Assembly (NCBI RefSeq): GCF_029937575.1 | Contig: NZ_JAPYPS010000005.1 | Location: forward strand, 1 to 64,000 | Direction of reading: 5' to 3' | DNA: 64,000 nt | Source of the DNA: Nocardioides sp. | GTDB taxonomy: Bacteria; Actinomycetota; Actinomycetes; Propionibacteriales; Nocardioidaceae | Shown: one piece after another, positions 1 through 64,000 of the stretch | Layout of the letters: every line of letters starts with the position of its first letter | Numbering within the stretch: the first letter of the stretch is position 1 | Translations under genes and position numbers: made by a program | The notes under the pieces: generated by a model | Databases searched by the model: none | Told to the model about the DNA's origin: nothing | What the model saw: only the letters and a program-made list of their open reading frames with translations

Positions 1-51
1 AGCATCTGACTACGGATCAGAAGGTTTGGGGTTCGAATCCCTACAGGCGCG
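1..51 (+). tRNA. tRNA-Arg(ACG), 5' part outside window
   Basis: The 3' two thirds of a tRNA are visible. An anticodon stem TCTGA/TCAGA (5-9 with 17-21) closes the loop CTACGGA, giving anticodon ACG at 12-14. A T arm follows, with stem TGGGG/CCCTA (27-31 with 39-43) around TTCGAAT, then the 3' acceptor strand CAGGCGC (44-50) and discriminator G51. CCA is not encoded, as is usual in actinobacteria. The D arm and 5' acceptor strand lie before the window. tRNA-Arg genes are common integration sites for mobile DNA, and the next 900 bp look like debris. Confidence 0.93.
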
Positions 52-91
52 CAGATCGGATTCACCGCATGACCTGCGCAAACAGGTTCAC

Positions 92-124
92 AGGCCCACT
101 TCCCCGCCCGGGGGGTGGGCCTTT
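92..124 (+). terminator. Intrinsic terminator after the tRNA
   Basis: AGGCCCAC (92-99) pairs with GTGGGCCT (115-122). An inner CCCC/GGGG helix (102-105 with 111-114) closes a five-base loop. The stem runs into TTT. Its position 40 bp past the tRNA end fits termination of the tRNA transcript. Confidence 0.75.
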
Positions 125-192
125 CTCGGCCCAAAAACTGGCTCAAAAACTATTCGGACCCCCACCGTCGGCCCGAGTCGCGGCTGGTCGCG

Positions 193-255
193 TCCCCCCG
201 CCGCGTCCCCCCGAAATTGGCCAGCATCCCCCCGGAATTGGTCGGCGTCCCCCCA
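193..255. repeat. Short tandem repeats resembling an IS21-family end
   Basis: The motif TCCCCCC(G/A) recurs at 193, 206, 227 and 248. The last three are spaced exactly 21 bp, with a conserved AATTGG in the two full units (206-226 and 227-247). Read on the minus strand this gives GGGGGG tracts alternating with CCAATT or GGCCAATT. That style is known from the multiple internal repeats at the ends of actinobacterial IS21-family elements. No transposase gene remains, so it would be a relic. The IS assignment is inference from pattern only. Confidence 0.4.
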
Positions 256-381
256 CCTCCCCCCGGGTCCGTGATCGCTGGGGACGGGCCTGCGCACCTT
301 GGTGTCCCATGGAGACCACCACCCACCCCAGCCCCCTAACCACGACCGCAGCCGACACTCTGCTGCTCACCCTCGACGAGA

Positions 382-486
382 CCGCCCGACCGCCTGATCA
401 CGAGCTACCCCTTCGACCAGATCGAGCGGGCGATCGCAGACACTACATCCGGCTCCACGATCAAGGCCGTGCTCACGATGCCGTGA
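382..486 (+). pseudogene. 3' remnant of a zinc-type alcohol dehydrogenase
   Basis: Read in the frame of codon 391-393, the DNA gives RLITSYPFDQIERAIADT followed by a Gly-Ser-Thr-Ile-Lys-Ala-Val-Leu stretch and TGA at 484-486. This matches the closing helix and strand of medium-chain (aryl) alcohol dehydrogenases, where a DRLIT..YPF/LDQIE..A..D...G.TIK.V pattern is typical. Upstream the frame quickly loses similarity, so the NAD-binding and zinc domains are missing. It is therefore a truncated tail. A different overlapping frame with an ATG at 309 exists but shows no recognisable protein. Confidence 0.55.
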
Positions 487-790
487 CGGAGGAGCAACCC
501 GACGCGCCGGCTCCGGTCCACACCCCCGCTCCGTAGCCCAGGTGGGTGAGCCGTCGGCCGGCGACCAGGGTGGCGGGTGGAGACCGCGACGGTCGGCCAG
601 GGCGACGATGCTTTCAGCCAGTAGGACGTTCACCACCAAGCCCCGCCGTGGCGATGCGTTGTGCCGAGCAGCCCGAGGGGCCACCAGTACGACGAGCCCG
701 ATTTCCTGCCGGGCGGCGGAGACGACGCCCCATCGTCATGGCCGTCGCCCAGGCGTAGCAACCAGGTCGCGCCGATCCCGACCAACACGG
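487..790. other. Gene-poor stretch, nothing recognised
   Basis: No frame on either strand gives a recognisable protein, and no RNA structure stands out. GC content is high, so open frames are long by chance. The stretch lies between the alcohol dehydrogenase tail and the Ig-like fragment and is best read as decayed sequence. Confidence 0.5.
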
Positions 791-889
791 CCGCCGCCGG
801 TCTCCGGCACCCCGGCCGGCGGCTCGCAGCTGACCTGCACCGCCGGCACGTGGAACAAGGTCGGCAGCCATGCCTACTCGTGGCAGCGC
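791..889 (+). pseudogene. Fragment of a bacterial Ig-like repeat domain
   Basis: Translation from 791 reads PPPVSGTPAGGSQLTCTAG, then Thr-Trp-Asn..., and ends in AYSWQR. This is the start of the Ig-like module common in large secreted actinobacterial proteins (pattern P.VSGTP..G..LTC..GTW......Y.WQR). Neither an upstream module with a signal peptide nor the rest of the domain can be found, and the sequence after 890 is unrelated. It looks like a stranded piece of a deleted gene. Confidence 0.5.
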
Positions 890-927
890 CAGGTGCGCTG
901 CGTCGACGTGCTGACGAAGGGCCCGGG

Positions 928-997
928 GGTCGGCGCGCACGCGCCCAGCGCCGCGGTGCTGGGCGGTCGGCGCGCACGCGCCCAGCGCCGCGGTGCT
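928..997. repeat. 33-bp direct repeat, period 37 bp
   Basis: Positions 928-960 and 965-997 are identical 33-mers (beginning GGTCGGCGCG, ending CCGCGGTGCT), separated by GGGC. Each copy can fold on GGCGC/GCGCC. The pair lies just beyond the stop of the leftward RNase J gene. It could be part of that gene's 3' end or simply a slippage duplication. No U-tract follows, so a terminator call is not justified. Confidence 0.8.
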
Positions 998-1026
998 CGT
1001 CGGCCCGTAGGGCTCGCCCGAACGCC

Positions 1027-2718
<1,692 letters not shown>

Positions 2719-2953
2719 AGGTGTTCCATTCTCGACCGGGGCGACTCGCCCCGGTGGTGTCGTTCGAGCGTGCATATGTCAGTGGGCCGACCTCCGTCGA
2801 GCGACGTGATCGCGACAGGCGGCCCCCGCCAGCCTACGCCGAGCCTGGCGGCCGGAAGGACCCGCGCCACCCCGCGCCGGCGTACCTGCATCCCGGGGGT
2901 ACGTCGTGTCGGGTCGCCGGAAGCCTCCCTGCCACTCCCACTATGTACCGCGG

Positions 2954-2978
2954 CGGGGGTCTTGTGGCAAGACCCCCG
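2954..2978 (+). promoter_or_regulatory. Candidate rifamycin-associated element (RAE) upstream of arr
   Basis: A perfect 11-bp inverted repeat, CGGGGGTCTTG / CAAGACCCCCG, is separated by TGG. It ends 55 bp before the arr start. Its core CTTG-N-GGCAAG flanked by G and C runs strongly resembles the published RAE, an inverted repeat with core CTTGCGGCAAG found ahead of rifamycin-inactivating genes of actinomycetes and needed for rifamycin induction. The rest of the 315-bp gap between rnj and arr (2719-3033) holds no gene. A Shine-Dalgarno AGAAGGAG lies at 3021-3028. Confidence 0.75.
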
Positions 2979-3033
2979 TGGTGCCTCACACTGCTCGTCG
3001 GTGGCCCGCGCGGGGCCGCGAGAAGGAGTCAGG

Positions 3034-3468
3034 ATGAGTACGACGAGCGCGCCGACGCCGTTCGAGGTCTACCCGGGCGGGGTCCTGCTGCACGGGACGA
3101 AGGCCGACCTCGCGGTGGGCGACCTGCTGGTGCCGGGACGCCTGTCCAACTTCGAGGAGGGCCGCGTCATGAACCACGTCTACGTCACCGCCACCCTCGA
3201 CGCGGCCGCGTGGGGAGCCGAGCTCGCCGCAGGGGAGGGCCGCGGACGGGTCTACGTCGTCGAGCCGCTCGGAGAGCTCGAGGACGACCCGAACGTGACC
3301 GACAAGAAGCTCCCCGGCAACCCGACCAGGTCCTACCGCTCCACCGAGCCGGTGCGCGTCGTCGGCGAGCTGGCGGACTGGGTCGGACACACCCCCGAGC
3401 AGGTCCAGGCGATGCGGGACGGCCTGGCCGACCTCCAGCGGCGGGGCGCCGCGGTCATCCACGACTGA
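3034..3468 (+). CDS. arr: Rifampin ADP-ribosyltransferase Arr
   Basis: Arr transfers ADP-ribose from NAD to the C23 hydroxyl of rifamycins and inactivates them. The 144-residue protein has the family's normal size. It carries the N-terminal substrate-binding segment LLHGTKADL (His20), SNFEEGR, the NHVYVTATLDAA strand and the C-terminal DDPNVTDKKLPGNPT(R/K)S(Y/F)RS region typical of Arr. The ATG at 3034 has a strong Shine-Dalgarno site (AGAAGGAG, 6 nt away), so a much longer upstream extension of the frame, antisense to rnj, is rejected. It is monocistronic. The hairpin at 2954-2978 suggests rifamycin-inducible expression. Confidence 0.95.
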   Translation: MSTTSAPTPFEVYPGGVLLHGTKADLAVGDLLVPGRLSNFEEGRVMNHVYVTATLDAAAWGAELAAGEGRGRVYVVEPLGELEDDPNVTDKKLPGNPTRSYRSTEPVRVVGELADWVGHTPEQVQAMRDGLADLQRRGAAVIHD

Positions 3469-3564
3469 GGGGGCGCCGCCGCCGACGGTGCGACGTACTG
3501 CTCGGGGCGATCCCGCCGACGATCTTGCGGGACTGGCGCACCTGACCGTGGCCACCGCGAGCGC

Positions 3565-4905
3565 TCAGCCGCGGCTCGCGCGCAGCATCTCCTCGCGGGG
3601 CACCACCTTGATCCGCTCGCGCCCGGCCGCTTGGCCGAGGGCGATCTCGTGGGCGTCGAGACGCTCGAAGGCGTCCCAGGTGACGACCTCGACGCCGCGT
3701 CCGGCGAGGTGGGTGATCAGGGCGTCGGGGTCGGACGACTCGGGCGCGGGCAGCTGGTCGAGGTCGGCCAGCAGGTGGGCGACGGTCTGGGCGGCGTCCG
3801 ACTTGGTGTGCCCGATCAGGCCGATCGGGCCGCGCTTGATCCAGCCGGTGACGTACGTGCCGGCCATCGGGGTGCCGTCGAGGTCGAGGACGCGCCCCTC
3901 GGCATTGGGGATGACACCGCCTGCCTGGTCGAAGGGCAGGTCGGCGAGCTGGCTGGAGCGGTAGCCGACGGCGCGGTAGACCGCCTGCACGGGGGTGTCG
4001 ACGTACCGCCCGGTGCCGCGGACGGTGCCGTCGCCCTGCAACTCGGTGATCTCGGTGCGCAGGCCCTCGACGCGGTCCTCGCCGAGGACCTCGACCGGCG
4101 CCTGGCACAGGTGGATGTGGATGCGTCGCGAGGCGTCGGTGGGCTCGGCGTCGACGTGCTTGAGCAGGGTGTCGACCACCAGGCGCACGCCCTTGTTGCC
4201 GGCGATCGCCTGCTGACTGGCCTCGTCGATCTCGAAGCCCTCGGGGTGGACGATGACGTCGACCTCGGGGGAGTGCGACAGCTCGCGCAGCTCCATCGGC
4301 GTGAACTTGATCTGCGCCGGGCCGCGGCGTGCGAAGACGTGGATGTCGCGCGCCTGGTTGAGCGCCAGGCCCTGGTGGACGTTGTCGGCGATCTCGGTGA
4401 CCAGCTGCTCGTCGGCCGGCTTGGCGAGCATCCGGGCGACGTCGAGGGCGACGTTCCCGGCGCCGATCACGGCGACCTCGCGGGCCTCGAGCGGCCAGTC
4501 GGCGGGTACGTCGGGGTGCCCGGCGTACCAGGACACGAAGTCGGCGGCGCCGTGGCTGCCGGGGAGGTCGACACCGGGGACGTCGAGCTCGCGGTCCGTC
4601 ATCGCGCCGGTCGAGAAGACCACCGCGTCGTAGGAGCGCTGCAGGTCGGTGAGCTTGATGTCGGTGCCGTACTCGACGTTGCCGAGGAACCGGATGCCGT
4701 CGCGTGACAGCACGCGCCGCAGCGCCTTGACGATCTCCTTGATCCGCGGGTGGTCGGGTGCGACGCCGTAGCGCACCAGACCGTAGGGAGCAGGGAGTCG
4801 CTCGATCAGGTCGACGCTGATCTCGGCGTGCTCCTTGGTCAGGATGTCGGCTGCGTAGATGCCCGCCGGACCTGCTCCGACGACGGCGACGCGGATGCTG
4901 CGCAT
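3565..4905 (-). CDS. FAD-dependent ferredoxin/adrenodoxin-type NADP+ reductase (FprA-like)
   Basis: The enzyme moves electrons between NADPH and ferredoxins, for example to feed cytochromes P450 or Rieske systems. The 446-residue protein is close to the length of mycobacterial FprA. It has the FAD-binding GAGPAG at residues 10-15, the APYGLVRYGVAPDHP segment, a second nucleotide-binding AVIGAGNVALDVAR near residue 155, and the C-terminal GTYVTGWIKRGPIGLIG motif that contacts FAD and NADP. The ATG at 4905 is preceded by AGGAG at good spacing. Longer upstream frame sequence is not family-like. The gene is monocistronic and converges with arr. Confidence 0.92.
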   Translation of the reverse strand: MRSIRVAVVGAGPAGIYAADILTKEHAEISVDLIERLPAPYGLVRYGVAPDHPRIKEIVKALRRVLSRDGIRFLGNVEYGTDIKLTDLQRSYDAVVFSTGAMTDRELDVPGVDLPGSHGAADFVSWYAGHPDVPADWPLEAREVAVIGAGNVALDVARMLAKPADEQLVTEIADNVHQGLALNQARDIHVFARRGPAQIKFTPMELRELSHSPEVDVIVHPEGFEIDEASQQAIAGNKGVRLVVDTLLKHVDAEPTDASRRIHIHLCQAPVEVLGEDRVEGLRTEITELQGDGTVRGTGRYVDTPVQAVYRAVGYRSSQLADLPFDQAGGVIPNAEGRVLDLDGTPMAGTYVTGWIKRGPIGLIGHTKSDAAQTVAHLLADLDQLPAPESSDPDALITHLAGRGVEVVTWDAFERLDAHEIALGQAAGRERIKVVPREEMLRASRG

Positions 4906-5159
4906 GGGCTGATCACTCCTGCTGGACCTGGACAGTGGGACGGCCTCCCGTGAGGACGTGTCTCCAGCCTGCCGGGGCGGCCACCTGACCAGTACCCGCC
5001 ATTCGCCTGTGACCTCACAATCGCAGCCTGTGGCCCCGGCGTGGCCGACGAGGCACGTGAGCAGACGCACACCCGGATCCCGTGGTTCTCGCCGACGACC
5101 CACCTACGGTGGACGGCTGCCGGTCGTACGCAGCGACCCCACACAGCATCGAGGTGTAC

Positions 5160-6026
5160 ATGCTTCACCCCAAGGTACGGCGAGCCGTCGCCGGCGGCGC
5201 GGTAGCCGCCCTGGCCGTCACCGTCCCGCTCGCGTCGCCTTCCACGGCGTACGGATCCGACGGGGCGGAGAGCGGCCAGGCGCCCACCGACGCCCCGACG
5301 AGCTCGACCGAGTCCGAGCTGGAGGACGTGGCGCCCGCCGTGCTGGGGCACCGCGTCCGGTTGAGGGTGAAACGGCAGGACGTGCGGCCCGTGCGCACCA
5401 CGCGCACGTGGGCGCGCAGGCTTCTGGACGACCAAGGAGTCTCCTACGACGGCAACGACCTGGTCCGCGTCCGTCGCGACGGCAAGCTCATGAAGGGGTC
5501 CCAGAAGCGCCGACTGCGTGAGGGGGACGCCGTGCAGCTCGTCGCCGTCGACCGGAAGAAGCGTGTGCGGCGCACCATGATCGAGAGGCCGACCCGCACC
5601 CGCACGGTCTCGCACCTGCGGCCCGGCCAGCGCAAGGTCAAGGCCAAGGGTCGCCCCGGGTTGCGGAAGATCACGGTCGTCAAGACCCGCCAGAACGGCA
5701 ACGTCGTCGACGTCGACCGGACCAAGCGCGTGATGCGGACGCCAAAGCCGCGCAAGGTCCTCGTCGGTGCCCAGGCGCGCAGCGTGCCGGGCACCGGCCA
5801 CCTCAACTGGCGCGCCCTGGCCAACTGCGAGTCGTCGGGCAACCCGCGTGCGGTCAACCCGGCCGGCTACTACGGCCTCTACCAGTTCAACACCGGCACC
5901 TGGCGCTCGGTCGGCGGCTCCGGGCTGCCCTCGAACGCCTCGGCGTCCGAGCAGACCTACCGGGCCAAGCTGCTCTACAAGCAGCGCGGCCGGTCCCCGT
6001 GGCCGCACTGCGGACGCCTGCTGTAG
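5160..6026 (+). CDS. Secreted Rpf-like resuscitation factor (DUF348, G5, transglycosylase-like)
   Basis: This is a cell-wall hydrolase of the resuscitation-promoting factor type, which opens peptidoglycan during growth resumption. The 288-residue protein starts with a signal peptide (about residues 1-31, a hydrophobic AVAALAVTVPLA core). One ubiquitin-like DUF348 module follows (about 60-105), then a basic G5 domain (about 130-205), and a C-terminal Rpf domain (about 218-286). That domain has LNWRALANCESSGNP, where the Glu is the catalytic acid, and YYGLYQFNTGTW. RpfB proteins usually carry three DUF348 modules; here only one is seen. GAGG precedes the ATG at 5160. The gene stands alone. Confidence 0.92.
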   Translation: MLHPKVRRAVAGGAVAALAVTVPLASPSTAYGSDGAESGQAPTDAPTSSTESELEDVAPAVLGHRVRLRVKRQDVRPVRTTRTWARRLLDDQGVSYDGNDLVRVRRDGKLMKGSQKRRLREGDAVQLVAVDRKKRVRRTMIERPTRTRTVSHLRPGQRKVKAKGRPGLRKITVVKTRQNGNVVDVDRTKRVMRTPKPRKVLVGAQARSVPGTGHLNWRALANCESSGNPRAVNPAGYYGLYQFNTGTWRSVGGSGLPSNASASEQTYRAKLLYKQRGRSPWPHCGRLL

Positions 6027-6056
6027 ACCCCTTCGAGCGTCACCGATCGTGCAGAA

Positions 6057-6073
6057 ACCGAACGTTCGCTAGG
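6057..6073. promoter_or_regulatory. TetR-type operator, copy 1
   Basis: ACCGAACGTTCGCTAGG has the palindromic core CGAACGTTCG. The same 17 bases occur at 57494-57510, and close relatives occur at 58222 and 59918. The site overlaps a possible -10 hexamer TAGGGT (6070-6075) for the nitroreductase operon, so bound repressor would block transcription. The local TetR at 57563-58168 is the best candidate ligand (inference). Confidence 0.7.
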
Positions 6074-6119
6074 GTGACTCGTGGTCGTCGGAACGCCCGA
6101 CGACCACGAGGGGGTGCCG

Positions 6120-6788
6120 GTGACGTTCCGCGACCTGATGGAACAGCGATGGAGCTGTCGGGAGTTCCTGCCCGAGCCGCTCGGTGACGACACGCTCACC
6201 GACCTCTTCACCACCGCCCAACGAACGGCGTCCTGGTGCAACACCCAGGCCTGGGGCGTGCACCTGCTGGGGGGCGAGCCCCTGGCGGACTTCGGCAAGC
6301 AGCTCACCGAGCACGTGGCCGAGCGTCCCGCCGACCTGAGTCCCGACGTACCTCTCCCTGCGCAGTACGTCGGCGCGTTCGCCGAGCGTCGCCGGGGCGC
6401 CGGCTACGCGCTCTACGAGAGCCTGGGGATCGAGCGCGGCGACCACGCGGCCCGCACGGCGCAGATGCTGCGCAACTTCGACGGGTTCGGTGCGCCACAT
6501 CTCGCCATCATCACCAGCGACCGCGACCACGGCGTGTACGGCGCCGTCGACTGCGGCGGCTATGTAGCGAACCTGATGAACGCCGCACTCGACCTCGGCA
6601 TTGCCTCCATCGCTCAAGGAGCGATCGGCATGTACGCCGGCAAGGTCCGCGAGCTGCTCGACCTGCCCGAGGACCGGCAGGTGATCTGCGGCGTCGCCCT
6701 GGGCCGTCCGGCTGCCGACCACCCCGTCAACGGCTTCCGCACCGAGCGGGCAGCCCTCACCGACGTCGTCACGGAGATCCGCTCATGA
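6120..6788 (+). CDS. Nitroreductase-family FMN oxidoreductase
   Basis: This is a flavin reductase-like enzyme that uses NAD(P)H. In catabolic operons such proteins often reduce or oxidise ring or enone intermediates rather than nitro groups. The 222-residue protein starts FRDLMEQRWSCREF (FMN phosphate contact). It contains QRTASWCNTQAW, the CGGYVANLMNAALDLGI helix and the LPEDRQVICGVALGRP strand typical of the family. The chosen GTG at 6120 has GAGGGGG upstream. A GTG at 6081, 5 nt after a TAGGGT hexamer, could instead start a leaderless form 13 residues longer. It is the first gene of a four-gene operon and overlaps the next by ATGA. Confidence 0.85.
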   Translation: MTFRDLMEQRWSCREFLPEPLGDDTLTDLFTTAQRTASWCNTQAWGVHLLGGEPLADFGKQLTEHVAERPADLSPDVPLPAQYVGAFAERRRGAGYALYESLGIERGDHAARTAQMLRNFDGFGAPHLAIITSDRDHGVYGAVDCGGYVANLMNAALDLGIASIAQGAIGMYAGKVRELLDLPEDRQVICGVALGRPAADHPVNGFRTERAALTDVVTEIRS

Positions 6789-8071
6789 CCAGCACCCACG
6801 ACCAGGCCACCAGCGCGTCCGGCGAGGAGGTGCCGACCGACCCGTTCGACGTCACCGGGCTGGACCTGACGCCGTCTCCCCGGGCACGTGAGCTGCGCGC
6901 CTCGCTGGTCGAGTTCATGAACGACCACGTGTTCCCGGCCGAGCACGACTACCACGCCTACCGTGCGGCCGCCGGCCCCGACGACCACACCCTCCCGCCG
7001 GTGGTCGAGGACCTCAAGGCCGAGGCCCGCCGCCGCGGACTGTGGAACCTGTTCCTCCCCGCGGAGTCGGGCATCTCCCAGCTCGACTACGCGGGGCTGG
7101 CCGAGATCACCGGCTGGAGCCTCGAGCTCGCCCCCGAGGCGATCAACGGCCAGGCGCCTGACACCGGCAACATGGAGCTGCTGCACCTCTTCGGTACGCC
7201 GGAGCAGCAGCGCCGTTGGCTCGAGCCGCTGCTCGCCGGCGAGATCCGCTCTGCCTTCGCGATGACCGAGAAGGCAGTCGCCAGCAGCGACGCCACCAAC
7301 ATCGAGACCTCGATCGTGCGCGACGGCGACGAGTACGTCATCAACGGACGCAAGTGGTGGACCAGCGGCGCGGCCGACCCGCGCTGCGCCCTGCTCATCG
7401 TGATGGGCAAGACCGACACCGAGGCCGTGCGGCACCGTCAGCAGTCGATGGTGCTCGTGCCCACCGATACCCCCGGCGTGACGGTCGTGCGCGACGTCCC
7501 CGTCTTCGGCCGCCACGACCAGCACGGTCACTGCGAGGTCCTCTTCGAGGACGTCCGGGTGCCTGTCAGCAACATCCTCAGCGAGGAGGGCTCCGGCTTC
7601 GCCCTTGCTCAGGCCCGCCTGGGACCCGGCCGGATCCACCACTGCATGCGCGCCCTCGGCGCCGCCGAGCGCGCCCTCAAGCTCATGGTCGACCGTGCGC
7701 AGAGCCGGATCGCCTTCGGCAAGCCGCTCGCCGAGCAGGGCATGGTGCACGAGGCGATCGCTGAGTCCCGCATCGCCATCGACCAGGCCCGGCTGCTGTG
7801 CCAGCACACCTCCAAGGTCATCGACGAGAGCGGCAACAAGGCCGCCGCGACGCTCGTCTCGATGGCCAAGGTCTCGGTGCCGCGCGTCGCCCTCCAGGTC
7901 ATCGACCGGGCCATCCAGGTCCACGGCGGCGCCGGGGTCTCCGACGACGTACCACTGGCCGCGATGTACGGCTGGCACCGGGCGATGCGGATCTTCGATG
8001 GCCCCGACGAGGTGCACCTGCGCGGCATCGCTCGCCACGAGCTCGGCGCGGGATCGGTCCTCCGGCCGTGA
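6785..8071 (+). CDS. Acyl-CoA dehydrogenase, ACAD10/11-type
   Basis: This FAD enzyme introduces alpha,beta-unsaturation into an acyl-CoA and passes electrons to ETF. The 428-residue protein has the family architecture: an N-terminal helical domain, AMTEKAVASSDATNI and RKWWTSGAADP in the middle beta domain, then GPGRIHHCMR and VHGGAGVSDD in the C-terminal helical domain. The GPGRIHHCMR and DGPDEVHLR motifs are those of the long (about 420-residue) ACAD10/11-like group. A close paralogue lies at 62704-63966. The ATG overlaps the previous stop (ATGA) and the TGA overlaps the next GTG, so all are translated together. The substrate is unknown. Confidence 0.92.
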   Translation: MTSTHDQATSASGEEVPTDPFDVTGLDLTPSPRARELRASLVEFMNDHVFPAEHDYHAYRAAAGPDDHTLPPVVEDLKAEARRRGLWNLFLPAESGISQLDYAGLAEITGWSLELAPEAINGQAPDTGNMELLHLFGTPEQQRRWLEPLLAGEIRSAFAMTEKAVASSDATNIETSIVRDGDEYVINGRKWWTSGAADPRCALLIVMGKTDTEAVRHRQQSMVLVPTDTPGVTVVRDVPVFGRHDQHGHCEVLFEDVRVPVSNILSEEGSGFALAQARLGPGRIHHCMRALGAAERALKLMVDRAQSRIAFGKPLAEQGMVHEAIAESRIAIDQARLLCQHTSKVIDESGNKAAATLVSMAKVSVPRVALQVIDRAIQVHGGAGVSDDVPLAAMYGWHRAMRIFDGPDEVHLRGIARHELGAGSVLRP

Positions 8072-8823
8072 GCGAGGCACTCGTCCGGCTCGAGCGCTCG
8101 GACGGGGTGCTGGTGATCGAGATGCGACGGCCGAGCCGGCGCAACGCCCTCAACCGTCAGCTCACCGACGAGCTCAGCGCCGCCTTCGACGAGCTCGACG
8201 ACGATCCGAGCCTGCGCGTCGGCATCCTCGCCGCCGCCGGACCCGTCTTCTGCGCCGGCACCGACCTGCACGAGTCGGCCAGCCCCGCCACCGACCGCGG
8301 CGGCGAGTACGGGCTGATCCGGCGCCGGCGCCGTACGCCACTGGTCGCGGCCGTGGAGGGCCCGGCCCTCGGTGGGGGCTTCGAGCTCGTGCTCGCCTGC
8401 GACCTGGTCGTGGCCGGTGCGCAGGCCTCCTTCGGGCTGCCCGAGGTGGCCCGTGGCCTGGTGCCCACGTGCGGCGGACTCTTCCGCGGCCCCGACAGGT
8501 TGCCGTCCGTCGTCGCTGCCGAGCTGCTGCTCACCGGCGACCCGCTCGATGCCGCACGGGCGGCGTCGTACGGCCTGCTCAACGTGGTCTGCGAGCCCGG
8601 TCAGGCGCTGGCCGAGGCCCATCACCTGGCCGCTCGGATCACCAAGAACTCACCCGCCGCGGTGGCCGCCTCGCTCCGCGCGCTGCAGGACGTGCGCGGC
8701 CCGGGGGAGGCGCTGGGCTGGACCGCGACCGACCACGCCATCGCTGCCGCCTCGCACTCGCCGGACTGGACCGAGGGCAGTGCAGCCTTCTTCGACAAGC
8801 GGCCGCCGCGGTGGCAGCAGTGA
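8068..8823 (+). CDS. Enoyl-CoA hydratase/isomerase family protein
   Basis: This crotonase-fold enzyme would hydrate the enoyl-CoA made by the preceding dehydrogenase. The 251-residue protein shows RRNALNRQL, the oxyanion-hole strand AAAGPVFCAGTDL, and VEGPALGGGFELVLACDLVVA. The second family position, near EVARGLVP, carries no obvious second glutamate pair, so an isomerase or hydrolase role is not excluded. It starts with a GTG overlapping the upstream TGA. The next gene follows after 19 bp. Confidence 0.9.
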   Translation: MSEALVRLERSDGVLVIEMRRPSRRNALNRQLTDELSAAFDELDDDPSLRVGILAAAGPVFCAGTDLHESASPATDRGGEYGLIRRRRRTPLVAAVEGPALGGGFELVLACDLVVAGAQASFGLPEVARGLVPTCGGLFRGPDRLPSVVAAELLLTGDPLDAARAASYGLLNVVCEPGQALAEAHHLAARITKNSPAAVAASLRALQDVRGPGEALGWTATDHAIAAASHSPDWTEGSAAFFDKRPPRWQQ

Positions 8824-8842
8824 CCACCCGAAAGGCATCAGC

Positions 8843-9613
8843 ATGACATCGTCCGCCCGATCCGTACGCGACAAGGCGGTGCTCGTCACGGGCGCCGGGC
8901 AGGGCATGGGCCGCGCCACCGCGATCCTCTTCGCAGAGGAGGGCGCGCGCGTCGCGGTCACCGACCTCGACGGCGCCAACGCAGAGGGCGTCGTCGCCGA
9001 GATCATCTTATCCGGGGGGCGGGCCACGGCCTGGACCCTCGACGTCGGCGACCCGGCGAGCATCCACGAGGTCGTGCCGGCCGTCGCCGGCGCGCTGGGC
9101 GGCCTCGACGTCGTGGTCAACAACGCCGGCATTGCCGGCTTCACCCCGCTCGACGGGGACGACTACGAGGAGCTCTGGGAGCGGATGCTGCGTATCAACC
9201 TGACCTCCCAGCAGCGCGTGATCCGAGCCGCGCTGCCGTTCCTGCGCGGCTCGAGCAGTCCCCGCATCGTCAACATCGCCTCCACCGAGGCGCTGGGCGC
9301 GACCGTCAACGACAGCGCGTACGCCGCTAGCAAGGCCGGCGTCGCGGGGCTCACCAAGGCGCTGGCGATGGACTTCGGCAAGGAAGGCATCACCGTCAAC
9401 TGCATCTGTCCCGGCCCGATCGAGACCCCGATGACGGCCTTCGCCGCACCCGAGGACAAGGTCCTCTACGCCCAACGCCGCACGGCCCTGCGGCGCTACG
9501 GCTTGCCTGAGGAGGTGGCCCACATGACGCTGAGCCTCTGTCTGCCCGCTGCGGGCTTCGTCACCGGCACCGTCATCCCCGTCGACGGCGGGCTGGTCGC
9601 ACGCAACGCGTGA
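8843..9613 (+). CDS. Short-chain dehydrogenase/reductase
   Basis: This NAD(P)-dependent Rossmann enzyme probably oxidises the 3-hydroxyacyl-CoA, or a related alcohol, formed by the hydratase. It has 256 residues, with the cofactor motif TGAGQGMG, NNAG, a serine in NIASTEA, and the catalytic YAASK. PGPIETPM follows. It closes the operon that starts at 6120 and converges with the NUDIX gene 16 bp downstream. Together the operon encodes a redox enzyme, dehydrogenase, hydratase and second dehydrogenase, which is a compact beta-oxidation round. Confidence 0.9.
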   Translation: MTSSARSVRDKAVLVTGAGQGMGRATAILFAEEGARVAVTDLDGANAEGVVAEIILSGGRATAWTLDVGDPASIHEVVPAVAGALGGLDVVVNNAGIAGFTPLDGDDYEELWERMLRINLTSQQRVIRAALPFLRGSSSPRIVNIASTEALGATVNDSAYAASKAGVAGLTKALAMDFGKEGITVNCICPGPIETPMTAFAAPEDKVLYAQRRTALRRYGLPEEVAHMTLSLCLPAAGFVTGTVIPVDGGLVARNA

Positions 9614-9629
9614 GGACCGACCGACCGGC

Positions 9630-10457
9630 TCAGCGGCCGATGCTCAGGTGAGCCGTGCCGTCCGCGGCGATGACCAGGTCTGGCCGCACCACCTCGGGCA
9701 ACCGGCCGTCGGCCTCTGCGACCACCTCGGCGAGGTCGGCGAAGGGTGCGAGGTCGGAGGTGTTGACGTAGGTCGGCGGGAGCATCGCCAGTTCTCCGCG
9801 GTCGACCTGATCGCGGGCCTCGGCGACCTCGATCCACGAGACCTGGTCTGACTCCGTCGAGACGTCGCGCGTAGCCTGACCGTCCGGCAGGACGGCCACG
9901 AAGAAGCGGGTGTCGAAGCGCTTGGGCTCCCAGAGCGGCGTGACCCAGTGGGCCCAGAATCGCAGAAGGTCGCTGCGCAGCAGCAGCCCACGTCGGGCCA
10001 GGAGGTCGCTCAGCGAGAGCTCCCGGGACTCAAGGGCGCGACGATCCGCTTCCCACGCGTTGCTGGTCGTGTCGGCCACGACGGTCGTCGCAGACGGGCC
10101 TGCGAGCAGCACCCCCGACTCCTCGAAGGTCTCCCGGACGGCGGCGCAGACCAGCGCGCGAGCGGTCGGCAGGTCGCAGCCCAGGGTGTCGGCCCAGGAA
10201 TCGGCAGTTGGGCCCGCCCAGCCGATCTCGGTGTCGAAGTCACGCGGGTCGACCCCGCCACCGGGGAAGACGCAGAAGCCTGCAGCGAACGCCATCGAAG
10301 TTGTCCGGCGCAGGAGGTAGACCTCCGGCCGCGACGCACCGTCGCGCAGGAGGATCACGGAAGACGCGTCGCGGGGCACGACCGGCGCCCGCTCCTCGCG
10401 GCGGAACGTCTCGACGGCCTCGACGAGCGCGGGTGGGATGTCGGTGAACATCGGCAT
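9630..10457 (-). CDS. NUDIX hydrolase, NUDT19/RP2p-like (probable CoA-ester diphosphatase)
   Basis: The protein probably cleaves the diphosphate of CoA or acyl-CoA esters, releasing 3',5'-ADP and (acyl-)phosphopantetheine. The 275-residue protein has FPGGGVDPRD followed, after a long insertion, by the NUDIX helix CAAVRETFEESGVLL. This split NUDIX box is the mark of the NUDT19 group. The ATG at 10457 follows AGAGGAG. It lies in tandem with the SDR at 10474 (16-bp gap) and shares that gene's promoter. A CoA-trimming enzyme in a CoA-ester catabolic island suggests control of CoA trapping. Confidence 0.85.
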   Translation of the reverse strand: MPMFTDIPPALVEAVETFRREERAPVVPRDASSVILLRDGASRPEVYLLRRTTSMAFAAGFCVFPGGGVDPRDFDTEIGWAGPTADSWADTLGCDLPTARALVCAAVRETFEESGVLLAGPSATTVVADTTSNAWEADRRALESRELSLSDLLARRGLLLRSDLLRFWAHWVTPLWEPKRFDTRFFVAVLPDGQATRDVSTESDQVSWIEVAEARDQVDRGELAMLPPTYVNTSDLAPFADLAEVVAEADGRLPEVVRPDLVIAADGTAHLSIGR

Positions 10458-10473
10458 CGGGTGCTCCTCTGCT

Positions 10474-11286
10474 TCAGGGGTGGACTGCGCCGCCACTGAC
10501 GGCGATCACCTGGCCGGACACGTAGGACGACAGGGGGCTGAGGAGGAACTGGACGACGTCGGCGATGTCGTCGGGCTCACCCTGACGCCGCAATGGGATG
10601 TCGAGTGCCGCCTCGTCGATGAAGCCGGTGGCTGCGGCCTGGGCGAGCACCCGTGCGGTGCGGATCACGCCCGGTGCGACGCAGTTGACGCGGATCCCTG
10701 CCGGACCGACCTCGTTGGCGAGGTAGCGCGTGTAGTGCTGCACGGCGGCCTTGGCGGCGCCGTACCCGGCGACGTGGCCGTCGGGGGCGGCCTCCAACCC
10801 TGCAGAGCTGCCCACGGTGACGATCGACCCGCCTCCTGAAGCGCGCATGGCGGGCACGGCGCTGCGACAACTGTTGACGACCACCCGCAGGTTGACGTCG
10901 AGCAGCGCCGAGAGGTCCTCGACGGTCGTCTCGCTGGCCAGGCTGCGCGAGTACGGCGTGACCGCGCCGCCGGCCGGCACCACGAGCGCGTCGAGGCCCC
11001 CCCAGCGCGCGACCACCTCGTCGAACGCCGCCGCGGTCGCGGCGGGGTCGGTCAGGTCGACCTGGAGTGCCACGCCATCGCCGGCCCGGGCCACGAGCTC
11101 GTCGGCCACCGACGCAGCGCCGAGCTGCTCGCCGTACACCGCGGCGCCGGAGAGGTCGACGTCGAGGACGGCGACCCGGGCGCCGAGCTCGGCGAGCCTC
11201 AGGGCGCAGGCGCGGCCGATGCCGCGAGCCCCGCCGGCCACGACGGCGACGCTGCCGGACTGGAGGGTGGAGCGGTCGGTGGTCAT
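10474..11286 (-). CDS. Short-chain dehydrogenase/reductase
   Basis: This SDR oxidoreductase of 270 residues has GGARGIG (cofactor), SSAGLEA, the catalytic YGAAK and VNCVAPGVIRT. The usual NNAG is replaced by PAGG, which is uncommon but seen in some SDRs. Its ATG lies exactly 41 bp from the palindromic box 11328-11344. GAGAGT (11293-11298 on the minus strand) lies six bases from the start and no good ribosome site is visible, so the mRNA may be leaderless. It diverges from the flavin monooxygenase at 11387. Confidence 0.88.
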   Translation of the reverse strand: MTTDRSTLQSGSVAVVAGGARGIGRACALRLAELGARVAVLDVDLSGAAVYGEQLGAASVADELVARAGDGVALQVDLTDPAATAAAFDEVVARWGGLDALVVPAGGAVTPYSRSLASETTVEDLSALLDVNLRVVVNSCRSAVPAMRASGGGSIVTVGSSAGLEAAPDGHVAGYGAAKAAVQHYTRYLANEVGPAGIRVNCVAPGVIRTARVLAQAAATGFIDEAALDIPLRRQGEPDDIADVVQFLLSPLSSYVSGQVIAVSGGAVHP

Positions 11287-11327
11287 GACGTCACTCTCGT
11301 GACTCGGATGCGACGTGACTATCGGCA

Positions 11328-11344
11328 GTTCCGTGCGCCGGAAC
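11328..11344. promoter_or_regulatory. IclR-type box 1, divergent promoter
   Basis: GTTCCGTGCGCCGGAAC is a perfect 6-bp inverted repeat with a 5-bp spacer. It lies 41 bp from the ATG of the leftward SDR and 42 bp from the ATG of the rightward monooxygenase, the same geometry as at 24199. The regulator is presumed to be one of the two IclR proteins in the island. Confidence 0.8.
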
Positions 11345-11386
11345 CAGCGAGCACGTCGTGGAGGGATCCTCGCCACCATCACTGTC

Positions 11387-13075
11387 ATGCGAACCGAGCA
11401 GGACTACGACGTGGTGGTGGCGGGTGCAGGACCGACCGGCTTCACCCTTGCCATCGACCTGGGGCAGCGAGGGGTGCGGGTGCTCCTGGTGGAGAAGGAC
11501 CCGACGACCAAGCAGTTCCCGAAGATGGACCGGTCCAATGCGCGCACGATGGAGATCTTCCGTCGCCTCGGCTTCGTCGACCGCGTGCGTGAGCTCGGCT
11601 ACCCCGCCGACAACCCGATGGATGTCTTCGTCGTCACCCGGCTGGTCGACCCTCCCCTCACCATGCTGGAGTATCCGAGCGTGGCCGAGCACCGGGAGGT
11701 GATCGCGGCAGCCACCGACGGCTCCGAGCCGTTGGAGCCCTACCAGCTGGTCTCGCAGAACGACCTCGAGCCGCTGCTGCGCGAGGTCGCCGAGGCGACG
11801 CAGGGGGTCACCGTTCGCTTCGGCTGCGAGCTCGTGGGCTTCGCCCAGGACGACGACGGCGTCGACGTCGTGCTGCGCACCGCTGCCGGCGACGAGTCGG
11901 TGCGGGCGGGCTACCTCGCCGGCTGCGACGGCGGCGCGAGTCCGGTGCGCAAGCAGCTCGGCATCAAGCTCGCGGGTCGCGGCAACCTGATCGAGCAGCG
12001 ACAGGTCACCTTCCGCTCCGAGGGCCTCTACGACTCCATCAAGATGGGCAAGGGCCGGCACTACTACGTCGCAGACCTCCAGGGCGCCGTGTTCATCGTG
12101 CAGGGCAGCCGCACGCACATCACCCTCAACGCCCAGCTCCCGCCGGAGGCCGACCTCGAGGCCGAGGTGCGCAGCCGGATCGGGTTCGAGACCGACGTCG
12201 AGCTGGTCAACAGCACCACCTGGCGCCTGCACCTGCTCCTGGCAGAGCGCTACCGCGACCGCCGGGTGTTCCTCGCGGGCGACGCCGCCCACCTGGTGAT
12301 CCCGACGGGGGGTCTCGGAATGAACAGCGGCGTCGGGGACGCGGTCGACCTCGCCTGGAAGCTCGCCGGCACCGTGCACGGCTGGGGCGGACCCGGCCTC
12401 CTCGACAGCTACGAGCCGGAGCGGCGCCGCGTCGGTGAGCGCAACGTGCGGGCGTCGGGCTGGGCCGCCGAGGGTCTCGGCCTGTGGCGGGCGCTGGTCA
12501 CCGCGGACGTCGCCGAGGCCACGTCCGAGGGCGAGCGGGTGCGCGCTGAGGTGGCGGCTGCGGCGCAGGTGCACCAACGCCGCGTGCACGAGATGATCGG
12601 CGTCGAGCTCGGCTACAGCTATGCCGGCTCGGCGCTCGTCGCCCACGAGCCCGGCGAGGAGCGCGACTCCGACTGGGAAACCACCACCTACACTCCCCAC
12701 ACCCGGCCCGGCGTCCGGGTGCCCCACGTCTGGCGGAAGGATGGCAGCGCGGTGCAGGACGTCGTGGGCCGCGACTTCACAGTGCTCGACCTCACCGGCC
12801 GGGCGGCCCTGGAGCCTCTGGTCGACGCGTTCGCCGACCTCGGGGCGCCGTTGTCGGTGGTCACGTCCGACGAGCCGGACGTGCGCGCCGCCTACGGCTG
12901 TTCGCTGCTGCTGCTCCGACCCGATCTGCACGTCGCCTGGCGCGGGAAGGCGCTGCCCGGCGACCCGGCCGCGGTGGCCGGGTTGGCCGCGATGGCGACC
13001 GGTCAGAGGGACTCGAGCAGGATCTGGCCGGCGACCGGGCGTCCGAACGCGTACGCAGAGACGATCGGGTTGTAG
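11387..13075 (+). CDS. FAD-dependent aromatic monooxygenase (MhpA/PheA-like hydroxylase)
   Basis: This is a single-component flavoprotein hydroxylase for a phenolic or related substrate, NAD(P)H-dependent. The 562-residue protein carries the FAD motif GAGPTG near residue 14, the CDGG (DG) motif, and FLAGDAAHLVIPTGGLGMNSG, which binds the FAD ribityl and pyrophosphate. A C-terminal thioredoxin-like domain is typical of the MhpA class. The last 24 codons (13003-13075) are antisense to the end of the convergent gene and look unlike the family, so the ancestral stop may have been lost. No ribosome site is clear, and the start may be leaderless, 42 bp after the IclR box. Confidence 0.88.
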   Translation: MRTEQDYDVVVAGAGPTGFTLAIDLGQRGVRVLLVEKDPTTKQFPKMDRSNARTMEIFRRLGFVDRVRELGYPADNPMDVFVVTRLVDPPLTMLEYPSVAEHREVIAAATDGSEPLEPYQLVSQNDLEPLLREVAEATQGVTVRFGCELVGFAQDDDGVDVVLRTAAGDESVRAGYLAGCDGGASPVRKQLGIKLAGRGNLIEQRQVTFRSEGLYDSIKMGKGRHYYVADLQGAVFIVQGSRTHITLNAQLPPEADLEAEVRSRIGFETDVELVNSTTWRLHLLLAERYRDRRVFLAGDAAHLVIPTGGLGMNSGVGDAVDLAWKLAGTVHGWGGPGLLDSYEPERRRVGERNVRASGWAAEGLGLWRALVTADVAEATSEGERVRAEVAAAAQVHQRRVHEMIGVELGYSYAGSALVAHEPGEERDSDWETTTYTPHTRPGVRVPHVWRKDGSAVQDVVGRDFTVLDLTGRAALEPLVDAFADLGAPLSVVTSDEPDVRAAYGCSLLLLRPDLHVAWRGKALPGDPAAVAGLAAMATGQRDSSRIWPATGRPNAYAETIGL

Positions 13076-13488
13076 TACTCACGAACGTGCGCGACCAAGC
13101 CGTCGCGCAGCACCATCCGCATGACGTAGCGGTTGCGGTAGCGGCGTCCGCTGGCCATCGTGATGTCACCGCGACCCTCGACGAATACGGTCGTCCCGTC
13201 GGCGCTGACGGTGACCTCGGGGTCGAGCAGGGGTCCACCGTCCCCTTCGGCCTCGAAGGCGACGGTCCAGAACTCGACACACGCGGCGTGACCGTCGTAG
13301 ACCCGGAAGTGCCCCGGGTCGGTGCGGCCCGACTCGCTGAACGGCAGCTCGATCACGACGTCGCGCGCCATCAGGGCGCCGAGCTCGGCGAGGTCCTGCA
13401 CCTCGAGGGCGGTGAACCACCGGCGCACCACGTCGGCGGCGGCGGAGGGAGGAAGCGTGTCCAGCACGGTGTCGATCGGCCCGGTCAT
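13003..13488 (-). CDS. SnoaL-like/NTF2-fold protein
   Basis: This 161-residue protein has the cone-shaped NTF2-like fold (VVRRWFTALEVQDLAELGAL at the N terminus, then FRVYDGHAACVEFW and a series of beta strands ending in HVREYYNPIVSAYAFG). Members serve as isomerases, dehydratases or small accessory proteins in catabolism and polyketide pathways. The conserved YYNP segment is common in the ketosteroid-isomerase-like group. Its start overlaps the stop of the flavoprotein gene upstream (ATGA), so it is the last gene of the leftward operon 18038 to 13003. It overlaps the convergent monooxygenase gene by 73 bp. Confidence 0.85.
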   Translation of the reverse strand: MTGPIDTVLDTLPPSAAADVVRRWFTALEVQDLAELGALMARDVVIELPFSESGRTDPGHFRVYDGHAACVEFWTVAFEAEGDGGPLLDPEVTVSADGTTVFVEGRGDITMASGRRYRNRYVMRMVLRDGLVAHVREYYNPIVSAYAFGRPVAGQILLESL

Positions 13489-14882
13489 CCGACCGCACCC
13501 GACGCGACGGACAGCCCGGCGCCGCGGCCGAACACGGCGGCCTTCCCGAGCCCGGTGCCGCTGTAGTAGGTCGCGCCGTGCAGGCCGCCCACGACCTCCC
13601 CGGCGGCGTAGAGACCGGCGATCGGTTCGCCGTACACGTCGAGGACGCGCAGTGAGCGGTCGACGGTCACGCCGCAGTAGGTGGTCGTCAGCCCGCACCG
13701 GCAGGGGAACGCGTAGAACGGGCCGGCGTCGATGCGGCCGGCGCCCGGGCCGCCGCGGTCGACGATCGGTCGTCCGAAGTCGGGGTCGTGGCCCGCGTCG
13801 ACGTGGCCGTTGTACGTCGCGACGGTCGTCTCCAGCGTGTCGGGGTCGACGCCCATCAGTCCGGCGAGTCCGGCGATCGTGGGTGCCTCGAGCAGCAGCC
13901 CGTCGGCCAGGGCCTGCTTGTAGTCCGATGGGCTCGGGTTTGGCTGAGAGCGCTCCATGATCCGCGCGTCGAACACCTGGAAGGCCAGCCCGTCGGTCTG
14001 GCGCACGCAGCTGACGCTGATCTGCTTGTAGTTGAGCGACTCGTCGACGAAGCGGCGAGCCTCGCGGTTGACGATCACCGCGCCCTGCGCATTGGCGTAG
14101 AGCAACGTCGGCTCGCGGCCGGGCACGTCGGCCAGGTCGGGGAACGCCGGCACGCAGGCGCCGAACGACGCCTCGACGTAGGCCATGTCGGCCAGGCCGG
14201 CGCCGAGAGCCCATGCCATCCGCAGCCCGTCGCCGGTGTTGTCGGCGCCGCCCAAGCGGGTGGTGGACAGCCACTGGGGCGCAAAGGTCGCGAGCAACTC
14301 GTCGCTGCGGGTGAATCCTCCCGAGGCCAGGACGACGCCGCGGCGGGCGCGGACCTCCTCACCGTCCGTCGTCGTCACCCCGACGACGGTGCCGCTGCCG
14401 CCGGTGAGGAGCCGCTCGGTCGTGACGTGCGTGCGGTAGGTGACCCCGGGGTGCTCGAGGTTGTGGCGGTGCAGTGTCGCGGTGGCGCTGCCGGGCGCGG
14501 TGCCGTGCAGCCGGTTGAGCTGCCCGGGCTGGAGATCGGCGGAGTAGTCGAACTCCACACCGCGGGCGGTCATCCAGGTGTAGGTGTCGAGTTGGTGGTC
14601 GACGTAGGCCGCGACGGTCTCGGGGTCGCTCGCGCCCCGTCCAGCCGCCAGGATTGCGGTGCGCAGGGCCTCGTCGTCGTCCTCGACGCCGGCCTCGCGC
14701 TGCAAGTCGGTGCCGGCGAAGACGAGCCCGCCGCCGGCCTTCACCGAGGTGCCGCCGTAGGCCTCACCTTTCTCGAGCAGGCACACGGTGGCGCCCGCCT
14801 CGGCGGCGCTGAGGGCGGCGGCGTTGCCGGCCAAGCCGGCGCCGACCACCACCACGTCATGGATGTCAGCTGAATCGTTCAC
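13485..14882 (-). CDS. FAD-binding dehydrogenase, fumarate reductase/TcuA/KstD-like
   Basis: This flavoprotein would insert or remove a C=C bond next to a carbonyl or carboxylate. The 465-residue protein has the FAD motif GAGLAGNAAALSAAEAGA, the flavin-linked GGTSVKAGGG segment and the C-terminal GLYAAGEVVGGLHGATYYSG motif, shared by succinate dehydrogenase-type flavoproteins, 3-ketosteroid dehydrogenases and tricarballylate dehydrogenase. Its length is nearest to the TcuA type. The GTG start overlaps the stop of the upstream kinase (GTGA). Within a CoA-transferase/SDR operon it may desaturate or aromatise a ring intermediate (inference). Confidence 0.87.
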   Translation of the reverse strand: MNDSADIHDVVVVGAGLAGNAAALSAAEAGATVCLLEKGEAYGGTSVKAGGGLVFAGTDLQREAGVEDDDEALRTAILAAGRGASDPETVAAYVDHQLDTYTWMTARGVEFDYSADLQPGQLNRLHGTAPGSATATLHRHNLEHPGVTYRTHVTTERLLTGGSGTVVGVTTTDGEEVRARRGVVLASGGFTRSDELLATFAPQWLSTTRLGGADNTGDGLRMAWALGAGLADMAYVEASFGACVPAFPDLADVPGREPTLLYANAQGAVIVNREARRFVDESLNYKQISVSCVRQTDGLAFQVFDARIMERSQPNPSPSDYKQALADGLLLEAPTIAGLAGLMGVDPDTLETTVATYNGHVDAGHDPDFGRPIVDRGGPGAGRIDAGPFYAFPCRCGLTTTYCGVTVDRSLRVLDVYGEPIAGLYAAGEVVGGLHGATYYSGTGLGKAAVFGRGAGLSVASGAVG

Positions 14883-15930
14883 AGCTCCAGCGCTCCGATC
14901 GGGTCGAGGTCCTCCGCGGCGGTGATGGCGCGGAGGGCGGAGAGGTCGGTGACCTCCTGCGTCTGCATGTCGTAGGGGTTGAACACCGCCTGCACCATGT
15001 TGTGCATCTGGTTGTGCCGATAGCTCAGGAACAGGTCGTCGAAGGACGGCGCTTCGGCCACGCCGCTCGCGACCAGGACCTCGCGGTAGAGCGAGATCAG
15101 GTCGCGCTCGTGGACTCGGCGCTCCTCGACGGTCAACGAGGTGATCAGCATCTCGGCATGGTCGTGGCCGGGAGCCCCGGGGAACGGGCACTGCCAGTCC
15201 ATGAAGCCGGGCGACCCGTCGGCCTCGAAGTACTGGTTGCCCGAGTGCGGGTCGCCGTGCAGCAGCGTGCGGGGCAGCGCGTCGTCGAGCTCCCAGCAGC
15301 GGTGCAGCGCACGTAGGGCGAGCTCGCGGTCGGGCAGCAGGGCGTGCAGCCGGTCCGCGTAGACCCGCTGGTGCACGGCGTCCCAGTGCTTCTCGCGCAG
15401 CAGGTAGTCGAGGAACGAGCGCTGCGGCTCGCCCCACGTGGCGTAGGCGTCGAGGCGCGGGTCTGCCCAGAACCGGGCGTGCAGTCGGGCCTGCAGCTCG
15501 ATCAGCCGGGCGACCGTGTCGACGCCGCGGGGCTCCGTGATGTGGCCGAACTCGACGTCGCGCGCCGCCATGTCCTCGAGGATCACGACGCCCTGCCGGG
15601 CGTGGTGGTCGACGCCGGCGAAGAGCACGCGGGGGATGTTGATCGGCACGTCGGGGGCGAGCTCGGCGTAGAAGCGTGCCTCCATGATCAGTGCGGCCCA
15701 CACCCGTCGCCGCATGACCGGATCGAAGCCACCCTTGACGTACACGCTGCCGGGCAGGTCGTCCGGCGCCCCGCTCGGGTAGGTCAGCACGAACCGGGCG
15801 GACGTCGAGGTGCCGGCCCGCTCGCCCTCGCGCCGGGCATGGACGACCTCGGTGTCGAGGGCGTCGCTGAGCCACGCCGGGGAGACCTCATCGAGCGACA
15901 TCGGGAGCGGGATTCTGGTTTGAAGGACGT

Positions 15931-15934
<4 letters not shown>
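14879..15934 (-). CDS. APH-fold small-molecule phosphotransferase
   Basis: This kinase of the aminoglycoside/choline/ecdysteroid-kinase superfamily has 351 residues. It shows the nucleotide-loop region ARFVLTYP, the lysine strand VYVKGGF, the catalytic loop TLLHGDPHSGN and the metal-binding FMDWQ. A clear paralogue lies at 46821-47915 (shared PLSLDEV.P.WL start, HGD.H.GN and FLDWQ motifs). It is coupled by ATGA/GTGA overlaps within a catabolic operon, so it probably phosphorylates a pathway hydroxyl compound rather than an antibiotic. No substrate can be named from sequence. Confidence 0.83.
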
Positions 15935-16856
<922 letters not shown>

Positions 16857-16860
<4 letters not shown>

Positions 16861-18038
16861 TGGGCCGCCTCGCGCAGCTCTGCCAGGACCTCATCGGTGT
16901 GCTGGCCGAGAGTGGGCGCGCCGCGCACCGGCCCCGGCGGTGTGCCGAGGTAGTCGACCGGGCTGTTGACCATGCGCAGGGGCCGGTCGTCCGCGGCGAC
17001 CTCGAGCACCACGCCGGCCGCGTGGGTCTGCGGGTCGGCAAGGGCGTCGTCTACGTCGTTGACGGGCGCCCAGAAGAAGTCGGGCTCGGTGTCGAACAGG
17101 GCCGCCCACTCGGCGCGCGACCGGGTGGCGAAGACGACGTCAAGCTCGGCGATGAGCTCGGCTGCGCGCGCCGCGCGCTGGGCGCGGGTGCCCAGGCCGG
17201 GGTCTGTGGCCCAGTCGTCGCGACCGAGCAGTCGCACCAGTGTCGGCCAGTGCCGGTCGGCCTCCACCCCGATCAGCCAGAAGGCCTTGCCGTCACCGGC
17301 GCGGTAGTTGTTCCAGACCGGACTGGCCTCCGTGTGTCGGTCGGTGCGCGGGGCGGGCCGGTCGAGCATCAACCGCAGGTTGTAGTCGGTGCTGATCTGC
17401 CAGGCCGCGAGTCGGGTCAGCGAGGTGGTCACCAGCTGGCCACGACCCGTCTGCGTGCGGGACAGGAGTGCGGCCGAGACCATGCCGGCGACGGCCAGCC
17501 CGGCGACGTGGTCGCCCATTCCGCTGCGCTGGATCGGGGTGGCTCCGCCCTCGGTGGTCAGCAGCTCGGCGATGCCCCCGCGAGCCCAGAAGGCGCCCAT
17601 GTCGTAGGCCCCCGCGGCGGCGTCGGGACCCTCGAGGCCGTAGCCGGTGACCAGGGCGTAGACGAGCCCGGGGTGAGCGGCGAGGAGCGTGTCGTGATCG
17701 AGGCCGAGGCGGGCGAGGGCCGCCGGTCGCAGGTTGGTGAGGAACACATCGGCGTCGGCCACGAGTGCTGCGGCTGCGGTACGGCCCTCCTCGCTGCGGA
17801 GGTCGAGGACGATGCTGCGCTTGCCACGGTTCTCGGGCTCGAAGTAGGGGCAGTGCTCGTGAACGGCGAGGCCGACGGCGTCTCGGATCTGGCGCAGCGG
17901 GTCGCCGTTCGGCGCCTCGATCTTGACCACGTCGGCGCCCCAGTCGGCCAGCATCGCGCCGCCCGACGGGGCGGCGACCCAGATGCCGAGCTCGACCACG
18001 CGCACGCCGGTCATCGGTCCTGAGCTGGACGCGGCCAT
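16857..18038 (-). CDS. CaiB/BaiF family (class III) CoA-transferase
   Basis: The enzyme moves CoA between a donor acyl-CoA and a carboxylic acid, activating the substrate without ATP. The 393-residue protein has the family length. It shows VVELGIWVAAPSGGAMLADWGADVVKIE, NRGKRSIVLDL, and AYDMGAFWARGG, where the Asp matches the catalytic aspartate of formyl-CoA transferase. The ATG at 18038 has AAGGAG upstream. It heads the leftward operon (CoA-transferase, SDR, kinase, flavoprotein, NTF2-like) and diverges from a MaoC pair, with an IclR-type box between. Confidence 0.92.
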
Positions 18039-18109
18039 GGGGCTCTCCTTCGAGCGGGGACGGGGCGCGGCCGAACCTAGACCCGGTGGCGGTCGGTGTG
18101 CGGTGGGAT

Positions 18110-18126
18110 GTTCCGGGCTCCGGAAC
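18110..18126. promoter_or_regulatory. IclR-type box 2, divergent promoter
   Basis: GTTCCGGGCTCCGGAAC is a perfect inverted repeat. Rightward, a -10 hexamer TAGCGT lies at 18155-18160 and the ATG of the MaoC-like gene follows after six bases, so that transcript should be leaderless. Leftward, the CoA-transferase has a leader and a normal ribosome site. Confidence 0.82.
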
Positions 18127-18166
18127 CTTGCCGATCGGGCGCGCGATGGATCTCTAGCGTGAGGGC

Positions 18167-18643
18167 ATGACACCACCCGATCCCCAGGCTGACCCGCTGC
18201 CGGACTTCCCGGTCGAGGACCTCCACGTGCGCACCTTCGCCCGTGCCCTCGGCGACGTGCACCACGACGGCTCGGCGGCACCACCGACGTTCACCATCGC
18301 GGCCGCGCAGGCCGACGAGCACTATCCGCTCCGTCCGGCGCCGGGCGAGAAGTGGTTCGGCTCGGGCCGGGAGCCCACCGGCTACGGCCCCGACGACGAC
18401 GACCCGGCCGCGGGCGTGCTCTACGCCGAGCAGCACTTCGACCTCGAGCGGGGCGTGCGCGTCGGCGAGGTGCTCACCCGCACCAGCCGGCCCGGCCGCA
18501 CCTGGGCGAAGGAGGGACGCCGCGGTGGCACCCTGTCGTTCTTCGAGGAGGTCACCGAACTGCGTGACGCCGACGGCGCGCTGGTCGTGACCAGCACGTT
18601 GATCGGGGTCCGCACCGCGCGACGTCCGGGGGACGCGGCGTGA
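18167..18643 (+). CDS. MaoC-like dehydratase, N-terminal (FAS1-type) half
   Basis: This 158-residue hot-dog protein belongs to the non-catalytic partner class (HadA/HadC-like). It has FPVEDLHVRTFARALGDVHH, PPTFTIAAAQ, QHFDLERGVRVGEVLT and VTSTLIGVRT, but lacks the D.N..H hydratase motif. It would pair with the next gene to form a heterodimeric 2-enoyl-CoA hydratase. The start at 18167 fits a leaderless mRNA (TAGCGT at 18155, 6-nt gap). The stop overlaps the GTG of the partner gene. Confidence 0.87.
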   Translation: MTPPDPQADPLPDFPVEDLHVRTFARALGDVHHDGSAAPPTFTIAAAQADEHYPLRPAPGEKWFGSGREPTGYGPDDDDPAAGVLYAEQHFDLERGVRVGEVLTRTSRPGRTWAKEGRRGGTLSFFEEVTELRDADGALVVTSTLIGVRTARRPGDAA

Positions 18644-19047
18644 GTGCGGCGGTCGAGGCGCCCGAGGTCGGCACGATGCACGAGCTCGTGCTGGTCGACG
18701 ACCTGACGCGCACCCAGGTCGTGATGTACGCCGGCGCCTCCGGCGACTACAACCCTCTCCACACCGATGCCACCTATGCCACCGAGGTGGCGGGCTTCCC
18801 CGGTGTCTTCGCCCACGGCATGCTGACGATGGGGATGACGGGCCGCGTGCTCACCGACGTGCACGGCGCCGCCGCCGTTCGGCACCTCGGTGGCCGCTTC
18901 CTGGCCCAGGTCTGGCCCGGTGACACCCTCACCGCGCGGGCCGAGTGCGTTGCCGTCGACGGCGACCGGGCGACGTACGACGTCACCACGACCAACCAGG
19001 ACGGCACGCCGGTGTTCCGCGGGCGCGGTGTGGTGGCCCTGGGCTGA
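18640..19047 (+). CDS. MaoC-like dehydratase, catalytic half
   Basis: This 135-residue hot-dog protein contains the hydratase-2 motif YAGASGDYNPLHTD (catalytic Asp and His) and FPGVFAHGMLTMGM. It should supply the active site of an (R)-specific enoyl-CoA hydratase together with the product of 18167-18643. A second such pair exists at 24258-25129. The GTG start overlaps the upstream stop. It converges with the MFS gene. Confidence 0.9.
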   Translation: MSAAVEAPEVGTMHELVLVDDLTRTQVVMYAGASGDYNPLHTDATYATEVAGFPGVFAHGMLTMGMTGRVLTDVHGAAAVRHLGGRFLAQVWPGDTLTARAECVAVDGDRATYDVTTTNQDGTPVFRGRGVVALG

Positions 19048-19072
19048 GTGCCGGCCCCGGCCCTCGGCGCGG

Positions 19073-20245
19073 TCAGGTCGCGGGGGTGAGGCAGCGGGGC
19101 TGGGCCGGCACCCAGCGCAGCAGCAGCACCAACCCGAGCGCGGCCGCGGCCGCGCAGACCAGGAACGCGTGCTGGTAGGACGTCTGTGAGGCCACGATGC
19201 CGAGGGTGCTGGGTCCGAGCGCAGCGGCGAGGTCGAGGAACACGGTGAACGTGCTCATCCTCCGCGTCTCTTCGCCCTCCGACACATCGGCGGTGGCCTG
19301 GAGCACCAGCGAAGGCACGACCAGTGACAGGCCGGTCGCCATCACGACGGTGCCGAGCAGCAGGCCGACCACGCTCGGCCACAGCGCCATCAGCACGAAG
19401 CCGACGACCAGCACCGAGAACGACAGTCGGGCCACCCGCCGCGCGCCGTAGCGGTCGGGCACCTTCGCCGCGAGCAGACGGACGGCGACCACGGTGCCCG
19501 ACGCCAGCAGGAAGACCGCCGAGGTCGCGGCGAGGTCGATCTCCTCGGCGTACAGGGGCACGAACGCGAGGAAGCCGGCGAACCCGAGCGTGCCGAGGCC
19601 GGCGAGCGCTCCGGTACGCAGCGCGACGCCGTACGACGCCGGCACGCGCGCGACGACGTCGCCGGTCGCGGCGCGTCTGAGCCGCGGAAGCGCGAGGCCG
19701 AGCAGCCCGGCGAGCACGCAGCCGCCGGCGGCTCCGTACCAGGGCACGTCGTCGCCGAGTCGGCTCAGCGCCTGGCCGATGGCCGGCCCGGTGCCGAGCC
19801 CGCCGTTGACGGCGATGAAGAGATAGCTCGACGCCTCGCCGCGACGCCCCGCCGGGGCGAGGTCGAGCGCGAGGGTCGTCGCCGCGACCATCACGCCGGC
19901 CTGGCCCAGGCCGAGCGTGAGTCGGGCGATGACGAGTCCGGAGACGTTGTCGGCGAGCAGATGACCGTAGAGCCCGGTCGCAGCGACCAGGGTGCCGACC
20001 ACGAGGAGCAACCGGCGTCCACGAAGGTCGCCGAGCAGACCGAGTGCGGGGCGGCAGATGATCGCCGAGACCGCCGACGCGCCGAAGACAAGGCCGACCG
20101 CGAGCTCGGTGCCGTCGAAGGTGTCGGTGACTACGAACGGCAGCAGCGGGATGGTGATGCCGACGGCGACGAAGACCAGGCTGGTGGCGCTCACGGTCAC
20201 GACGTAGGGCACGGTCCAGAGACGGCTGCCGGCCGCTGCGCTCAC
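19073..20245 (-). CDS. MFS transporter (12-TM type)
   Basis: This major facilitator protein of 390 residues has hydrophobic helices along its length. It shows the family signature between TM2 and TM3 (RPALGLLGDLRGRR) and a matching DRYGARR loop in the second half. It could export an intermediate or import a substrate; no specific subfamily is recognised. The GTG start overlaps the stop of the upstream CoA-transferase (GTGA), so it is translated with that gene and is the last member of the leftward operon starting at 22560. Confidence 0.88.
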   Translation of the reverse strand: MSAAAGSRLWTVPYVVTVSATSLVFVAVGITIPLLPFVVTDTFDGTELAVGLVFGASAVSAIICRPALGLLGDLRGRRLLLVVGTLVAATGLYGHLLADNVSGLVIARLTLGLGQAGVMVAATTLALDLAPAGRRGEASSYLFIAVNGGLGTGPAIGQALSRLGDDVPWYGAAGGCVLAGLLGLALPRLRRAATGDVVARVPASYGVALRTGALAGLGTLGFAGFLAFVPLYAEEIDLAATSAVFLLASGTVVAVRLLAAKVPDRYGARRVARLSFSVLVVGFVLMALWPSVVGLLLGTVVMATGLSLVVPSLVLQATADVSEGEETRRMSTFTVFLDLAAALGPSTLGIVASQTSYQHAFLVCAAAAALGLVLLLRWVPAQPRCLTPAT

Positions 20246-22560
20246 GGTCTCCCGGCGAACGGCAGGCCGAACGGCGAGTCGCCGATCAGCTTGGCCGTCA
20301 CCAGGGCCTCGACCTCGTCGTCACTCAGCCCGATTTCGGCCAGCACCTCGTGGCTGTGCTCCCCGAACATCGGCGCCGAGGCGCGCGGCGTCGTCGACGG
20401 ACCGGCGGTGAACCGGGCCGCGCCCAGCAGGTAGTCCTGGCGTCCGATGACGGCGTGGTCGAGGTGGATCACGCGGTCGCGAGCGACCAGCTGTGGGTGG
20501 TGGGGGTGGTCGGTGCCGACGGCGACGATCGCAGCCGGTACGCCGGCCTCGCGTATCGATCGGACCACCTCCTCGGCCGGCAGCGTGGCGCACGCGGTGG
20601 TCAGCAGCCGATCGAGCTCGGGCAGCACGCGCGTGCGGGCCGCCGCGTCGGCGAGGACAGGATCGGCCGCCCAGTCCTTGACGAACGGCACAGCCGCGAA
20701 GAGGTCCCAGGCCGCCGGTTCGTCCACGTCGATAGCGACGCGCACGCCGTCGGAGCACTCGTAGACGTTGCGCGGACCGTAGCCGCTCGCACGGTTGCCT
20801 GCCCGCTCGGCGGCGACCCCGGTGGCCGACCACGCGATCACCGAGCGGCTGGACAGCTGAGCGGCGACGTCGCACAGCGGTACCTCGACGAGGCCGCCCC
20901 GGCCGGTGCGCACCCGGTGACGGATCGCGGCGAGTGTCACCGCAGTGGCCACCATCGCCGCGAAGGGGTCGACGATCGTGCCGGTCAGCAGCGGCTCACC
21001 GTCGGGGTACCCGGTGAGGGCGGCGACGCCGGCCGCGGCGTTGACCGTGTAGGTGAAGCCCGGTCGATCCGCCCACGGGCCGTCGAGGCCCCAGGCGGGC
21101 ATCCGCACCATCAGCACGTCGGGGTTCACCGCGCGCAGTCCGCCCAGGTCCAGCCCGCGCTCGTCGAGCACGCGCGGGAGGAAGTTCTCCAGGACGACGT
21201 CGCTCTCGGCCGCGAGGCGACGCACGATGTCCAGGCCCTGCTCCGTGGTGAGGTCGGCAGTGATCTCGCGCTTGCCGAGGTTGACCGCGGTGAACGCGGC
21301 CGAGCGCTCCCAGAAGCGGTCGACGGTGGACGGCACCCCGGCGAAGCGGATCAGGTCGGGCCGGTTGACGGCCTCGACCTTGATGACGTCGGCACCGAGA
21401 GCGGCGAGGTTCTCGGTGACGATCGGACCCGCCTGGAAGGTGCCGAGCTCCAGCACCCGCAGGCCCGCGAGCGGCCACGTGGCCGTCGCGGTCGCGTGCA
21501 CTGGGATCCGCACCGCGCTGTCCGGGAGCCGGTCGAGGTCGTCGTCCGCCCCCACCGCCGCCAGAGCTTCACCGACCCAGGGAGCCGCGTGCGCGCGAAA
21601 GGGCGGGCGTGGGTGCACGCCGGTGCCCGACGGCTGCGGCACGAACACCCCGCGCGCCGCGTAGGGCGGCAGTGAGCTCATCGTCGCCGGCGTACCGACC
21701 GGCACGATCGGCACCCGGTGTGCCGCACCGAGGTCGACCAGCTCAGCGATGGTGTGCCGCGCGGTGAAGCGTCGCACCAGCGGGGTCACCTCGGCCGACA
21801 GCACCACCCGGTCGAGGATCTGGTCGAACCGCGGGTCGTCGAGCTCGGGCACGCCGGCGAGCTTCTTGAACGCGCTCCATTGCGGTCCGGTGACGCTGAC
21901 CACGCACACCCAGCCGTCGGCGGCGCGCTCGATGCCCGGCACGGGTGACTGAGGGGTCGGGTACTCCCCGTGGTGCTCGACGCCGTCGTAGAGCCACGGA
22001 TACTGCAGGAGTCCGATGAGTGACTCGAACACCGAGACGTCCGCGGCGACCTCCTGGGCACCCGCATCGCGCGAGAGGAGGGCGGTCACCGCGGCCTGGG
22101 CCGCCGCGGCGCCGGCGGACAGCTCGCCGAGGTCGACGCCGGTCTGCACGACCGGGCGGTCCCCGGTGACGTGGGTGACGCAGATGCCGGCCTCGGCCTG
22201 CAGCGTCAGCTCGCTTGCCGGGGAAGCCGCGGCCGGACCGTCGAGCCCGTAGTTCGACACCGCCACCGCCATCACCGCGGAATCGCCCGCGCGGAGAGCG
22301 TCGACCGCCGCGAGGGCCGTCGGGCTGTCGTCGTGCAGCACTACGTCGGGTCTCCCGACCAGGCGCGGCAGGGTCGCCTCGGTCACCGACTGCTTCCCGG
22401 CGTGCAGGTGCTCGGCGTACGCGGGCTCCGTACGCCGCAGCGTCACCCCTCCGGTGGGTTCCACGAGCACCACGGTCGCACCCAGGTCGCGCAGCAGGCG
22501 CCCGGCGTACGACGTGGCGAGGCGTTCGCCGAGCTCGAGCACGATCGCGTCGTTCAGCAT
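20242..22560 (-). CDS. Double-length CaiB/BaiF CoA-transferase
   Basis: The 772-residue protein is two class III CoA-transferase halves in tandem (about 1-360 and 380-772). Each has the start motif (LELGERLATSYAGRLLRDLG; LRVLELGTFQAGPIVTEN) and ends in the APMFGEHSHEVLAEIG signature. At the place of the catalytic aspartate the first half reads SELTLQAEAG and the second GFTYTVNAAAG, so neither half shows the canonical Asp by eye. GGAGGAAT precedes the ATG at 22560. Double CoA-transferases occur in actinobacteria and proteobacteria, often of unknown substrate. The noncanonical residues need an alignment to confirm. Confidence 0.88.
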   Translation of the reverse strand: MLNDAIVLELGERLATSYAGRLLRDLGATVVLVEPTGGVTLRRTEPAYAEHLHAGKQSVTEATLPRLVGRPDVVLHDDSPTALAAVDALRAGDSAVMAVAVSNYGLDGPAAASPASELTLQAEAGICVTHVTGDRPVVQTGVDLGELSAGAAAAQAAVTALLSRDAGAQEVAADVSVFESLIGLLQYPWLYDGVEHHGEYPTPQSPVPGIERAADGWVCVVSVTGPQWSAFKKLAGVPELDDPRFDQILDRVVLSAEVTPLVRRFTARHTIAELVDLGAAHRVPIVPVGTPATMSSLPPYAARGVFVPQPSGTGVHPRPPFRAHAAPWVGEALAAVGADDDLDRLPDSAVRIPVHATATATWPLAGLRVLELGTFQAGPIVTENLAALGADVIKVEAVNRPDLIRFAGVPSTVDRFWERSAAFTAVNLGKREITADLTTEQGLDIVRRLAAESDVVLENFLPRVLDERGLDLGGLRAVNPDVLMVRMPAWGLDGPWADRPGFTYTVNAAAGVAALTGYPDGEPLLTGTIVDPFAAMVATAVTLAAIRHRVRTGRGGLVEVPLCDVAAQLSSRSVIAWSATGVAAERAGNRASGYGPRNVYECSDGVRVAIDVDEPAAWDLFAAVPFVKDWAADPVLADAAARTRVLPELDRLLTTACATLPAEEVVRSIREAGVPAAIVAVGTDHPHHPQLVARDRVIHLDHAVIGRQDYLLGAARFTAGPSTTPRASAPMFGEHSHEVLAEIGLSDDEVEALVTAKLIGDSPFGLPFAGRP

Positions 22561-22591
22561 GGGATTCCTCCGTGTCGGTGGGTCATCGGGG

Positions 22592-23371
22592 TCAGGGGGT
22601 GGCGCGGCGGGCGCCGCCGTCGAGGTAGAGCACCGAGGCGTGCACGTAGGACGCCGCCTGCGAGGCAAGGAAGCAGACCGCAGCCGCGACCTCTTCGGGC
22701 TCAGCGGCCCGGCCGGCGGGCAGCCCGGCCACGAGCGACTCGAGCTCCTCGGTCCTGCTGCGGCCGCTGGACTCGGTGAGGCTGTCGAGAAGTCGGTCGG
22801 CCCGCGGGGTCAGGGTCAGACCGGGCGCCACCACGTTGACCAGCACGCCGCAGGACGCCAGCTCGTCGTTGAGCGCCCGCGCCAGGTTGTGCACGCCGAT
22901 GTTGGCGATGCTGAGTGGGAGGTTGTCCGGGGTCGGGCTCGTGCCCGCGCTGCCGGCCACCATCACGATGCGGCCCCATCCCCGCTCTCGCATGAGCGGG
23001 GCGACGAGCTGAGCCATCGTGAGGTAGCCGTAGAGCTTGAGCCGGAGCGCCTCGTCGAGGCGCTCCCGCTCGAGCGAGAGCACGTGAGCGCCCCGCGCCG
23101 CACCTGCGTTGTCCACCAGGATCTCGACGCCGCCGTGCGCTGCGACACAGGCCGCGACGGCGTCCTCGCAGCCCCCGACGGTCGTGAGGTCGCAGCTCGC
23201 CGTGACCAACCGGCCGGAGTGCGCCGCGACGAGGGCATCGAGCGGCGAGACGTCCCGGCTGACTGCGCAGACCCGTGCTCCCTCGGCGAGCAGCTGCTCG
23301 ACACACGCCCGGCCGATGCCCGAGCTGCCGCCGGTGACGACGGCCGGCCGGTCGGCGATGCCGAGGTCCAT
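22592..23371 (-). CDS. SDR-fold protein lacking the YxxxK catalytic pair
   Basis: This 259-residue Rossmann protein has intact cofactor motifs (TGGSSGIG, VDNAGAARG) and family strands up to the end (YLDGG). Where the catalytic Tyr-x3-Lys should be it reads DNLPLSIANIGVHNL, with no Tyr or Lys at the spacing. A subgroup of SDRs with a related PLS.AN pattern is known. Activity may use other residues or be lost. It lies 3 bp after the enoyl-CoA hydratase gene and belongs to the leftward operon that starts at 24157. Confidence 0.85.
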   Translation of the reverse strand: MDLGIADRPAVVTGGSSGIGRACVEQLLAEGARVCAVSRDVSPLDALVAAHSGRLVTASCDLTTVGGCEDAVAACVAAHGGVEILVDNAGAARGAHVLSLERERLDEALRLKLYGYLTMAQLVAPLMRERGWGRIVMVAGSAGTSPTPDNLPLSIANIGVHNLARALNDELASCGVLVNVVAPGLTLTPRADRLLDSLTESSGRSRTEELESLVAGLPAGRAAEPEEVAAAVCFLASQAASYVHASVLYLDGGARRATP

Positions 23372-23374
23372 CGC

Positions 23375-24157
23375 TCAGCGACCGGCGAACGTCGGCGTGG
23401 TGCGGGTGGCGAACCCCGCCAGCCCGACGGCCAGGTCGTCGGACCCCATGATCTCGGCGAGGGCCCGGTCGCTCTCGTGCCAGAGCTGCTCCTCGCCCAG
23501 GGAGAAGGAGCGGTCACACACGCGTCGGCTGGCGCGGACGGCGAGCGGCCCGGCCGCAGCGACGCGGCGGGCGCGGTCGAGGGCCGTGGCGAGGGCGTCG
23601 CCGTCGACGAGCGTGCCGACGAGCCCGAGCTGGTGCGCGCGGGAGGCGCCAATGGGCTCGCCGGTGAGCAGCATGTCCATCGCCGCGGCCCGGCCGACGG
23701 CCTGGGGCAGCCGGAACAGCCCGCCGGCGCCGGCGACCAGGCCCCACCTCACCTCGGCCAGGGCGAAGGAGGAGCGTCGGGTGGCCACGACGAGGTCGCA
23801 GGCCAGCACGATCTCGAGTCCCCCGGAAGTGGCGAGACCGTCGACGGCCGCGACCCAAGGCTTGGTGCGGGGGTAGGTGACGAAACCGGCGAAGCCGCCG
23901 CGCTCGGTGGCGGCTTGGTCGCCTCCGCCGAACTCGTCCTCGATCGTGCGGAGGTCATGACCCGCGCAGAACACCGGTCGAGGCTCGGTGACGGCTGCGG
24001 TGAGCACGGCGACGCGGAGCTGGGGATCCTCCTCGACCTGGTCGACGGCTGCCCCGAGCGCCCGGGCCAGAGGCCCGTCGAAGGCGTTGCGGGCCTCGGG
24101 TCGGTTCAGCCGGACGACGGCCACGTGGCCGTGCTTCTCCACCGCGACACTGGACAT
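23375..24157 (-). CDS. Enoyl-CoA hydratase/isomerase family protein
   Basis: This 260-residue crotonase-fold enzyme has NRPEARNAF, the oxyanion strand PRPVFCAGHDL, VDGLATSGGLEIVLACDLVVA and the helix EVRWGLVAGAGG. It is the first gene of the leftward operon (hydratase, SDR-fold protein, double CoA-transferase, MFS). Its ATG follows TACGGT (24164-24169, minus strand) by six bases without a ribosome site, so it should be translated from a leaderless message. The IclR-type box lies 41 bp upstream. Confidence 0.9.
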   Translation of the reverse strand: MSSVAVEKHGHVAVVRLNRPEARNAFDGPLARALGAAVDQVEEDPQLRVAVLTAAVTEPRPVFCAGHDLRTIEDEFGGGDQAATERGGFAGFVTYPRTKPWVAAVDGLATSGGLEIVLACDLVVATRRSSFALAEVRWGLVAGAGGLFRLPQAVGRAAAMDMLLTGEPIGASRAHQLGLVGTLVDGDALATALDRARRVAAAGPLAVRASRRVCDRSFSLGEEQLWHESDRALAEIMGSDDLAVGLAGFATRTTPTFAGR

Positions 24158-24198
24158 GGCAGGACCGTAGGACCGCGGGCAGGGCGATCTCAGCGGCC

Positions 24199-24215
24199 TT
24201 TCCGGCGGCTGGAAC
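24199..24215. promoter_or_regulatory. IclR-type box 3 between two leaderless promoters
   Basis: TTTCCGGCGGCTGGAAC matches the island consensus GTTCCR-N5-YGGAAC with one mismatch. On both sides a TACGGT hexamer (24246-24251 rightward, 24164-24169 leftward) is followed after six bases by a start codon, and the box is 41-42 bp from both starts. This nearly perfect mirror arrangement supports bidirectional control by one bound regulator. Confidence 0.82.
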
Positions 24216-24257
24216 GACGTCGTCCGCGATCCGCCGTAGCGGCCCTACGGTGCGTGG

Positions 24258-24680
24258 GTGACCGAGATCCGAGCCCACGCCGAGGCGCTGCGTGCCCACG
24301 TCGGCGCCCGGGGGGCGCCGGAGACGAGAGAGATCGAGCGCGGTGCCCTGCGTAAGTTCGCGGTCGCGACCGGCGATCCTCACGCCGCGCACCACGGTGC
24401 GGTCGCGGCCCCGACGTACGTCGCCGCGCTGCGCTCGCCGCTCCCGCCGCTGCCCGAGCCCGACGAGCCGTTCCGCAGCCACCTGCACACCAACGACGAG
24501 CTGGAGCTGCACGCCCCGATCCGCGCCGGCGACGTGGTCGAGACGACGTGCGAGCTGACCGACGTGTTCGTCAAGGAGGGCCGCTCGGGGCCGATGCTCT
24601 TCACTCAGGTGACCTTCACCACCACCCGTGACGGCGAGCCGGTCAGCACGGTGGCGTGGACCGAGGTGCAGTACGGATGA
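24258..24680 (+). CDS. MaoC-like dehydratase, non-catalytic half
   Basis: This 140-residue protein of the FAS1-type dehydratase class has IERGALRKFAVATGDPH, HTNDELELHAPIRAGDVVE, and FVKEGRSGPMLFTQV. The hydratase Asp/His pair is absent, so it would be the structural partner of the next gene. The GTG at 24258 follows TACGGT by six bases (leaderless). The stop overlaps the next ATG (ATGA). Confidence 0.85.
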   Translation: MTEIRAHAEALRAHVGARGAPETREIERGALRKFAVATGDPHAAHHGAVAAPTYVAALRSPLPPLPEPDEPFRSHLHTNDELELHAPIRAGDVVETTCELTDVFVKEGRSGPMLFTQVTFTTTRDGEPVSTVAWTEVQYG

Positions 24681-25129
24681 GCATCGTCACCGAGCCGGCA
24701 GACCTCGCCGTCGGCCAGGCACTGCCGGCCTTCGAGCGCACGCCGACCACGACGCAGCTGGTGAGGTACGCCGGGGCCGAGGACGACTACATGCCCGTTC
24801 ACTTCGACCATCACTACGCGGTGGCGGCCGGCCAGCGCGGGGTGATCAACCACGGTTGGCTGACCTTCGCGATAGCGCTGCAGTCGGTGACCAGCTGGCT
24901 GCCGCCGGAGATCGCCCGGGTGGTGCGTTCGCGCTCGCGCTACCTGCGCCCCACCTACCCGGGCCTGCCCCTCGTCTGCCGCGGCACGGTGACCGCCCTG
25001 CGCAAGGACAGGGGCGCGCGCCTGGTCGACGTGTCGGTCGAGGTCTTCGACGGCGACCCCATCGACCCCGCGAGCACGCGCACGGCGACGGTCGAGGCGA
25101 CCTTCGCCCTCCTGCCCGAGCAGGCCTGA
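24677..25129 (+). CDS. MaoC-like dehydratase, catalytic half
   Basis: This 150-residue hot-dog protein has the hydratase motif YAGAEDDYMPVHFDHHYA (Asp and His) and GVINHGWLTFAIALQ. It forms the second heterodimeric enoyl-CoA hydratase of the island with the product of 24258-24680. Its stop lies inside a run of CCTGA repeats. Two acyl-CoA dehydrogenase genes follow in the same direction. Confidence 0.88.
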   Translation: MSIVTEPADLAVGQALPAFERTPTTTQLVRYAGAEDDYMPVHFDHHYAVAAGQRGVINHGWLTFAIALQSVTSWLPPEIARVVRSRSRYLRPTYPGLPLVCRGTVTALRKDRGARLVDVSVEVFDGDPIDPASTRTATVEATFALLPEQA

Positions 25130-25154
25130 CCTGACCCGACCTGACCTGACCTGT
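25125..25154 (+). repeat. Pentanucleotide repeat (CCTGA)x6, one unit variant
   Basis: Six tandem 5-mers, CCTGA with one CCCGA and a last CCTGT, cover the end of the MaoC gene (its TGA is in the first unit) and the following spacer. Copy-number change would shift only the spacer before the next gene, whose ribosome site GAGGAG lies about 10 bp further. Confidence 0.85.
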
Positions 25155-25175
25155 CCATCACTTGAGGAGATTGCC

Positions 25176-26297
25176 GTGCTCGACCTTCATCCCGACGAGG
25201 AGCTCACCGAGATCGGCGCGCTGGCGCGCAGCATCGGATCGGAGCTCCTGGCGCCGTCCGCGCGCGACGCCGAGCGCGACCGAGCCGTGCCGCCGGACGT
25301 GTGGCACAAGCTGTTCGAGACCGGGCTGACCGTGCCCGTGCCCGAGGAGCACGGCGGTGGCGGCGTGCCGGAGCCCCTGACCCTGCTCACCGCCGTGGAG
25401 AACCTCGCCCACGGCGACCCAGGGATCGCCCTGGCGGCCTTCTGGAACGGCGCCGCGGCGCTTCTCATCGCCGAGCACGGCACCCTCGAGCAGCAACAGG
25501 TGCTCTCCCGGCTGGCGACCGACCCAGGAGTGCGCAGTGCCGTCGCACTCTACGAAGGCTACGGACGCGGACCCGCGGAGTACGCCACGACGATCACGGT
25601 CGACGGCGATCGGGTGCGGCTGGTGGGCACCAAACGCGCGGTCGCCTTCGCAGCGAGCGCAGAGCTGTACGTCGTCGCGGGCGTTGACGCCGCCAGCGGT
25701 GCGCAGCGCGCGGTCGTGGTCCCGGCCGGCACCGGCGGCGTCACCGTCGCGGACGACGCCGGTCGTGCCGGGCGCATCGCGCTCGACGCCGCCCAGGCGG
25801 CCGACGTCGTCTTCGACGCCGAGCTGCCCGCCTCGGCCCTGCTCGGTGGCTCCGACGCCGGCACCCTCACCGCCACGGTGCAGCGCCTGCGACTGCTCAC
25901 GGCGTCGGCCGCGATCGGCACCGCCGTCCGCGCGACCGAGTACGCCGCGCAGTACGCCACGACGCGCATCGCCTTCGGCCAGCCGATCGCGGCCTTCCAG
26001 GGCGTCGCGTTCCCGCTCGCGGAGTCGCTCATCCGGATCGAGGCAGCTCGTCTCGAGCTGGCAGAGGCGACTCTGGTGCTCCTCGAGGATCCCACCGGTG
26101 ACCACGAGGCGTTGGTCGCCCAGGCCGTGGCCTACGCCCTCTCGGTCGGCACCCAGTCGACCCGGCAGGCCGTGCAGACCCTCGGCGGCCACGGCTTCAT
26201 CAAGGACCACCCCGTCGAGCTCTGGTATCGCTGCGCCGCGGCGCTGTCCGCCCTCGACCTCGACACCTCCCGCGCGCCGTTCACGGCTGCTCTCTGA
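25176..26297 (+). CDS. Acyl-CoA dehydrogenase, small divergent type
   Basis: This 373-residue FAD enzyme has an N-terminal helical domain (DVWHKLFETGLTVPVPEEHGG), a middle domain and the C-terminal RIAFGQPIAAFQGVAFPLAE and VQTLGGHGFIKDHPVE segments. The middle-domain motif is shortened (TITVDGDRVRLVGTKRAVAFAASA in place of the usual YxxTEPxxGSD). In paired dehydrogenases of this type (as in steroid-ring catabolism) two subunits often form an alpha2beta2 enzyme. The following gene is the likely partner. GTG start with GAGGAGA upstream. Confidence 0.87.
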   Translation: MLDLHPDEELTEIGALARSIGSELLAPSARDAERDRAVPPDVWHKLFETGLTVPVPEEHGGGGVPEPLTLLTAVENLAHGDPGIALAAFWNGAAALLIAEHGTLEQQQVLSRLATDPGVRSAVALYEGYGRGPAEYATTITVDGDRVRLVGTKRAVAFAASAELYVVAGVDAASGAQRAVVVPAGTGGVTVADDAGRAGRIALDAAQAADVVFDAELPASALLGGSDAGTLTATVQRLRLLTASAAIGTAVRATEYAAQYATTRIAFGQPIAAFQGVAFPLAESLIRIEAARLELAEATLVLLEDPTGDHEALVAQAVAYALSVGTQSTRQAVQTLGGHGFIKDHPVELWYRCAAALSALDLDTSRAPFTAAL

Positions 26298-26313
26298 CAT
26301 ACAAGGCGAGACA

Positions 26314-27510
26314 ATGACCTACTCCTTCACCCTCAGCAAGCCGCTCCAGGACTACTCGACGGCGCTGCGCGAGTGGTCGGCAGCCGAGTGCCGGCCATAC
26401 GCACGCCAGGCCGACATCGACAAGCGCCGGCCCGACAACTGGAAGACGATCCTCGACACCGCACCGGTGCCGCTGGGCAGGGCGGACCGCGAGCTCCCCG
26501 ACCCGCTGCCGACCTTCGAGGAGGGCTACTGGGTCTCCCACCTGGCGTTCTACGAGAGCATCAACTACGGCGACATCTGGGTGCACCCGACCCTGGGTAA
26601 CGGTGGCATCGGTCACCTCGTTGTCCAGGCGATGGGCACGCCGGCCCAGATCGAGAAGTGGTACGACGACGCCTTCGTCAAGCAGCGTGGCGACACCGGA
26701 TTCGCGCTGACCGAGCCGGGATTCGGCTCCGACACCTCCAAGGTCGCGACCACCGCGACCCGGGACGGGGACAGCTGGGTCCTCAACGGCACCAAGATGT
26801 ACTGCACCGGAGGCGCCTTCGCCGACTACGTCGTGGTCTTCGCGACCATCGACAAGACGCAGGGCGCCAAGGGCATCAACGCCTTCGTCGTGCCGAAGGG
26901 GACACCCGGTTTCGTGGTGGCCAAGGAGAACGAGGACAAGCTGGGCATCCGCAGCTGGACCACGTCCGAGCTGGTCTTCGAGAACTGCGCCGTCCCGCTC
27001 GACCACCGCCTCGGCTGGAGTGCCGAGGGCGGCGACGCCGAAGTCGGAAACGGTCAGGGCGGTGCACTCAGCGCCCTCGCCTGGAACCGGCCCAACATGT
27101 CGGCCCTAGCGATCGGCCTGGCCCAGGCCTCGCTCGACACCGTCACCCCGATCCTCAAGGGTCAGCAGGCGGGCTTCACCCCCCAGCGCTGGGCCTCGGT
27201 GGAGCGTGACCTCGAGGCGATGAACGCCGCGCTCGACCGAGGACGACGGCTCAACTACCTCGCGCAGTCCACCGTGGACGCCGGCAACCCGAGCCGCAGC
27301 CTCTCGGCGGCGGCCAAGGGCTACCTCCCCGAGACGGTCGAGCGGGTGATCCGGCGCTGCATGGAGCTGCTTGGGCCGGAGGGCGCGAGCAAGGAGCTGC
27401 TGCTCGAGAAGTGGTACCGCGACTGCAAGATCATGGACATCTTCGAGGGCTCGGGTCAGGTGCAGCGGATCGTCGTCGGGCGCAGCCTGCTCGGCCGGCT
27501 CGCGGGCTGA
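26314..27510 (+). CDS. Acyl-CoA dehydrogenase, partner subunit
   Basis: The 398-residue protein has the middle-domain motif GFALTEPGFGSDTS, NGTKMYCTGG, a flexible insertion rich in Gly (GGDAEVGNGQGG) and the C-terminal KWYRDCKIMDIFEGSGQVQRIVVGR, where the Glu in FEGSGQ lies near the usual catalytic position. It starts 16 bp after the preceding dehydrogenase, and together they resemble heteromeric FadE pairs of actinobacterial ring and side-chain catabolism. The substrate is unknown. Confidence 0.9.
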   Translation: MTYSFTLSKPLQDYSTALREWSAAECRPYARQADIDKRRPDNWKTILDTAPVPLGRADRELPDPLPTFEEGYWVSHLAFYESINYGDIWVHPTLGNGGIGHLVVQAMGTPAQIEKWYDDAFVKQRGDTGFALTEPGFGSDTSKVATTATRDGDSWVLNGTKMYCTGGAFADYVVVFATIDKTQGAKGINAFVVPKGTPGFVVAKENEDKLGIRSWTTSELVFENCAVPLDHRLGWSAEGGDAEVGNGQGGALSALAWNRPNMSALAIGLAQASLDTVTPILKGQQAGFTPQRWASVERDLEAMNAALDRGRRLNYLAQSTVDAGNPSRSLSAAAKGYLPETVERVIRRCMELLGPEGASKELLLEKWYRDCKIMDIFEGSGQVQRIVVGRSLLGRLAG

Positions 27511-27519
27511 GGCGGCGCG

Positions 27520-28440
27520 ATGCGCGCAGCAGTCATCGAGGAGCTCGGCGGCCGCCCGGTCGTGCGTGACCTACCTGAGCCGCGCGCCGCGACTGGGGAG
27601 GTGCTGGTGTCGATCTCGACGGCAGCCCTCAACCCTGCCGACATCGTCTACGCCGCAGGGATCCGGCTCAAGCCGACGCTTCCGTACGTGCCTGGGCTCG
27701 AGGGAGTCGGCCGGCTCGACGACGGCTCGAGGGTCTACCTACCGATGGCGCCTGCGCCCCACGGCACCTTCGCCGAGCGCTCGGTCGCCCGGGCGGGCAC
27801 GCCGGTGCCGGTGCCCCACGACGTGAGCGATGCGCAGGCGCTCGGTGTCGGCGTGGCCGGCACGACCGGCCACCTCGCGCTCACCTGGAAGGGGCAGTTC
27901 CAGTCGGGGGCCGCGGGGCTCGTCCGGGGGGCGCCGGGTGCTGTCGGCCCGGTCGCCGTGCCGGCCGCTGGGGGGGGGGGGGCCGCCGGTGTGGGCGCGG
28001 CGGGTCGCGACCGCCCGACCCTCGAGCGGCTGCTGTCGCTGGGCGCGGACGAGATCGTGGTGCTCGAGAACGACTACCCGGACGCACTGGCGCAGGCCGC
28101 CCACGGCGGCTTCGACCTGGTCGTCGACGCGCTCTTCGGCGAGCCGATGATGGCCGCCATCCGCGCCACCCGGATGGGCGGGCGCATCGTCAACCTCGGC
28201 ATGCGCGCCGGGCGCACGATGCAGCTCGACGGTATCGCCCTCAAGGGCAAGGACCTGCTCTCCTGCAACATCGGAGACGCGACCGACGCCGACGTCGCCG
28301 CCAGCTTCACCGTGTTGCTGACCCTGGTCGCAGAGGGCAGCATCCACACCGAGAGCGAGACCGTGCCGCTCGCCGACGTCGCCTCCGTCTGGGCCCGTCA
28401 GGACTCCTCCCCCCACGCGAAGCTGCTCCTTGCGATCTGA
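27520..28440 (+). CDS. Quinone oxidoreductase-like MDR enzyme with a corrupted middle
   Basis: This medium-chain reductase of 306 residues (VLVSISTAALNPADI, PYVPGLEGVGRL, PHGTFAER) ends normally (HAKLLLAI). Residues about 125-165 look damaged. The NAD(P) loop expected as GATGAVGQVAVQAA reads GAPGAVGPVAVPAA, and the next stretch is encoded by a run of 13 G (27970-27982), giving Gly-Gly-Gly-Gly-Ala-Ala-Gly-Val-Gly. The frame and residue count are kept. The pattern of A to C and T to G changes suggests clustered sequencing or assembly error, or else a decaying gene. It follows the two dehydrogenase genes. Confidence 0.75.
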   Translation: MRAAVIEELGGRPVVRDLPEPRAATGEVLVSISTAALNPADIVYAAGIRLKPTLPYVPGLEGVGRLDDGSRVYLPMAPAPHGTFAERSVARAGTPVPVPHDVSDAQALGVGVAGTTGHLALTWKGQFQSGAAGLVRGAPGAVGPVAVPAAGGGGAAGVGAAGRDRPTLERLLSLGADEIVVLENDYPDALAQAAHGGFDLVVDALFGEPMMAAIRATRMGGRIVNLGMRAGRTMQLDGIALKGKDLLSCNIGDATDADVAASFTVLLTLVAEGSIHTESETVPLADVASVWARQDSSPHAKLLLAI

Positions 28441-28538
28441 CCGCCGCCCGCGCGGAGGGGCCCCGCCTGAGTCGAGCGCCTACACGACGCGGAGGAGGAA
28501 CGGCGCAGCCCGTCTGGTGCGGGCCTGCAGGGCGGGGG

Positions 28539-29201
28539 TCACGGCGCGACGCCCCAGGTGTCGAGGTAGGTGATCGACTCCGGTGTGCGGCGCGGAGCCG
28601 GCGTGAAGCTGTCGCCGGTGTAGTAGGCGACCGGCAGCAGGGCGACCTGGGTGACCTCCGCGGTGATGCCCAGTACCTCTGCCACCTCCTCGGCACAGCT
28701 GGTGAGGTACGTCGTGAAGCGGGTGCCGATCCCGCGAGAGCGCGCCGCGAGCTGGAAGCTCCAGACGCCCGGCACCACGGATCCGTAGAACGACTGCGGG
28801 GTGTAGATGCTGGTCTCGTCGGGCTGGCCGAAGCGCACAGGGATCACCAGGGCAGGGATCTCTGCGAGATGGTCGGCGATGTACTGCCCGGCCTCCACCA
28901 CCCGGCTCTGCCGCGAGCCCGGCTCGGCGGCCTCGCGCAGGCTGGCGAGGTAGGGGTTGCCGGCGGCCTGATAGAGCTCGGCGAGGCGCTGCTTCTTCGC
29001 CGGGTCCTTCACTACGAGCCAGCGGTTGGCCTCCCGGTTGCCGCCGATCGGGGCGGCCGAGGCGATCCGGATGCAGTCGAGCAGCACGTCCATCGGCACG
29101 TCACGCGTGAGGTCGAAGCGTCGGCTGACCGCCTTGGTGGTGGTGAGGAGCCGGTCGGTCTGGCCGAGGTCGAATGCGGTGGAAGCGGTGGTCTCGGTCA
29201 T
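28539..29201 (-). CDS. Nitroreductase-family FMN oxidoreductase
   Basis: This 220-residue flavoprotein has TTKAVSRRFDLTRDVPMDVL, ASAAPIGGNREANRWLVV (FMN site), FYGSVVPGVWSFQLAARSRGIG and ITAEVTQVALLPVAYYTG. It is distinct from the enzyme at 6120 (different subgroup, longer N terminus). It is the last gene of a leftward operon with an SDR and a zinc alcohol dehydrogenase (ATGA overlap with the SDR stop). A role in reducing or oxidising a ring intermediate is likely, and nitro-group reduction is only one option. Confidence 0.86.
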   Translation of the reverse strand: MTETTASTAFDLGQTDRLLTTTKAVSRRFDLTRDVPMDVLLDCIRIASAAPIGGNREANRWLVVKDPAKKQRLAELYQAAGNPYLASLREAAEPGSRQSRVVEAGQYIADHLAEIPALVIPVRFGQPDETSIYTPQSFYGSVVPGVWSFQLAARSRGIGTRFTTYLTSCAEEVAEVLGITAEVTQVALLPVAYYTGDSFTPAPRRTPESITYLDTWGVAP

Positions 29202-30052
29202 GGGGTCGTGCCTCTCGTGAGGGCGGGCGGGTGAGCAGGCGCCGTGGCAGCGCGCGAGTCGGCGACCCAGTCGCGGAAGTCCGCGAGGATCGGGTGGTGG
29301 TCCGTCAGTCCGCCGTCGGCGCGCACGACCTGGGCGGTGATGTAGCGAGCTTCGTCGGAGGCGAGGAACGCGACGACGTGGGCGATGTCCTCGGGCTCGC
29401 CGAGGTAGGGAGTGAGCGTGTGCCGGAGATAGATGGCGCGCAGTGCCTCCGGCAGTTGGAGACCCGACGGCGAGAGCACGAGGCCGGCCGCGACGGCGTT
29501 GCAGCGGATGCCGCGCTTGCCCCACTGGGCGGCGACGGATCGGGTCAGCTGGGAGACCGCGGCCTTGGAGGCGCCGTAGGCGGTGATCGTCGCCTCGCCC
29601 ACCTCGGCCGAGATGGAGGAGGTGTTGACGATCGCCCCGCCTCCGGAATCGAGCATCAGCGGGATCCCGTGCTTGCAACCCAGGAACGGTCCTCGTGCGT
29701 TGACCGCGAAGGTCGCGTCCCAGACCTCCGCGTCGAGCCGGACGGCACCCGGGTCACGCGTGGCGAGCCCCATCGCGGCCGCGTTGTTGTGCAGGACGTC
29801 GAGCCGACCGTGGTCGGTGCGGACCCGCGCGAAGAGCCCGCGCACCTGGTGCTCGTCGCTCACGTCGGTGGCCACGGCGGTGGCCGTCGCGCCGGTGTCG
29901 ACGAGCTCATCGACGACCGCGCGGGCCGCAGGCTCGTCGAGGTCGGAGACGACCACCGTGGCCCCGCGGCGCGCGAGCAGCCGCGCCGTCTCGGCGCCGA
30001 TCCCGGACCCGGCACCCGTGACGACCGCGACCCGTCCGGCGAGCTCGGTCAC
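29198..30052 (-). CDS. Short-chain dehydrogenase/reductase
   Basis: This 284-residue SDR has TGAGSGIG, HNNAAAMG (NNAG changed to NNAA), NTSSISAEVG, catalytic YGASK and ADGGLTDHHP. The GTG start overlaps the alcohol dehydrogenase stop and the TGA overlaps the nitroreductase ATG. It acts in the same operon, perhaps on a diol or hydroxyacyl compound. Confidence 0.87.
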   Translation of the reverse strand: MTELAGRVAVVTGAGSGIGAETARLLARRGATVVVSDLDEPAARAVVDELVDTGATATAVATDVSDEHQVRGLFARVRTDHGRLDVLHNNAAAMGLATRDPGAVRLDAEVWDATFAVNARGPFLGCKHGIPLMLDSGGGAIVNTSSISAEVGEATITAYGASKAAVSQLTRSVAAQWGKRGIRCNAVAAGLVLSPSGLQLPEALRAIYLRHTLTPYLGEPEDIAHVVAFLASDEARYITAQVVRADGGLTDHHPILADFRDWVADSRAATAPAHPPALTRGTTP

Positions 30053-31119
30053 GACGCGGTGCCCTGGCCGACGAGGATCTTGACCTGGGTCTCACGGGCA
30101 CCGTCGCGCAGGCCGTCGAGCCCGGCCGAGATGGCGTCTTCGAGCGTGACGACCGAGGTGACCAGGGAGGTCGGGTCGAGATCGCCGGCGGCGACCGCGG
30201 CGATGACGGCGTCGAAGTCGGCCGGCGTGTAGGCCGAGCTGCCGTGCAGGTGCTTGCCCGCCCTCATCAGGGAGGCGAGGTCGATCGCGGTTGGCTCGTG
30301 GAACTCCGCGACGACCACGAGGTGCCCGCCCGGCCTCAGGACCTTCACCTGCTCGTCGACGACTCTGCCTGGCGCTCCGGCGCAGTCGAACGACACCGCG
30401 ACCCCGGCGCGCGAGGTGGTGGTGCGCACCCACCGGACCAGATCGGTCTCGCGCGGATCGACGACCTGGGCGCCGAAGCTCCGAGCGGCCTGCTGGCGAG
30501 CCTCGCCGTGCGCGCTGACGAGCACGTCTCGCACGCCGTGGGCTCGGAGGCACAGCACTACGCCGAGACCGATCGGACCGGCGCCGATCACGAGCACCGG
30601 GTCGTCCGGGTCGAGCTGGACGGAGGCGACGGCATGCCAGCAGGTCGCCAGGGTTTCGACCAGGGCGCCGGTCGCCGGGGTGAACGGCTCGGGCAGCACG
30701 TGCACCTGAGCGACCGGGACGACGACCTGCTCGCTGAAGCCCCCGCCGCCGCCGTGGATGCCGAGGAAGCCGCGCTGCTCGCAGATGTTGGTGTCGCCCC
30801 GACGGCACGTCGCGCACGTGCCGCATGCCACCAGTGGCCGCACAGCAACGAGGTCGCCGATGGTCGGTCCGGCGGCGGCGGGTCCGACCTCGGTGACCAC
30901 GCCGGCCAGCTCGTGCCCGAGCACGTGCGGTCCGGTCTCGCCGAACGCCGGGTGCCGGTAGCCGGCGGGCACCGGCGCGTGCTCGTAGAGCCACAGGTCT
31001 GTGCCACAGATCCCGGCGGCGGTGACCCTCACCTTGACGTCGTCGGGCGCCGCCAGCTGAGGCGCGGGCACGTCGTCGAGCCGAGCATCGTACGGCGCGT
31101 GCACGCGCACGGCCTTCAT
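30049..31119 (-). CDS. Zinc-dependent alcohol dehydrogenase (MDR, threonine/butanediol dehydrogenase-like)
   Basis: This 356-residue enzyme oxidises a secondary alcohol with NAD(P). Catalytic zinc ligands are visible in AAGICGTDLWLYEH (Cys) and HVLGHELAGVV (His, Glu). The structural zinc loop shows four cysteines (CGTCATCRRGDTNIC). The Rossmann motif is VIGAGPIGLGVVL. The ATG at 31119 begins the leftward operon alcohol dehydrogenase, SDR, nitroreductase. The opposite strand starts the Rieske beta subunit, with an IclR-type box between them. Confidence 0.9.
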   Translation of the reverse strand: MKAVRVHAPYDARLDDVPAPQLAAPDDVKVRVTAAGICGTDLWLYEHAPVPAGYRHPAFGETGPHVLGHELAGVVTEVGPAAAGPTIGDLVAVRPLVACGTCATCRRGDTNICEQRGFLGIHGGGGGFSEQVVVPVAQVHVLPEPFTPATGALVETLATCWHAVASVQLDPDDPVLVIGAGPIGLGVVLCLRAHGVRDVLVSAHGEARQQAARSFGAQVVDPRETDLVRWVRTTTSRAGVAVSFDCAGAPGRVVDEQVKVLRPGGHLVVVAEFHEPTAIDLASLMRAGKHLHGSSAYTPADFDAVIAAVAAGDLDPTSLVTSVVTLEDAISAGLDGLRDGARETQVKILVGQGTAS

Positions 31120-31193
31120 CGGCTCCGACCTGTGGGCAGCTGAAACGTCATGGACTGCAATATGGGGGTGCTGCCGAGGGAGGGCCGCTCTGC

Positions 31194-31210
31194 GTTCCAG
31201 CGCCCGGAAC
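31194..31210. promoter_or_regulatory. IclR-type box 4, divergent promoter
   Basis: GTTCCAGCGCCCGGAAC matches the island consensus. It lies between the leftward alcohol dehydrogenase (74 bp to its ATG) and the rightward dioxygenase beta subunit (75 bp to its ATG), again in the centre. CAAGGT at 31240-31245 stands at the usual distance (about 30 bp) for a -10 element. Confidence 0.78.
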
Positions 31211-31285
31211 CGGCCGTGGTCGCCGCTCTGCCGACCCGCCAAGGTGATCCTCGCCCACAGGTGTGCCCGCTCAAGGAGGACGACG

Positions 31286-31825
31286 ATGACCGAGACGATC
31301 GAGGCAACGCTGACCGAGACCCGGCTCACCAAGGTGTCCGCGGCGACCCGCGGTGATCTCGAGCTGTTCCTCTACGAAGAGGCCGAGCTGCTCGACCAGT
31401 GGCGCCTGCACGAGTGGCTCGAGCTCTTCACCCCGGAGGCGCACTACCTGGTGCCTGCCACAGACAAGCCCGACGGCGACCCGAGCCGTCACCTGTTCCT
31501 GGTGCAGGACGACCGCTTCCTGCTCGAGCAGCGCGTCAACTCCCTGCTCACCCGCTCGGCCCACGCAGAGTACCCGCACTCGCGCACCCGCCGGCTGATC
31601 GGCAACGTGCGAGCGTCGTACGATGCCGAGGGCCTCGTGCGGGTATGGGCGAACTTCTCGGTGGTTCGCATGCGCAACGGCTCGGTCGACACCTACGTCG
31701 GCTCCTACCGTCACGTGCTGCAGGAGGCCGCGGACACGGAGCTGGGCTTCCGGTTCGTGGAGCGGCGTGCCGTGCTAGACCTCGAGACGCTCCGCCCGCA
31801 CGGCAAAGTGAGCATCATCCTGTGA
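31286..31825 (+). CDS. Aromatic-ring-hydroxylating dioxygenase, beta (small) subunit
   Basis: This structural subunit of a Rieske non-heme iron oxygenase has 179 residues, the normal length, with an NTF2-like fold. It shows FLYEEAELLDQWRLHEWLELF, a common start of the family, TRRLIGNVRA and the end VERRAVLDLETLRPHGKVSIIL. It holds no metal and supports the alpha subunit. The alpha subunit is not adjacent but 4.2 kb downstream (36019). AAGGAGG lies 6 nt before the ATG. The stop overlaps the SDR start (GTGA). Confidence 0.92.
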   Translation: MTETIEATLTETRLTKVSAATRGDLELFLYEEAELLDQWRLHEWLELFTPEAHYLVPATDKPDGDPSRHLFLVQDDRFLLEQRVNSLLTRSAHAEYPHSRTRRLIGNVRASYDAEGLVRVWANFSVVRMRNGSVDTYVGSYRHVLQEAADTELGFRFVERRAVLDLETLRPHGKVSIIL

Positions 31826-32649
31826 GCCGCCCCGCCGGTCGCCTCGAGGGTCGCGTCGCGATCGTCACCGGGGCGAGCCCCAACATCGGCGGCGCCATCG
31901 CGCGCGGGTTCGCCGAGGAGGGCGCCAACGTCGTGTGCACCGACGTCACCGACGCCTCCGCCGAGGCCTGCGCAGCCACGATCGAGGAAGTCGGTGGCCA
32001 GGCGCTGTCGGTTGTCGGCGACGTCACGGATCCCGACCACGCCGCTGACGTCGTACGGCGGGCCGAGGAGCGCTGGGGTCGCGTCGACGTCCTGGTCAAC
32101 AACGCCGTCTGGTTCAACCAGAAGGGTCTGCTGACGATGCCGCTGGAGGACTACCGTCGCCAGCTCGACATCATCCTGGGCGGCGCGTTCATCTTCACCC
32201 GTGCGGTCGCTGCCTCGATGATCCGCGCCGGCACCCCCGGAAGCATCATCAACATCTTGTCGACCGCGGCATGGCAGGGACAGCCCGGCAACATCGGCTA
32301 CAGCACCGGGAAGAGCGGACTCATCAACTTCACCCGGTCGGCGGCCATGGAGCTGGCCCAGCACGACATCCGGGTCAACGGGCTGACGCCCACCGCCACG
32401 CAGCCCGCGGACCCCGAGGTCGCGCAGCGGATGGCCGAGATGATGGCCGCGGCCAAGGCGAGTCCGGGTGAGTGGCCCATGGACTTCACCGGCCAGTTCC
32501 CGATGGGTCGGTTGCCGACCCCACGCGACTACGTACCGGCCGCGGTCCTGCTCGCCGGCGACGACTCGGCGATGATCACTGGCAGCAACATCACCATCGA
32601 CGGCGGCGCCACGGCCAAGTACTGGCCCTGGACCCCGCACGGCGCGTAG
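31822..32649 (+). CDS. Short-chain dehydrogenase, probable cis-diol dehydrogenase
   Basis: This 275-residue SDR is translationally coupled to the dioxygenase beta subunit, the usual place for the enzyme that rearomatises the cis-dihydrodiol to a catechol. Its motifs are TGASPNIG (the middle Gly of the dinucleotide motif is replaced), VNNAVWF, NILSTAAW, catalytic YSTGK and IDGGA. The sequence itself does not prove the substrate; the diol role is inferred from position. Confidence 0.85.
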   Translation: MSRPAGRLEGRVAIVTGASPNIGGAIARGFAEEGANVVCTDVTDASAEACAATIEEVGGQALSVVGDVTDPDHAADVVRRAEERWGRVDVLVNNAVWFNQKGLLTMPLEDYRRQLDIILGGAFIFTRAVAASMIRAGTPGSIINILSTAAWQGQPGNIGYSTGKSGLINFTRSAAMELAQHDIRVNGLTPTATQPADPEVAQRMAEMMAAAKASPGEWPMDFTGQFPMGRLPTPRDYVPAAVLLAGDDSAMITGSNITIDGGATAKYWPWTPHGA

Positions 32650-32679
32650 CGCGGCGTTCCCCCGACCGCAGGCCGTCCG

Positions 32680-32696
32680 GTTCCGGCCACCGGAAC
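32680..32696. promoter_or_regulatory. IclR-type box 5 before iclR
   Basis: GTTCCGGCCACCGGAAC is a perfect inverted repeat, 85 bp before the iclR start, with GAGACT at 32725-32730 as a possible -10 at the spacing seen for other boxes. A second short palindrome, GAACGATTGTTC (32709-32720), follows. Control of the regulator by its own box family suggests autoregulation. Confidence 0.8.
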
Positions 32697-32781
32697 CCGG
32701 CAGGAACTGAACGATTGTTCGGGAGAGACTCGAGTGGTGCTCGTCACTCACGAGGCCCGACCCTGGTCGTTGGAGGTTTGC

Positions 32782-33606
32782 ATGATCGACACGTTGGAAG
32801 CACCCGAGGTGGCCGAAAGGGCCTCCGCAGGCGAGACCGAGGCAGCGGCGCAGTCGTCGGCTTCCAAGACGCTCGCCCTGCTCGAGGCGATCACCAGGTC
32901 CGGGACCACGACGTTCGGCGTCACCGAGGTGGCCGCCGAGATCGGGGTGCCGAAAAGCACCGCGCACCGCCTGCTCAAGACGCTCGAGGGCCACGGTTTC
33001 GTGGGACGCAGCGGCGCTCGCTACCGTGTCGGCGGCTCGTTCTTCGAGCTCGTCGAGGCCGCGCGCTGGTCGGAGTTCGGCGAGCTGCGCGACGTCTCGC
33101 CGCGCCCCCTCGGCTGGCTCTTCGAGCGGGCTGACGCGATCGCGGTGCACATCGCGGTGCTCAGCGGCTCCGACGTGCTCTATCTCGACAAGCTGACCAG
33201 GCCGGCCGGCACCCGCCTCCCCAGTCGGGTCGGGGGCCGGTTCCCGGCGTCCTGCACCGCCCTTGGCAAAGCGATGCTCGCCTTCGGTCCAGGCGCTACC
33301 GTGCAGCGGGTGATCGACCAGCCGATGGCCCGCGCGACGCCCTACTCGGTCGTGCAGCGGCGGCAGTTCGTAGACCAGCTGACCTCGGCGCGTCGCACCG
33401 GATGGGCCGTGGAGCGCGAGGAGTCCTGCCACGGCACGATCTGCGTAGCCGCGCCGGTGCTGCACGGGGGCCGCGCCGTCGCAGCGGTCTCGCTGTGCGT
33501 GCCGACGATGGGCCTCGGTCGCGTCGCCGAGCAGCGGCTCGGCTCCTTCGGTCGACTCGCCGCGGAGGCCGCCCACCAGGTCGGCGAGCTGCTGCCCGCG
33601 TCGTGA
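32782..33606 (+). CDS. IclR-family transcriptional regulator
   Basis: This DNA-binding regulator of 274 residues has an N-terminal winged helix (about 30-90; TEVAAEIGVPKSTAHRLLKT) and a C-terminal effector domain with the YLDKLTRPAGTRLPSRVGGR and PASCTALGKAMLA signature segments. It has a longer than usual acidic and Ala-rich N terminus. It is coupled to a CoA ligase gene (GTGA overlap) and stands in the middle of the catabolic island. With box 5 upstream, it is a prime candidate to bind the GTTCCR-N5-YGGAAC boxes. The effector is probably a pathway intermediate. Confidence 0.92.
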   Translation: MIDTLEAPEVAERASAGETEAAAQSSASKTLALLEAITRSGTTTFGVTEVAAEIGVPKSTAHRLLKTLEGHGFVGRSGARYRVGGSFFELVEAARWSEFGELRDVSPRPLGWLFERADAIAVHIAVLSGSDVLYLDKLTRPAGTRLPSRVGGRFPASCTALGKAMLAFGPGATVQRVIDQPMARATPYSVVQRRQFVDQLTSARRTGWAVEREESCHGTICVAAPVLHGGRAVAAVSLCVPTMGLGRVAEQRLGSFGRLAAEAAHQVGELLPAS

Positions 33607-35165
33607 ACGCCGTCCTCGCTCCCGCCACCGTGTCCCAGGATCCCAGCCTGGCCGCCCTCGTGCGCCGCCGCGCCGTGACCGACCCGGACGCGCCGGCGCT
33701 GAGCTGCGACGAGACCACCCGCACCTGGGCGGAGCTCGCCGACCGGTGCTGCAGGTTGGCCCAGGGCCTGGTGGCGGCCGGCGTGCGACCGGGCGACCGG
33801 GTGGCCTTCCTCGGCCACAACGCGCCCGAGCACCTCGAACTCGTGTTCGGGGCGTGCATGGCCGGCGCTGTGAGCGTCGGGCTGAACTGGCGGCTCGCGC
33901 CGCGTGAGCTGGCTCAGGTGCTCGACCACGCGGGGGCCTCTCTCGTCGTGGTGGGCGAGGGCTTCGCCGCGACGATCGCCGAGCTGCGAGCTGACCTGCC
34001 CGCGCTGGTGACCGTCGTCGGGGTCGGCTACGACTACGAGGAGTGGCTGGCTGCCCAACCGCCGATCGATCCTCGCGTGGAGGTCTCGCCGGACGACACG
34101 GCGCTGATGATGTACACCTCGGGCACCACGGGCCTGCCCAAGGGCGTGATGTTCAGCCACCGCGCGTTCGCGGCCACGGTCGACATGGCCGGCCTGACCC
34201 GGGTCGGCCAAGGGTCGACGACCCTCGTCGCGATGCCGCTGTTCCACTCCGCCGGCATCTCGTTCGCGACGATGAGCCTCGGCGCCGGCGCCCACACGGT
34301 CATCGCTCGCGAGGCCAAGGTGTCGCTGCTGCTCGAGCTGCTCGAGCGGTGGCGGGTGACCGCGACGATGCTGGTGCCGGCGGTGCTCAAGTCGATCGTC
34401 GAGGTGCCCGGCGTGGAGCAGGTCGACCTGGGTGCGCTCGACACGATCGTCTACGCCGCCTCGCCGATCTCGCCCGAGTTGCTGCGCGCCTGTCTGGCGA
34501 CCCTCGGCGCGCGGATGCTGCAGAACTACGGGCTCACCGAGACCCAGTGCGCCACGGTGCTGCTGCCCGAGGAGCACCTCGACCCCGAACGACCGCACCT
34601 CCTGGAGTCGGCCGGGCGTGCCCTCGACACCACGCGCGTCGAGATCCGCGACCCCGAGGGCACGCTGTGCGCCGAGAACGAGGTAGGCGAGGTCTGGGTG
34701 CTTACCGCCACCAACATGAGCGGGTACTGGCACGACCCGGAGCAGACGGCGCTCGCGATCGATCCGGACGGGTTCGTTCGCACCGGGGACGCCGGCTTCC
34801 TGCGCGAGGGATACCTCTTCCTGTGCGACCGGCTCAAGGACATGATCGTGAGTGGCGCCGAGAACGTCTACCCCGTCGAGGTCGAGCACGTCCTGGCCGA
34901 ACACCCCGACGTGCACGACGTGGCGGTCATCGGCGTGCCCTCCGAGCGGTGGGGTGAGACCGTGCTCGCGTTCGTCGTACGCCGCCCCGCGGCCGACCTC
35001 GACGCGGCCGGCCTGATCGCGTTCGGTCGCGAGCGACTGGCGGCGTACAAGTGCCCCACGCTCGTCGAGTTCGTCGACGAGCTGCCGCGCAACCCCTCCG
35101 GGAAGATCCTGAAGCGGGTGCTCCGCGAGCCGTTCTGGGCCGGGCGCACTCGTCGCATCGGCTGA
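33603..35165 (+). CDS. AMP-forming acyl-CoA synthetase
   Basis: The enzyme activates a carboxylic acid to its CoA thioester using ATP. The 520-residue protein has the P-loop-like YTSGTTGLPKGVMFSHR, QNYGLTETQCATV, the RTGDAGFLREGYLFLCDRLKD hinge and the catalytic lysine in NPSGKILKR. The GTG start overlaps the iclR stop, so regulator and enzyme form one transcript. The substrate may be an aromatic acid or the acid released by the C-C hydrolase. Confidence 0.92.
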   Translation: MNAVLAPATVSQDPSLAALVRRRAVTDPDAPALSCDETTRTWAELADRCCRLAQGLVAAGVRPGDRVAFLGHNAPEHLELVFGACMAGAVSVGLNWRLAPRELAQVLDHAGASLVVVGEGFAATIAELRADLPALVTVVGVGYDYEEWLAAQPPIDPRVEVSPDDTALMMYTSGTTGLPKGVMFSHRAFAATVDMAGLTRVGQGSTTLVAMPLFHSAGISFATMSLGAGAHTVIAREAKVSLLLELLERWRVTATMLVPAVLKSIVEVPGVEQVDLGALDTIVYAASPISPELLRACLATLGARMLQNYGLTETQCATVLLPEEHLDPERPHLLESAGRALDTTRVEIRDPEGTLCAENEVGEVWVLTATNMSGYWHDPEQTALAIDPDGFVRTGDAGFLREGYLFLCDRLKDMIVSGAENVYPVEVEHVLAEHPDVHDVAVIGVPSERWGETVLAFVVRRPAADLDAAGLIAFGRERLAAYKCPTLVEFVDELPRNPSGKILKRVLREPFWAGRTRRIG

Positions 35166-35199
35166 ATCGCGGACCGCGCCGGGCTCCGCGAGCTGGAGC

Positions 35200-35216
35200 G
35201 TTCCGACGCCTAGAAC
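35200..35216. promoter_or_regulatory. IclR-type box 6 before the dioxygenase alpha operon
   Basis: GTTCCGACGCCTAGAAC keeps the full left arm and differs from the consensus right arm at one base. CATATT at 35246-35251 is a good -10 candidate at the usual distance. The first gene, at 35288, follows. Confidence 0.72.
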
Positions 35217-35287
35217 ACGTCCTGACGTGCGCTGTCGCGCTGCGCCATATTCGCCGGGTACGTCCCCCAGCAAGCGAAAGGTGGGCC

Positions 35288-36022
35288 ATGGAGCGCGAGG
35301 CACCCCTCCCCAGGATCGAGCCGCGACACTTCGTCGCCGAACTCGAGGGCGCGGGCCCGGTCGAGGTCGCCGAGGTCAGGCTGACCGGCATCCCGCGCGG
35401 AGCCGTCGCGCTGCTGTGCGGGGGCGACGGGCTCGCGACCCAGGCACCTGAGGTGATGAACGCCCTGGCCGAGCACGGCTACGAGACTCTCGCCGTCGAC
35501 CTCGGCTCCGGGTCCTTGGCGCGCGCGGACGCCGTCGCGGCCGTGCGCTCCCTGCTGGCCCTTCTCGGGGAGCGCGGGTGGGGGGCCGAGCAGGTCGGCG
35601 TGGTCGGTTACGGTGCTGGTGGCACGGCGGCGTTCGCCGCTGCCGGGGCGCTGAGCCTGGGCGCCGCCATCAGCCTGTCGCCGCGCGACGTCCTAGCAGA
35701 GCCGGTCGCGTTGACCAGCACGCCCTGGCTGGGGATGTTCGGCGAGCACGACGAGCACACGACCCCCGAGTCCGTCGTGGAGCTCGGCCGACGTCTGGCC
35801 GACGCGCCGTGCTTTTCGCGCGTCGTGATCTACCCGGGCGTCGGCGCGGACTACTTCCGAGGCGCCGCCGACGCGCTCGGCCACGCGGCCGCGTTCGACT
35901 CCTGGCAGCGCCTCGTGGAGTGGCTCAACGCCCGCGTCAGCCCGCGACTCTCGCCGTATGCCGAGCTCTGGGAGCTGCGGCGCGACCCGTCCGACCCGTC
36001 ACCCGAAGGAAGTGTGCGATGA
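35288..36022 (+). CDS. Dienelactone hydrolase-like protein without catalytic nucleophile
   Basis: This alpha/beta-hydrolase-fold protein of 244 residues follows the dienelactone hydrolase pattern (HGYETLAVDLGSGS, VGVVGYGAGGTAAFAAA, WLGMFGEHDEHTTPE, VVIYPGVGADYF). The nucleophile elbow, normally GYCxGG or GxSxG, reads GYGAGG, and the His expected after PGVG is replaced by Ala-Asp. Only the Asp region looks intact. Hydrolase activity is therefore doubtful, and a binding or scaffold role is possible. The stop overlaps the ATG of the Rieske oxygenase alpha subunit, so both are made together. The ATG has GAAAGG upstream. Confidence 0.8.
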   Translation: MEREAPLPRIEPRHFVAELEGAGPVEVAEVRLTGIPRGAVALLCGGDGLATQAPEVMNALAEHGYETLAVDLGSGSLARADAVAAVRSLLALLGERGWGAEQVGVVGYGAGGTAAFAAAGALSLGAAISLSPRDVLAEPVALTSTPWLGMFGEHDEHTTPESVVELGRRLADAPCFSRVVIYPGVGADYFRGAADALGHAAAFDSWQRLVEWLNARVSPRLSPYAELWELRRDPSDPSPEGSVR

Positions 36023-37365
36023 CCCAGACCCCGACAGCACCCACCGAGGCGTTCCGCTTCATCGACGACGACCGTGAGTCGCCGCGATTCCGCGTCAATC
36101 GGCGCGCGATGGTCGACCCGGAGGTGTTCGACCGCGAGCGCGACCGGATCTTCGGCCAGGTCTGGCTATACGTCGGCCACGAGACCGAGCTGAGCAAGCC
36201 CCACGACTTCAAGACCCGCGACGTCGCCGGACGACCGGTCATCTTCGCTCGCGACAAGGCCGGGGCGATCCAGGTCTGGATCAACTCCTGTCCCCACCGC
36301 GGGGCGATGATCTGCCGCGAGCCCGCAGGCAACGCCCGCTTCATGACGTGCTTCTACCACGGCTGGAGCTTCAACACCTCGGGCAAGCTGGTCTCGGTGC
36401 CGGGCGACACGTCGTACGGCCCGGGGTTTCAACGCCCAGGCCTGGCCTCGCCGGCCCGCCTCGACTCCTACCGCGGGTTCGTGTTCATCAGCTTCAACCC
36501 CGACGTCGAGGACCTCGTCGACTACCTCGCCGAGGCGAAGGAGTTCCTGGACCTCGTCTGCGACCAGTCGGAGGTCGGGATGCAGGTGCTCGAGGGCACC
36601 CACGAGTACTCGGTCAAGGCCAACTGGAAGCTGCTCGTCGAGAACAGCTACGACGGCTACCACGCGGTCTCGACCCACCAGCGCTACTTCGAGATGGTGA
36701 CGGCGTCCGGCGTCGAGCTGGATGCCGCCACCCTCGGCGACTCGATCGGCGTCGACCTCGGCAACGGTCACGGCGCCTCGGTTGGCGGGCCCGGCACCGG
36801 CGGCGTCTTCGGCCGGCCGCTCTCGCAGGCCGGGGAGGCCGAGAAAGAGGAGCGCTTCGAGGGCTTCCGCACCAAGTACGGCGGGGCATGGGTCGACCGG
36901 ATGACCGGTGCACGCAACCTGGTGATATTCCCCAACCTCGTGGTAATCGACCTGGTGATGGGGGTCGTGATCCGCAAGATCGACCCGATCCGGCCCGACT
37001 ACATGGAGGTCACGGCCTGGGAGATGGTGCCGCCGGAGGAGGGCGAGGAGCTGAAGAAGCAGCGCCTGGACAACTTCTTGACCTTCTGGGGCCCGGGCGG
37101 GCTCGCCTCCCCCGACGACGTCGAGGCACTCGAGACGTGCCAGCGGTCGTTCGCGGCGCACCGGGAGCTCGAGTGGTCCGATGTCTCCCGCGGGATGTCG
37201 AGCCCGGTGGCCCTGGGCTCCGACGAGCTGCAGATGCGCACGTGGTGGCGCCGCTGGGACCAGCTCGTCAACGACCGGGAGCACCCCGTCGAGCCCCACG
37301 AGCCGCCGAGCGCGCGCTTCCGCGGCGAGCGCGCCGAGCTGCAGGAGCAGACCACCGCGGGTTGA
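36019..37365 (+). CDS. Aromatic-ring-hydroxylating dioxygenase, alpha (large) subunit
   Basis: This catalytic Rieske oxygenase subunit has 448 residues, a normal length. Rieske cluster ligands are C91, H93 (SCPHRG) and C111, H114 (CFYHGW). Mononuclear iron ligands H215 and H220 lie in DGYHAVSTH, with the bridging D212. The protein would take electrons from a ferredoxin (42755 or 43078) and the reductase (43499) and add O2 across a ring. The beta subunit is at 31286. Ring type cannot be told. The gene is followed by a strong terminator. Confidence 0.94.
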   Translation: MTQTPTAPTEAFRFIDDDRESPRFRVNRRAMVDPEVFDRERDRIFGQVWLYVGHETELSKPHDFKTRDVAGRPVIFARDKAGAIQVWINSCPHRGAMICREPAGNARFMTCFYHGWSFNTSGKLVSVPGDTSYGPGFQRPGLASPARLDSYRGFVFISFNPDVEDLVDYLAEAKEFLDLVCDQSEVGMQVLEGTHEYSVKANWKLLVENSYDGYHAVSTHQRYFEMVTASGVELDAATLGDSIGVDLGNGHGASVGGPGTGGVFGRPLSQAGEAEKEERFEGFRTKYGGAWVDRMTGARNLVIFPNLVVIDLVMGVVIRKIDPIRPDYMEVTAWEMVPPEEGEELKKQRLDNFLTFWGPGGLASPDDVEALETCQRSFAAHRELEWSDVSRGMSSPVALGSDELQMRTWWRRWDQLVNDREHPVEPHEPPSARFRGERAELQEQTTAG

Positions 37366-37382
37366 GCCAGCCCCCCGTCACC

Positions 37383-37426
37383 CTCAGCCGAGCGCAGCCC
37401 TGCGGGCACGCTCGGCTGAGTCGTTT
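37383..37426 (+). terminator. Intrinsic terminator after the dioxygenase alpha gene
   Basis: A perfect 12-bp stem CTCAGCCGAGCG (37383-37394) / CGCTCGGCTGAG (37409-37420) is followed by TCGTTT. The loop can pair further. It isolates the hydrolase-like/oxygenase operon from the ABC transporter genes. Confidence 0.85.
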
Positions 37427-37567
37427 CCGGGGCCGGGCGCTGGCCGTCCAGTTGCTCGGCGTGGCGTTCCGTCCCACGGGATCGGTGTTTCGCGCGCCGC
37501 CCGCATGTGGGTCAGGCTCCGACAGTCCGCCCGTTCGGGCTCTCAGGGCCGCCCTGGCAGCGGCCAC

Positions 37568-37584
37568 GTTCCAACCGCCGGAAC
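37568..37584. promoter_or_regulatory. IclR-type box 7 before the ABC importer operon
   Basis: GTTCCAACCGCCGGAAC matches the consensus, 63 bp before the GTG of the first transporter gene. CACACT at 37615-37620 is at the usual -10 distance. A weaker, one-armed copy lies at 37466. Uptake would thus be co-induced with the catabolic enzymes. Confidence 0.78.
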
Positions 37585-37647
37585 TTCGCATGGAGCCTGA
37601 AATGTCGCCCACGTCACACTGCAGCACCGAGCACCAGGAGGACCACC

Positions 37648-38409
37648 GTGACCAGACTCGTCGTCGATGACCTGTCGATGCGCTTTGGAGGCATCACCGC
37701 GCTCGATGGGCTGTCCCTGACCATCGAGCGGGGTCAGATCTGCGGGCTGATCGGTCCCAACGGGGCCGGCAAGACCACGCTCTTCAACTGCGTCAGCCGG
37801 ATCTACCAGCCCGACGAGGGCCGGATCCTGCTCGACGACCTCGACCTGCTGAGCGTGCCCGCCCACGGGATCGCGGCCAAGGGCGTCGCCCGCACGTTTC
37901 AGAACCTCGGGCTCTTCCCGTCGCTGAACTTCCTCGAGAACACCATGGCCGGCGCCTACCCGCGCGGGCGTACCGGATTCGTCCGGGCACTGACCCGGGT
38001 CGGAGTCCGCCGCGAGGAACGCACCATCCGCGCTGATGCCTATCGGCTCCTGGAGTTTCTCGAGCTGGAGCACCTGGCGTTCACGCCCGCCGCAGACCAG
38101 CCCTTCGGCACCCTCAAGCGTCTCGAGCTGGCCCGCGCTCTCGCCGCTCGGCCGCAGCTGCTGCTGCTCGACGAACCGGCAGGTGGTCTGACCCATGCCG
38201 AGGTCGACGAGCTCGCCCAGACGATCAAGCGGGTGCGCGACGAGCTCGGCCTCACCGTGCTGCTGGTCGAGCACCACATGGCGATGGTCATGGGCATCTC
38301 CGATCAGGTCGTGGCAATGAACTTCGGCAAGAAGATCGCCGAGGGTACGCCGGCCGAGGTGCGCCAGCACCCCGAGGTCGTCGCTGCCTACCTGGGGACG
38401 CGCGCATGA
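37648..38409 (+). CDS. livG: ABC importer ATP-binding protein, LivG type
   Basis: One of two ATPases of a branched-chain amino-acid/amide-type (HAAT) importer. It has 253 residues with Walker A GPNGAGKTT, the long LivG insertion between Walker A and the signature, a signature variant FGTLKRLELARAL, Walker B LLLLDEP and the H-loop HHM. The GTG at 37648 follows AGGAGG. In catabolic islands this transporter family often carries aromatic or alicyclic acids rather than amino acids, so the symbol is a family name. It overlaps livF by ATGA. Confidence 0.93.
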   Translation: MTRLVVDDLSMRFGGITALDGLSLTIERGQICGLIGPNGAGKTTLFNCVSRIYQPDEGRILLDDLDLLSVPAHGIAAKGVARTFQNLGLFPSLNFLENTMAGAYPRGRTGFVRALTRVGVRREERTIRADAYRLLEFLELEHLAFTPAADQPFGTLKRLELARALAARPQLLLLDEPAGGLTHAEVDELAQTIKRVRDELGLTVLLVEHHMAMVMGISDQVVAMNFGKKIAEGTPAEVRQHPEVVAAYLGTRA

Positions 38410-39113
38410 GTCTCCTGCGGATCAGCGCCATGCAGGCCGGGTACGGCGCCGGCGACGTGCTCCACGGCGTTGACCTCACCGTTGAGGAAGGCGAGATCGT
38501 GGTCGTGCTCGGCGCCAACGGCGCCGGCAAGACCACCCTGATGCGGGCCGTCTCGGGCATGATCGCGCGGCGCGGCACGATCGAGCTCGACGGCAGGAGC
38601 ATCATCAAGGCCTCCGCCGACGCGATCGTGCGCGACGGCCTCGCGCAGGTGCCGCAGGGTCGTGGCACCGTCGTCGACCTCACCGTCGAGGAGAACCTCC
38701 GAGCCGGCGCCCACGTACGCAAGGGGAAGGGCCTCGCCGAGGACCTCGAGCGGTGGTACACGACGTACCCAAGACTGGCGGAGCGGCGCAAGCAGAAGGC
38801 CGGGCTCCTCTCGGGTGGCGAGCAGCAGATGCTCGCCATCTCGCGGGCGATGATGAGCCGGCCGCGGCTGCTGCTGTGCGACGAGCCGAGCCTTGGTCTC
38901 TCGCCCCTCCTCACTGAGGAGCTCTTCGCCTCGCTGAGGCAGATCAACGCAGAGCTCGGGATGTCGATCCTCGTGGTCGAGCAGAATGCCATGATCGCCC
39001 TGGAGATCGCTGCGCGCGGCTACCTCCTCGAGGTCGGGGTGATGGGCGCTGCGCGTCCGGCCGCCGAATTCGCAAGCGACGACTCAATCCGCGCCGCCTA
39101 CCTGGGAGCGTGA
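38406..39113 (+). CDS. livF: ABC importer ATP-binding protein, LivF type
   Basis: This second ATPase of the importer has 235 residues, with Walker A GANGAGKTT, the signature LSGGEQQMLAISRAM, Walker B LLLCDEP and LSPLL in the D-loop. It ends in RAAYLGA, a LivF hallmark. It is translated with livG (ATGA overlap) and would form the ATPase heterodimer under LivH/LivM. Confidence 0.93.
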   Translation: MSLLRISAMQAGYGAGDVLHGVDLTVEEGEIVVVLGANGAGKTTLMRAVSGMIARRGTIELDGRSIIKASADAIVRDGLAQVPQGRGTVVDLTVEENLRAGAHVRKGKGLAEDLERWYTTYPRLAERRKQKAGLLSGGEQQMLAISRAMMSRPRLLLCDEPSLGLSPLLTEELFASLRQINAELGMSILVVEQNAMIALEIAARGYLLEVGVMGAARPAAEFASDDSIRAAYLGA

Positions 39114-39123
39114 GACGCACGCC

Positions 39124-40014
39124 ATGGATCTTCTGATCGCTCGTATCGTCGACGGTTTCAACAACGGCGTGGTCTACGGCTTCCTGGCCTTGGCGCTCGT
39201 GTGCGTCTACCGCGGCACCGGCCACCTCAACCTCGCACAAGGTGAGATGGCGATGTTCTCCGCATTCATCGCCTACGCCTTGCACGCCGTCGGCTTTCCG
39301 GTCGTGCTCGCCATCCTGGGTGCGGTGGCGATCGGCTTCATCGCCGGCGGGGTCGTGGAGCGGGTGCTGATCCGACCACTGGGTCACGGTGCTGACTACT
39401 CGATCCTTCTGGTCACGATCGGCCTGTTCCTGGTGCTCAACGCCGGGGCCGGGGTGATCTGGGGCGGTGACCCGCTGACCTTTCCGGCGGCCGTGCCCTC
39501 CGCGCCCGACGACTACATCTCCTTCTTCGGCACTCGGCTGCGCTACCAGCAGCTGCTGATCCTCGCGGTGCTCCTCGTCGTGATGACGGCGCTCTACCTG
39601 CTCTTCAAGTACACCCGCCTTGGCCTGGCCATGCGGGTCACCGCGGGCAACCCCGACAGCGCCCGCCTCCTCGGCATGCGGGTCAACCAGATCAACTCCC
39701 TCGGCTGGGCGCTCGCCGCCGCAGTGGGGGCGCTCGTCGGAGGGTTGATCTCACCGTCGACGACGCTGACGACGGGCATGATGTTCAACTTCCTGATCTA
39801 CGCCGCCGCGGCGGCAACCCTCGGCGGCTTCGACAGCCCCGGCGGCGCGGTGCTCGCGGGCATCGTGCTGGGCGTCCTGGAGAACCTCATCGGCAGCTAC
39901 ATCTCGTGGGTCGGTTCCGACCTCAAGCAGGCGGTCGCCCTCGTCATCCTCCTCGGGGTCCTCATGGTCAGACCGACCGGACTTTTCGGCACCAAGAAAG
40001 TGGAGCGAGTCTGA
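39124..40014 (+). CDS. livH: ABC importer permease, LivH type
   Basis: This integral membrane protein of 296 residues has about eight hydrophobic helices. It carries the family start GFNNGVVYGFLALALVCVY and the coupling motif near AMRVTAGNPDSARLLGMRVNQIN (EAA-like loop). It forms the membrane channel with LivM. The stop overlaps the livM ATG (TGATG). Confidence 0.93.
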   Translation: MDLLIARIVDGFNNGVVYGFLALALVCVYRGTGHLNLAQGEMAMFSAFIAYALHAVGFPVVLAILGAVAIGFIAGGVVERVLIRPLGHGADYSILLVTIGLFLVLNAGAGVIWGGDPLTFPAAVPSAPDDYISFFGTRLRYQQLLILAVLLVVMTALYLLFKYTRLGLAMRVTAGNPDSARLLGMRVNQINSLGWALAAAVGALVGGLISPSTTLTTGMMFNFLIYAAAAATLGGFDSPGGAVLAGIVLGVLENLIGSYISWVGSDLKQAVALVILLGVLMVRPTGLFGTKKVERV

Positions 40015-41150
40015 TGGCCCTTCCTCTGGAGATTCGCGCCGGCAGCCGCGTCGACCTCTCATGGCGCCTGGGCCGGGTGCTCGGCATCGTGCTGCTGGTC
40101 GTCACGACGCCCTACCTGGTTGAGACCTTCCGACTGAGCCAGATCACCGGCGCCCTGATCCTGGCCATCGCGGTCGTCGGGCTCAACCTGCTGTCGGGCT
40201 TCGCAGGGCAGATCTCACTCGGTCACGCGGCGTTCTTCGGGATCGGCGCCTACACGACCGGGGTCATGACCGTCACCTACGACTACGGGGTGGTGACGTC
40301 GATCGTCGCCGGGATGGCGCTGTGCTTCGTCGTCGGGGTCGTGGTGGGCCTGCCGGCCCTGCGGGTGCAGGGCATGTACCTCGCCCTGGTCACGCTCGCG
40401 GTGGGGGTGCTCCTTCCGAGTCTGATCCGGCGCTTCGACGACCTGACCGGGGGCTCCTCGGGGCTCTTCGGCATGACGTTCGACGCACCCGAGGGGATCA
40501 CCTACTTCGTGGGACGGGCCGGGCAGACGGTGTGGCTCTACTACGTCACCGTCGTGGCCCTGTTGCTGTCGTGCCTGGTGGTGTGGAACCTGATGACCGG
40601 TCGCGTCGGCCGTGCCGTGATCACGCTGCGCGACAACGAGGCGGCAGCCACGGTCATGGGGGTCAACCGGGCGTTCGTGCGCACGGTCGTCTTCGGAATC
40701 TCGGCGGCGATCGCCGGGCTCGCCGGAAGTCTGTTCGCGGTCAACTCCGGCGTGCTGACGCCCGAGACGGTGAGTCTCCTGCTCACGATCAACCTGCTTG
40801 TCGCGATGGTGCTCGGCGGGAGCGGCAGCTTCTGGGGACCGGTGTTCGGCGCCTTCATCATCTACTTCGTGCCGGTGTGGACCAGCGATCTCAGCCAGGG
40901 TCCGATCTCGGGGGTCATCTTCGGTGCCCTGGTGATCGCGCTCGTCTTCGTGCTGCCGGGAGGGCTCGCCGGCGGTCTCACCTCGCTGCTGCGACGCCTG
41001 GTCATCGTCGTGCCGCAGCCGCCTACCCAGGGCGAGGTCGACCAGACCTCGTCGCTTCCCGACGACCTCTCCGACGACCCCGCCGGGTTCGAGGCAGAAC
41101 CGACCACCGACCCGGAGCCGAGACCGGCCGCCAGACTGGCCCGCCGCTAG
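40014..41150 (+). CDS. livM: ABC importer permease, LivM type
   Basis: This second permease of 378 residues has LNLLSGFAGQISLGHAAFFG and LRDNEAAATVMGVNRAFVR (coupling loop), both typical of LivM. The last 50 residues are a charged, Pro-rich cytoplasmic tail longer than usual. It begins at the ATG that overlaps the livH stop. Confidence 0.93.
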   Translation: MALPLEIRAGSRVDLSWRLGRVLGIVLLVVTTPYLVETFRLSQITGALILAIAVVGLNLLSGFAGQISLGHAAFFGIGAYTTGVMTVTYDYGVVTSIVAGMALCFVVGVVVGLPALRVQGMYLALVTLAVGVLLPSLIRRFDDLTGGSSGLFGMTFDAPEGITYFVGRAGQTVWLYYVTVVALLLSCLVVWNLMTGRVGRAVITLRDNEAAATVMGVNRAFVRTVVFGISAAIAGLAGSLFAVNSGVLTPETVSLLLTINLLVAMVLGGSGSFWGPVFGAFIIYFVPVWTSDLSQGPISGVIFGALVIALVFVLPGGLAGGLTSLLRRLVIVVPQPPTQGEVDQTSSLPDDLSDDPAGFEAEPTTDPEPRPAARLARR

Positions 41151-41276
41151 CGGGCCACGCCGAGCCCGACGTCCTTCGGGGGACATCGCAAGTCCAGCAC
41201 GTCAGTCCATCACCCACCTGCGGCCGGGAGTGGCACCCGCCGCTGCCCCGCAAGAATCACCCGAGAAGGAACCGCC

Positions 41277-42608
41277 ATGCCCAAGAGAACACCACTGCTC
41301 GCCCTGGTCGCGACCGTGACGGCCATCGCCGTCACCGCCTGTGGCGGCGCCCCAGGCGCCGAGGAAGGCGGCTCGTCCTCCGACAACAGCGATGCCGCGA
41401 GCGCCGCCGCCGAGGTGCTCGGCATCGATCTGGCGGAGTGCCCGGCCGACGTCACCGACCCTCTGCCGGCCGAGGCGAACGTCGGCCTCACACTGCCGTT
41501 GACCGGGGGTCCGGCGACCGCGTTCGCGGTCCTGGGGCCCGGTGCGGAAGCCGCCCTCGAGCAGGCGAACGCCGAGGCGGGTCTCGACACGAAGTTCAAC
41601 CTCATCCAGAAGGACGACCAGTTCCTCCCGGACAAGACCGTCGCCGCGGTGCAGGAGCTGATCCAACAGGACGAGGTCGTAGCGATGACCGGGGTCACCG
41701 GTACCGCCGCCGTGCTGGCGATCCGCGACCTGCTCAAGCGGGACTGCATCCCCGGGGTCAGCCTGCCGGGCGGTGGCGCCGGCGCCGCCGACCCCGACTA
41801 CCCCGAGGTCGTGCAGGGCGCGACGCCGTTCTCCCTGGACGCACGCATCTGGGTCGAGAGCGTCAACGAGCAGTTCCCCGACGGCGCCAAAATCGCCACC
41901 TTCATCGGCAACACCGAGTCGGGCAACGACTACGCCCTCCAGATCGACCGCTGGCTGGAGGAGACAGACTCCAAGAGCGAGATCGTCTCGGCCGAGACGA
42001 TCGAAGCGGCCGACGCCGCGGCCCCATCCTCGCAGGTGACCACGATGCGCAACAGCGACGCAGACGTGCTCTTCGCCGCCCCGACCGGTGCACAGTGCAT
42101 CTCGGTCCTGACCGAGGCAGCCAACCAAGGTTGGAAGCCGGTGACCTACCTGACGACCAACTGCGGCTCGTCGACGTACCTCGGGGCCACTGGCCCCGCC
42201 GGCGAGGGCGTGCTCGTGGTGCAGCCGTTCAAGGACATCAACTCGCCGCGGTTCGCTGACGACGAGGGAGTCGCCGAGGTGCGTGCGGCCCTGGAGAAGT
42301 ACTCACCGGACGCCGACCTCGAGAACACCACGACCTACAGCGGCTACACCTACGCCGAGGCCCTCGTGGAGGCCGCCAGGGCCGCTGCCGACTCCGAGCT
42401 CGGCCTCAGCAGGCTGGGGATCATCGTCGCCGCACGTCAGCTCGACTTCCACTCGCCGATGCTGGTCGACGGGGTCGACTTCACCGTCGACGGGCTGGAG
42501 GACATGGTGCCGATCGAGGCCGCCGAGCTCAACGCGTGGTCGGTCGACGAGGGCGGCTTCGTGCAGGGCGAGCTCTACGACTTCGAGGGCCAGCTCACCG
42601 AGCAGTAG
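41277..42608 (+). CDS. ABC importer substrate-binding lipoprotein (LivJ/K type)
   Basis: This extracytoplasmic receptor of 443 residues has a lipoprotein signal peptide with lipobox VTAC, giving Cys22 as the lipidated N terminus. The mature protein has the periplasmic-binding fold type I (NVGLTLPLTGGPATAF, KTVAAVQELIQQDEVVAMTG, YSGYTYAEALVEAAR). The binding site cannot be interpreted for substrate by eye. It closes the importer operon. AGAAGGAA precedes the ATG. A strong GC hairpin lies 31 bp after the stop. Confidence 0.93.
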   Translation: MPKRTPLLALVATVTAIAVTACGGAPGAEEGGSSSDNSDAASAAAEVLGIDLAECPADVTDPLPAEANVGLTLPLTGGPATAFAVLGPGAEAALEQANAEAGLDTKFNLIQKDDQFLPDKTVAAVQELIQQDEVVAMTGVTGTAAVLAIRDLLKRDCIPGVSLPGGGAGAADPDYPEVVQGATPFSLDARIWVESVNEQFPDGAKIATFIGNTESGNDYALQIDRWLEETDSKSEIVSAETIEAADAAAPSSQVTTMRNSDADVLFAAPTGAQCISVLTEAANQGWKPVTYLTTNCGSSTYLGATGPAGEGVLVVQPFKDINSPRFADDEGVAEVRAALEKYSPDADLENTTTYSGYTYAEALVEAARAAADSELGLSRLGIIVAARQLDFHSPMLVDGVDFTVDGLEDMVPIEAAELNAWSVDEGGFVQGELYDFEGQLTEQ

Positions 42609-42639
42609 GCCCCGACTCGCCCGCACCGGCACGCGACGC

Positions 42640-42667
42640 GGCCCGGCCACCTCCCGGTGGCCGGGCC
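42640..42667 (+). terminator. Strong GC hairpin after the importer operon, no U-tract
   Basis: GGCCCGGCCACC (42640-42651) pairs perfectly with GGTGGCCGGGCC (42656-42667) around a 4-base loop. No T run follows, so termination would be non-classical. It abuts IclR-type box 8 only 7 bp downstream. Confidence 0.55.
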
Positions 42668-42674
42668 ACGGTGT

Positions 42675-42691
42675 GTTCCACGGGGCAGAAC
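42675..42691. promoter_or_regulatory. IclR-type box 8 before the ferredoxin genes
   Basis: GTTCCACGGGGCAGAAC keeps both arms except for one right-arm base, 63 bp before the GTG of the first Rieske ferredoxin. GAGACT (42721-42726) may be the -10; the same hexamer is used at box 5. Confidence 0.7.
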
Positions 42692-42754
42692 GTGGCCTGG
42701 GGTGCGCCCCCGCCCGCAGCGAGACTTCACGACATGACAGCGAAAGGATCCACG

Positions 42755-43075
42755 GTGAGCAAGCGCCTGTTCGCCTGCCCCGTCGACGGTCTGCCACCCG
42801 GCACGTCGATGACACTCGACGGAACGCAGCCGCCGATTGCCCTGCACCGCACCGAGCAGGGTCGCTTCTTCGCGACTGCCGACACCTGCACGCACGAGGA
42901 GTGGTCGCTCGGCGACGAGGGAGACCTCGAGGGCGACGAGCTCGTCTGCCCCCTCCACCTCGCGCGCTTTGACCTCGTCACCGGCAAGCCGCTGTGCCTG
43001 CCGGCGACCCTCGCGCTCGACGTCTACGACGTCGTGATCGAGGGCGACCGGGTCTTCGTCGTCACTGCCGTCTGA
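42755..43075 (+). CDS. Rieske-type [2Fe-2S] ferredoxin 1
   Basis: This electron carrier to a Rieske oxygenase has 106 residues. Cluster ligands are in DTCTHEEWSLGDEG (C-x-H) and LVCPLHLARFD (C-x2-H), with LxTGKPLCLPA after them as in BphF/NdoA-type ferredoxins. I chose the GTG at 42755 because AAAGGA lies 7 nt upstream. An ATG at 42734 would add seven residues and has no ribosome site. The second ferredoxin follows 2 bp after the stop. Confidence 0.9.
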   Translation: MSKRLFACPVDGLPPGTSMTLDGTQPPIALHRTEQGRFFATADTCTHEEWSLGDEGDLEGDELVCPLHLARFDLVTGKPLCLPATLALDVYDVVIEGDRVFVVTAV

Positions 43076-43077
43076 CC

Positions 43078-43416
43078 GTGAGTCGCCCGCTGCGCATCGC
43101 GTCGCTGGCCGACCTTCCACCCGGCGGGAGCCTGCTCGTCGCGCGGGCTCTCACCGGGCTCGACGACGACGTGGCGCTGCTGCGCGAGCAGGACGGCACC
43201 GTGCACGCGGTCGACGACTCCTGCACCCATTGGATCGCCTCGCTCGCACGAGGCTGGGTGCGCGACGGGTGCGTCGTGTGCCCGGCCCACGCGGCGACCT
43301 ACGACCTACGCACGGGCGTGGAGCTGACAACAGCGCACCTGCCGCCCGTGCGGGTGCACCGTCTCGCGGTGTGCGGCGACGACATCTACCTGGTCCAGGA
43401 CAAGGGAGCCGGCTAG
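43078..43416 (+). CDS. Rieske-type [2Fe-2S] ferredoxin 2
   Basis: This second small Rieske protein of 112 residues has ligands in DDSCTHWIASLARGW (C-x-H) and CVVCPAHAATYDLRTG (C-x2-H). It differs clearly from ferredoxin 1 (little shared sequence outside the cluster), so this is not a recent duplication. The GTG start, directly after the previous TGA, implies translational coupling. Two ferredoxins in tandem could serve two oxygenases or give different potentials. Confidence 0.87.
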   Translation: MSRPLRIASLADLPPGGSLLVARALTGLDDDVALLREQDGTVHAVDDSCTHWIASLARGWVRDGCVVCPAHAATYDLRTGVELTTAHLPPVRVHRLAVCGDDIYLVQDKGAG

Positions 43417-43439
43417 CCCCCCCGCGGGCCGGTGTGCCG

Positions 43440-43456
43440 GTTCCAGCCAGCGGTAC
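43440..43456. promoter_or_regulatory. IclR-type box 9 before the ferredoxin reductase
   Basis: GTTCCAGCCAGCGGTAC matches the consensus with one mismatch in the right arm and lies 42 bp before the GTG of the reductase gene, the same distance as at the leaderless promoters. Confidence 0.65.
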
Positions 43457-43498
43457 TCCGCGTTGTCGCGGTCACGGCGCGAGACGAAGGTGGACGTC

Positions 43499-44689
43499 GT
43501 GAGCATCCTCGTCGTCGGCGCCTCCGTCGCAGGTCTTCGCACAGTCCAGGCCTTGCGCATGAAGGGGTATTCCGGACCCATCACCCTGCTCGGCGAGGAG
43601 CCGCACCCGCCCTACGACAAGCCGCCGCTCTCCAAGGAGATGCTGCTGCCCGACGGCGACGGGGAAGCCATCCTTCTGGCCACCGAGGAGCAGCTGACCG
43701 AGCTCGACGTCGACCTCCGCCTCGGTGTCCGAGCGGCCGCGCTGGACGTCGCCGCCCGCACCGTGACGACCGTGGATGGCGAGGCGGTCGGCTTCGAGCG
43801 GCTCGTGATCGCCACCGGTGCCACCCCGCGCCGGCTGCCCGGCACCGAGCACCTCGCCGGGGTGCACACGATCCGCACTGCCGAGGACGCCGTAGCGTTG
43901 CGCACCGCGCTTCCTGGGGCCTCCGACGTGGTGGTCGTCGGGGCAGGCTTCATCGGCGCCGAGTTCGCTGCCGCGGTTCGTCTGCACGGGGCCACCGCGA
44001 CCCTGGTGGAGGCCCAGACTGTGCCGCTGGCCCACGTGCTCGGCGCCGAGGTCGGGCGGCGTCTCGCCGACATCCACGCAGCACAGGGCAACACGCTCCT
44101 CACCGGCATCGGCGTGGCCCACATCGAGGGGGACGAACGCGTGCAGGCCGTCGTGCTGACCGACGGACGGCGACTCCCGGCGGACCTGGTCGTGGTCGGG
44201 ATCGGCGCCGTCCCCGCCACCGACTGGCTGGAGTCGTCAGGGCTGCCGATCGCCGACGGGGTGGAATGCGAGGCCGACCTGCGCGTGATCGGCACCGACG
44301 GCATCTACGCCGCCGGTGACGTCGCCCGGTGGCCGCACGCCCACTACGGCTTCGACGTGCGCATCGAGCACTGGACCAACGCCAACGAGCACGCCGACCT
44401 GGTCGCGTCCGCGATCACCGGCTCGCCGCCGCCGCGCACCCAGCTGCCCTACGTCTGGTCCGACCAGTACGGCCACCGGATCCAGATCGTCGGGCGCCCA
44501 AACATGGGTCGCTCCGCTCACCTGGTCGGCACCGTCGCCGATGGCGACCTGCTCGCGGCCTTCACCGACGAGGGTGGTGCGCTCGTCGGTGCCGTCGTGG
44601 TCGACGACGTCCGCGCGTTCATGAAATGCCGCAAGGCGATCGCGGCCCGCGCCCCGTGGACCGGCGTCGGACTCGTCGCGACCCGCTGA
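43499..44689 (+). CDS. FAD-dependent ferredoxin reductase (BphG/rubredoxin-reductase type)
   Basis: The protein transfers electrons from NADH to the Rieske ferredoxins. The 396-residue protein has GASVAGLRTVQALR (FAD), PYDKPPLSKEML, the NAD motif VVGAGFIGAEFAA, and the C-terminal GIYAAGDVARWPH (FAD). The GTG at 43499 follows GAAGGTGG; a GTG at 43490 is an alternative. With 42755 and 43078 it supplies the electron chain of the dioxygenase at 36019/31286. Confidence 0.92.
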   Translation: MSILVVGASVAGLRTVQALRMKGYSGPITLLGEEPHPPYDKPPLSKEMLLPDGDGEAILLATEEQLTELDVDLRLGVRAAALDVAARTVTTVDGEAVGFERLVIATGATPRRLPGTEHLAGVHTIRTAEDAVALRTALPGASDVVVVGAGFIGAEFAAAVRLHGATATLVEAQTVPLAHVLGAEVGRRLADIHAAQGNTLLTGIGVAHIEGDERVQAVVLTDGRRLPADLVVVGIGAVPATDWLESSGLPIADGVECEADLRVIGTDGIYAAGDVARWPHAHYGFDVRIEHWTNANEHADLVASAITGSPPPRTQLPYVWSDQYGHRIQIVGRPNMGRSAHLVGTVADGDLLAAFTDEGGALVGAVVVDDVRAFMKCRKAIAARAPWTGVGLVATR

Positions 44690-44742
44690 GCCACGTCGCC
44701 CGACTTGACCTCAACCCGACCCAGCAACCGAAGGAGAGTTCC

Positions 44743-45714
44743 ATGGCGTTGACCGAAGAAGGCCTGATCGAGGTGCCCGGCATGATGAGTCGCTGGGTGC
44801 GACTCGCCAGCGGGGCCAAGGCCCACTACATGACCTCCGGCACCACCGGCCCGGCCGTAATTCTTCTGCACGGCGGTCTCCCGGGCTCCTCCGGCACGGC
44901 GGGCTGGCGCTTCATGGCGCCGTTCCTCGGCGACAACGGGTTCCGGGTCTACTGCCCCGACATGCCGGCGTTCGGTCTCTCCGACGACCGCGAGGAATAC
45001 CGCCCGCGCGGCATCCACGACTTCGTGGACTTCATTCACGAGTTCGCCAACGCGCTGTGCCTGGACGAGTTCCACATCGCCGGAAACTCGATGGGGTGCA
45101 TGAACTCCACCAACTATCTCGTCGCCCACCCCGAGCGGGTGCTGAGCTTCGCCCTCATCGCCGGTGACATCGGCGACGTCGTGCCCGCGGGGCTCAAGCC
45201 GCCGGCCAAGGTCGAACTCACTGCCTACGACGGCACGAAGGAGGGGATGCGCCGGATGATGGAGGCGATCATCTACCGCGGCGAGGTCATCAGCGACGAC
45301 CTCATCGACATGCGCTTCGCCGCTGGCGAGCGCGGCAAGGCCGGGCACGCTTCGTTCTGGCCCTCGCTGCTGCAGTACGGCCGGATCATCCCGTGGGAGG
45401 ACCCCCGCATCGAGGCCCGACTGTCGACCAAGGGACGGCTGGACAAGATCGGCGTGCCCGGCATCTACCTCTACGGCACGGAGGACGTGCTGACCCCCGT
45501 CGAGTGGGGCTTCGAGCAGGAGAAGGTGCTGCCGGACGTGCAGTTCTTCTACCCCGAGGAGTGCGGCCACCAGGGTCAGACCGATCGGCCAGACCTGTTC
45601 AACCCGGTCTTCCTGGAGTTCTTCCGCGACGGCCAAGTCTCGCGCCAAACCGCGGACGCCGCCGGCGTGTCCAAGCTCCGTCCGGAGAACCCGGCCCTGG
45701 TCGCCCAGGTCTGA
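44743..45714 (+). CDS. meta-cleavage product C-C hydrolase (MhpC/BphD-like)
   Basis: This alpha/beta hydrolase of 323 residues has oxyanion loop HGGLPGSS, nucleophile S116 in GNSMGC, acid D248 in YGTEDVLTP and base H276 in CGHQGQTD. The family splits the vinylogous diketone from ring cleavage into 2-hydroxypentadienoate and an acid. Its position directly before the ring-cleavage dioxygenase supports that role. AAGGAG lies 9 nt before the ATG. Confidence 0.88.
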   Translation: MALTEEGLIEVPGMMSRWVRLASGAKAHYMTSGTTGPAVILLHGGLPGSSGTAGWRFMAPFLGDNGFRVYCPDMPAFGLSDDREEYRPRGIHDFVDFIHEFANALCLDEFHIAGNSMGCMNSTNYLVAHPERVLSFALIAGDIGDVVPAGLKPPAKVELTAYDGTKEGMRRMMEAIIYRGEVISDDLIDMRFAAGERGKAGHASFWPSLLQYGRIIPWEDPRIEARLSTKGRLDKIGVPGIYLYGTEDVLTPVEWGFEQEKVLPDVQFFYPEECGHQGQTDRPDLFNPVFLEFFRDGQVSRQTADAAGVSKLRPENPALVAQV

Positions 45715-45759
45715 TCGCACTACCACCGCGCAGCACTCACACGTATCAGGAGAAGGCAC

Positions 45760-46824
45760 ATGTCAGACGCGATCGGGCTGGGCATCACCCACTACCCGCT
45801 GCTCGCAGGAGCCGACACCCACATGGCCAACCTGCTCAAGGCGACGTTGACCGACCCGGACATCCCCGAAGAGCTCAAGGACCCATCGACCTGGTCCGAG
45901 CAGGCCCAGAGCGAGTGGGGCGACGACCAGGGCACCGCGGCCGCGGCCGGTCACCGCACGCAGCTTCTCTCGGGACTGGCGAAATGCCGCGCCGAGCTCG
46001 ACGCGTTCAATCCCGACGTGGTCGTCGTCTGGGGCGACGACCAGTACGAGAACTTCCGCGAGGAAGTGATCCCGTCGTTCTGCGTGCTGGCCTACGAGGA
46101 CACCGACATCGACCCGTTCGCGGTGCTAGGACTGATGAAGATCCCCAACGCCTGGGGGCTGCCCGACAACCAGTCGTTCACCATGCGGGGCGCGCCGACC
46201 TACGCCAAGGGGCTGGTCAGCGACGTGCTCGGGGACGGAATCGACTGTGCCTACTCCTACCGCAAGCGTGAGGAGTCCCACTTCCCGCACGCGTTCGCCA
46301 ACACCCAGATCTTTCTCGACTTCGACCACGTCGGGACGCAGTTCGCCTACCCGATGGTCCCGATCGCTGTGAACTGCTACGGCGAGCACGTCATCGCCCG
46401 CAAGGGCGGGCTGGCGCGCTTCGCCGAGATCAACCAGGGCGAGTCGCTCGACCCGCCGGGGCCGTCGCCGAAGCGATGCTTCGAGTTCGGCCGGGCGGTC
46501 GGGCGCTCGGTGCGCGAGGGCGACAAGCGGGTTGCGCTGGTGGCGTCGTCGAGCTGGTCGCACGCGTTCCTCTACGACAAGGGGTGGCACCTGCGCCCCG
46601 ACACCGAGTCCGACCAGGCGCTCTACGACGCCATGCTCAGGGGCGACTACGACGCCTGGGAGGCGGTCACGGCCAGGGAGGTCGTCGAGGCCGGCCAGCA
46701 CGAGATGCTCAACTGGTTCTGTCTGCTCGGCGCGGTGCAGGAGCTGGGCCTCGAGCTGGACTGGAGCGACTTCGTCACCACGGAGGTCTTCAACTCCAAC
46801 AAGACGTTCGCGATCTTCAAGTGA
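45760..46824 (+). CDS. Class III (LigB-superfamily) extradiol ring-cleavage dioxygenase
   Basis: This non-heme iron enzyme cleaves a catechol next to its hydroxyls. The 354-residue protein starts GLGITHYPLLAG (iron His in THYP), with VVVWGDDQYENF, the substrate-binding segment ESHFPHAFANTQ and the catalytic SSSWSHAFLYDKGWHL. It is longer than MhpB (about 314) and unlike the vicinal-oxygen-chelate enzymes of most biphenyl/steroid pathways. The ring it cleaves is unknown. AGGAGAAGG precedes the ATG. The stop overlaps the next gene's GTG. Confidence 0.88.
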   Translation: MSDAIGLGITHYPLLAGADTHMANLLKATLTDPDIPEELKDPSTWSEQAQSEWGDDQGTAAAAGHRTQLLSGLAKCRAELDAFNPDVVVVWGDDQYENFREEVIPSFCVLAYEDTDIDPFAVLGLMKIPNAWGLPDNQSFTMRGAPTYAKGLVSDVLGDGIDCAYSYRKREESHFPHAFANTQIFLDFDHVGTQFAYPMVPIAVNCYGEHVIARKGGLARFAEINQGESLDPPGPSPKRCFEFGRAVGRSVREGDKRVALVASSSWSHAFLYDKGWHLRPDTESDQALYDAMLRGDYDAWEAVTAREVVEAGQHEMLNWFCLLGAVQELGLELDWSDFVTTEVFNSNKTFAIFK

Positions 46825-47915
46825 GCGCTGTCCCGACGGTGGAGGCGGCGGCCGGACGGCTGCCGCTCAGCCTCGACGAGGTGACGCCGGACTGGCTCAC
46901 GGGGGCGCTCCACGACCACTTCCCGGGCGCGGTCGTCACCGGCGTGCGGCGGGACCGGGAGTTCTTCGGCACAGCCGCGTCGGCCCGCCTCCACCTCGAG
47001 TACGCCCCCGGGGGGCGCCCCGGGCCGGCGAGCGTGCACATCAAGGGCGGCTTCGACGACACCTGGCGCAAGCGGGTGTGGATGGCGCTTCAGCAGGAGG
47101 TGCACTTCTATCGCGACTTCGCCGACGACGTTGAGCTCAACCTGTCTCAGGTCTACTTCGCCGACCTCGACGACTCCCCGCAGGGCGTGCTCGTGATGGA
47201 GGACCTGGCCGCGCGCGGGGTGAGCTTCGGACAGAACATGCTCCCGGTGACGGCCGACCACGTGGCCGGCGTGCTGGAGTCCGTCGCCGGCATGCACGCA
47301 GCCTGGTGGGGCTCGCCCCGGCTGGCGCAGATGAGCGGCTGGGAGCAGCCGCAGCGCACATTCCTGAAGTACCTCCTGCGCCCCAATCACTGGGACGTGC
47401 TGGTCAACTGGACCAACGGCGACCTGCTGCTTGAAGCCGTCGGGACTGCGGAGAACGGGATTGCGGCCTTGGAGAAGCTGTGGGCATGGTGCGACGCCCA
47501 ACCCCGCACGCTCGTGCACGGCGACCTGCACGGCGGCAACATCTTCTACGAGCCCGACGGTCGCCCCGGCTTCCTCGACTGGCAGTTGTGCTTCGGCGGC
47601 ACCTACTCCCACGACATGGCGTGGATCATCATCACGGCCTTGACCGTGGAGCAGCGGCGGGCGCACGAGCGCGACCTCGTCGCGACCTACCGCGACGCCC
47701 TGCGAGGCGCGGGCGGACCTGCCCCTACCGCGAGCGACATGTGGGTCGCCTACCGCCGCCAAACCGCCCACGCCATCGCGTCCTACGGCTCGGTGCCCCG
47801 CGACAACGGACCGGAGGCGGTGCTCGAGGAGGCCGGACTCAGGGCGTTCTCCGCGGCGATCGACCACGACGTGCTTGGGGTCCTGGGCATCACGCGCCAG
47901 GGCGGTTCGCGGTAG
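46821..47915 (+). CDS. APH-fold small-molecule phosphotransferase
   Basis: This 364-residue kinase is paralogous to 14879-15934. The protein has VHIKGGFDD (lysine strand), VLVMEDLAARGVSFG (hinge), the catalytic loop TLVHGDLHGGN and metal-binding FLDWQL. It is translationally coupled to the extradiol dioxygenase (GTGA overlap), an unusual partner for a kinase. It may phosphorylate a hydroxylated intermediate, or it may detoxify one (inference). Confidence 0.85.
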   Translation: MSAVPTVEAAAGRLPLSLDEVTPDWLTGALHDHFPGAVVTGVRRDREFFGTAASARLHLEYAPGGRPGPASVHIKGGFDDTWRKRVWMALQQEVHFYRDFADDVELNLSQVYFADLDDSPQGVLVMEDLAARGVSFGQNMLPVTADHVAGVLESVAGMHAAWWGSPRLAQMSGWEQPQRTFLKYLLRPNHWDVLVNWTNGDLLLEAVGTAENGIAALEKLWAWCDAQPRTLVHGDLHGGNIFYEPDGRPGFLDWQLCFGGTYSHDMAWIIITALTVEQRRAHERDLVATYRDALRGAGGPAPTASDMWVAYRRQTAHAIASYGSVPRDNGPEAVLEEAGLRAFSAAIDHDVLGVLGITRQGGSR

Positions 47916-47936
47916 CAGGTCATCCGCAGGCTTCCC

Positions 47937-48776
47937 TCACAGCTCGTGCGGGAAGTAGTGCGTCTTGCCCTGGGCCATCTCGGCCTTGCAGACCCGGGCG
48001 ATCTGGGCGGCGGTGTCGCGCAGGGCGTTCTGCACTTTCGCCCCGACGTCCGCGCCGGTCGCGTAGGTGACCGAGACGGCGCCGACCGCGAAGTCGTGGA
48101 TGATGATCGGCACGGCCGAGGACGACACCCCGGGTTGGGCCTCGTCGCGCTCGTGGGCGATGGCGTCGCCACGCACCTTGCGCAGCTCGATGACGAGCTC
48201 GTCGACGTCGGTGACGGTGGCGCCGCTCATCAACGGCATGGGACGGGGCAAGAATGACTCGAGGTCCTCGAGGTTCTCCGAGGCAAGCAGGATCTTGCCG
48301 AGGGCGGTGGCGTTGGCGGGCAGTCGGGAGCCGACCCCGGCGCGGTGCTCGGGGGCACCGTGCCGGGCCATCTTGTCGAGGAAGAGCACGTCGAACTGGC
48401 GCAGGACGCCGAGCTCGACGCTCAGCCCCGACCACCGGTGCAGCGCGGCGAGGAACGGTAGGGCGTTGTCGCGCATGCCGCCGGCGGGGGTGTTGACGGC
48501 GAGCTGCAACAGGTCGAGGCTGACGACGTAGCCGGAGCGGTGGGTCTCGACCGCACCGAGATCGATGAGTCGGGCGATGAGTCGGTGCACCGTCGACTTG
48601 GGCAGCCCCGAGGCCCGTGAGAGCTCACTGAGGGTCATCACCCGCGACTCGGAGTTGAACGCCCGCAGCAGGTCGAAGGCCTTGGACAGGATCGAGGGAG
48701 GCTCGGCGGCAGGAACTGAGCGCACCTCGTCGTCCACTCCTCGCACCGTCCCGGGCTCGTCTGTGATGCCGGTCAT
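47937..48776 (-). CDS. IclR-family transcriptional regulator
   Basis: This second IclR protein of 279 residues has a winged helix (about 30-90; LSELSRASGLPKSTVHRLIARL) and an effector domain (FLDKMARHGAPEHRAGVGSR, PANATALGKILLA, VGAVSVTYATGADVGA). It is only distantly similar to the one at 32782. It is transcribed away from the ACMSD-like gene, with IclR-type box 10 between them. Its own ATG at 48776 lacks a clear ribosome site. It may share the same box family or control only the adjacent ring-fission operon. Confidence 0.9.
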   Translation of the reverse strand: MTGITDEPGTVRGVDDEVRSVPAAEPPSILSKAFDLLRAFNSESRVMTLSELSRASGLPKSTVHRLIARLIDLGAVETHRSGYVVSLDLLQLAVNTPAGGMRDNALPFLAALHRWSGLSVELGVLRQFDVLFLDKMARHGAPEHRAGVGSRLPANATALGKILLASENLEDLESFLPRPMPLMSGATVTDVDELVIELRKVRGDAIAHERDEAQPGVSSSAVPIIIHDFAVGAVSVTYATGADVGAKVQNALRDTAAQIARVCKAEMAQGKTHYFPHEL

Positions 48777-48811
48777 GGTAGCCGAGCAGATGTTCGGGGG
48801 CGGTGGCTCGT

Positions 48812-48828
48812 GTTCCGGTCCCTGGAAC
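48812..48828. promoter_or_regulatory. IclR-type box 10, divergent promoter
   Basis: GTTCCGGTCCCTGGAAC is an exact match to the consensus. Rightward, TAGCGT (48859-48864) is followed after six bases by the ATG at 48871, so the amidohydrolase message should be leaderless. Leftward, the iclR gene starts 35 bp away. Confidence 0.82.
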
Positions 48829-48870
48829 GGGTCCTGATCGGGCCACGGGGTGCGCTCATAGCGTCGGCGC

Positions 48871-49875
48871 ATGCGGATCGTCGATGTGCACGCCCACCTC
48901 TTCCCACCCGGGGTCGCGTCCGGCCCCGGGCTCCCGCGGCTCGAGGTCGATGACGCGACCGGCGGGCGCCTGATGATCGACGACCGGGTCTTCCGCACAG
49001 TGTCGGCAGCTCTTTGGGACGTCGATGCGCGCCTGACCGAGCTTGACGCGCAGGACGTGCAGCTGCAGGTCGTCTCGCCGGTGCCAGTGACCCTCGAGGT
49101 CGACGGAATCCCCGATGGCGCGGCGTTCCACCGCTCCCTCAACGAGGGCATCGCCGCCGCGGTGGCCAGGGCGCCCGACCGGCTCGTCGGACTGGGTGCC
49201 GTGCCCACCGAGGACGTCGGCGCTGCGATCGACGAGCTCGAGCACGCCGTGACCGGACTGGGTCTCGCCGGGGTCGAGATCGGCGCGCGGACCGGCGGCA
49301 GGGAGCTTGATGATCCGGCGCTCCTGCCGCTCTTCCGGGCCGCTGACGCCCTGGGAGCGTTGGTGTTCGTGCATCCGCTCGGGGGCGGTGCCGGCGCCGT
49401 ACGACGCACCGGTCAGCCCTACGACTTCGGGCTCGGGATGCTGACCGACACCGCTCTGGCGGCGAGCGCGCTGGTCTTCGGTGGGGTGCTCGACGCCTGT
49501 CCCGGCCTGCGTGTGCTGCTGGCCCACGGCTGCGGCACCTTCGCCTGGGCTCACCCGCGGCTCTCGGCGGGATCCGCACTCGGCGGCGACCACTCTTCGG
49601 GTGACCATGACGCGTTGGTGCGCCGGCTCTGGGTCGACACCCTCGTCTTCGACCCCGCCCAGCTAGGGCTCCTGGCCCACCGCTTCGGTGCCGACCACGT
49701 GATGGTCGGCTCGGATCACCCCTTCATCCCCGGACAGCTCGAGGACGCTCGTGACCTCGTGGGTGCCGCCGTCCGCCGTGGCGACCTGACTGACGAGGAG
49801 GGCGCCGCCGTGCTGGCCCACAACGCTTTGGCCCTCCTGGGTGTCGGCCCGGCCATCGCTTCTGTGCGAAGGTGA
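48871..49875 (+). CDS. ACMSD-like amidohydrolase (probable decarboxylase)
   Basis: This metal-dependent TIM-barrel protein of 334 residues belongs to the ACMSD/gamma-resorcylate decarboxylase group. Metal and catalytic motifs are VDVHAHLFPP (H-x-H), VFVHPLGGG (His), HGCGTFAWAHPR (His) and VGSDHPF (Asp). The family removes a carboxyl group from ring or ring-fission products, or hydrolyses C-C or C-N bonds. In front of the 2-hydroxypentadienoate-type genes, a decarboxylation step is the best guess. It starts leaderless, 42 bp from box 10. Confidence 0.87.
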   Translation: MRIVDVHAHLFPPGVASGPGLPRLEVDDATGGRLMIDDRVFRTVSAALWDVDARLTELDAQDVQLQVVSPVPVTLEVDGIPDGAAFHRSLNEGIAAAVARAPDRLVGLGAVPTEDVGAAIDELEHAVTGLGLAGVEIGARTGGRELDDPALLPLFRAADALGALVFVHPLGGGAGAVRRTGQPYDFGLGMLTDTALAASALVFGGVLDACPGLRVLLAHGCGTFAWAHPRLSAGSALGGDHSSGDHDALVRRLWVDTLVFDPAQLGLLAHRFGADHVMVGSDHPFIPGQLEDARDLVGAAVRRGDLTDEEGAAVLAHNALALLGVGPAIASVRR

Positions 49876-49879
49876 CGCG

Positions 49880-51085
49880 GTGACGACTCAGGGCGTGACG
49901 GTGGTGGGCGGCGGTCCGCACGGACTTCTGCACGCGCTCGCCCTCGCCCGGGCAGGCATCGACGTCACGGTGCTGGAGGCGCGCCCGCCGCGCACGACCG
50001 GCTCGCCCCGGGCGATGACCTTCCATTGGTCGATGATGCAGGGGCTCGACCGGCTGGGCATCCTCGAGGAGGCGCTCTCCCGCGGCATCATCCACCAGGT
50101 GTGGTCACTCAACGTGCTGGCCACCGGGGAGCGGATGGCGCTCGAGCTCGACGTGCTGGCCGGCGACATCGAGCATCCCTTCACCCTGCACCTGCCGCAG
50201 GAGCAGCTTGGCGAGATCATCCTGTCCCGCCTGGCGGAGCACGCCCACGTGCACCTGGAGTGGAACACCCGCGTGCAACGGCTCGTCCAGGACAGCGATG
50301 GAGTCAACGTGCTCGCCGACTCGCCCGACGGGGAGCGAGAGTACCGGTCGTCCTGGGTGGTTGGCGCCGACGGTGCGACCAGCGCCGTACGACGCGCGAT
50401 CGGCCTGGGCCTGCCCGGCGTCACGTGGCCGGAGCGCTTCGTGGCCGCCAACCTCCGCTACGACTTCGCGGCGCTCGGCTACGAGGTCTCCACGCTGCAG
50501 CTCGACCCGACCGACGGCGCCCTGGTGGCGCAGATCGACGACCAGGGACTGTGGCGCTACCTGTACGCCGAGAGTCTCAAGCTCCCCGAGGAGACGGTCG
50601 GCGACCGGATGGGCGAGGTCCTGCGGCGGGTGCTGCCTGGGGGACCGCTGCCCGAGATCGAGGCCTACGCGGCCCACCGCATGCACCAGCGGGTAGCCGA
50701 CCGCTTCCGGGTCGGGCGGGTGCTGCTGCTCGGCGACGCGGCCCACGTCACCAACCCGACCAGCGCCTACGGGCTGGCCGGCGGCTACTTCGACTCCGAG
50801 TGCCTCGTCGAGGCGCTGTCGGCCGTCATCCACGACGGCGCGGGAGACGACATCCTCGACCGCTACTCCGAGGTCCGCCGCCGCGTCTTCACCGACCTCG
50901 CCTCGCCGGTGTCGACGGAGTCCAAGCAGCTGCTGTGGAACTCGGCGAAGCCCGGTCGCCTCCAGGGCGAGATCGAGCGGTTCCGCCACATCACCGCGAG
51001 CCGAGCCCGGCAACGCGAGTACCTCCTCGTCGCGCGCGGCCTGCAGAGCGCGCCGCTGCGCTCGCGCCGGCCCAGCGCGATCTGA
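49880..51085 (+). CDS. FAD-dependent monooxygenase (p-hydroxybenzoate hydroxylase fold)
   Basis: This single-component flavin hydroxylase of 401 residues has GGGPHGLLHALALARAG (FAD; the third position is Gly and the usual Ala/Pro is changed), VVGADGATSAVRR (DG motif) and LLLGDAAHVTNPTSAYGLAGG (GD motif). It is shorter than the 562-residue enzyme at 11387. It follows the amidohydrolase by 4 bp; AAGG precedes the GTG. Together they could perform hydroxylation and decarboxylation of a ring acid (inference). Confidence 0.87.
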   Translation: MTTQGVTVVGGGPHGLLHALALARAGIDVTVLEARPPRTTGSPRAMTFHWSMMQGLDRLGILEEALSRGIIHQVWSLNVLATGERMALELDVLAGDIEHPFTLHLPQEQLGEIILSRLAEHAHVHLEWNTRVQRLVQDSDGVNVLADSPDGEREYRSSWVVGADGATSAVRRAIGLGLPGVTWPERFVAANLRYDFAALGYEVSTLQLDPTDGALVAQIDDQGLWRYLYAESLKLPEETVGDRMGEVLRRVLPGGPLPEIEAYAAHRMHQRVADRFRVGRVLLLGDAAHVTNPTSAYGLAGGYFDSECLVEALSAVIHDGAGDDILDRYSEVRRRVFTDLASPVSTESKQLLWNSAKPGRLQGEIERFRHITASRARQREYLLVARGLQSAPLRSRRPSAI

Positions 51086-51102
51086 CCAGCGCGATCTGAC
51101 GC

Positions 51103-51864
51103 TCAGCCGACGAGCAGTGCGGTCAGCTCGTCGAGTCGGCGATCTGAGACGCCGGCGGTACGCAGGAACGCCCGCGCGTCGCCGTACGAACGACGCAGTC
51201 CGGCCAGGAACCCGACCATCGTCTCCGGGACCGCGCCGAGCGACTCCGCCGGGAGTGCCGCCAGTCGCTCGGCGTAGCCGGGGATCTCGCCGAGTCGCTC
51301 GAGCAGCGCGGCGGTGTGTTCGGAGGTGAGGGCGTAGTCGGCCACGACCTCCTCGTCGCGCACCCCGACGGCCGACAGCAGGACGGCGAGCACGACACCG
51401 GTGCGGTCCTTGCCCATCGTGCAATGCACCAGCGCCGGCAGCTGGTCGGCGTCGGTCAGGGTCGTCACGATCGCCGCGAACGACGGCCGCGAGTGGTCGA
51501 GGAAGCGCAGGTAGTGAGCCACCATCGCGGCGGTGGGGTCGTCGAGGTCGGGCACGGCCTCGCGCCCGCCCGAGCGCAGGGGGGCCAGCAGCACCGTGCG
51601 CTCGGCCCAGGCGAGGGCGGTGCTGGTGGCGCCGGCGATCTCCCCCCGGCTGCGCAAGTCGATCCGCAGCCTCAGCCCGACCTCGTCGACGAGCACCGCG
51701 GCCTGGTAGGCGTCGAGGAAGTGGGGGGTGGCGCTGCGCAGCAGCTGGCCGTGGCGGGTCGCGTGGGCGTCGTACGTCGCCAGACCGCCGACGTCTCGCA
51801 GGTTGGCGAGGTCCGGGAGACCGGGATGTCCCGAGGAGGTGCCGATCGCGGATCCTGGCTGCAC
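51103..51864 (-). CDS. Tyrosine-phosphatase-fold protein (CX5R phosphatase)
   Basis: This 253-residue phosphatase of the atypical dual-specificity/PtpB-like group has NLRDVGG near the N terminus and LRSATPHFLD. The P-loop HCTMGKDRTG holds the catalytic C148 and R154. It starts at a GTG six bases after TAGCCT (51871-51876 on the minus strand), so it is leaderless. It shares the centrally placed box 11 with the meta-pathway operon, which suggests a role in that pathway, perhaps on a phosphorylated small molecule. Known relatives act on phosphotyrosine, phospholipids or phosphosugars. Confidence 0.85.
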   Translation of the reverse strand: MQPGSAIGTSSGHPGLPDLANLRDVGGLATYDAHATRHGQLLRSATPHFLDAYQAAVLVDEVGLRLRIDLRSRGEIAGATSTALAWAERTVLLAPLRSGGREAVPDLDDPTAAMVAHYLRFLDHSRPSFAAIVTTLTDADQLPALVHCTMGKDRTGVVLAVLLSAVGVRDEEVVADYALTSEHTAALLERLGEIPGYAERLAALPAESLGAVPETMVGFLAGLRRSYGDARAFLRTAGVSDRRLDELTALLVG

Positions 51865-51907
51865 CAGCGCAGGCTATCGACCTCGTGCGAGTCCACCCGC
51901 GCCCGCC

Positions 51908-51924
51908 GTTCCGTGGACCGGAAC
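51908..51924. promoter_or_regulatory. IclR-type box 11, divergent promoter
   Basis: GTTCCGTGGACCGGAAC is a perfect inverted repeat, 43 bp from the GTG of the phosphatase and 42 bp from the ATG of the hydratase. GACCCT at 51955-51960 and TAGCCT at 51871-51876 (minus) are the -10 candidates, each six bases from its start codon. Confidence 0.82.
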
Positions 51925-51966
51925 CGCGGGAAGCCCCGAAGCGGGCGTACCCCCGACCCTGGGTGC

Positions 51967-52767
51967 ATGCCCCCAGCTGATGCGGTGCTGCTCGCCGCCA
52001 GACGTCTCGTCGACGCCCGCCGTGACGGAGTGCCCTGTCCGCCCGTACGCGACCTGATCGGATCCTCCGACGTCGCCACCGCCTATGCCGTGCAGGAGCA
52101 GGTCGTCGCCGACCTCCGCTCGCGCGGTGCCCGCGTGGTGGGACGCAAGATCGGGCTCACATCGCCTGCCGTGCAGGCGCAGCTCGGCGTGGACCGCCCC
52201 GACTTCGGGGTGCTGCTCGACGACATGGACGTCTCCGGCCTCGACGTCGTGCCGCTGTCCGGCCTGTTCCAGCCCAAGGTCGAGGCGGAGATCGCCTTCG
52301 TGCTGGGCTCCGACCTGGCCGAGGGTCCGCTGGACGACGCGCAGGTGCGGGCCGCGGTCGAGGTTGCGATCCCAGCGCTGGAGATCGTCGACAGCCGGGT
52401 CGCGGGATGGGACATCACCTTCGGCGACACGGTCGCCGACAACGGCTCGAGCGCGCTCTACGTGCTCGGCGCGTCGCGCCTCGGGCTCGACGCGTTCACC
52501 CCAGTCGAGGCGCAGATGACGATGCACGTCGGCGACGAGCTGGTCTCCTCCGGCAACGGAGCCGCTTGCCTCGGGGACCCGCTCGTCGCGCTGGCGTGGC
52601 TCGCCCGCACGGCCCTCGATGTCGGCGACCCGCTGCGGGCCGGGCAGGTGGTGCTCTCCGGGGCGCTCGGCCCGATGGTCGCGGTGTCGCCCGGCACGAC
52701 GTACGACGCACACATCAGCGGGCTGGGCGCGGTCCGGGTCACGTTCTCCGAGGAGGAGTGGACATGA
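51967..52767 (+). CDS. 2-hydroxypenta-2,4-dienoate hydratase / 4-oxalocrotonate decarboxylase family
   Basis: The enzyme adds water to 2-hydroxypentadienoate to give 4-hydroxy-2-oxovalerate, or decarboxylates the related oxalocrotonate. It has 266 residues with metal-binding [14 protein letters not shown] (Glu-x-Glu), [32 protein letters not shown] and [19 protein letters not shown]. Sequence alone does not separate hydratase from decarboxylase; position before the dehydrogenase and aldolase fits the hydratase. The start is probably leaderless. The stop overlaps the next ATG (ATGA). Confidence 0.92.
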
Positions 52768-53717
52768 GCACCAAGGTGGCGATCATCGGGTCGGGCAACA
52801 TCGGCACCGACCTGATGATCAAGGTGATGCGGGTGTCCGAGACCCTCGAGGTCGGTGCGATGGTCGGCATCGACCCGGCCTCCGACGGGCTCGCCCGCGC
52901 GGAGCGGTTCGGCTTCGCGACGACCGCCGACGGAGTCGACGGGCTGATCGCGCTGCCGAGCTTCGACGAGATCGAGGTCGTCTTCGACGCTACCTCGGCG
53001 GGCGCGCACCGTTCCAACGCGGCGCGGCTGGCGCCGTACGGCAAGCGACTGATCGACCTGACCCCGGCGGCGATCGGCCCGTTCGTGGTCCCGGCGGTCA
53101 ACCTTCAGCAGCACCTCGCGGCCCCCAACGTCAACATGGTCACCTGCGGCGGCCAGGCCACGATCCCGATCGTCGCGGCGATCTCGCGGGTCACGGCGGT
53201 GCCCTACGCCGAGATCGTGGCCTCGATCGCATCCAAGTCGGCTGGTCCGGGCACCCGCGCCAACATCGACGAGTTCACCGAGACGACCTCACACGCGATC
53301 GTCTCGGTGGGCGGCGCGGCACGGGGGAAGGCGATCATCGTGCTCAATCCCGCGGAGCCGCCGTTGATCATGCGCGACACCGTGCTCGCCCTCATCGATG
53401 ACGGCGACCCACTCACCCACGACCGGATCCGCACGTCGATCGCCGAGATGGTCGCCGACGTGGCGGCGTATGTGCCCGGCTACCGCCTCAAGCAAGAGGT
53501 GCAGGTCGTCGCCGTGCCCGACGATCAACCGGTGCACACCCTGACGGGTCCGCTGCCCGAGGGCCGGCGCGTCACCCACCAGGTGTCGGTTTTCCTCGAG
53601 GTCGAGGGTGCTGCGCACTACCTCCCGGCGTACGCCGGCAACCTCGACATCATGACGTCGGCCGCGCTGCGCGTTGCCGAGCAGATGGTGCTGCGCACCC
53701 AGGAGGTCGTCGCATGA
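52764..53717 (+). CDS. mhpF: Acetaldehyde dehydrogenase (acylating)
   Basis: The protein converts the acetaldehyde (or propanal) made by the aldolase directly to the acyl-CoA with NAD+ and CoA. The 317-residue protein has [15 protein letters not shown] (NAD), [13 protein letters not shown] with the catalytic Cys, and the C-terminal [12 protein letters not shown]. It forms a channelling complex with the aldolase, the neighbouring gene. Both junctions overlap (ATGA), so 1:1 synthesis is expected. Confidence 0.95.
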
Positions 53718-54736
53718 GCACCGCCCAACCGATCCGACTGTTCCTGCAAGACGTGACCTTGCGCGACGGGATGCACGCCATCCGCCACCGCATCGAGCCA
53801 GACGACGTCGGGCGGATCGTGGCGGCGCTCGACGCGGCCGGCGTCGACGGCATCGAGGTCGCCCACGGCGACGGGCTCGCCGGTGGCTCGCTCAATTATG
53901 GCCCTGGGTCGCACTCCGACTGGGAGTGGATCGAAGCAGCCGCCGACAACCTCACCAGCGCTCGGCTGACCACGCTCCTGCTCCCCGGCATCGGCACGAT
54001 CGAGGAGCTCAAGCACGCCCACTCCCTTGGGGTGCGCTCGGTGCGAGTCGCGACTCACTGCACCGAGGCTGATGTCTCGGCCCAGCACATCCAGACGGCT
54101 CGCGACCTCGGGATGGATGTCTCGGGCTTCCTGATGATGAGCCACCTGGCTGACGCCGCGACCCTCGCGGCACAGGCGCGCCTGATGGAGTCCTACGGCG
54201 CCCAGTGCGTCTACGTCACCGACTCTGGCGGCCGCCTGACCATGGACGGTGTGCGCGAGCGGGTGCGCGCCTACCGCGACGCTCTCGATCCGTCCACCGA
54301 GCTGGGCATCCACGCCCACGAGAACCTCTCGCTCTCGGTGGCCAACTCGGTGGTGGCCGTCGAGGAGGGTGTGACCCGTGTCGACGCCTCCTTGGCCGGT
54401 CAGGGAGCCGGAGCCGGCAACTGTCCCATCGAGCCATTCGTCGCGGTGGCGACCATCAACGGCTGGGAGCACGGGGCCGACCTGTTCGCCCTCCAAGACG
54501 CCGCCGACGACCTGGTGCGGCCCCTGCAGGACCGCCCGGTACGCGTCGACCGGGAAACCCTCACACTCGGTTACGCCGGCGTCTACTCGTCGTTCCTCCG
54601 TCACGCCGAGGTGGCGGCCGAGCGCCACTGTCTCGACGTGCGCGACATCCTGATGGAGGTCGGAGCGCGGCGCCTGGTCGGCGGCCAGGAGGACATGATC
54701 GTCGACATCGCCCTGGACCTGGCGGCTCGGCGCTGA
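53714..54736 (+). CDS. mhpE: 4-hydroxy-2-oxovalerate aldolase
   Basis: This metal-dependent class II aldolase splits 4-hydroxy-2-oxoacids to pyruvate and an aldehyde. The 340-residue TIM-barrel protein has [15 protein letters not shown] (base and metal region), [32 protein letters not shown] and [21 protein letters not shown] (metal His-x-His). The C-terminal domain contacts the dehydrogenase. It is the last gene of the operon that starts at 51967. Confidence 0.95.
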
Positions 54737-54805
54737 AGAAGACGCTGCAGAGGCGAGCCGACGCCAGCGATCCCGCGGCAGCGGAACGCCGGCTCGTGAC
54801 GCGGC

Positions 54806-56365
54806 TCAGCCCGGGGTGAGGTACGGCGCGCGCACCTCGCGCTTCAGGAGCTTGCCGGTGGGCGTGCGCGGCAGGCTCTCGACGAAGTCGATGCTGCGCG
54901 GCGCCTTGTAGTGCGCCACCCGCTCACGCACGTAGTCGATGAGCTCACGCTCCAGCTCGGCGCCGGTCGTGACGCCGGGGGCGGCCAGCACGACGCCCTT
55001 GACCTGCTCCCCCATCTCGGCGTCCGGCACGCCGATCACGGCGACGTCGTCCACCTTCGGGTGCAGGGCGAGGAGGTTCTCGACCTCCTGCGGGTAGATG
55101 TTGGCCCCACCGGAGATGATCATGAACGAGCGACGGTCGGTCAGGTAGAGGAAGCCCTCGTCGTCGAGGCGGCCGACGTCGCCGGTCGTCGTCCACGTCG
55201 GGTGCCGCGGGTGCTGCGCCTCGGCGGTCTTGACCGGGTCGTTGTGATACACGAACGGCAGCTCGTCGCGCTCGAAGTAGACCAGCCCGGTCTCCCCGAC
55301 CGGCAGCTCGGGCTGGTCGTCCTGCTCGTCGTCACAGATCCGTACGACGCCCAGGCCGGCGCGGCCGACGGACCCGGGGTGGGTGACCCACTCGGCCGAG
55401 GTGATGAGGGTGATCCCGTGCACCTCGGTGGCCGCGTAGTACTCCTCGAGCACCGGGCCCCACCAGTCGATCATCTGCTGCTTGACCTCGACCGGGCACG
55501 GTGCGGCTGCGTGCACGGCGACGCGCAGCGTGGAGACGTCGTACTGCTGGCGCACCTCGACCGGCAGCTTGAGCATCCGCACGAACATCGTCGGCACCCA
55601 CTGGCTGTGGGTCACGGCATACCGCTCGATCAGGGAGAGTGACTGCTCGGCGTCGAACTTCGGCATCACCACGACCGTGCCGCCGGTGGCCTGCGTCATC
55701 ACGCAGTAGCGCAGCGGTGCTGCGTGGTAGAGCGGGGCGGGGGAGAGGTACACGGTGTCCGTCCCGAACCCGAAGCGCGTGCCGAACACGGCGGCCATGG
55801 TGTTCCACGGCTGGTCGATCGTCAGGGACGGCATCGGGGGCCGGATCCCCTTGGGTCGGCCGGTGGTGCCCGAGGAGTAGAGCATGTCCTGTCCGACCGG
55901 CTCGGCCTCGTCGCGCACCGGCGACGCGGTGGCGAGCACGTCGTCGAGGTCGTCGAAGCCATCGACCGCGCCCCCGAATGCCAGTCGCACCACCAGCTCG
56001 GGCATCGCGGCGGCGACACCCACGGCGATCTCGGACTTGCCGGCCGAGACGACGAGCGCCTTGGCGCCGGAGTCGCGCAGGATGTAGAGGACCTCGTCGA
56101 GGCCGAGGTGGGTGTTGATGGCGGTGACGTAGAGCCCGCTGCGCATCGCGGCCCAGTAGGCGTCGAAGTAGCGGGGGTGGTTCTCCGAGAGGATCGCGAC
56201 GCAGTCGCCGCGCTCCAGACCGCGGTCGCGCAACGCGTGGGCGAGCCGCACCGATCGGTCCTCGAGCTGGGCGTAGGTGACGACCTCTCTCTGGTCGCCG
56301 AGCGGGTCGATCATGACGACGGCGGGCTTGTCGGGGTGCAGGGCAGCGTGCTTGCCGGGGTACAT
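54806..56365 (-). CDS. AMP-forming acyl-CoA synthetase
   Basis: This 519-residue acid:CoA ligase has YSSGTTGRPKG, YAATEVHGI, TTGDVGRLDDEGFLYLTDR and the catalytic lysine in TPTGKLLKR. I chose the ATG at 56365, because AAGGAG ends directly before an in-frame ATG at 56371 and lies six bases before 56365. It follows the kinase at 56411 with a 45-bp gap on the same strand, so the two may be co-transcribed from the promoter carrying TetR box 2. Confidence 0.9.
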   Translation of the reverse strand: MYPGKHAALHPDKPAVVMIDPLGDQREVVTYAQLEDRSVRLAHALRDRGLERGDCVAILSENHPRYFDAYWAAMRSGLYVTAINTHLGLDEVLYILRDSGAKALVVSAGKSEIAVGVAAAMPELVVRLAFGGAVDGFDDLDDVLATASPVRDEAEPVGQDMLYSSGTTGRPKGIRPPMPSLTIDQPWNTMAAVFGTRFGFGTDTVYLSPAPLYHAAPLRYCVMTQATGGTVVVMPKFDAEQSLSLIERYAVTHSQWVPTMFVRMLKLPVEVRQQYDVSTLRVAVHAAAPCPVEVKQQMIDWWGPVLEEYYAATEVHGITLITSAEWVTHPGSVGRAGLGVVRICDDEQDDQPELPVGETGLVYFERDELPFVYHNDPVKTAEAQHPRHPTWTTTGDVGRLDDEGFLYLTDRRSFMIISGGANIYPQEVENLLALHPKVDDVAVIGVPDAEMGEQVKGVVLAAPGVTTGAELERELIDYVRERVAHYKAPRSIDFVESLPRTPTGKLLKREVRAPYLTPG

Positions 56366-56410
56366 CGTCATCTCCTTGTCGGTAGGTGTCTCGCGGATGG
56401 GGGCGGTCGG

Positions 56411-57478
56411 TCAGGCGCCGCGCAGGGCGGCGTCGCTGGCCGCCGCCGCGCGCTCGAGCGCGCGCTCCAGCAACGGTCCGACCATGTCGCCGATGCCGTC
56501 GAAGCCGTCACCGACGGTCGTGCCCTGCAGGTGCCGACTGTGGATCTGCTCGAGGATCACCGCGATCTTGAAGTCGGCGAAGACGATGTACCAGTCGACG
56601 TCGTCGATGGCGAGGTCGCGACGCGTGGCGTAGCCCTCGACCACCCCGCGCGCGTCCAGGAAGCCCGGCAGCGCGGTCGCTCCCTGGGTGATCGGGTTGA
56701 AGAACTGCCCGGCCTCGTCCCAGAAGCTGACCAGCACCCCGAGGTCGGCGAGGGTGTCGCCGAGCGTGGCCATCTCCCAGTCGAGTACACCGAGGATCCG
56801 GGTGGGGTCGTCGTGGGCGACCATGATGTTGTCGATCTTGTAGTCGCCGTGCACGATCCCGGGGAACCGCGTCGGCGGCAGCGAGCGGGTCAGGCGGGCG
56901 AGCAGCTCGGCCGGCTCGGAGCGCTCGGTGGTGGCGACGGCTTCCCACTGCCGGCCCCAGCGCGAGACCTGCCGCTCGAGGTAGCCGTCGGGCCGTCCCC
57001 AGCCCTCGAGCCCGACGTCTGCGGGGTGGATGGAGTGCAGGTCGACCAGGGTGTCCAGCATCGACGCGCTGATGCCGGACCGTTCGGACTCGCTCATCGT
57101 CGCGGTGTCGGCCGGGGTGCGGAAGGTGCGACCGTCGAGACGGTCCATCACGTAGAACGGCGCTCCGAGCACGGCCTCGTCCTCGCAGTGCACCAGGACG
57201 CGGGGCACCGGGACCGCCGAGTCGACCAGCGCGCTCATCACCCGGGCCTCCCGACCCATGTCGTGACCCGAGGCGACGTACTCGCCGTACGGCGGCCGGC
57301 GCAGGATCCAGTCGTGGGTGCCGTCGGTCAGGGCGTACGTCGGGTTCGACCGTCCTCCCGCGACCAGGTCGGCCTTCAGGGCTCCGGCGAGTCCGCCCTC
57401 GACGACCTCGTCGAGGTAGGGCGTGAGTGCAGCCAGGTCGAGCGCAGGTGCGATGCGGTCGGCATCAGTCGCGGTCAT
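56411..57478 (-). CDS. ACAD10/11-type APH kinase
   Basis: This 355-residue phosphotransferase of the group fused to acyl-CoA dehydrogenase in ACAD10/11 has GGRSNPTYALTDGTHDWILRRPP (nucleotide loop and lysine), YVMDRLDGRTF (hinge), FPGIVHGDYKIDNIM (catalytic loop) and VLDWEMATLGD (metal). Homologues such as LvaA and the kinase domain of ACAD11 phosphorylate the hydroxyl of 4-hydroxyacyl-CoA. GAGGAGG precedes the ATG. A TetR-type box identical to that of the dehydrogenase operon at 6.1 kb lies 16 bp upstream. Confidence 0.9.
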   Translation of the reverse strand: MTATDADRIAPALDLAALTPYLDEVVEGGLAGALKADLVAGGRSNPTYALTDGTHDWILRRPPYGEYVASGHDMGREARVMSALVDSAVPVPRVLVHCEDEAVLGAPFYVMDRLDGRTFRTPADTATMSESERSGISASMLDTLVDLHSIHPADVGLEGWGRPDGYLERQVSRWGRQWEAVATTERSEPAELLARLTRSLPPTRFPGIVHGDYKIDNIMVAHDDPTRILGVLDWEMATLGDTLADLGVLVSFWDEAGQFFNPITQGATALPGFLDARGVVEGYATRRDLAIDDVDWYIVFADFKIAVILEQIHSRHLQGTTVGDGFDGIGDMVGPLLERALERAAAASDAALRGA

Positions 57479-57493
57479 GGGTCCTCCTCGGTA

Positions 57494-57510
57494 ACCGAAC
57501 GTTCGCTAGG
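57494..57510. promoter_or_regulatory. TetR-type operator, copy 2
   Basis: ACCGAACGTTCGCTAGG is identical over 17 bp to the site at 6057. Flanking TAACC and GGTTA extend the symmetry. It lies 16 bp from the kinase ATG, where a repressor would block initiation. Confidence 0.72.
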
Positions 57511-57562
57511 TTACGCGAGAACGGATCGATGCGCGACCTGTCCGGTCACGGGCCCGGCGAGG

Positions 57563-58168
57563 TCAGGTGGTTGGCGCGGCCCGGACCGTCGCCAGGGCGA
57601 GCTCGCGGTAGCGCTCGGCCATCGTCTCGGGGGAGGTAGTGCCGCCGAGGCGGTACCAGGACGCGATCGAGTAGCCCATCTCGATCACGGCGCGCACGGC
57701 CTCGCGCGGGTATGGCGTCGAGAACTCACCGCTGGTCACACCGTGGTCGACCACCTCGCGGAAGAGCGCTTCCTGCTCGTCGCGCAGGGCCACGACCTCG
57801 GCGCGACCCACGTCGTCCAGGCTGCGCAGCTCCGAGGCGCCGATCAGCGCCTCGGCCTGCCGCTCGGTGTGGAAGGCGACCCAGGCCACCATCAGGGCGC
57901 CCAGCCGCTCGGTCGCGCTGGGTCCGGCGGTCTCGATGGCGGCCCGGGTCGCGGCCAGGACGTCTCCCATGGTGCGGCGCATCAGCTCCTGGAGGATGTC
58001 CTGCTTGGACGGGAAGTGGTGGTAGATCGACGCAACCGTGACGTCGGCGTCGCGGGCGATGTCGCGCATCGACGTGCCGTGGTAGCCGCGCTCGGTGAAG
58101 TTGGCGACGGCGGAGGTCACGATGACCGCCTTGCCTCCGCGCGTGGGCGCCTTCGCGGGTCGTGCCAT
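57563..58168 (-). CDS. TetR/AcrR-family transcriptional regulator
   Basis: This 201-residue repressor has an N-terminal helix-turn-helix (about 14-60; TSMRDIARDADVTVASIYHHF, then PSKQDILQELM) and an all-helical ligand domain. In actinobacteria such regulators commonly sense acyl-CoA esters and control CoA-ligase/dehydrogenase genes. TetR-type boxes lie at 57494, 58222 (its own upstream region) and 59918, all close, plus one at 6057. GAAGGAG region precedes the ATG at 58168. Confidence 0.92.
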   Translation of the reverse strand: MARPAKAPTRGGKAVIVTSAVANFTERGYHGTSMRDIARDADVTVASIYHHFPSKQDILQELMRRTMGDVLAATRAAIETAGPSATERLGALMVAWVAFHTERQAEALIGASELRSLDDVGRAEVVALRDEQEALFREVVDHGVTSGEFSTPYPREAVRAVIEMGYSIASWYRLGGTTSPETMAERYRELALATVRAAPTT

Positions 58169-58221
58169 GGAGGGCTCCTTCCGTGGGCGCGGTGCGGCGT
58201 CAAGCTCTGTGGAGAGGAGCG

Positions 58222-58238
58222 TAGCGATCGTTCACTTG
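58222..58238. promoter_or_regulatory. TetR-type operator, copy 3 (before tetR)
   Basis: TAGCGATCGTTCACTTG differs from copy 4 in one base within the first 14. It lies 53 bp upstream of the tetR ATG and suggests autoregulation. Confidence 0.65.
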
Positions 58239-58272
58239 GGCGCTGAGAGCACCGGCTCGTGGCGCCCGTGCC

Positions 58273-59868
58273 TCAGCCGGGGGTGCCCGCCGACTTCTTG
58301 GCGGAGTCGCTGACCCCCGAGTCGCGCACCTGCTGCTCGGCCCAGGGACGCAGCTCCCGCTTGAGCAGCTTGGCGTTGGCGTTGCGAGGCAGTCGTTCGC
58401 TGCGAACGATCGTCACGCGGGGACGCTTGTACGACGCAAGCTGCGCGGCGCACGCAGCCTCGACCGTCGCGGCCTCGAAGTCCGCGTCGTCGGTGACGAC
58501 CACCGCGACCGCCGTCTCCCCGAAGCGCTCGTGGGGCACGCCGACCACGGCAGCCTCGACGACTCCGGGCAGTCGGTTGATGACGTCCTCGATCTCCTTC
58601 GGATAGACGTTGAGCCCGCCCGAGATGATCATGTCCTTGGTGCGACCGACGATGGTGATGAACCCTTCGGCGTCGAGCTCCACGAGGTCGCCGGTGTGCA
58701 GCCAGCCGTCGCGGAACGCCTCGGCGGTCTGCTCGGGGCGCTGGTGGTAGCCGACCATCGTGGCCAGAGAGCGCACCAGCAGCTCGCCTGTCCCGCAGCG
58801 CTGGATCGCCCCGTCGGCGTCGCGGATGGCGAGATCGGTGTGCGGCAGTGCCCGTCCTGCAGAGCCCTCGTGGGCGAAGACCTCGTCGGCCATCAGCACC
58901 GTGGTGATCGTGGGGAACTCCGAGAGCCCGTAGCCCTGGCACACGTCGACGCCGGGGACTCCGCGGCAAACGCCCTCGATGACCGAGCGCGGCACGGGTT
59001 CGGCTCCGGTGACGATCCACTCCAGGGCGCTGGCAGACAGCCGCTCCATCAGGTCGGGGCGCGTGGCCAGGTCTCGCAGCAGGCTGGGGACGAGCATGAC
59101 GTGGGTGATCCGGTCACGCTCGAGGCCCTCGACGATCGACTCCATGCTCGCGCCGCCGGTGCGCCGCACCTCGGAGTAGCCCCCGACCCAGACCAGGCCC
59201 AGGACGAGGTTGTGGAGCCCGGCCGCCCAGGAGAAGGACGGGATCACCGCGTAGCGGACGTCCTTGGTCAGGCCGAGGCCCTGGATCTGCCCCATGGCGT
59301 TCCACAGCACCCCGTTGTGGGTGTGGGCTGCCGCCTTGGGGAGTCCGGTGGTGCCGGAGCTGTAGTAGAGCACGGCGACGTCGTCGAGCGCCGGCCCGAC
59401 GTGGCCCTCGGGCAAGGAGCCCTGCCGTACGTCGACGTACGCCGCGGTGTGAGCGCTCGGCGGTGCTGCGACCTCGCCGAGCAGCACCACGGTGTCGAAG
59501 TCGACGTCCAGAGCAGCGACGCTGCGGCCGGCGACCTCGTCCATCACCAGGTACCGGGCGCCGCTGTCGCGGCAGACGTGGGCGATCTCGGGGCCGGTGA
59601 GCAGCACGTTGACCGGCACGCAGACTGCTCCGAGTGCGGAGAGCCCGAAGAAGACCTCGAGCCACTCCAGGCGGTTGCCCATCATCACCGCGACGGCGTC
59701 CCCGGGGCGCACGCCGAGGTCGTGCAGCCCCCCTGCGAAGCCGGTTGCCCCATCACGCAGCTCCACGAAGGTCCGGGTCTCCCCTTCGAAGCCGAACGCC
59801 GGACGGTCGCCGTAGGCGGCCTCGGCCGAGCGGTCCAGCACGCCGAAGACGTTGCGGGCCAGGGTCAT
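58273..59868 (-). CDS. AMP-forming acyl-CoA synthetase
   Basis: This 531-residue acid:CoA ligase has YYSSGTTGLPKAAAHTHNG, CQGYGLSEFPTI, HTGDLVELDAEGFITIVGRTKD and the catalytic lysine in NANAKLLKR. It differs from both other ligases in the window. The ATG at 59868 has TTGGAGG upstream. It diverges from the LLM oxidoreductase with TetR box 4 between, and is followed by tetR. Confidence 0.9.
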   Translation of the reverse strand: MTLARNVFGVLDRSAEAAYGDRPAFGFEGETRTFVELRDGATGFAGGLHDLGVRPGDAVAVMMGNRLEWLEVFFGLSALGAVCVPVNVLLTGPEIAHVCRDSGARYLVMDEVAGRSVAALDVDFDTVVLLGEVAAPPSAHTAAYVDVRQGSLPEGHVGPALDDVAVLYYSSGTTGLPKAAAHTHNGVLWNAMGQIQGLGLTKDVRYAVIPSFSWAAGLHNLVLGLVWVGGYSEVRRTGGASMESIVEGLERDRITHVMLVPSLLRDLATRPDLMERLSASALEWIVTGAEPVPRSVIEGVCRGVPGVDVCQGYGLSEFPTITTVLMADEVFAHEGSAGRALPHTDLAIRDADGAIQRCGTGELLVRSLATMVGYHQRPEQTAEAFRDGWLHTGDLVELDAEGFITIVGRTKDMIISGGLNVYPKEIEDVINRLPGVVEAAVVGVPHERFGETAVAVVVTDDADFEAATVEAACAAQLASYKRPRVTIVRSERLPRNANAKLLKRELRPWAEQQVRDSGVSDSAKKSAGTPG

Positions 59869-59917
59869 GGGTGCCTCCAAGGAGCCGGGTTGCGGGAAGT
59901 GGTCTGCGTCACTAGCC

Positions 59918-59934
59918 TAGCGATCGTTCGCTTT
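59918..59934. promoter_or_regulatory. TetR-type operator, copy 4, divergent promoter
   Basis: TAGCGATCGTTCGCTTT has the palindromic core AGCGATCGTTCGCT (one mismatch). It lies 49 bp before the leftward ligase start and 37 bp before the rightward LLM start, so one bound repressor could close both. Confidence 0.7.
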
Positions 59935-59971
59935 AATGCAAGCGCCTGACTCACGGATGCAGGAGACGTGT

Positions 59972-60928
59972 GTGGACCGCTGGGGGATGACGATTCCGCT
60001 CGACGGGCTGTCGCTGAGCGAGCAAGCAGAGGTGTGCCGCGAGCTCGAGGGTCTCGGCTACACCGACCTCTGGAGCGCCGAGGGCATGCACGCCGACGGC
60101 TTCACGCCGTTGGCCGTCGCGGCGGCGGTGACCACGCACGTCCATCTCGGGATCGCCATCGCGCCGTCCTTCACCCGCGGACCGGCGCTCCTCGCCCAGA
60201 CAGCCGCCACCATGGCGGCCACCGCGCCGGGCCGCTTCACCCTCGGGATCGGGTCGTCGTCCAACGTCATCGTCGAGAAGTGGAACTCGATCCCTTTCGA
60301 GAAGCCGCTGTCGCGCAACCGGGACCTGTTGCGCTTCCTGCGGGCGGCTCTCGCCGGCCAGCGGGTGGAGCAGGCCTACGACACGTTCAGCGTCGAAGGA
60401 TTCCGGCTGGGCGTCGTCCCGGATCCTGCGCCGAACGTGTTGCTGGCCGGGCTGCGCGGCAAGATGCTCTCCCTGGCCGGCGAGGAGGCCGACGGTGCCA
60501 TCATCAACTGGCTCTCGGCCGAGGACGTCGAGCAGGTCACCCCCATCGTCGGCGCGCACGGCCCGCGTGAGGTCGTCGCCAGGATCATCGTCGCTCCGAC
60601 CGCCGACGCGGACGTCGCCCGTGCGCTCGGCCGGCGACTGATCACGACGTACCTCAACGTCCCGGTGTACCGCGACTTCCACCGGTGGCTGGGACGTGAC
60701 GACCTCGAGCCGATGTGGCGGCTGTGGGAGGAAGGCGACCGCAAGGCCGCGCTCGCAGCCGTGCCCGACCAGGTCGTCGACGACCTCGTCGTGCATGGTC
60801 GCCCGGAGGAGATCCGTGAGCACCTGCGTCGCTTCGTCGACCACGGAGTCACCACCCCGATCGCCATGCTGTTGCCCGTGCCAGGCGTCGACCCCCGCGA
60901 GGTCTGCCGAGACCTGGCTCCCCGATGA
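59972..60928 (+). CDS. LLM-class (F420-dependent type) oxidoreductase
   Basis: This luciferase-like TIM-barrel enzyme of 318 residues has LEGLGYTDLWSAEGMHADG, VHLGIAIAPSFTRGPALLAQTAATMAA and RFTLGIGSSSNVIVEKWN, as in F420-dependent reductases of actinobacteria. I chose the GTG at 59972 (AGGAG six bases upstream). An ATG at 59936, directly beside the operator, would give a longer or leaderless form. Its reaction, possibly reduction of an enoyl-CoA or ketone, is unknown. The stop lies 14 bp before the next start. Confidence 0.85.
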   Translation: MDRWGMTIPLDGLSLSEQAEVCRELEGLGYTDLWSAEGMHADGFTPLAVAAAVTTHVHLGIAIAPSFTRGPALLAQTAATMAATAPGRFTLGIGSSSNVIVEKWNSIPFEKPLSRNRDLLRFLRAALAGQRVEQAYDTFSVEGFRLGVVPDPAPNVLLAGLRGKMLSLAGEEADGAIINWLSAEDVEQVTPIVGAHGPREVVARIIVAPTADADVARALGRRLITTYLNVPVYRDFHRWLGRDDLEPMWRLWEEGDRKAALAAVPDQVVDDLVVHGRPEEIREHLRRFVDHGVTTPIAMLLPVPGVDPREVCRDLAPR

Positions 60929-60942
60929 AAGGACCCCCAGAC

Positions 60943-61692
60943 ATGCAGCAGGACGAGTTCGCCGGCAAGGTCGTCGTCGTCACCGGAGGGAGTCGTGGTC
61001 TCGGCCACGAGATGGTGCAGGCCTTCGCCGAGCGCGGTGCTGACGTCGTGATCGCCAGTCGCAAGTTCGAGACCTGTGAGCAGGTGGCTACCGAGGTCGC
61101 GCAGAAGTACGGCGTGCGCGCGCTGCCGGTGGGGTTCAACGTCAGCTCCTGGGACGACTGCGACCGGCTGGTGGAGACCGTCTACGCCGAGCTCGGCACG
61201 GTCGACGTCCTGATCAACAACGCCGGCCTCTCGCCGCTCTATCCCAGCCTCGAGGAGCTCTCCGAGGCGCTGTTCGACAAGGTCGTCGCCGTCAACCTGC
61301 GCGGGCCCTTCCGGCTGTCGGCGGTGATCGGCGCCCGGATGGCCGAGGGTGACGGGGGCGCGATCATCAATGTCGGATCGATCGAGGCCATCCGACCACA
61401 GCCACACGCGTTGCCGTACGCCGCCGCCAAGGCGGGGCTGCACACGCTGACGGAGGGCTTCGCCCGGGCCTACGGGCCCACGGTGCGGGTCAACACGATC
61501 CAGGCCGGGGCGTTCCTCACCGACATCTCGGACAACTGGCCCGAGGGGCTGCAGGAGGAGATGGAGCCGAAGATCGCCCTCGGCCGCTGCGCCCAGCCGA
61601 GCGAGGTCGTGGGCACAGCGCTCTACCTCGCGGGCTCCGCCTCGTCGTACACGACCGGTGCCGCGATCCGCGTGGACGGTGGATGGGCCTGA
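60943..61692 (+). CDS. Short-chain dehydrogenase/reductase
   Basis: This 249-residue SDR has TGGSRGLG, NNAGLSPLYPS, NVGSIEAIRP, catalytic YAAAK and VDGGWA. I chose the ATG at 60943, which follows AAAGGA; an ATG at 60925 overlapping the LLM stop would add six residues. It is the middle gene of the LLM, SDR, MDR operon. The substrate is unknown, perhaps a hydroxyacyl-CoA. Confidence 0.88.
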   Translation: MQQDEFAGKVVVVTGGSRGLGHEMVQAFAERGADVVIASRKFETCEQVATEVAQKYGVRALPVGFNVSSWDDCDRLVETVYAELGTVDVLINNAGLSPLYPSLEELSEALFDKVVAVNLRGPFRLSAVIGARMAEGDGGAIINVGSIEAIRPQPHALPYAAAKAGLHTLTEGFARAYGPTVRVNTIQAGAFLTDISDNWPEGLQEEMEPKIALGRCAQPSEVVGTALYLAGSASSYTTGAAIRVDGGWA

Positions 61693-62693
61693 TGGTGGGC
61701 CTGACGCGGCGCATGCACTGCGTGGAGCTCGGTGACCCGACGCTGCTCCGGCTCGTCGAGGAGTCCACTCCCCAGCCGGCGCCGGGCGAGGTGTTGATCC
61801 AGACCGAGGCGGTCGGGGTGAGCTTCGTCGACGGCCTGATCGTGCGGGGCGCCTACCAGGTGCGGCCGCCCCTGCCGTTCACCCCGGGCAACTGCGTCGT
61901 CGGGGTGGTCGCTGCGGTGGGGAGCCCCGAGGACGAGGCACTGCTGGGACAACGGGTGGCCAGCGTGCTGGACGGCGTCGGGGGTGCCTACGCGACCCAC
62001 GTCCTCACCACTGCCGAGACTCTCGCCGCCGTGCCGGCCGGGATCGCGCCCGACGTGGCCGCGGCCTCGATGGAGAGCTACCTCACCGTCCTGTTCGCCA
62101 CCACCCACCGGGTCACCATCGCCGCGGGCGAGGAGGTCGTCGTCCTCGGAGCCGGCGGCGGGATCGGTCTCGCGGCCGTCGACGTGGCGCGCAGCCTCGG
62201 TGCGCGGGTCACCGGAGTCGCCTCGAGCGAGGAGAAGCGGGCGGCGGCCCAGCGGGCAGGGGCCAGCACGACGCTCGACTACGGGGACCCGAGAGATCTG
62301 AAGGACCGGATCCGCGAGACCACCTGCGGCGGGGCCGACGTGGTGATCGACCCCGTCGGAGGCCAGGCTGCGGAGGGCGCCTTGCGCTCACTCACGACCG
62401 GCGGCCGCTACTGCGTCGTCGGTTTCGCCTCGGGAGAGATTCCCCGTCTGCCCGCCAACATCGTCCTGCTGCGCAACCGGTCCGTCATCGGCGTCGACTG
62501 GGGCGACTGGTCGCGGGTCGAGGGCGGTGCCGCCGGCAACGCGCTGCTCCTCACCGACCTCCTCGCCCGCATCGCTCGCGGTGAGCTCGCCCCACCCGCT
62601 CCCTCGAGCGCCCCGCTCGCCGACGCGGGTCGGGTCCTGACCTCGATCGGCGAGCGCCGCGCGGTGGGCAGGTACGTGCTGCGGATGTCGTGA
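61692..62693 (+). CDS. Quinone oxidoreductase-like MDR enzyme
   Basis: This zinc-free medium-chain reductase of 333 residues has AVGVSFVDGLIVRGAYQV, PFTPGNCVVGVV, the NADPH motif LGAGGGIGLAAVDVAR and the terminal GRYVLRM. It probably reduces an enone or enoyl intermediate with NADPH. The ATG overlaps the SDR stop (TGATG). An upstream in-frame ATG at 61683 is also possible. It converges with the acyl-CoA dehydrogenase gene. Confidence 0.88.
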   Translation: MVGLTRRMHCVELGDPTLLRLVEESTPQPAPGEVLIQTEAVGVSFVDGLIVRGAYQVRPPLPFTPGNCVVGVVAAVGSPEDEALLGQRVASVLDGVGGAYATHVLTTAETLAAVPAGIAPDVAAASMESYLTVLFATTHRVTIAAGEEVVVLGAGGGIGLAAVDVARSLGARVTGVASSEEKRAAAQRAGASTTLDYGDPRDLKDRIRETTCGGADVVIDPVGGQAAEGALRSLTTGGRYCVVGFASGEIPRLPANIVLLRNRSVIGVDWGDWSRVEGGAAGNALLLTDLLARIARGELAPPAPSSAPLADAGRVLTSIGERRAVGRYVLRMS

Positions 62694-62703
62694 GGTCTCG
62701 CAC

Positions 62704-63966
62704 CTATCGCGGCAGCAGGTGCGCGGTGACGCCGTGCGGCTCGGGCGTGGTCGCGTCGGAGTAGCGGCGCAGCTCCGTGCGCGCCACGGCGCGGCGGTGC
62801 ACCTCGTCCGGCCCGTCGGCCATCCGGATGATCCGCGCCTCGGCGTACATCCGCGCGAGCGGGAACTCCTGCGACAGCCCGCCACCGCCGTGCACCTGCA
62901 TGGACCGGTCGATGACCCGAGCAGCCATGTTGGGGACGGCGACCTTGATGCCCGAGATCTCGCTCGCGGCGGCGCGGTTGCCGACGGTGTCCATCAGGTG
63001 CGCGGTGTAGAGCGTGTAGAGGCGTGCCTGGTCGATCTCGATGCGGGAGTCGGCGATCCACTCGCGGATCACGCCCTGGTCCACGAGGCGGGTGCCGAAG
63101 GTGCTGCGGCTCTCCGCGCGGGCGATCATCAGCTCCAGGGCTCGCTCGGCGGCGCCGATCATCCGCATGCAGTGGTGGATCCGTCCGGGCCCGAGTCGCG
63201 CCTGCGACATCGCGAACCCTGCTCCCGACTCACCGACGAGGTTGGTGATCGGCACCCTCACGTCGGTGAAGGTCATCTCGACGTGCGACTCGAACGGGTT
63301 GAACCCGAGCACGGTGAGGTCTCGCTCGATGGTGATCCCCGGGGTGTCGCGCGGGATGAGCACCATGGAGTGGCGACGGTGGCGTGGCGCGTCGGGCGAG
63401 GAGTCGGAGATCCCCATCAGGATCATGATCTTGCAGGCGTCACGGTTGATCCCCGAGATCCACCACTTGCGCCCGTTGATGACCCACTCGTCGCCGTCCT
63501 GCTCGATCGTGGTCTCGATGTTGCTGGCGTCGGAGGAGGCCACCTGCGGCTCGGTCATCACGTACGCCGAGCGGATGGTGCCGGCGAGGAGGGGCTGCAG
63601 CCACTGCTCCTTCTGGGCGGGCGTGCCGAACATGGAGAGCACCTCCATGTTGCCGGTGTCCGGCGCGGCACAGTTCATCGCCTCCGGTGCGAGGTGCAGG
63701 CTGCGACCGCTGAGCTCGGCAATCCGCGCGTAGTCGAGGTTGGGCAGCGGGTCGTGCCCGGGCTCGGGGTGGGGGAGGAAGAGATTCCACAGGCCGAGGT
63801 CGTGGGCCTTCTTCTTCAGCTCCTCCATGACCGGCGGCTGGGTGCGCGCCTCGCCGATCTCGCGGACCTGCTCCTCGAAGATCCGCTCGGCCGGGTAGAC
63901 GTCGTCGGCGAGGAACCCGGTCAGCCTCTCGATCAGCACCGCGGCGCGGGGACTCGGCTCCAGCAT
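62704..63966 (-). CDS. Acyl-CoA dehydrogenase, ACAD10/11-type
   Basis: This 420-residue paralogue of the enzyme at 6785 (shared GLWNLFLP, APDTGNMEVLSMFGTP, VMTEPQVASSDASNIET, GPGRIHHCMRMIGAAERALE and DGPDEVHRR segments) is a FAD enzyme forming enoyl-CoA. It may work with the ACAD10/11-type kinase at 56411, as the two activities are fused in animals. The ATG at 63966 overlaps the stop of the upstream gene (TGATG), so it continues an operon that enters from beyond the window. Confidence 0.92.
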   Translation of the reverse strand: MLEPSPRAAVLIERLTGFLADDVYPAERIFEEQVREIGEARTQPPVMEELKKKAHDLGLWNLFLPHPEPGHDPLPNLDYARIAELSGRSLHLAPEAMNCAAPDTGNMEVLSMFGTPAQKEQWLQPLLAGTIRSAYVMTEPQVASSDASNIETTIEQDGDEWVINGRKWWISGINRDACKIMILMGISDSSPDAPRHRRHSMVLIPRDTPGITIERDLTVLGFNPFESHVEMTFTDVRVPITNLVGESGAGFAMSQARLGPGRIHHCMRMIGAAERALELMIARAESRSTFGTRLVDQGVIREWIADSRIEIDQARLYTLYTAHLMDTVGNRAAASEISGIKVAVPNMAARVIDRSMQVHGGGGLSQEFPLARMYAEARIIRMADGPDEVHRRAVARTELRRYSDATTPEPHGVTAHLLPR

Positions 63967-64000
63967 CACGCCACCCCCAGGTAGGCACGACGGATCTCGT
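63966..64000 (-). CDS. C-terminal tail of a LivF-type ABC ATPase gene (partial)
   Basis: The last 35 bases read, on the minus strand, EIRRAYLGVA and stop TGA at 63968-63966. The ending RxAYLG is the hallmark tail of LivF-type ATPases (compare the protein at 38406, which ends RAAYLGA). If right, a second HAAT-type importer operon lies immediately beyond the window and is translationally coupled to the acyl-CoA dehydrogenase. Only eleven codons are visible. Confidence 0.6.
   Translation of the reverse strand, partial: EIRRAYLGVA

Follow-up and report, generated by a model that had tools for sequence, protein, structure and literature searches.

Regulators of the IclR family are described as repressors, activators or dual regulators, and the operators of the family's group 1 follow the consensus GKTYCRYW3-4RYGRAMC, here in its 17-bp form; tandem IclR sites are given as 18-22 nt apart (PMC8222616). 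According to the same source, two actinobacterial members serve aromatic pathways, i.e., NpdR of Rhodococcus opacus HL PM-1, which regulates 2,4,6-trinitrophenol utilization and has the motif GTTCMRYATMRTGAWS, and GenR of Corynebacterium glutamicum, which regulates 3-hydroxybenzoate/gentisate catabolism (PMC8222616). Leaderless genes are reported as common in Actinobacteria (PMC3160421, PMC3898074), with an average of 19.2% as judged by sequence signal (PMC3160421) and 26% of the genes with a primary start in M. tuberculosis, where the leaderless messages lack a Shine-Dalgarno sequence (PMC3898074).

The window, i.e., the whole stretch of 64,000 nucleotides analysed here, lies on contig 5 of a 4.35-Mb genome (GC 71%). 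By the domain matches of its scanned genes, the region from about 9.6 to 54.7 kb looks like an aromatic-catabolic cluster. The matches include an oxygenase set (ring-hydroxylating dioxygenase alpha and beta, two Rieske ferredoxins and a ferredoxin reductase), a LigB-type ring-cleavage dioxygenase, an alpha/beta hydrolase, FAD hydroxylases and acyl-CoA enzymes. A meta-cleavage lower pathway is represented by its hydratase and its aldolase, and the region also contains an ABC transporter gene and two genes for IclR-family regulators. The gene at 57563, which lies outside the stretch of boxes discussed below, has NCBIfam matches whose names are all what we take to be TetR-type, each of them below its cut-off. 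The features on which the analysis rests are collected in Table 1.

Table 1. Boxes, -10 elements and genes in the 64,000-nt window; genes are predicted and named by their start position or their range.
Feature	Position	Strand	Context
Central IclR-type box TTTCCGGCGGCTGGAAC	24199..24215		between divergent promoters; 1 mismatch to GTTCCR-N5-YGGAAC
-10 TACGGT, FAS1_DH-domain dehydratase promoter	24246..24251	+	first base 31 nt past box
-10 TACGGT, enoyl-CoA hydratase promoter	24164..24169	-	first base 30 nt past box
FAS1_DH_region (MaoC-like) dehydratase, predicted leaderless	24258..24680	+	GTG at predicted +1
Enoyl-CoA hydratase/isomerase, predicted leaderless	23375..24157	-	ATG at predicted +1
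Box	11328..11344		between divergent predicted leaderless genes 11286 (SDR, -) and 11387 (FAD hydroxylase, +)
-10 elements of 11328 box	11293-11298; 11374-11379	-; +	
Box	18110..18126		between 18014 (CoA-transferase, -, leader carrying a Shine-Dalgarno sequence) and 18167 (FAS1_DH, +, predicted leaderless)
-10 elements of 18110 box, TAGGTT and TAGCGT	18074-18079; 18155-18160	-; +	
Box	31194..31210		divergent pair, both with leaders: 31119 (zinc alcohol dehydrogenase, -), 31286 (ring-hydroxylating dioxygenase beta, +)
-10 elements of 31194 box	31159-31164; 31240-31245	-; +	
Box	32680..32696		upstream of second IclR gene (32782), start codon ambiguous; on its other side neither gene start nor -10
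-10 element of 32680 box	32725-32730		
Box, 1 mismatch	35200..35216		upstream of dienelactone-hydrolase-family gene 35288 (leader)
-10 element of 35200 box	35246-35251		
Box	37568..37584		precedes 37648 (leader), the ATP-binding gene of a branched-chain amino acid type ABC transporter and probably the first gene of an operon
-10 element of 37568 box	37615-37620		
Box, 1 mismatch	42675..42691		upstream of Rieske ferredoxin gene
-10 element of 42675 box	42721-42726		
Box, 1 mismatch	43440..43456		upstream of predicted leaderless ferredoxin reductase 43499
-10 element of 43440 box	43486-43491		
Box	48812..48828		between IclR gene (-) and predicted leaderless amidohydrolase 48871
-10 elements of 48812 box (TAGCGT on the amidohydrolase side)	48775-48780; 48859-48864	-; 	
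Box	51908..51924		between divergent predicted leaderless genes 51864 (Y_phosphatase3, -) and 51967 (2-keto-4-pentenoate hydratase-like, +)
-10 elements of 51908 box	51871-51876; 51955-51960	-; +	
IclR-family regulator (HTH_IclR and IclR_C domains)	47937..48776	-	leading candidate for binding to the box
Second IclR-family regulator, with a recognition helix like that of the first	32782..33606	+	alternative or additional candidate

The exact motif GTTCC-N7-GGAAC occurs eight times in the 4.35-Mb genome, seven of them within the 64-kb window, and 20 Markov-1 versions of the window contain two in total. When GTTCCR-N5-YGGAAC is searched with at most one mismatch, the genome holds 24 sites, 11 in the window (seven exact and four with one mismatch) and 13 in the other 4.29 Mb; an even spread would place at least 11 of 24 in this 1.5% of the genome with a probability of ~1e-14. 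The arms GTTCCR/YGGAAC and the 17-bp length at the 11 sites are those of the group 1 palindrome, while in this GC-rich genome the inner W positions show no A/T richness. By sequence, the box is thus classed as a predicted cluster-specific operator. Operators of the TetR/KstR and LysR types, which had also been considered for the palindrome, were discarded in view of the two IclR genes and the fit to the published IclR motif. In one related locus (L047:5811-5846) two exact boxes stand in tandem, 19 bp from centre to centre, which falls within the 18-22 nt of tandem IclR sites (PMC8222616). A second palindrome, GAAC-N4-GTTC, lies between the box and the -10 element of the second IclR gene (32709-32720) and could be the operator of that protein itself. 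A similar palindrome, GAACGAACGTTC, is at nearly the same place in the Nocardioides locus L046, none is present before the homologues in L049 and L057, and the one further occurrence in the window is inside a gene (33837).

The distance from the box to the -10 element was counted separately for promoter sides, where the box faces a gene start, and control sides, where it faces a gene end. In the window, xAnnnT lies 29-32 nt past the box on 17 of 17 promoter sides and on none of the five control sides, the chance rate of this loose motif being ~10% per five-base window beside the window's boxes. Among the relatives, in which xAnnnT was sought at 29-33 nt, the element is present on 62 of 83 promoter sides (14 stretches, nine Nocardioidaceae genomes), so that window and relatives together give 79/100 promoter sides vs. 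2/24 control sides, with 2-23/100 in other five-base windows. A further 17 loci from nine actinobacterial genera (Pseudonocardia, Gordonia, Nocardia, Streptomyces, Rhodococcus, Mycolicibacterium, Geodermatophilus, Janibacter and Nocardioides) have the element on 45 of 57 sides, with 1-10 in other five-base windows; these loci are the 24 closest minus seven already present under other handles, found by a regulator alignment query of which the best 80 of 196 matches were kept. Collapsing alike sides, such as those shared by L094/L095, L085/L091 and L088/L108 among the 17 loci, leaves 116/148 with the element (other five-base windows, 6-28/148). Over all sets, 124 of 157 promoter sides carry the element at 29-33 nt and 33 do not. 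The offset is 30 in 77 of the 124 and 31 in 33 (110/124 together), a tightness that comes partly from selection, as the search was restricted to this range.

These counts depend on gene starts taken from our own gene caller. The window and relative counts exclude boxes inside predicted genes (three in the relatives), sides less than 70 nt from the end of a stretch and gene-facing sides whose gene begins over 200 nt from the box. One box excluded in this way, L046:18979, is a mirror pair across which the gene caller had predicted a false gene. Tandem boxes remain in the counts and lower the rate. With annotated starts, the element is found on 7 of 13 gene-facing sides of the Rhodococcus erythropolis plasmid pRhX5 and on 5 of 7 of the Pseudonocardia plasmid pBCI1-2. 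As the -10 element is placed at -12 to -7 (PMC3160421, PMC3898074), the box centre falls at about -50. The -35 region of the 124 sides shows a weak T-T/G preference, TTGACA being matched at 4/6 bases in 26 of them vs. 7 expected from shuffled spacers. However, M. tuberculosis promoters overall are reported to have no conserved -35 (PMC3898074), so the weak -35 says little for activation. The arrangement looked for in an upstream activator site, with a position beyond the -35 region and a constant spacing to the -10, is thus that of the box.

At the focal pair, the earlier note had described two TACGGT hexamers, at 24164-24169 (minus) and 24246-24251 (plus), each followed after exactly six bases by a start codon without a ribosome site, and the sequence agrees base for base, the start codons being ATG at 24157 and GTG at 24258, with no Shine-Dalgarno-like 4-mer at either. 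Its gaps of 41 and 42 nt between box and starts were reproduced, as were those quoted elsewhere, both rightward (42 for 11387, 40 for 18167, 42 for 43499, 42 for 48871 and 42 for 51967) and leftward (41 for 11286 and 43 for 51864); the codon-usage gene caller picked neighbouring in-frame starts at two of these genes (43490 for 43499, 51985 for 51967). The box centre near -50 from the predicted transcription start in both directions also follows from the box-to--10 geometry, and both the sequence and the comparison lend good support to the proposal that one upstream regulator site serves a mirror-image pair of promoters. However, the box-to-start distance, offered as the constant, does not hold as such, the true constant being the distance to the -10 (xAnnnT 29-32 nt past the box), and leaderlessness stands as a sequence prediction for nine of the 17 promoters but not as a defining trait, since six have leaders and two are ambiguous. 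Beyond the sites that the note had listed, the 31194 box (both sides), the 35200 and 37568 boxes and the left sides of the 18110 and 48812 boxes share the spacing with leadered genes, and the 32680 and 42675 boxes share the box-to--10 spacing with an ambiguous start codon.

Relative to the predicted +1, the in-frame start codons on the 79 window and relative sides with a -10 element number 18 at 0, six at +1 and one at -1, with none at -2 or +2. In the window, 11 of 17 promoters have a start codon at 0 or +1, of which those upstream of 32782 and 42755 have a later start that is at least as plausible. The nine predicted leaderless genes (11286, 11387, 18167, 24157, 24258, 43499, 48871, 51864 and 51967) have TANNNT or xAnnnT ~12 bp upstream of the start and are classed as lacking a Shine-Dalgarno sequence; a Shine-Dalgarno-like 4-mer is absent in eight of them, and the one at 43499 overlaps its -10. 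The six leadered promoters are those of 31119, 31286, 35288, 37648, 18014 and the IclR gene 47937-48776. At the Rieske ferredoxin gene, an ATG (42734) stands one base after the predicted +1 and an in-frame GTG (42755) 21 nt later, and L078 has starts at these two distances as well.

The possibility that the starts 40-43 nt past the box are mis-assigned, translation beginning further in from ordinary leadered promoters, bears on this point and is regarded as quite improbable. Six of the 17 window promoters do have leaders, in-frame starts further downstream exist in some genes, and the Shine-Dalgarno-like match mentioned above lies at 43499. However, the peak of start codons at the predicted start (18 at 0 and six at +1) speaks against it, and for the ferredoxin reductase the register of box, -10 and start codon, with the box at 41-42 nt, is preserved in 9 of 11 homologues besides the window (11 of 34 matches were examined, i.e., 14 listed minus three duplicates). 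The homologues in register come from Nocardioides, Pseudonocardia, Geodermatophilus, Rhodococcus and Mycolicibacterium, and those of L082 and L057 are without the arrangement. The Rossmann motif of this protein (ILVVGAS and the like) starts within the first codons, which leaves no room for a later start and makes it difficult to dismiss a leaderless one. In a set of 45 window genes that have no box nearby, many of them probably inside operons, TANNNT is at the ~12 bp position in one and xAnnnT in two. A start codon at the predicted +1 is found beside boxes on 24/79 sides, and on 10/45 in the 17 further loci, which in view of the published 19.2% and 26% (PMC3160421, PMC3898074) suggests that this regulon is not distinguished by leaderlessness in itself.

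Divergent genes flank six of the 11 window boxes, and a -10 is present on both sides of every one of these six. Across 50 divergent boxes from the window, its relatives and the further loci, the element is on both sides in 28, on one side in 21 and on neither in one. In L046, the homologues of 24258 (75% identical, with its 42-nt box-to-start gap retained) and of 11387 are paired at one mirror box (18979), from which their starts are separated by 42 and 43 nt, whereas in the window the two genes sit in different mirror pairs, as an exchange of cassettes would give. It is possible, though we would put it a little below even odds, that one clade of actinobacterial IclR activators uses a rigid, direction-neutral module, made of the palindromic box, ~29-31 nt and xAnnnT, in which one bound regulator would drive both directions, and which would move between genes as a cassette with an optional leader, its starts readable from sequence.

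The IclR protein encoded at 47937-48776 matches PF09339 (3.5e-16; 59.1 bits, cut-off 22) and PF01614 (1.2e-25; 90.6 bits, cut-off 24), and its matches to solved structures (18 sequences) are only IclR relatives by name or unnamed regulators. Membership of the PcaR/PcaU/PobR subfamily was rejected, its TIGR02431 score of 101.7 bits being below the cut-off of 284.75. The called start overlaps the gene's own -10 (TACCATG), so the true start is probably at 48746, 48737 or 48725; the regulator genes of L078 and L080, with the same -10 position and in-frame starts 24-33 nt after the predicted +1, likewise point to a start downstream. A single-protein scan of genome contigs with the IclR gene returned no relative, and the alignment query did find relatives. 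Homologues at 1e-40 occur in nine of the 293 other genomes of the family that were searched, eight of them from the same genus as the window, and in each of the nine an exact box is no more than 5 kb from the regulator. Four of ten relatives without such a homologue still hold two or three exact boxes. An exact box is also present in 20 of the 50 loci of more distant IclR relatives, where the -10 rule is weak (11/31 sides), suggesting that the motif is common to other IclR proteins. The plasmid pRhX5 (L158), which is large, linear and typed as non-mobilizable, carries a related cluster whose IclR regulator is 64% identical.

Taken together, the results describe an IclR regulon that is widely conserved and whose promoters follow a clear rule. 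The reading that we favour, with a probability of roughly two in three, is that the box is the operator of a cluster-encoded IclR activator, probably 47937-48776, which at about -50 would aid RNA polymerase both ways. The regulator would respond to an inducer of the probable aromatic-degradation pathway and bind the box, centred ~50 bp upstream of the predicted transcription start and just upstream of the -35 region, from where it would help RNA polymerase onto promoters whose clearest element is the xAnnnT/TAnnnT -10. As the operator is palindromic, the same protein could serve a promoter on either side, and the constant upstream distance together with the palindromic site suggests an activator contacting RNA polymerase in either direction. 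The presence or absence of a leader would then be set only by where the start codon falls after a fixed start site, i.e., at +1 in about half of the promoters, the 24-kb pair included, and ~20-60 nt later in the rest.

A repressor could use the same site, such that without inducer the regulator on the box hinders both promoters, e.g., through a DNA loop or by preventing the polymerase from making its contacts upstream of the -35. The IclR family does include repressors and dual regulators (PMC8222616), one box faces the regulator's own gene, and the promoters retain some -35 similarity and so need not depend on an activator. However, the box lies wholly upstream of the -35, whereas a blocking site would be expected to overlap the promoter core, and blocking needs no such constancy as an element at offset 30 or 31 on 110 of 124 sides, so that repression seems unlikely to us. 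A mere chance alignment of common GC-rich words, for which the 13 sites outside the window with at most one mismatch could speak, can practically be dismissed, given that 1.5% of the genome holds 11 of the 24 sites, that the -10 is on 17/17 promoter sides vs. 0/5 and that the pattern is replicated in other loci.

The identity of the binding protein is a separate matter, and the boxes might be bound by the second IclR protein (32782-33606), alone or along with the first, which would be compatible with the activator reading. Both IclR genes have a box upstream, and the recognition helices are close, PKSTAHRLL in the second and PKSTVHRLI in the first. However, G229, G205, G242, G214, G187 and G217, which are six of the nine relatives carrying the first regulator, have no 1e-40 match to the second and yet contain boxes, and the fifteen loci of its 39-44% relatives hold two exact boxes, although these loci total only 55 kb. 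The separate palindrome at 32709, as a candidate operator of its own, also counts against a role at the boxes, and we consider such a role rather doubtful. The activator encoded at 47937-48776 thus remains the preferred reading, and, if true, a group of actinobacterial promoters that depend on IclR proteins would have an anchor rule, so that the box alone would predict start sites, with a leader or none, and regulon members of uncharacterised aromatic-degradation clusters. It would also provide a natural, nearly symmetric test of whether one activator between two promoters can serve both at once.

Among the titles and abstracts listed from 5.39 million open-licence papers, none describes this IclR box and promoter architecture. 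Its parts can be compared with described systems. The box shares the 17-bp form of the group 1 operators of Suvorova and Gelfand (2021), which are described as most commonly centred at -22 from gene starts and mostly between -20 and -80 (PMC8222616); unlike in that description, the window boxes are anchored to the -10 element, with the centre at about -50 from the predicted start. GenR, likewise an actinobacterial IclR regulator of an aromatic pathway, is the nearest relative listed there, with ATTCC-N7(5)-GGAAT against GTTCC-N7-GGAAC in the window, i.e., a difference in the outer base, whereas NpdR differs in its 16-bp site and its pathway (PMC8222616). The spacing of TANNNT ~12 bp upstream of the start codon is that reported for leaderless actinobacterial promoters (PMC3160421). 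Unlike these known leaderless promoters, the promoters in the window have their -10 at a fixed distance from a regulator box, an architecture which leaderless and leadered genes share.
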